Positions 1 to 10,357 of a stretch of DNA of 10,357 nucleotides are shown here, in pieces. The translations under genes were made by a program, and so were the position numbers. The DNA lies in assembly GCA_031406795.1 (NCBI GenBank), contig JANOHV010000010.1:1-10357 (forward strand). Reading direction: 5' to 3'. Under the pieces are notes generated by a model. The model worked only from the letters and a program-made list of their open reading frames with translations, did no database searches and was not told where the DNA came from. Origin of the DNA: DATDCY01 sp031406795 [NCBI: Candidatus Rokuibacteriota bacterium] (GTDB taxonomy: Bacteria > JAUVQV01). Every line of letters starts with the position of its first letter. Position 1 is the first letter of the stretch.

Positions 1-103
1 AACTGAGCACCTCGCCCAACTCATCCCTCGTGGAGATGTAGAAGATCAGTTTGCGCAGCTCGGATCCGTGCGGCACCTCCCCGTGCCTCCCCAGCGGGAG
101 CAT
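1..103 (-). CDS. Partial fourth gene of the signalling operon (N-terminus only), possible GAF/phosphatase sensor
   Basis: An open frame starts with ATG at 103-101 and runs off the left edge, giving 34 residues beginning MLPLGRHGEVPHGSELRKLI and ending in FYISTRDELGEVLS. The start overlaps the stop of the upstream STAS gene as ATGA, and a GGAGG lies 4 bases before it, so translation is probably coupled. The last half looks like the helix that commonly precedes a GAF domain (pattern 'IS...DELGEVLS'), but this is too short for a domain assignment. In partner-switching operons the gene after a STAS protein and an RsbW-like kinase is often a GAF- or PAS-linked PP2C (SpoIIE-type) phosphatase that dephosphorylates the STAS protein. 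That identity is inference from context only. The existence of a gene here is well supported; its function is not. Confidence 0.6.
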   Translation of the reverse strand, partial: MLPLGRHGEVPHGSELRKLIFYISTRDELGEVLS

Positions 104-438
104 CACGCCTCCGCCTCGGCGTCGCTGCGCAACATGCGGGCGTGGCGCTGCAGCCCCATGATCCGGAAGATCTCCTCGTTGACCGGGGTCAGCTCCGAGA
201 ACGCCAGATCGCCCCCCTGCCCCCGGACCCGCTCGATCACGCCGATCAGTATCGAGATACCGACGCTGTTGATCAGGTCGGTGTCGTGCAGGTTCACGAT
301 GAAGCGGGACACACCCCCGCCGAGCAGCCGCACGATTTCCTGCTCGAGCTGTTCGCCCGCCGCGCGGCTCAAGTACCCGCGCGTCCGGATGATCGCGCGT
401 CCGGCCGCGACCTCCGTGGTGAAGGTAAAACTAGCCAT
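103..438 (-). CDS. STAS-domain protein, anti-sigma-factor-antagonist-like
   Basis: This 111-residue protein is a single STAS domain of the SpoIIAA/RsbV size class. The fold signature is a beta strand (RFIVNLHDTDL) followed by INSVGISILIGV. The serine of NSVG (Ser58 with the start used here) aligns with the phosphorylated Ser58 of SpoIIAA (DSSG) and Ser56 of RsbV (DSTG). The usual preceding Asp is Asn. Family knowledge: such proteins bind an RsbW-like kinase when unphosphorylated and release its partner; kinase and PP2C phosphatase set their state. The ATG at 438 is preferred over the GTG at 444, because the GGAGG sits 8 bases from the ATG and only about 2 from the GTG. The start overlaps the upstream ATPase/kinase gene by 8 bases (ATGGCTAG) and the stop overlaps the next start by 4. 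Its likely partner is the HATPase domain encoded directly upstream. Confidence 0.88.
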   Translation of the reverse strand: MASFTFTTEVAAGRAIIRTRGYLSRAAGEQLEQEIVRLLGGGVSRFIVNLHDTDLINSVGISILIGVIERVRGQGGDLAFSELTPVNEEIFRIMGLQRHARMLRSDAEAEA

Positions 439-2638
439 GTTCACCCCCTCCGAGATGTTTGACCATCACGAGGCTCACCCCGTCCTCGCGCGGCTCCAGC
501 GCGACCTCGTCGACGAGCTCGCGGATTAGCGTGAGGCCCCAACCGCGGCCGCGCGCTTCCCGGCCGGCGGCCGCGCGAGGCGGCAGCGAGGCGAGCGGTC
601 GCCCCCGGTTCTCGACCCGCATCAGCAGCCGCGAGCCGCGGACCGAAAACACCAGGCGCACCCGGCCGTCGGCGGCACCGGCGTGCTCGAAGGCATTGAT
701 GCAGGCCTCGACGACGGCCATCTTTAGCCTGCCGGTGGCGAGCGCGTCGATCGCGAGGTTTTCGGCGAGCTGTTCGAGAGCGCGGGCCGCCACCAGCTCG
801 ACGTCCGCTGCGCGCGGAATGACCAGTTCGATCTCGAAGTCCGGCTCGGCCGCGGCAAGCGGGCCGGGCGGGGGAGGCACCGGCGCCACCCCCAGCAGCT
901 GCGCAAGGGACGCCAGCTGCGGCCAGGCCGAGGTCGAGAGCCGCAACCGGGCGGCCGCCAGCTCGCCCGCGCCGTCGAGCGGGGACTCCAGAATCGCCCA
1001 GCGCACGACCCGCGTGGCCGGCAACTCGCCGGCCATCTGCAGTGCGCTGATGTCGCGCTCGAACTGCGCGAGCTGCTCGCACCCGCCGCTCCCGCCCGGG
1101 AGAAAACGCACGACCCAGGCGACATCCGCCTCCGGGGCACCCGCCTCGCCGCGCAGCGCCCAGACAAGCGCGTCAACCTCCAGGCCGGGAAGCGACACGG
1201 CCTCGCCGATGCGGCCCGCGGCCACGGAGATCACCCGCGGCAGCGTCATCTCGTCGACCGCGCCGTCCGCCGCGGCGTCGCGGCGCTCACGAAATGCCGC
1301 GGCGTCGAAGCAGTCGGCAGGCACACGCTGCCCGGCCCAGGCGCAAAACATCCCGCGCAGCGCAACGCGGGCGGATTCGCGCCAGCGCCGGCGCCGGAGC
1401 GCCGGGGCGCCACGCACCTTCTCGCTAGCGAGCGACGCCACCACCGCCGCCGGCGACATTCGACCGAATTCCCGCCGGTAGAGCGCCTGCACGACATCGC
1501 GGAGCACGGGGTCCCCGTCCACGACAACGCTGGCGAAGCCGACGCGAACGACGCCGGCGCGGGTCAGCCCCGCGAGAGCCGACTCGATGTCGGCCGCCGG
1601 CTTGAGCATCAGCGCCGCGAGCCGCCCCGCGTCGAGGCTGCCCGACTCCTCGCGCAGGCAAAAAATGAGGATCTCCAGCGCGACGGCTCGAGTACGTCGA
1701 TCGGGCATGGCGCGAGCAAACAGTTCGATCCAGTAACGGGCCAGCTCGCCGTCGCAGGCCGCGGCCGCCGCCGCCCGGGCGACGTCGAGCGTGCCGGTTC
1801 CCGGCTCGCCGGCCAGGGCCCGGACCAGCGCGCCCAGGTAATAGGGCGATCCGGCCGACTCCTCCACCAGCGCCGCGACCGCGAGCTCCCCCAACTCCAG
1901 GCCGCCGATCCGCGCCAGACTCCTGGCCAGTCTCGAGGCGGCTTCGATCGACAGCGGGGCGAGACGCTCGAGGGTCAGCCGCGAGGCGGAGGCTTGCCCG
2001 AAAGTCCGCGGGACCAGATTCTCGTCCTCGAGCGTCGCGAGCAGGGGGGCGATCGAGGAGGCGAGCGCCTCTTCCGGCCAGAGCCCCTCCCCGGTCGCGG
2101 CGTCGAGATTCCCGGCGTCGTCGAAAAGACAGAGCACGCGCGTGCCGGTCAGGGCCGCGAAGCGGTGCGGCACGAGCGCCGCGCGCACGAGTGCCTCCGG
2201 CCCGCCGGGGCGCTGCTCGAGTCCGGCCAGCGCCTCCGCCAGCAGCACTCCGCCATCTCCCCAGGCCGTGCGCAACGCCCCGGCGAGCTCCACGGGGTGC
2301 AGGGGACGGTCGAGGAGCCCCGGGGCGCGTTTCTTGAAGGCCAGCGCCTGCAGGGCGAGCGCGGCGACAAGATCGCCGCCGGCAGTCGCCTGCTCGAAAA
2401 GCGAGTGGCGCAGCGGGTACCAGAAGGGAAGAATCTCACCTTCACGGAAGAGGGTCTTGTGCCACTGCCGCAGCAGTTCGGTCTTGCCCGAACCCGGCCG
2501 CCCACAAAGAACACCGCTGCGGCCAAGGCCCCGAAGCAGCGAGCGCGCCTGACGCCGCAACAGGCCCAGCTCTTCGATCCGGCCGAAGAAGCGCTCCGGC
2601 TCGAGAACCCCGGGAAACTCCCCGCCCGGCTCAGCCAC
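431..2638 (-). CDS. AAA/STAND-like ATPase fused to an RsbW/SpoIIAB-like HATPase_c domain
   Basis: The 735-residue protein has two nucleotide-binding parts. Residues about 15-280 form a P-loop NTPase: an FFGR/EEL entry motif typical of archaeal-type or Orc/STAND ATPases, Walker A GRPGSGKT (46-53) and Walker B VLCLFDD (168-174). Residues about 310-400 look like a winged helix followed by VDGDPVLRDVV, reminiscent of the 'DPxLR' segment after such ATPase domains. Residues about 410-590 are unassigned. After a proline-rich linker (588-594), residues about 605-730 form a GHKL/HATPase_c domain close to anti-sigma kinases, with N box EACINAFEHA (644-653), G1 box VENRGRP (675-681) and glycine motif GRGWGLTLI (697-705). 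The G1 Asp of SpoIIAB appears to be Asn677. It starts at GTG with GGAG 6 bases upstream, overlapping the preceding stop by 8 bases (GTGGCTGA). Inferred role: kinase and switch for the adjacent STAS proteins, gated by the NTPase part. No transmembrane segment is apparent. Confidence 0.85.
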   Translation of the reverse strand: MAEPGGEFPGVLEPERFFGRIEELGLLRRQARSLLRGLGRSGVLCGRPGSGKTELLRQWHKTLFREGEILPFWYPLRHSLFEQATAGGDLVAALALQALAFKKRAPGLLDRPLHPVELAGALRTAWGDGGVLLAEALAGLEQRPGGPEALVRAALVPHRFAALTGTRVLCLFDDAGNLDAATGEGLWPEEALASSIAPLLATLEDENLVPRTFGQASASRLTLERLAPLSIEAASRLARSLARIGGLELGELAVAALVEESAGSPYYLGALVRALAGEPGTGTLDVARAAAAAACDGELARYWIELFARAMPDRRTRAVALEILIFCLREESGSLDAGRLAALMLKPAADIESALAGLTRAGVVRVGFASVVVDGDPVLRDVVQALYRREFGRMSPAAVVASLASEKVRGAPALRRRRWRESARVALRGMFCAWAGQRVPADCFDAAAFRERRDAAADGAVDEMTLPRVISVAAGRIGEAVSLPGLEVDALVWALRGEAGAPEADVAWVVRFLPGGSGGCEQLAQFERDISALQMAGELPATRVVRWAILESPLDGAGELAAARLRLSTSAWPQLASLAQLLGVAPVPPPPGPLAAAEPDFEIELVIPRAADVELVAARALEQLAENLAIDALATGRLKMAVVEACINAFEHAGAADGRVRLVFSVRGSRLLMRVENRGRPLASLPPRAAAGREARGRGWGLTLIRELVDEVALEPREDGVSLVMVKHLGGGEHG

Positions 2639-3233
2639 GGGGAGCTCCGCTCGCCGTGCCGGCCGCGGACTGCACGAGCGCCTCGTAAACGAATTCCCTG
2701 CCGCCCTCGTCGATCGCGCGCTCTTGCCGCCGCACCAGCCGCAGCCGGTGCAGACTGCCGAGTCGGGTGCTGGAGGCGGTGAGTTCGAGTTCGAGCAGGC
2801 CCACCATCTCCCGTGCGCTCATCCGGCGCCGCTCCGCCAGCAGCAGCAGTGTCTCGCGAAGGTGAGGCGTGATCGTGCCCAGGCAGTCCCAGGACCCGTC
2901 GGGGCGCACCAGCAGCGCGGGCAGCCGCTTTCTCTCGAGGGCGACGTGGATATTCTCCCGCTGCGATTCGCCCAGACCGGTCAGCCGCAGGTACTTCTCG
3001 CCATACTCGCCGGCGATCAACCGGGTCACCAGCTTCGCCAGACATTCGTCGGCGCAGGAGAAATCGATGATGCCGACCCCGGAGAAATCCAGGGTCATGA
3101 CGCTTCCCGCCGGAAGCGAACCGAGTTCGCGGGCGAAGGAGGCCCGCGCCGCCCGCCCGGTCTCGCGGGTCACCAGATGAACGACGTCTCCGGCGACGAG
3201 TTTTCTACAAGCCTCCCTGACGACCAGTTGCAC
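2631..3233 (-). CDS. STAS-like (DUF4325-type) protein with C-terminal winged-helix region
   Basis: First gene of the operon, 200 residues. Residues about 15-105 resemble the STAS-like DUF4325 family: a strand VMTLDFSGVGIID (45-57) followed by FSCADECLAKLV (58-69), the position where ordinary STAS proteins carry the phosphorylated serine (here Ser59). Residues about 118-186 (ITPHLRETLLLLAERRRMSA through the beta pair RLVRRQERAIDEGGREFVYE) read as a winged helix-turn-helix. That would make it either a DNA-binding output of the switch or a protein-protein adaptor. The start is GTG at 3233; an in-frame TGA lies 18 bases upstream, so there is little room for an earlier start. A weak AGGGGG sits 9 bases before the GTG. 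Its stop is embedded in the start of the ATPase/kinase gene, implying coupled translation. The family call is by pattern recognition, and the wHTH call is less certain than the STAS-like one. Confidence 0.75.
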   Translation of the reverse strand: MQLVVREACRKLVAGDVVHLVTRETGRAARASFARELGSLPAGSVMTLDFSGVGIIDFSCADECLAKLVTRLIAGEYGEKYLRLTGLGESQRENIHVALERKRLPALLVRPDGSWDCLGTITPHLRETLLLLAERRRMSAREMVGLLELELTASSTRLGSLHRLRLVRRQERAIDEGGREFVYEALVQSAAGTASGAPRG

Positions 3234-3270
3234 CTTGCCGGGCCCCCTTCAACTCGTTCAGCTGAAATCG

Positions 3271-3299
3271 ATTGTACGGCAGCCTCCGCGCACAGGCAA
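3271..3299 (-). promoter_or_regulatory. Sigma70-type promoter of the signalling operon
   Basis: On the minus strand TTGCCT (3299-3294) and TACAAT (3276-3271) are separated by 17 bases. The -10 matches consensus at 5 of 6 positions and the -35 at 4 of 6. Transcription would begin near 3264, leaving a leader of about 30 bases before the GTG at 3233. This suggests housekeeping transcription rather than control by the alternative sigma factor the module might regulate. Confidence 0.6.
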
Positions 3300-3323
3300 T
3301 CCCTAATCATGCGCTCCTTTCTA

Positions 3324-3352
3324 TTGAATTCCGCCGCCCCCTCTGCTAAGAT
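3324..3352 (+). promoter_or_regulatory. Extended -10 promoter of the LysM/NlpC-P60 gene
   Basis: TTGAAT (3324-3329) and TAAGAT (3347-3352) are separated by 17 bases, and TG(C) immediately precedes the -10, making an extended -10 element. Both hexamers match consensus at 4 of 6. The expected start of transcription, about 7 bases after the -10, falls at 3359-3360, directly before the ATG at 3361. It is divergent from the promoter at 3271-3299, within the same 127-bp intergenic region. Confidence 0.5.
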
Positions 3353-3360
3353 CCGCAGTC

Positions 3361-4521
3361 ATGCTGAAAAAGTCGCTGCTTGTTCGTGCCGCATCCCTGT
3401 CCGGGTGCCTGATTTTCCTCGTTTTTTCGGCGCCGGCACCCGCCGCTGCGGCGGGCGTGTATTTCGTCAAGGCCGGCGATACGTTGAGTAGCATCTCGCG
3501 GGTCTTCGGCGTGAAGGTCGACAGCATCCGCGAGTTGAACCGCCTCCGGACCGACGATCTCTCGCCAGGTGACAAGCTTCGCCTCCCGGACGCCGCCCCA
3601 GCCCCAGCCCCGATCGCCGATGCTGCGCCGCGCCGCGGGGTGAGTTCCGAACGCGTTCTCCAGGCTGTCTGCCGGGAAGAGACCGTCTATCACACGGTGG
3701 CCAGGGGCGACACCCTGTCCTCGATCGCAAACCGTTTTTCCACGGAACTCGACCGCCTGCTGCAACTCAACGGGATGCGGAAGACCGCCCGCCTCTCGAT
3801 CGGTCAGAAGATCATCGTCCGAAAGAGCGGACCCCGCTCCCACACGGTCGCCCGCGGCGAGACGCTCTCCCGGATCGCCGCCCGCTACGGAGTCCCGGCC
3901 GGCGAGATCGCGCGCTTGAACAGACTCGAGAAGAGCAAGCTCGCCGTCGGACAACAACTGGTGATCGAGCCCTGTGATCCCTACGCGAGCGCCGGCAGCG
4001 CTCCACCCCCGCTCGACGGGCCGGATTCCGCCGGACTGACGGTCGGCGGCCCCGTCTCGACGAGCACCGCATCGGCGGCGCCCGGTGCTGCCGGGCGGAG
4101 TGTCGCCGCGCCCGCGGCGGCGATCGCCGAACGCGTGATCAACCTCGCGCGTACCATGCTCAATGTTCCCTATCGCTTCGGCGGCAGCACGCTGCGCGGC
4201 ATCGACTGCTCGGCCTATGTTCAGCGGGTTTTCGGGCTCATGGACGTCCGGATTCCCCGCACTGCCCGTGAGCAGTACTCGGTCGGGGCCCGCATCGACC
4301 GCGACGACATCCAGGTCGGCGACCTGATCTTCTTCCGGACCTACGCATCATTTCCTTCGCACGTCGGCATCTACCTCGGGGAGAATCTCTTCATCCACGC
4401 CTCGTCGATGGTGCGCAAGGTGGCCATCGACAGCCTTGACCTGCCCTACTACCGCAGGCGGTTCATCGGCGCCCGCCGGCTGGTCGTCGACGACGCGCCG
4501 GCCGTCGCTTCCACCCCCTGA
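3361..4521 (+). CDS. Secreted peptidoglycan hydrolase with three LysM domains and NlpC/P60 domain
   Basis: The 386-residue protein starts with a Sec signal peptide: MLKK, a hydrophobic core LIFLVFSA and an Ala-rich region ending near residue 31, a likely signal-peptidase-I site. Three LysM domains follow at about 33-76 (YFVKAGDTLSSIS), 110-153 (YHTVARGDTLSSIA) and 160-203 (SHTVARGETLSRIA). An Ala/Pro/Ser linker (about 205-255) leads to an NlpC/P60 domain (about 256-375) with catalytic Cys283 (GIDCSAY), His334 (SHVGIYLG) and His346 (FIHASS). Family knowledge: LysM binds glycan GlcNAc, and NlpC/P60 domains usually cleave gamma-D-Glu to diamino-acid peptide bonds, here in the periplasm. All catalytic residues are present, so it should be active. 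No Shine-Dalgarno precedes the ATG; the promoter position suggests a leaderless or near-leaderless mRNA. A true cell-wall role in growth or division is likely, but the exact one is unknown. Confidence 0.95.
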   Translation: MLKKSLLVRAASLSGCLIFLVFSAPAPAAAAGVYFVKAGDTLSSISRVFGVKVDSIRELNRLRTDDLSPGDKLRLPDAAPAPAPIADAAPRRGVSSERVLQAVCREETVYHTVARGDTLSSIANRFSTELDRLLQLNGMRKTARLSIGQKIIVRKSGPRSHTVARGETLSRIAARYGVPAGEIARLNRLEKSKLAVGQQLVIEPCDPYASAGSAPPPLDGPDSAGLTVGGPVSTSTASAAPGAAGRSVAAPAAAIAERVINLARTMLNVPYRFGGSTLRGIDCSAYVQRVFGLMDVRIPRTAREQYSVGARIDRDDIQVGDLIFFRTYASFPSHVGIYLGENLFIHASSMVRKVAIDSLDLPYYRRRFIGARRLVVDDAPAVASTP

Positions 4522-4529
4522 CCAGCTGC

Positions 4530-4565
4530 GGGCCGGGCCTTCTCCGCGGAGCCGCCCGACGGCCC
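4530..4565. terminator. GC-rich hairpin after the LysM/NlpC-P60 gene
   Basis: GGGCCG (4530-4535) pairs with CGGCCC (4560-4565), with a further GGGC/GCCC pairing inside and a CTCCGCGGAG palindrome at the tip. It starts 8 bases after the stop codon and ends before the next promoter. There is no T-run, so it is at best a weak or Rho-assisted terminator. The rest of this roughly 100-bp gap holds nothing else recognisable. Confidence 0.3.
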
Positions 4566-4620
4566 GATTCGCCCTGGCAGCCAGCTCGTACCCCCCGCCT
4601 CCGGCGCCCCCCATCGTCCA

Positions 4621-4648
4621 TTGACATCGGCCTTGCCGCCGCTATCAT
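4621..4648 (+). promoter_or_regulatory. Strong sigma70-type promoter of the polyprenyl synthase gene
   Basis: A perfect TTGACA (4621-4626) and TATCAT (4643-4648, 5 of 6) are separated by 16 bases. The predicted transcript start is near 4655, giving a leader of about 44 bases with an AGGAAGG ribosome-binding site before the ATG at 4699. The promoter lies within the 5' extension of the open frame, which argues that the TTG at 4621 is a -35 box and not a start codon. Confidence 0.7.
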
Positions 4649-4698
4649 TCTGCGGACACGACAGAGAACAACGACACGCTGACGAGGAAGGCTGCGAG

Positions 4699-5706
4699 AT
4701 GACGAGCGGAGCGGTTGCCGGGCAGACGGGAAACTACCAGGACCTCATGCTGCGCTTCGCTCCCGATCTCGCGGCCATCGAAGCGGCGATCGCGGACAAC
4801 CTCTCCTCGAGCAACGAACTTCTCGAAGCCATGGCGGCCCACGTGGTGAAGAGCGGCGGCAAGCGGCTGCGCCCGCTGCTGGTGATTCTCTCCTCCCGGC
4901 TGTGCGGCTACACCGGCGGCGACCACGTCTTGCTCGGCAACGTCGTCGAGTACCTCCACGCCGCGACCCTGCTGCACGACGATGTCCTCGACGACGCCGC
5001 GCTGCGACGCGGATCGCCCTCGGCCAACCGGGTCTGGGGCAATCACCTCGCGGTGCTCGGCGGCGATTTCCTCTACACGACCGCCTTCGACCTGCTCCTC
5101 TCCGCGGTTCCGCGGGAGATCATCCGCGTGCTTTGCCGCTGCTCGCTCGATATGATCGACGGCGAGGTTCTGCAACGGCGCTGGCGGAACCGGCCCGAGA
5201 TCTCCGAAGAGACCTACCTGGCCATCGTCGGCCGCAAGACGGCCAGCCTGATTTCGGGCTGCTGCCGCTCCGGCGCCCTGCTCGCCGGCGCCCCGCCCGC
5301 ACGGGTAGAGGCGCTCGGGCGATTCGGCACCAGCCTCGGCACCGCCTTCCAGGTCATCGACGACACGCTCGACTACCTCGCCGACCCGGGGCGTCTCGGC
5401 AAGGCGCTGGGGGGCGACCTCCGGCAGGGGACGGTGACCCTGCCGCTGATTCACCTGCTGCGCCGCGACGGCCTCGCCGCCGAACAGTCCCGGATCCGGG
5501 GACTCATCGAACGCGGCGAGGTGGACGACGCGGGCATCGCCGACATCGCCGCGCTGCTGCGCGAGCAGCGCTGCGGGGAGAGCGCCATGGCGCGCGCCCG
5601 GGAATTCGCCGCCGACGCCCGGCTGGCGATCGAGCCCCTTCGTGGCACGGAACTGCACGCCGCCCTCACTGCCGCCGCCGACTTCGTCATCGACCGCGAC
5701 CTGTAG
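4699..5706 (+). CDS. ispB: Long-chain all-trans polyprenyl diphosphate synthase (octaprenyl type)
   Basis: The 335-residue protein is a trans-isoprenyl diphosphate synthase that adds isopentenyl diphosphate units to an allylic primer, giving the side chain of menaquinone or ubiquinone. Visible motifs are GGKRLRP (53-59, substrate binding), the first Asp-rich motif HDDVLDD (93-99), GRK (178-180), and the second Asp-rich motif DDTLD (221-225), preceded by FQVI and followed by GTVTLP (244-249). The residue five places before the first Asp motif is Ala89, with no bulky aromatic residue there, which fits a long product. Length is close to E. coli IspB. The start is ATG 4699, with AGGAAGG 7 bases upstream. 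An in-frame TTG at 4621 is rejected because it is the -35 box. The gene has its own promoter and is followed by a large palindrome. Exact chain length (C40 or other) cannot be read from sequence. Confidence 0.93.
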   Translation: MTSGAVAGQTGNYQDLMLRFAPDLAAIEAAIADNLSSSNELLEAMAAHVVKSGGKRLRPLLVILSSRLCGYTGGDHVLLGNVVEYLHAATLLHDDVLDDAALRRGSPSANRVWGNHLAVLGGDFLYTTAFDLLLSAVPREIIRVLCRCSLDMIDGEVLQRRWRNRPEISEETYLAIVGRKTASLISGCCRSGALLAGAPPARVEALGRFGTSLGTAFQVIDDTLDYLADPGRLGKALGGDLRQGTVTLPLIHLLRRDGLAAEQSRIRGLIERGEVDDAGIADIAALLREQRCGESAMARAREFAADARLAIEPLRGTELHAALTAAADFVIDRDL

Positions 5707-5719
5707 CCCGTCCCCGTCC

Positions 5720-5860
5720 GCCCGGGTCGTTTGGGAGGCCCTGACGCGCCCCGGCTGCGTTGCTCATCGCGATGCTTGTGCGGCGCACACCAGTGCGCCT
5801 CCGCGCACGCTCTTCGCTGCCTTGCCGGGACGCGCCAGGACGCTCCCAAACGACTCGGGC
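5720..5860. repeat. 141-bp imperfect palindrome with inner hairpins
   Basis: The left arm (5720-5754, starting GCCCGGGTCGTTTGGGAG) and the reverse complement of the right arm (5825-5860, starting GCCCGAGTCGTTTGGGAG) match with few differences over about 35 bases. The apex holds a perfect 7-bp stem, GGCGCAC (5782-5788) with GTGCGCC (5793-5799) around ACCA, an outer GTGC/GCAC pair (5778-5781 and 5805-5808), and a palindrome CATCGCGATG (5765-5774). It begins 13 bases after the ispB stop. It may act as a terminator, but it lacks a T-run. Its size and nested structure fit an interspersed REP- or MITE-like repeat. No target duplication is visible. Short open frames across it are a by-product of GC-rich sequence. 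Confidence 0.7.
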
Positions 5861-5902
5861 AGCCTATGCGCGGAACTTCAGGGCCAGTTCCGGGATTGTT
5901 GC

Positions 5903-5933
5903 CCTCGCTTCGCTGGGCAATGAACCAGCGAGG
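5903..5933. other. Alternative hairpins beside structured element copy 1
   Basis: TCGCTGG (5910-5916) pairs perfectly with CCAGCGA (5925-5931) around an 8-base loop. CCTCGCT (5903-5909) can instead pair with AGCGAGG (5927-5933). Both use bases that also form the outer arm of the element at 5929-6120, so the three pairings compete. No T-run is present. The function is unknown. Confidence 0.4.
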
Positions 5934-6120
5934 CGGCTGGGATTTCACTGAGGGAAGATGCGCGGAGCCGCCGTGAAGCCCGGCGCGGTGACCGGGGCGG
6001 TCCCGCAGGGACGAAGTCTCGTTGTTTGAGCCGCAGGCGAGTTACGAGACTTCGAGCACCGGGCACCGTGACGGGCAGGCGGCGCAGACGCACGACCGAA
6101 GGGAAATCCCCGCTGCCTCG
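5929..6120. repeat. Structured interspersed element, copy 1 (possible non-coding RNA)
   Basis: This 192-bp stretch is a diverged copy of the element at 9435-9630. The longest shared blocks include the 20 bases at 5950-5969 except the last, and GCGCAGACGCACGACC near 6082-6097. The outer helix is 5929-5946 with 6103-6120. Inside are GCCGCC (5967-5972) with GGCGGC (6078-6083), GCCCG (5978-5982) with CGGGC (6072-6076), a GTCCC-GCA-GGGAC hairpin (6000-6012), and a perfect 11-bp stem 6012-6022 with 6044-6054. It ends 29 bases from the comEA stop, on its downstream side. No protein is encoded inside. The active strand is unknown. Confidence 0.8.
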
Positions 6121-6148
6121 CGCACGGGAACGGCAGGGTCTCGTCCGA

Positions 6149-6478
6149 TCAGCGCACCGTCACGAGCGGGCGCAGGGCGTTTACCAGTTTCTCGCCGAAC
6201 CCCGGCACCAGCTTCAGGTCAACGACGGTGCGAAATGGACCGTGTGCCGTCCGGTGGGCGACGATCCTCGCCGCCAGCGCCGTACCGACGCCGGGGAGGG
6301 TTTCGAGGTCCGCGGCTGACGCGCTGTTGATGTCGAGTTGCAGCTCCAGGGTCGGGTCGTCGGGGACGGGGACCGCAATCGGTCGCTGCGCGGCATTGCG
6401 GCCCTGAACGACGGCGAACGCAAAGAGCGCGGCCGCCAGGACGATCAGGACCCGCTGCGCCGCCCCGCTCCCGGGCAC
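6149..6478 (-). CDS. ComEA-like helix-hairpin-helix DNA-binding protein
   Basis: The 109-residue protein has an N-terminal hydrophobic segment (about 9-25, VLIVLAAALFAFAVV), acting as signal peptide or membrane anchor. A short linker follows, then a ComEA-type double helix-hairpin-helix domain from LDINSASAADLETLPGVG (48-65) to VPGFGEKLVNALRPL (91-105). The two hairpins LPGVG and VPGFG are intact. Family knowledge: ComEA proteins bind double-stranded DNA without sequence specificity in the periplasm and help pull it in during transformation. Many short Gram-negative homologues are uncharacterised. The start is GTG 6478, 4 bases after the cimA stop, with a G-rich stretch about 7 bases upstream as a weak ribosome-binding site, so translation is likely coupled to cimA. 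Its place in an amino-acid operon gives no functional hint; no other competence gene is in the window. Confidence 0.88.
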   Translation of the reverse strand: MPGSGAAQRVLIVLAAALFAFAVVQGRNAAQRPIAVPVPDDPTLELQLDINSASAADLETLPGVGTALAARIVAHRTAHGPFRTVVDLKLVPGFGEKLVNALRPLVTVR

Positions 6479-6482
6479 CCGG

Positions 6483-8072
6483 TCACCCCCCCGCGGACTG
6501 GTCCTTATGCAGCTTGTACTCGATCGCGTCGACGAGCGCCTGCCATGAAGCCTCGATGATGTTCGTCGAGACCCCCACGGTGCCCCAGCGTCCCTCGCTG
6601 TCGCCGGACTCGATCAGCACGCGTACCTGCGCCGCCGTGCCGGCCTCCGCGGTCAGCACCCGCACCTTGTAGTCGATCAGCTCCATCTGCTTGAGCGAGG
6701 GGTAAAAGCGGTACAACGCCTTGCGCAGCGCGGAGTCAAGCGCGTTCACCGGTCCCTTGCCCTCGGCGACCGTGTGCTCGGTCTTGCCGTCGACGATCAG
6801 CTTCACCGTCGCCTCCGAGATCGCCTCCTCGCGCTCCTTGCGCTTCTCGACGATCACGCGCGCCCCCTTGAACTCGAAGAAGCGCTGCTGCAGTCCGAGG
6901 GTGCGCTTCATCAGCAGCTCGAAGGAGGCCTCGGCCCCCTCGAACTGGAACCCGCGCGCCTCCAGTTCCTTCAGGTGCGTCAGAATGGCGAGCGCCTTCG
7001 GGTCCTTCGACTTCAGGTCGATGCCGAACGAGGCGGCCTTGTGCAGCACGCTGGCGCTGCCGGAGTAGTCCGACACCAGGACGCGCTGGCGGTTGCCGAT
7101 CTGTTCCGGAGGCACGTGTTCGTAGGTCAGCGCGTTCTTGAGGATCGCACTGACGTGCACCCCGGCCTTGTGCGCGAATGCCGAGTCCCCCACATACGGT
7201 TGATGCTTGAAGTGGGGCATGTTCGCCAGTTCGGACACGAAGCGCGAGAGCTCCCGCAACCGCGGCAGATTTTCGGGGGGGACGCAGCGCAGACCGAGCT
7301 TGAGCTGGAGCGTCGGGACGATCGAACAGAGGTTGGCATTCCCGCAGCGCTCACCGTAGCCGTTGATCGTACCGTGCACCTGCGTACACCCGGCGGCCAC
7401 CGCCGCAACGCTGTTGGCGACGGCCATCTCGGCATCGTTGTGCACGTGAATGCCCAGCGCGGCGTGCGGCAGACGCCGGTGCACCAGGCGCACGATTTCC
7501 ACGAGTTCGGCGGTGACCATGCCGCCGTTGGTGTCGCACAGCACGATACAGTCGGCGCCGGCGCCGGCGGCCGCCTCGATCGTCGCCAACGCGAACTCCC
7601 GGTTCTGGCGGCAGCCGTCGAAGAAGTGCTCGGCGTCGTAGAAGACTTCCCGGACCTTGCCCTTGAGGAACGACACTGAGTCGGCGATCATCGCGAGATT
7701 CTCCTCCGGGGAGACTCGCAGCACGTCCCGGACGTGCAGATCCCAGCTCTTGCCGAAGATCGTCACCGCCGGGGTCCCCGCGGCCACGAGCGCCCGCAGC
7801 GTCTCGTCGTCGGCGGCCGCGCGCCGCGCGCGACGCGTCGAACCGAACGCGACCACCCGGGCCTGCTTCAGGCTCAGGCGCCGCACACGCTCGAAGTACT
7901 CGGAATCCTTCGGGTTCGCTCCCGGCCAGCCGCCTTCGATGTAGGGGACGCCGAACTCGTCGAGTTGCCGCGTGATGCGCAGCTTGTCCTCAACCGAGAA
8001 CGCGATGTCCTCGGCCTGGGCGCCGTCGCGCAGCGTCGTGTCGTAGATCTGGACGCGACGCTCCTGTTTCAC
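6483..8072 (-). CDS. cimA: (R)-citramalate synthase
   Basis: The 529-residue protein condenses pyruvate and acetyl-CoA to (R)-citramalate, the first step of the threonine-independent isoleucine route. The HMGL-like TIM barrel carries the catalytic [10 protein letters not shown] (10-19, with Arg15 and metal-binding Asp16), the metal ligands HVHND (209-213) and GYGERCGN (238-245). The C-terminal part, from about residue 395, is a LeuA-type allosteric domain ([32 protein letters not shown]), so feedback by isoleucine is expected. Length and sequence fit the Geobacter-type CimA family rather than 2-isopropylmalate synthase. The start is GTG 8072, overlapping the lysC stop as GTGA. The open frame extends further upstream to 8339, but that part reads antisense-like low-complexity Arg-rich sequence inside lysC and is not conserved protein. 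A poor ribosome-binding site suggests translational coupling to lysC. Confidence 0.95.
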
Positions 8073-8572
8073 AGGTCGCGGTCCCCGGCCACGCTGCCGC
8101 TGCCAAGGGCGAAGGCCTCGTGCAGGATCCGGGTCGCGAGTTCGGCGTACTTCGACTCGATGAGGCAGGAGATCTTGATCTCCGAGGTGCCGATCGAGAG
8201 GATGTTGATCTTCTCCTCGGCCAGCGCCCGGAACATCTTCGCGGCGACGCCGGCGTGGCTGCGCATGCCCGTGCCGACGATCGAAATCTTGGCGAGGTTG
8301 TCGGCGGCGACGACGCCGTTCGCGCCGACCGCGGCGCACACCGGCGCGAGCGCCTCGCGCGTGCGCTCGCTGTCGCCCTTGAGCACCGTGAACGTGATGT
8401 CGGTGGTCCCCTCGCGGCTGACGTTCTGCACGATCAGGTCCACGAGAATGCCGGCCTCGGCTATCGCCTGGAAGATCTGCGCGGCGACGCCGGGGCGGTC
8501 GGGCGCCCCCTGGATCGTGATCTTGCTCTCATTCCTGCTCAGTGTCACGCCCGAGACGAGTACCTGTTCCAT
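8069..8572 (-). CDS. Predicted internal-start beta subunit of aspartate kinase
   Basis: Within lysC, codon Met247 (ATG 8572-8570) is preceded by a perfect AAGGAGG (8587-8581) at 8-base spacing, better than the ribosome-binding site of the full gene. Translation from it would give 167 residues holding both ACT domains and starting [20 protein letters not shown]. Family knowledge: in Bacillus subtilis and corynebacteria the aspartate kinase beta subunit arises from just such an in-frame internal start, giving alpha2beta2 enzymes. The site and spacing are seen directly; the product is inferred. Confidence 0.65.
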
Positions 8573-9310
8573 CGAGGGGTCCTCCTTGGTCACCATCGTG
8601 CCGGGGTTGTCGGTGAAGCTCGAGCAGACCCGGACCGGGACGTTGTAGTTGGCGGCGTACTCGACCGAGCGCGCCTGCAGCACCTTCGCGCCGAGCGAAG
8701 CCATCTCGAGCATCTCCTCGTAGGAGACCCGCGCGAGCAGCCGCGCGTCGGGCACCACGTTCGGGTCGGCGGTGTAGACCCCGTCGACGTCGGTGTAGAT
8801 GTCGCAGCAGTCGGCGTCGATGGCGGCGGCGAGCGCGACCGCCGTCAGGTCGGAACCGCCGCGTCCGAGCGTGGTGATCTCGTCCTCCGGCGTCACGCCC
8901 TGGAAGCCGGCGACCACCGCGACCTCGCCGGCGTCGAGCGCGGCGCGCACGCGATCGGCGGTGACGCTGCGGATCCGGGCGCGGGTGAAATCGGTGTCGG
9001 TCACGAAGCCGGCCTGCCACCCCGTGAACGACCGGGCGGGGCAGCCCAGGTCGCACAGCGCGATCGCCAGCAGCGCGATCGTCACCTGCTCGCCGGTGGC
9101 CACGAGCATGTCCTGCTCGCGCGCGTCGGGCCGCGAGGCGACTTCCTGCGAGAGCCGCAGCAGGCGGTCGGTCTCCCCGCTCATCGCCGAGACGACGACC
9201 GCGACCCGGTTGCCCTTCGCCTGAGCTCCCGCGACGAGGCGGGCGACGTTCTTGATCCGCTCGGCGGACCCGACCGAAGTGCCGCCGAACTTCTTGACGA
9301 TGAGTGCCAT
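8069..9310 (-). CDS. lysC: Aspartate kinase
   Basis: The 413-residue enzyme phosphorylates aspartate, opening the pathway to lysine, threonine, methionine and, normally, isoleucine. The amino-acid kinase domain shows KKFGGTSVG (6-14), ATGEQVT (71-77), [11 protein letters not shown] (147-157) and [12 protein letters not shown] (172-183). Two ACT regions follow (about 255-330 and 335-413, e.g. [14 protein letters not shown] and [16 protein letters not shown]) and bind the feedback inhibitor. The length is typical of the monofunctional lysine/threonine-sensitive group. The ATG at 9310 is chosen: an AGGAG lies 8 bases upstream and [10 protein letters not shown] matches the family start. The frame continues to 9367, but that extension covers the promoter. 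An in-frame ATG at 8572 behind a perfect AAGGAGG predicts a separate 167-residue beta subunit. First gene of the lysC-cimA-comEA operon. Confidence 0.96.
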
Positions 9311-9339
9311 GCGTTCCTCTCCTGAGAAATAGTCTCCGA

Positions 9340-9367
9340 ATTGTAGCGATTGCACGAAAGGTGTCAA
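9340..9367 (-). promoter_or_regulatory. Near-consensus sigma70 promoter of the lysC-cimA-comEA operon
   Basis: On the minus strand a perfect TTGACA (9367-9362) and TACAAT (9345-9340, 5 of 6) are separated by 16 bases. The predicted start of transcription near 9333 leaves a leader of only about 22 bases, too short for a lysine riboswitch or attenuator, so control is more likely allosteric or by a protein. Confidence 0.75.
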
Positions 9368-9411
9368 TCATCGTACCACCGTGATCCGGGCTGCCTGGGA
9401 ATCACCGCAGA

Positions 9412-9427
9412 CGGGAATCGATTCCCG
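9412..9427. promoter_or_regulatory. Perfect 16-bp palindrome upstream of the lysC promoter
   Basis: CGGGAATCGATTCCCG is its own reverse complement. It lies about 45 bases upstream of the lysC -35 and 8 bases before the second structured element. It could be an operator for a dimeric regulator or part of a terminator behind clpB. There is no second copy in the window. Confidence 0.35.
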
Positions 9428-9434
9428 AACTGGA

Positions 9435-9630
9435 GGAGGGGCGGCAGGGGATGCCCTGAGGGAAGATGCGCGGAGCAGCCGATCAGCCCGAAGGGGTGAC
9501 CGGGGCGGTCCCGCAGGGACGCAGGCTCGTTGTCTGAGCCGAAGGCGAGTTACGAGCCCGCGAGGCCCGGGCACCGCTTCGGGCCGGCTGCGCAGACGCA
9601 CGACCGATGGGCATCCCCCGCCGCCCCTCC
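9435..9630. repeat. Structured interspersed element, copy 2 (possible non-coding RNA)
   Basis: This 196-bp stretch is homologous along its whole length to 5929-6120. The outer arms 9435-9456 and 9609-9630 are inverted repeats with a single mismatch in 22. Inner helices correspond one for one with copy 1: GCAGCC (9475-9480) with GGCTGC (9586-9591), GCCCG (9486-9490) with CGGGC (9580-9584), hairpin GTCCC-GCA-GGGAC (9508-9520), and 9520-9530 with 9552-9562. It begins 14 bases beyond the clpB stop and fills most of the clpB-lysC gap. No coding sequence is seen in it. Confidence 0.8.
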
Positions 9631-9643
9631 GGAACGGTCGAGC

Positions 9644-10357
9644 CTAGTCGACGACCTCCGCATCCACGACCTCGGGGTCGCCGCCCGGTTTCTTTTTCCC
9701 GCCGCCCTTCCCCTTCGCCCGGGGCGCCGCCGCTTCGCTCCGCGTGAACGTCAGCGCCTCCGACCCCTTCTCCAGATGCGCGAGCACCGTGTCCCCGTCG
9801 CGGAACTCGCCGCCGAGGATGCCGCGCGAGAGCGGGTCGAAGACCAGCCGCTGCACCGCGCGCTTGAGGGGCCGCGCCCCGTAGGCCGGGTCGTAGCCGA
9901 CGTCGGCCAGGTGGTCCTTCGCGCCGTCGGAGAGCAGCAGCGTGATCTTGCGCTCCTCGAGCCGCTTGAGCAGCAACCCGACCTGGATCTCGACGATCCG
10001 CCGCAGGTGCTCCCGCCCGAGGGTATGGAAGATCACCGTCTCGTCGACCCGGTTCAGGAACTCCGGCCGGAACGCCTGCCGCAACTCCTCGGTGACGAGT
10101 GCCTTCATCCGCTCGTACTCGCTCTCGGGCATCCCCTGGATGTGCTGCGAGCCGATGTTCGAGGTCATCACGATCAGCGTGTTGCGGAAATCCACGTGGC
10201 GGCCCTGGCCGTCGGTCAGCCGCCCGTCGTCGAGCACCTGCAGCAGCACGTTGAAGACATCGGGGTGCGCCTTCTCGATCTCGTCGAAGAGAATCACGCA
10301 GTAGGGGCGCCGGCGCACCGCCTCGGTCAGCTGCCCGCCCTCCTCGTAGCCGACGTA
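9644..10357 (-). CDS. clpB: ClpB disaggregase, C-terminal part (runs off the window)
   Basis: The last 237 residues of the AAA+ protein ClpB are present; the frame is open to the right edge. It begins in the second AAA module with the pore loop YVGYEEGG, then Walker [33 protein letters not shown], sensor 1 IVMTSNIGS, the arginine-finger segment [11 protein letters not shown], and sensor 2 [11 protein letters not shown]. Family knowledge: hexameric ClpB works with DnaK to thread and rescue aggregated proteins in the cytoplasm. After the normal domain end the protein carries an unusual tail of about 35 residues: Ala/Gly/Lys-rich, then [12 protein letters not shown]. This ending resembles the acidic C-terminus of bacterial DnaK (VVDAE). 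The stop is TAG at 9646-9644. The first module, the middle domain and the promoter are outside the window. Confidence 0.96.

What the first reader, a model, noticed from the sequence alone, without database searches (positions are those of the whole stretch)
5929..6120. Two-copy ~194-bp structured element with compensatory base changes (copy 1; copy 2 at 9435-9630)
Seen directly: the two intergenic stretches align end to end and both fold into the same plan, with a long terminal helix, two inner closing helices and two apical hairpins. At least five base pairs change on both sides between the copies: T5944-A6105 versus G9453-C9612; T5945-A6104 versus C9454-G9611; C5969-G6081 versus A9477-T9589; A6014-T6052 versus C9522-G9560; T6017-A6049 versus G9525-C9557. 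One pair is broken in copy 2 (A9523/C9559). Preserved pairing despite sequence drift suggests a functional RNA or folded single-stranded DNA rather than a simple repeat. The size, multi-stem plan and ORF-less copies made me think of the HEARO/omega-RNA group linked to IscB, but I cannot confirm any match.
Basis: partly seen in the sequence, partly recalled or inferred. Interest (0 to 1): 0.75.

Follow-up and report, generated by a model that had tools for sequence, protein, structure and literature searches.

The report
Hairpin mini-transposons with conserved tip
The two repeats are copies of a short DNA element without a protein gene that folds into a long hairpin; relatives in distantly related bacteria look like miniature transposons and share the same folded tip on different arms, so the tip may do something not yet known.

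Summary
Copies at 5929-6120 and 9436-9629 align end to end (83%) and fold into one plan far better than shuffles; 9 of 67 consensus pairs change on both sides. The IscB/HEARO guess fails: no Rfam match, IscB family in 1 of 17 motif-rich genomes.

A covariance model from the two copies found a relative in 1 of 245 genomes of a Nitrospirae phylum; a genome of the same order carries 17 full-length copies. The tip, stem-TGTYTGA-(hairpin)-GAGTT-stem, recurs as a dispersed intergenic repeat in many genomes of the Geomonas phylum, with covarying arms. There, some families have terminal inverted repeats and target-site duplications (4 bp in one family, exact in 9 of 12 copies; one exact 8-bp and one exact 9-bp case in two others), one occupied/empty site, and an exchanged core at two orthologous sites. 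I read the window copies as non-autonomous MITE-like foldback elements whose structured core is shared across families with different ends.

Mobility of the window copies, the transposase and the tip's function were not shown. Tip loops favour C-GNA-G triloops, hinting at folded single-stranded DNA; RNA is not excluded.

The parts
5929..6120 (+). copy 1 of the foldback element, between convergent genes (polyprenyl synthetase and ComEA-like)
9436..9629 (+). copy 2 of the foldback element, between the ClpB end and the aspartate kinase start
6000..6012 (+). first apical hairpin of copy 1 (GTCCC-GCA-GGGAC type)
   Evidence: columns 73-85
9508..9520 (+). first apical hairpin of copy 2
   Evidence: columns 73-85
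6013..6053 (+). second apical hairpin of copy 1, carrying the tip
   Evidence: columns 86-126
9521..9561 (+). second apical hairpin of copy 2, carrying the tip
   Evidence: columns 86-126
6023..6043 (+). tip motif of copy 1, TGTTTGA-(GCCGCAGGC)-GAGTT
9531..9551 (+). tip motif of copy 2, TGTCTGA-(GCCGAAGGC)-GAGTT
9435..9456 (+). left terminal arm of copy 2, 95% complementary to 9609-9630 (the right arm)
   Evidence: inverted repeat I5

Best explanation
The two copies belong to a dispersed, non-autonomous, MITE-like foldback element of about 190 bp. Its whole length is one long imperfect hairpin. The outer arms act as terminal inverted repeats, presumably cut and pasted in trans by a resident DDE-type transposase. 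The inner core is a structured module with a conserved asymmetric internal loop, TGTYTGA/GAGTT, capped by a small hairpin. Shown in relatives: multi-copy dispersal in intergenic DNA, terminal inverted repeats with target-site duplications in some families, one occupied versus empty site, compensatory changes in the arms, and exchange of the core between copies at orthologous sites. Inferred: that the window copies spread the same way, that a transposase in trans moved them, and that the tip is kept because some factor recognises it on the motif strand, perhaps as single-stranded DNA.
For: Model R1 finds a full-length relative in 1 of 245 genomes (E 3.8e-6 per genome); R2 finds 17 full-length copies in G092 and 6 at E<1e-3 in G075 and both window copies. 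Tip in 43 of 148 genomes of another phylum. 4 of 109 tips lie in a frame of 250 codons or more, against 3315 of 5150 random positions. Family A: inverted ends, 4-bp duplications exact in 9 of 12. Exact 9-bp duplication in L258 and exact 8-bp in L269. A 209-bp insertion in G295 flanked by ATTGT, absent in G364, flanks 93% identical over 3.4 kb on one side and 87% over 78 bp on the other. Core exchange at two orthologous sites. Stem beside the tip pairs across 20 genomes: 5.4 of 6 against at most 4.55 in 2000 re-pairings.
Against: Only two window copies and no held genome. No target-site duplication could be established for them: 4-bp direct repeats turn up in 422 of 500 random boundary pairs in the same search. 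The window and its relatives share only the tip and general plan. No transposase with matching ends was found. G351 copies show no terminal palindrome and in most other families no duplication was read. The core is missing from some copies with intact ends (L332), so the tip is not needed for transposition in that family.
Confidence: 0.7

Rival explanations
1. A functional RNA (processing site, terminator, mRNA stabiliser) scattered through genomes and kept for its transcript; mobility is secondary.
For: Covarying arms and better consensus energy on the motif strand in 10 of 11 families; intergenic places; no recurrent protein gene.
Against: Tip loops are mostly C-GNA-G triloops (69 of 111) and GNRA tetraloops are rare (5 of 111); tip lost or swapped at orthologous sites; target duplications. 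Transcription could not be tested.
Confidence: 0.15
2. REP-like element moved by a Y1 (HUH) transposase, RAYT or IS200/IS605 type, which acts on hairpins in single-stranded DNA.
For: GNA loops; PF01797 in 16 of 17 motif-rich genomes against 23 of 40 without the motif, Fisher p 0.005 uncorrected.
Against: Target-site duplications, which Y1 enzymes do not make (recalled). Of 66 PF01797 matches I had 36 loci: no strict tip motif in any, one 192-nt blastn match about 0.9 kb from such a gene and short matches in four others.
Confidence: 0.08
3. The compensatory changes are made by template switching inside hairpins (quasi-palindrome correction), not by selection for a structure.
For: The elements are long near-palindromes; the arms, not the tip, vary most.
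Against: Correction should remove unpaired loops, yet TGTYTGA/GAGTT stays unpaired and constant across genomes. This was argued, not measured, and it may explain part of the arm changes.
Confidence: 0.2
4. HEARO/omega-RNA related to IscB.
For: Size, multi-stem plan and copies without a protein gene.
Against: No Rfam match; IscB family in 1 of 17 motif-rich genomes and no tip in that locus; no recurrent adjacent gene.
Confidence: 0.02

Closest known systems
Bacterial MITEs such as Correia/NEMIS, ERIC, RUP and RPE (PMC2229807: outline with abstract, and section 4 read)
   Same: 100-200 bp, intergenic, no transposase of their own, terminal inverted repeats, target duplications, long paired secondary structure
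   Different: Here the ends differ between genomes while a folded core is shared across at least two phyla and the window's lineage, and cores are exchanged within the same ends
Chunjie MITE of Geobacter uraniireducens (passages of the review PMC10969869; the original paper is not held)
   Same: 178-235 bp, intergenic, many copies, same phylum as many relatives found here
   Different: Its sequence could not be compared; it may or may not carry this tip
REP/BIME elements of RAYT transposases (PMC2817692, PMC3116915, PMC3733652: search listings with the start of the abstract only)
   Same: Dispersed intergenic palindromes, conserved tip or tag, hairpin DNA
   Different: Much longer, target duplications, no RAYT found beside copies
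HEARO / IscB omega-RNA (Rfam models; the rest recalled)
   Same: About 200 nt, multi-stem, found without an ORF
   Different: No covariance-model match, no IscB association

Membership tests
MITE | short (50-500 bp), no transposase gene of its own | tested here: met
   about 190 bp; no recurrent gene in or beside copies except antisense frames of the element itself
MITE | terminal inverted repeats | tested here: met
   window copy 2: 22-nt arms 95% complementary; relatives: family A, G338, G397; not seen in G351 copies
MITE | target-site duplication | tested here: inconclusive
   relatives: 9 of 12 in family A, single exact 8-bp and 9-bp cases; window: not distinguishable from chance
MITE | many dispersed, mostly intergenic copies | tested here: met
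   17 in G092; 4 of 109 tips in long frames; only two copies visible in the window
MITE | autonomous transposon with the same ends | tested here: inconclusive
   200 end matches in three genomes, list cut for G295; two spaced pairs followed flank ordinary genes
HEARO/omega-RNA | match to the Rfam model | tested here: not met
HEARO/omega-RNA | association with IscB | tested here: not met
   1 of 17 genomes, no tip in that locus, no recurrent neighbour
REP of a RAYT or IS200/IS605 element | copies flank the Y1 gene | tested here: not met
   36 of 66 PF01797 matches had loci; no strict tip in them; one 192-nt match 0.9 kb away
REP of a RAYT or IS200/IS605 element | no target-site duplication | tested here: not met
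   duplications in relatives

The most novel reading that the evidence does not exclude
The tip module (stem-TGTYTGA-hairpin-GAGTT-stem) is a unit in its own right. It passes between foldback elements with different ends and different transposases, is recognised as folded single-stranded DNA (GNA triloops, strand asymmetry), and gives its carriers an advantage in copying or in being tolerated, which explains its presence in at least two phyla and the window's lineage.
Probability: 0.2. Interest if true: 0.78.

Novelty: new variant of a known kind. Interest (0 to 1): 0.5.

Why it matters
Bacterial MITEs are usually seen as shrunken copies of one transposon, defined by their ends. Here the ends differ between genomes while the folded core stays, and at two orthologous sites the core has been exchanged inside the same ends. 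That separates what moves the element from what is conserved in it, and makes the role of hairpin tips in mobile repeats testable. It also warns that covarying intergenic structures found by comparative scans can be mobile repeats and not RNA genes.

Tried and rejected
HEARO/IscB: rejected. RAYT/Y1: considered because of the GNA loops and co-occurrence; not supported beside the copies and at odds with the target duplications. A protein encoded beside the element: clustering frames of 60 aa or more from 103 loci gave, among clusters in three or more loci, the elements' own antisense frames and common families (histidine kinase, ABC ATPase and the like, judged by reading, not by a family search). 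An autonomous element with family A ends: the end pattern gave 200 matches in three genomes and 0 for the reversed pattern, but the two spaced pairs that I followed flank ordinary genes, and the list was cut (12 of 62 shown for G295).

Scans that found nothing: plasmids, an 18-mer in viral contigs, a gapped pattern in genome contigs, R1 in 80 CimA loci and in 13 genomes. One search missed the window copies because I set the gap too short; mended. The 68 viral-contig stretches from a looser pattern, and the 80 named CimA loci, hold no strict tip.

Placing the organism: CimA and LysC trees put the window on a long branch near Nitrospirota rows, place unsure. The likeness that I thought I saw between the second window hairpin and the second repeat family of G364 was not borne out (score 28, shuffle maximum 31).

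Papers: none in the library holds the 17-mers; the listings showed no description of this element.

Full report
What was checked. The window is a high-GC bacterial contig with no held genome. It carries ordinary genes: LysM-NlpC/P60, polyprenyl synthetase, a helix-hairpin-helix (ComEA-like) protein, a LeuA/citramalate synthase-like enzyme, aspartate kinase and a ClpB end. Its CimA and LysC are at best 66% and 64% identical to those in 80 fetched loci, nearest Nitrospirota rows on a long branch. Copy 1 lies between convergent genes, copy 2 between the ClpB end and the aspartate kinase start.

The repeat and its fold. The copies match over 186 nt at 83%. Both fold into one extended helix with two apical hairpins, as RNA and as DNA, with 0 of 200 shuffles as stable. 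Nine of 67 consensus pairs change on both sides. The reverse strand of each copy that I folded is also far better than shuffles (copy 1 as RNA z -6.7; copy 2 as DNA z -8.8), as expected of a near-palindrome, so folding alone does not give the strand.

Relatives. Rfam has nothing relevant in the window. Model R1 matched only the window itself among 80 CimA loci and nothing in 13 genomes. It then found one full-length relative in 1 of 245 genomes of the phylum of G001, a Nitrospirae genome (E 3.8e-6 for one genome). That copy is intergenic; only the tip and general plan are alike, while the arms differ and still pair. A pattern on the tip matched 4 of 14 genomes of its order: 8 copies in G092, 1 in G075, and one each in G028 and G060 that look unrelated. 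R2, built from nine of these copies, finds 17 full-length motif-strand copies in G092 and 6 at E<1e-3 in G075, and both window copies at E 2e-5 and 3e-4. On 20 aligned copies 95.2% of cells pair, and 18 of 62 pairs change on both sides, against 7.7 in shuffles (0 of 500) and at most 7 in slid controls. The alignment was fitted to R2, which leans towards that structure.

The tip is widespread. TGTYTGAGN{5,11}CGAGTT matched in 43 of 148 genomes of the phylum of G010, a Geomonas. By my tally of that list there are 179 matches, against 74 for the reversed-pattern control. Three sister genomes (G295, G364, G393) hold 47 of the 179 and 26 of the 74; many single matches are probably chance. The multi-copy genomes are the firm cases. 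In 80 regions fetched around selected matches, 86 copies show the plan. With one copy from each of 20 genomes (window included; some are sisters), the stem beside the tip pairs in 5.4 of 6 positions, against a mean of 3.87 and a maximum of 4.55 in 2,000 re-pairings; G403 (2 of 6), G390 and G302 (4 of 6) are weak. Of 109 tips, 4 lie in a frame of 250 codons or more, against 3,315 of 5,150 random positions. Eight of these loci have no Rfam match at gathering scores.

Mobility. Family A in G364, G295 and G393 has sharp ends with terminal inverted repeats. Four-base direct repeats flank it exactly in 9 of 12 copies read; re-pairing left and right flanks gives a mean of 1.7 and a maximum of 8 in 20,000. 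With a strict end pattern 7 of 8 copies are exact (L282 and L332 there are one insertion in two genomes). In G338 the ends are CAGTAGTGTCCGG/CCGGACAGCACTG, with an exact 9-bp duplication in L258, 7 of 9 in L265 and none seen in L259. In G397 they are GTAACTATTCAGC/GCTGAACAGTTAC, with an exact 8-bp duplication in L269 and 7 of 8 in L271; the remaining copies of both were unclear or cut by contig ends. I did not establish ends in the other families. A second type in G295 (L312) is a 209-bp insertion flanked by ATTGT, absent from the orthologous place in G364 (L281); the alignment misplaced this gap, so I read it from the sequences. G351 copies show no terminal palindrome, so not every carrier of the tip is a foldback MITE.

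Core exchange. L282 (G364) and L332 (G393) share flanks and duplication, but L332 has an unrelated core. L288 (G364) and its G295 orthologue (L328) show the same, with a nearly identical replacement core and the same borders. Gene conversion between dispersed copies that share arms is the simplest reading. It shows that the tip is not needed for the element to persist at a site.

DNA or RNA, and which strand. Of 111 tips 81 have triloops, 73 of them GNA and 69 C-GNA-G; 14 have tetraloops, 5 of them GNRA. C-GNA-G occurs in 14 of 20 genomes. Such hairpins are about seven times denser within 100 nt of a tip than 400-1,500 nt away (37 of 20,055 against 64 of 241,118 positions). Copies within a genome are not independent, so these are descriptive. 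GNA triloops are known for great stability in DNA (recalled), so I lean to folded single-stranded DNA. RNA consensus energy favours the motif strand in 10 of 11 families, and one-sided changes favour G.T over A.C on that strand (132 to 66), but only 79 to 72 when the structure is taken from the other strand; 85 of 102 copies were kept, the rest dropped as under 60% identical to their consensus.

What moves it. The IscB idea fails. PF01797 is commoner in motif-rich genomes: 16 of 17 against 23 of 40 (the 40 picked from 105 without a match), p 0.005 uncorrected, 0.010 without G092 and G075. But it is not beside the copies: of 66 matches I had 36 loci; none holds a strict tip, one has a 192-nt blastn match about 0.9 kb from the gene and four have short matches. 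Target duplications point to DDE transposases, of more than one kind if the 4-, 8- and 9-bp lengths hold; none was identified.

Conclusion. The feature is real and best read as a MITE-like foldback element with a structured, widely shared core. For the window copies mobility is inferred from relatives that share tip and plan; no duplication could be told from chance there. Template switching in hairpins may make part of the paired changes, but the unpaired loop that stays fixed across genomes argues for recognition of the tip. The new points are the shared core on different ends and the exchange of cores at orthologous sites. I found no description of this element in the listings searched.

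Noticed in passing
window 5726-5854: Another long foldback hairpin (arms GTCGTTTGGGAG/CTCCCAAACGAC) about 75 bp before copy 1; single-stranded DNA on the - strand folds with z -6.1, 0 of 200 shuffles as stable. Only one copy in the window; it may be a second foldback repeat.
   Followed up: partly
L288 2821-2977: A second repeat family with ends TCGTAAAAAGTC/GACTTTTTACGA, with dozens of matches in G295 and G393 and absent from the orthologous place in G295: another mobile foldback repeat.
   Followed up: partly
L332 505-666; L328 1330-1530: Alternative core (runs like GTTTACAGTTNACAGTTCGCAGTTAACCG) inside family A ends, in place of the TGTYTGAG core, at two unrelated sites.
   Followed up: partly
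L151 1269-1320, L172 1395-1417, L178 1393-1415, L187 1792-1814, L189 1393-1415: In G092 a second, shorter repeat with the same tip (stem CATTTCGGA.../...TCCGAAATG) often lies within about 150 bp of the long element in the opposite orientation.
   Followed up: no
L290-L299: In G299, G335 and G308 the tip element is followed by a hairpin such as CTTACTTTTCTTTGGCC...GGCAAAGAAAAGTAAG.
   Followed up: no
window 1-3233: A STAS protein, a 735-aa protein with AAA and HATPase domains, and a 200-aa protein without a Pfam match follow one another on the - strand, like a stress or anti-sigma type signalling unit (role from recall).
   Followed up: no
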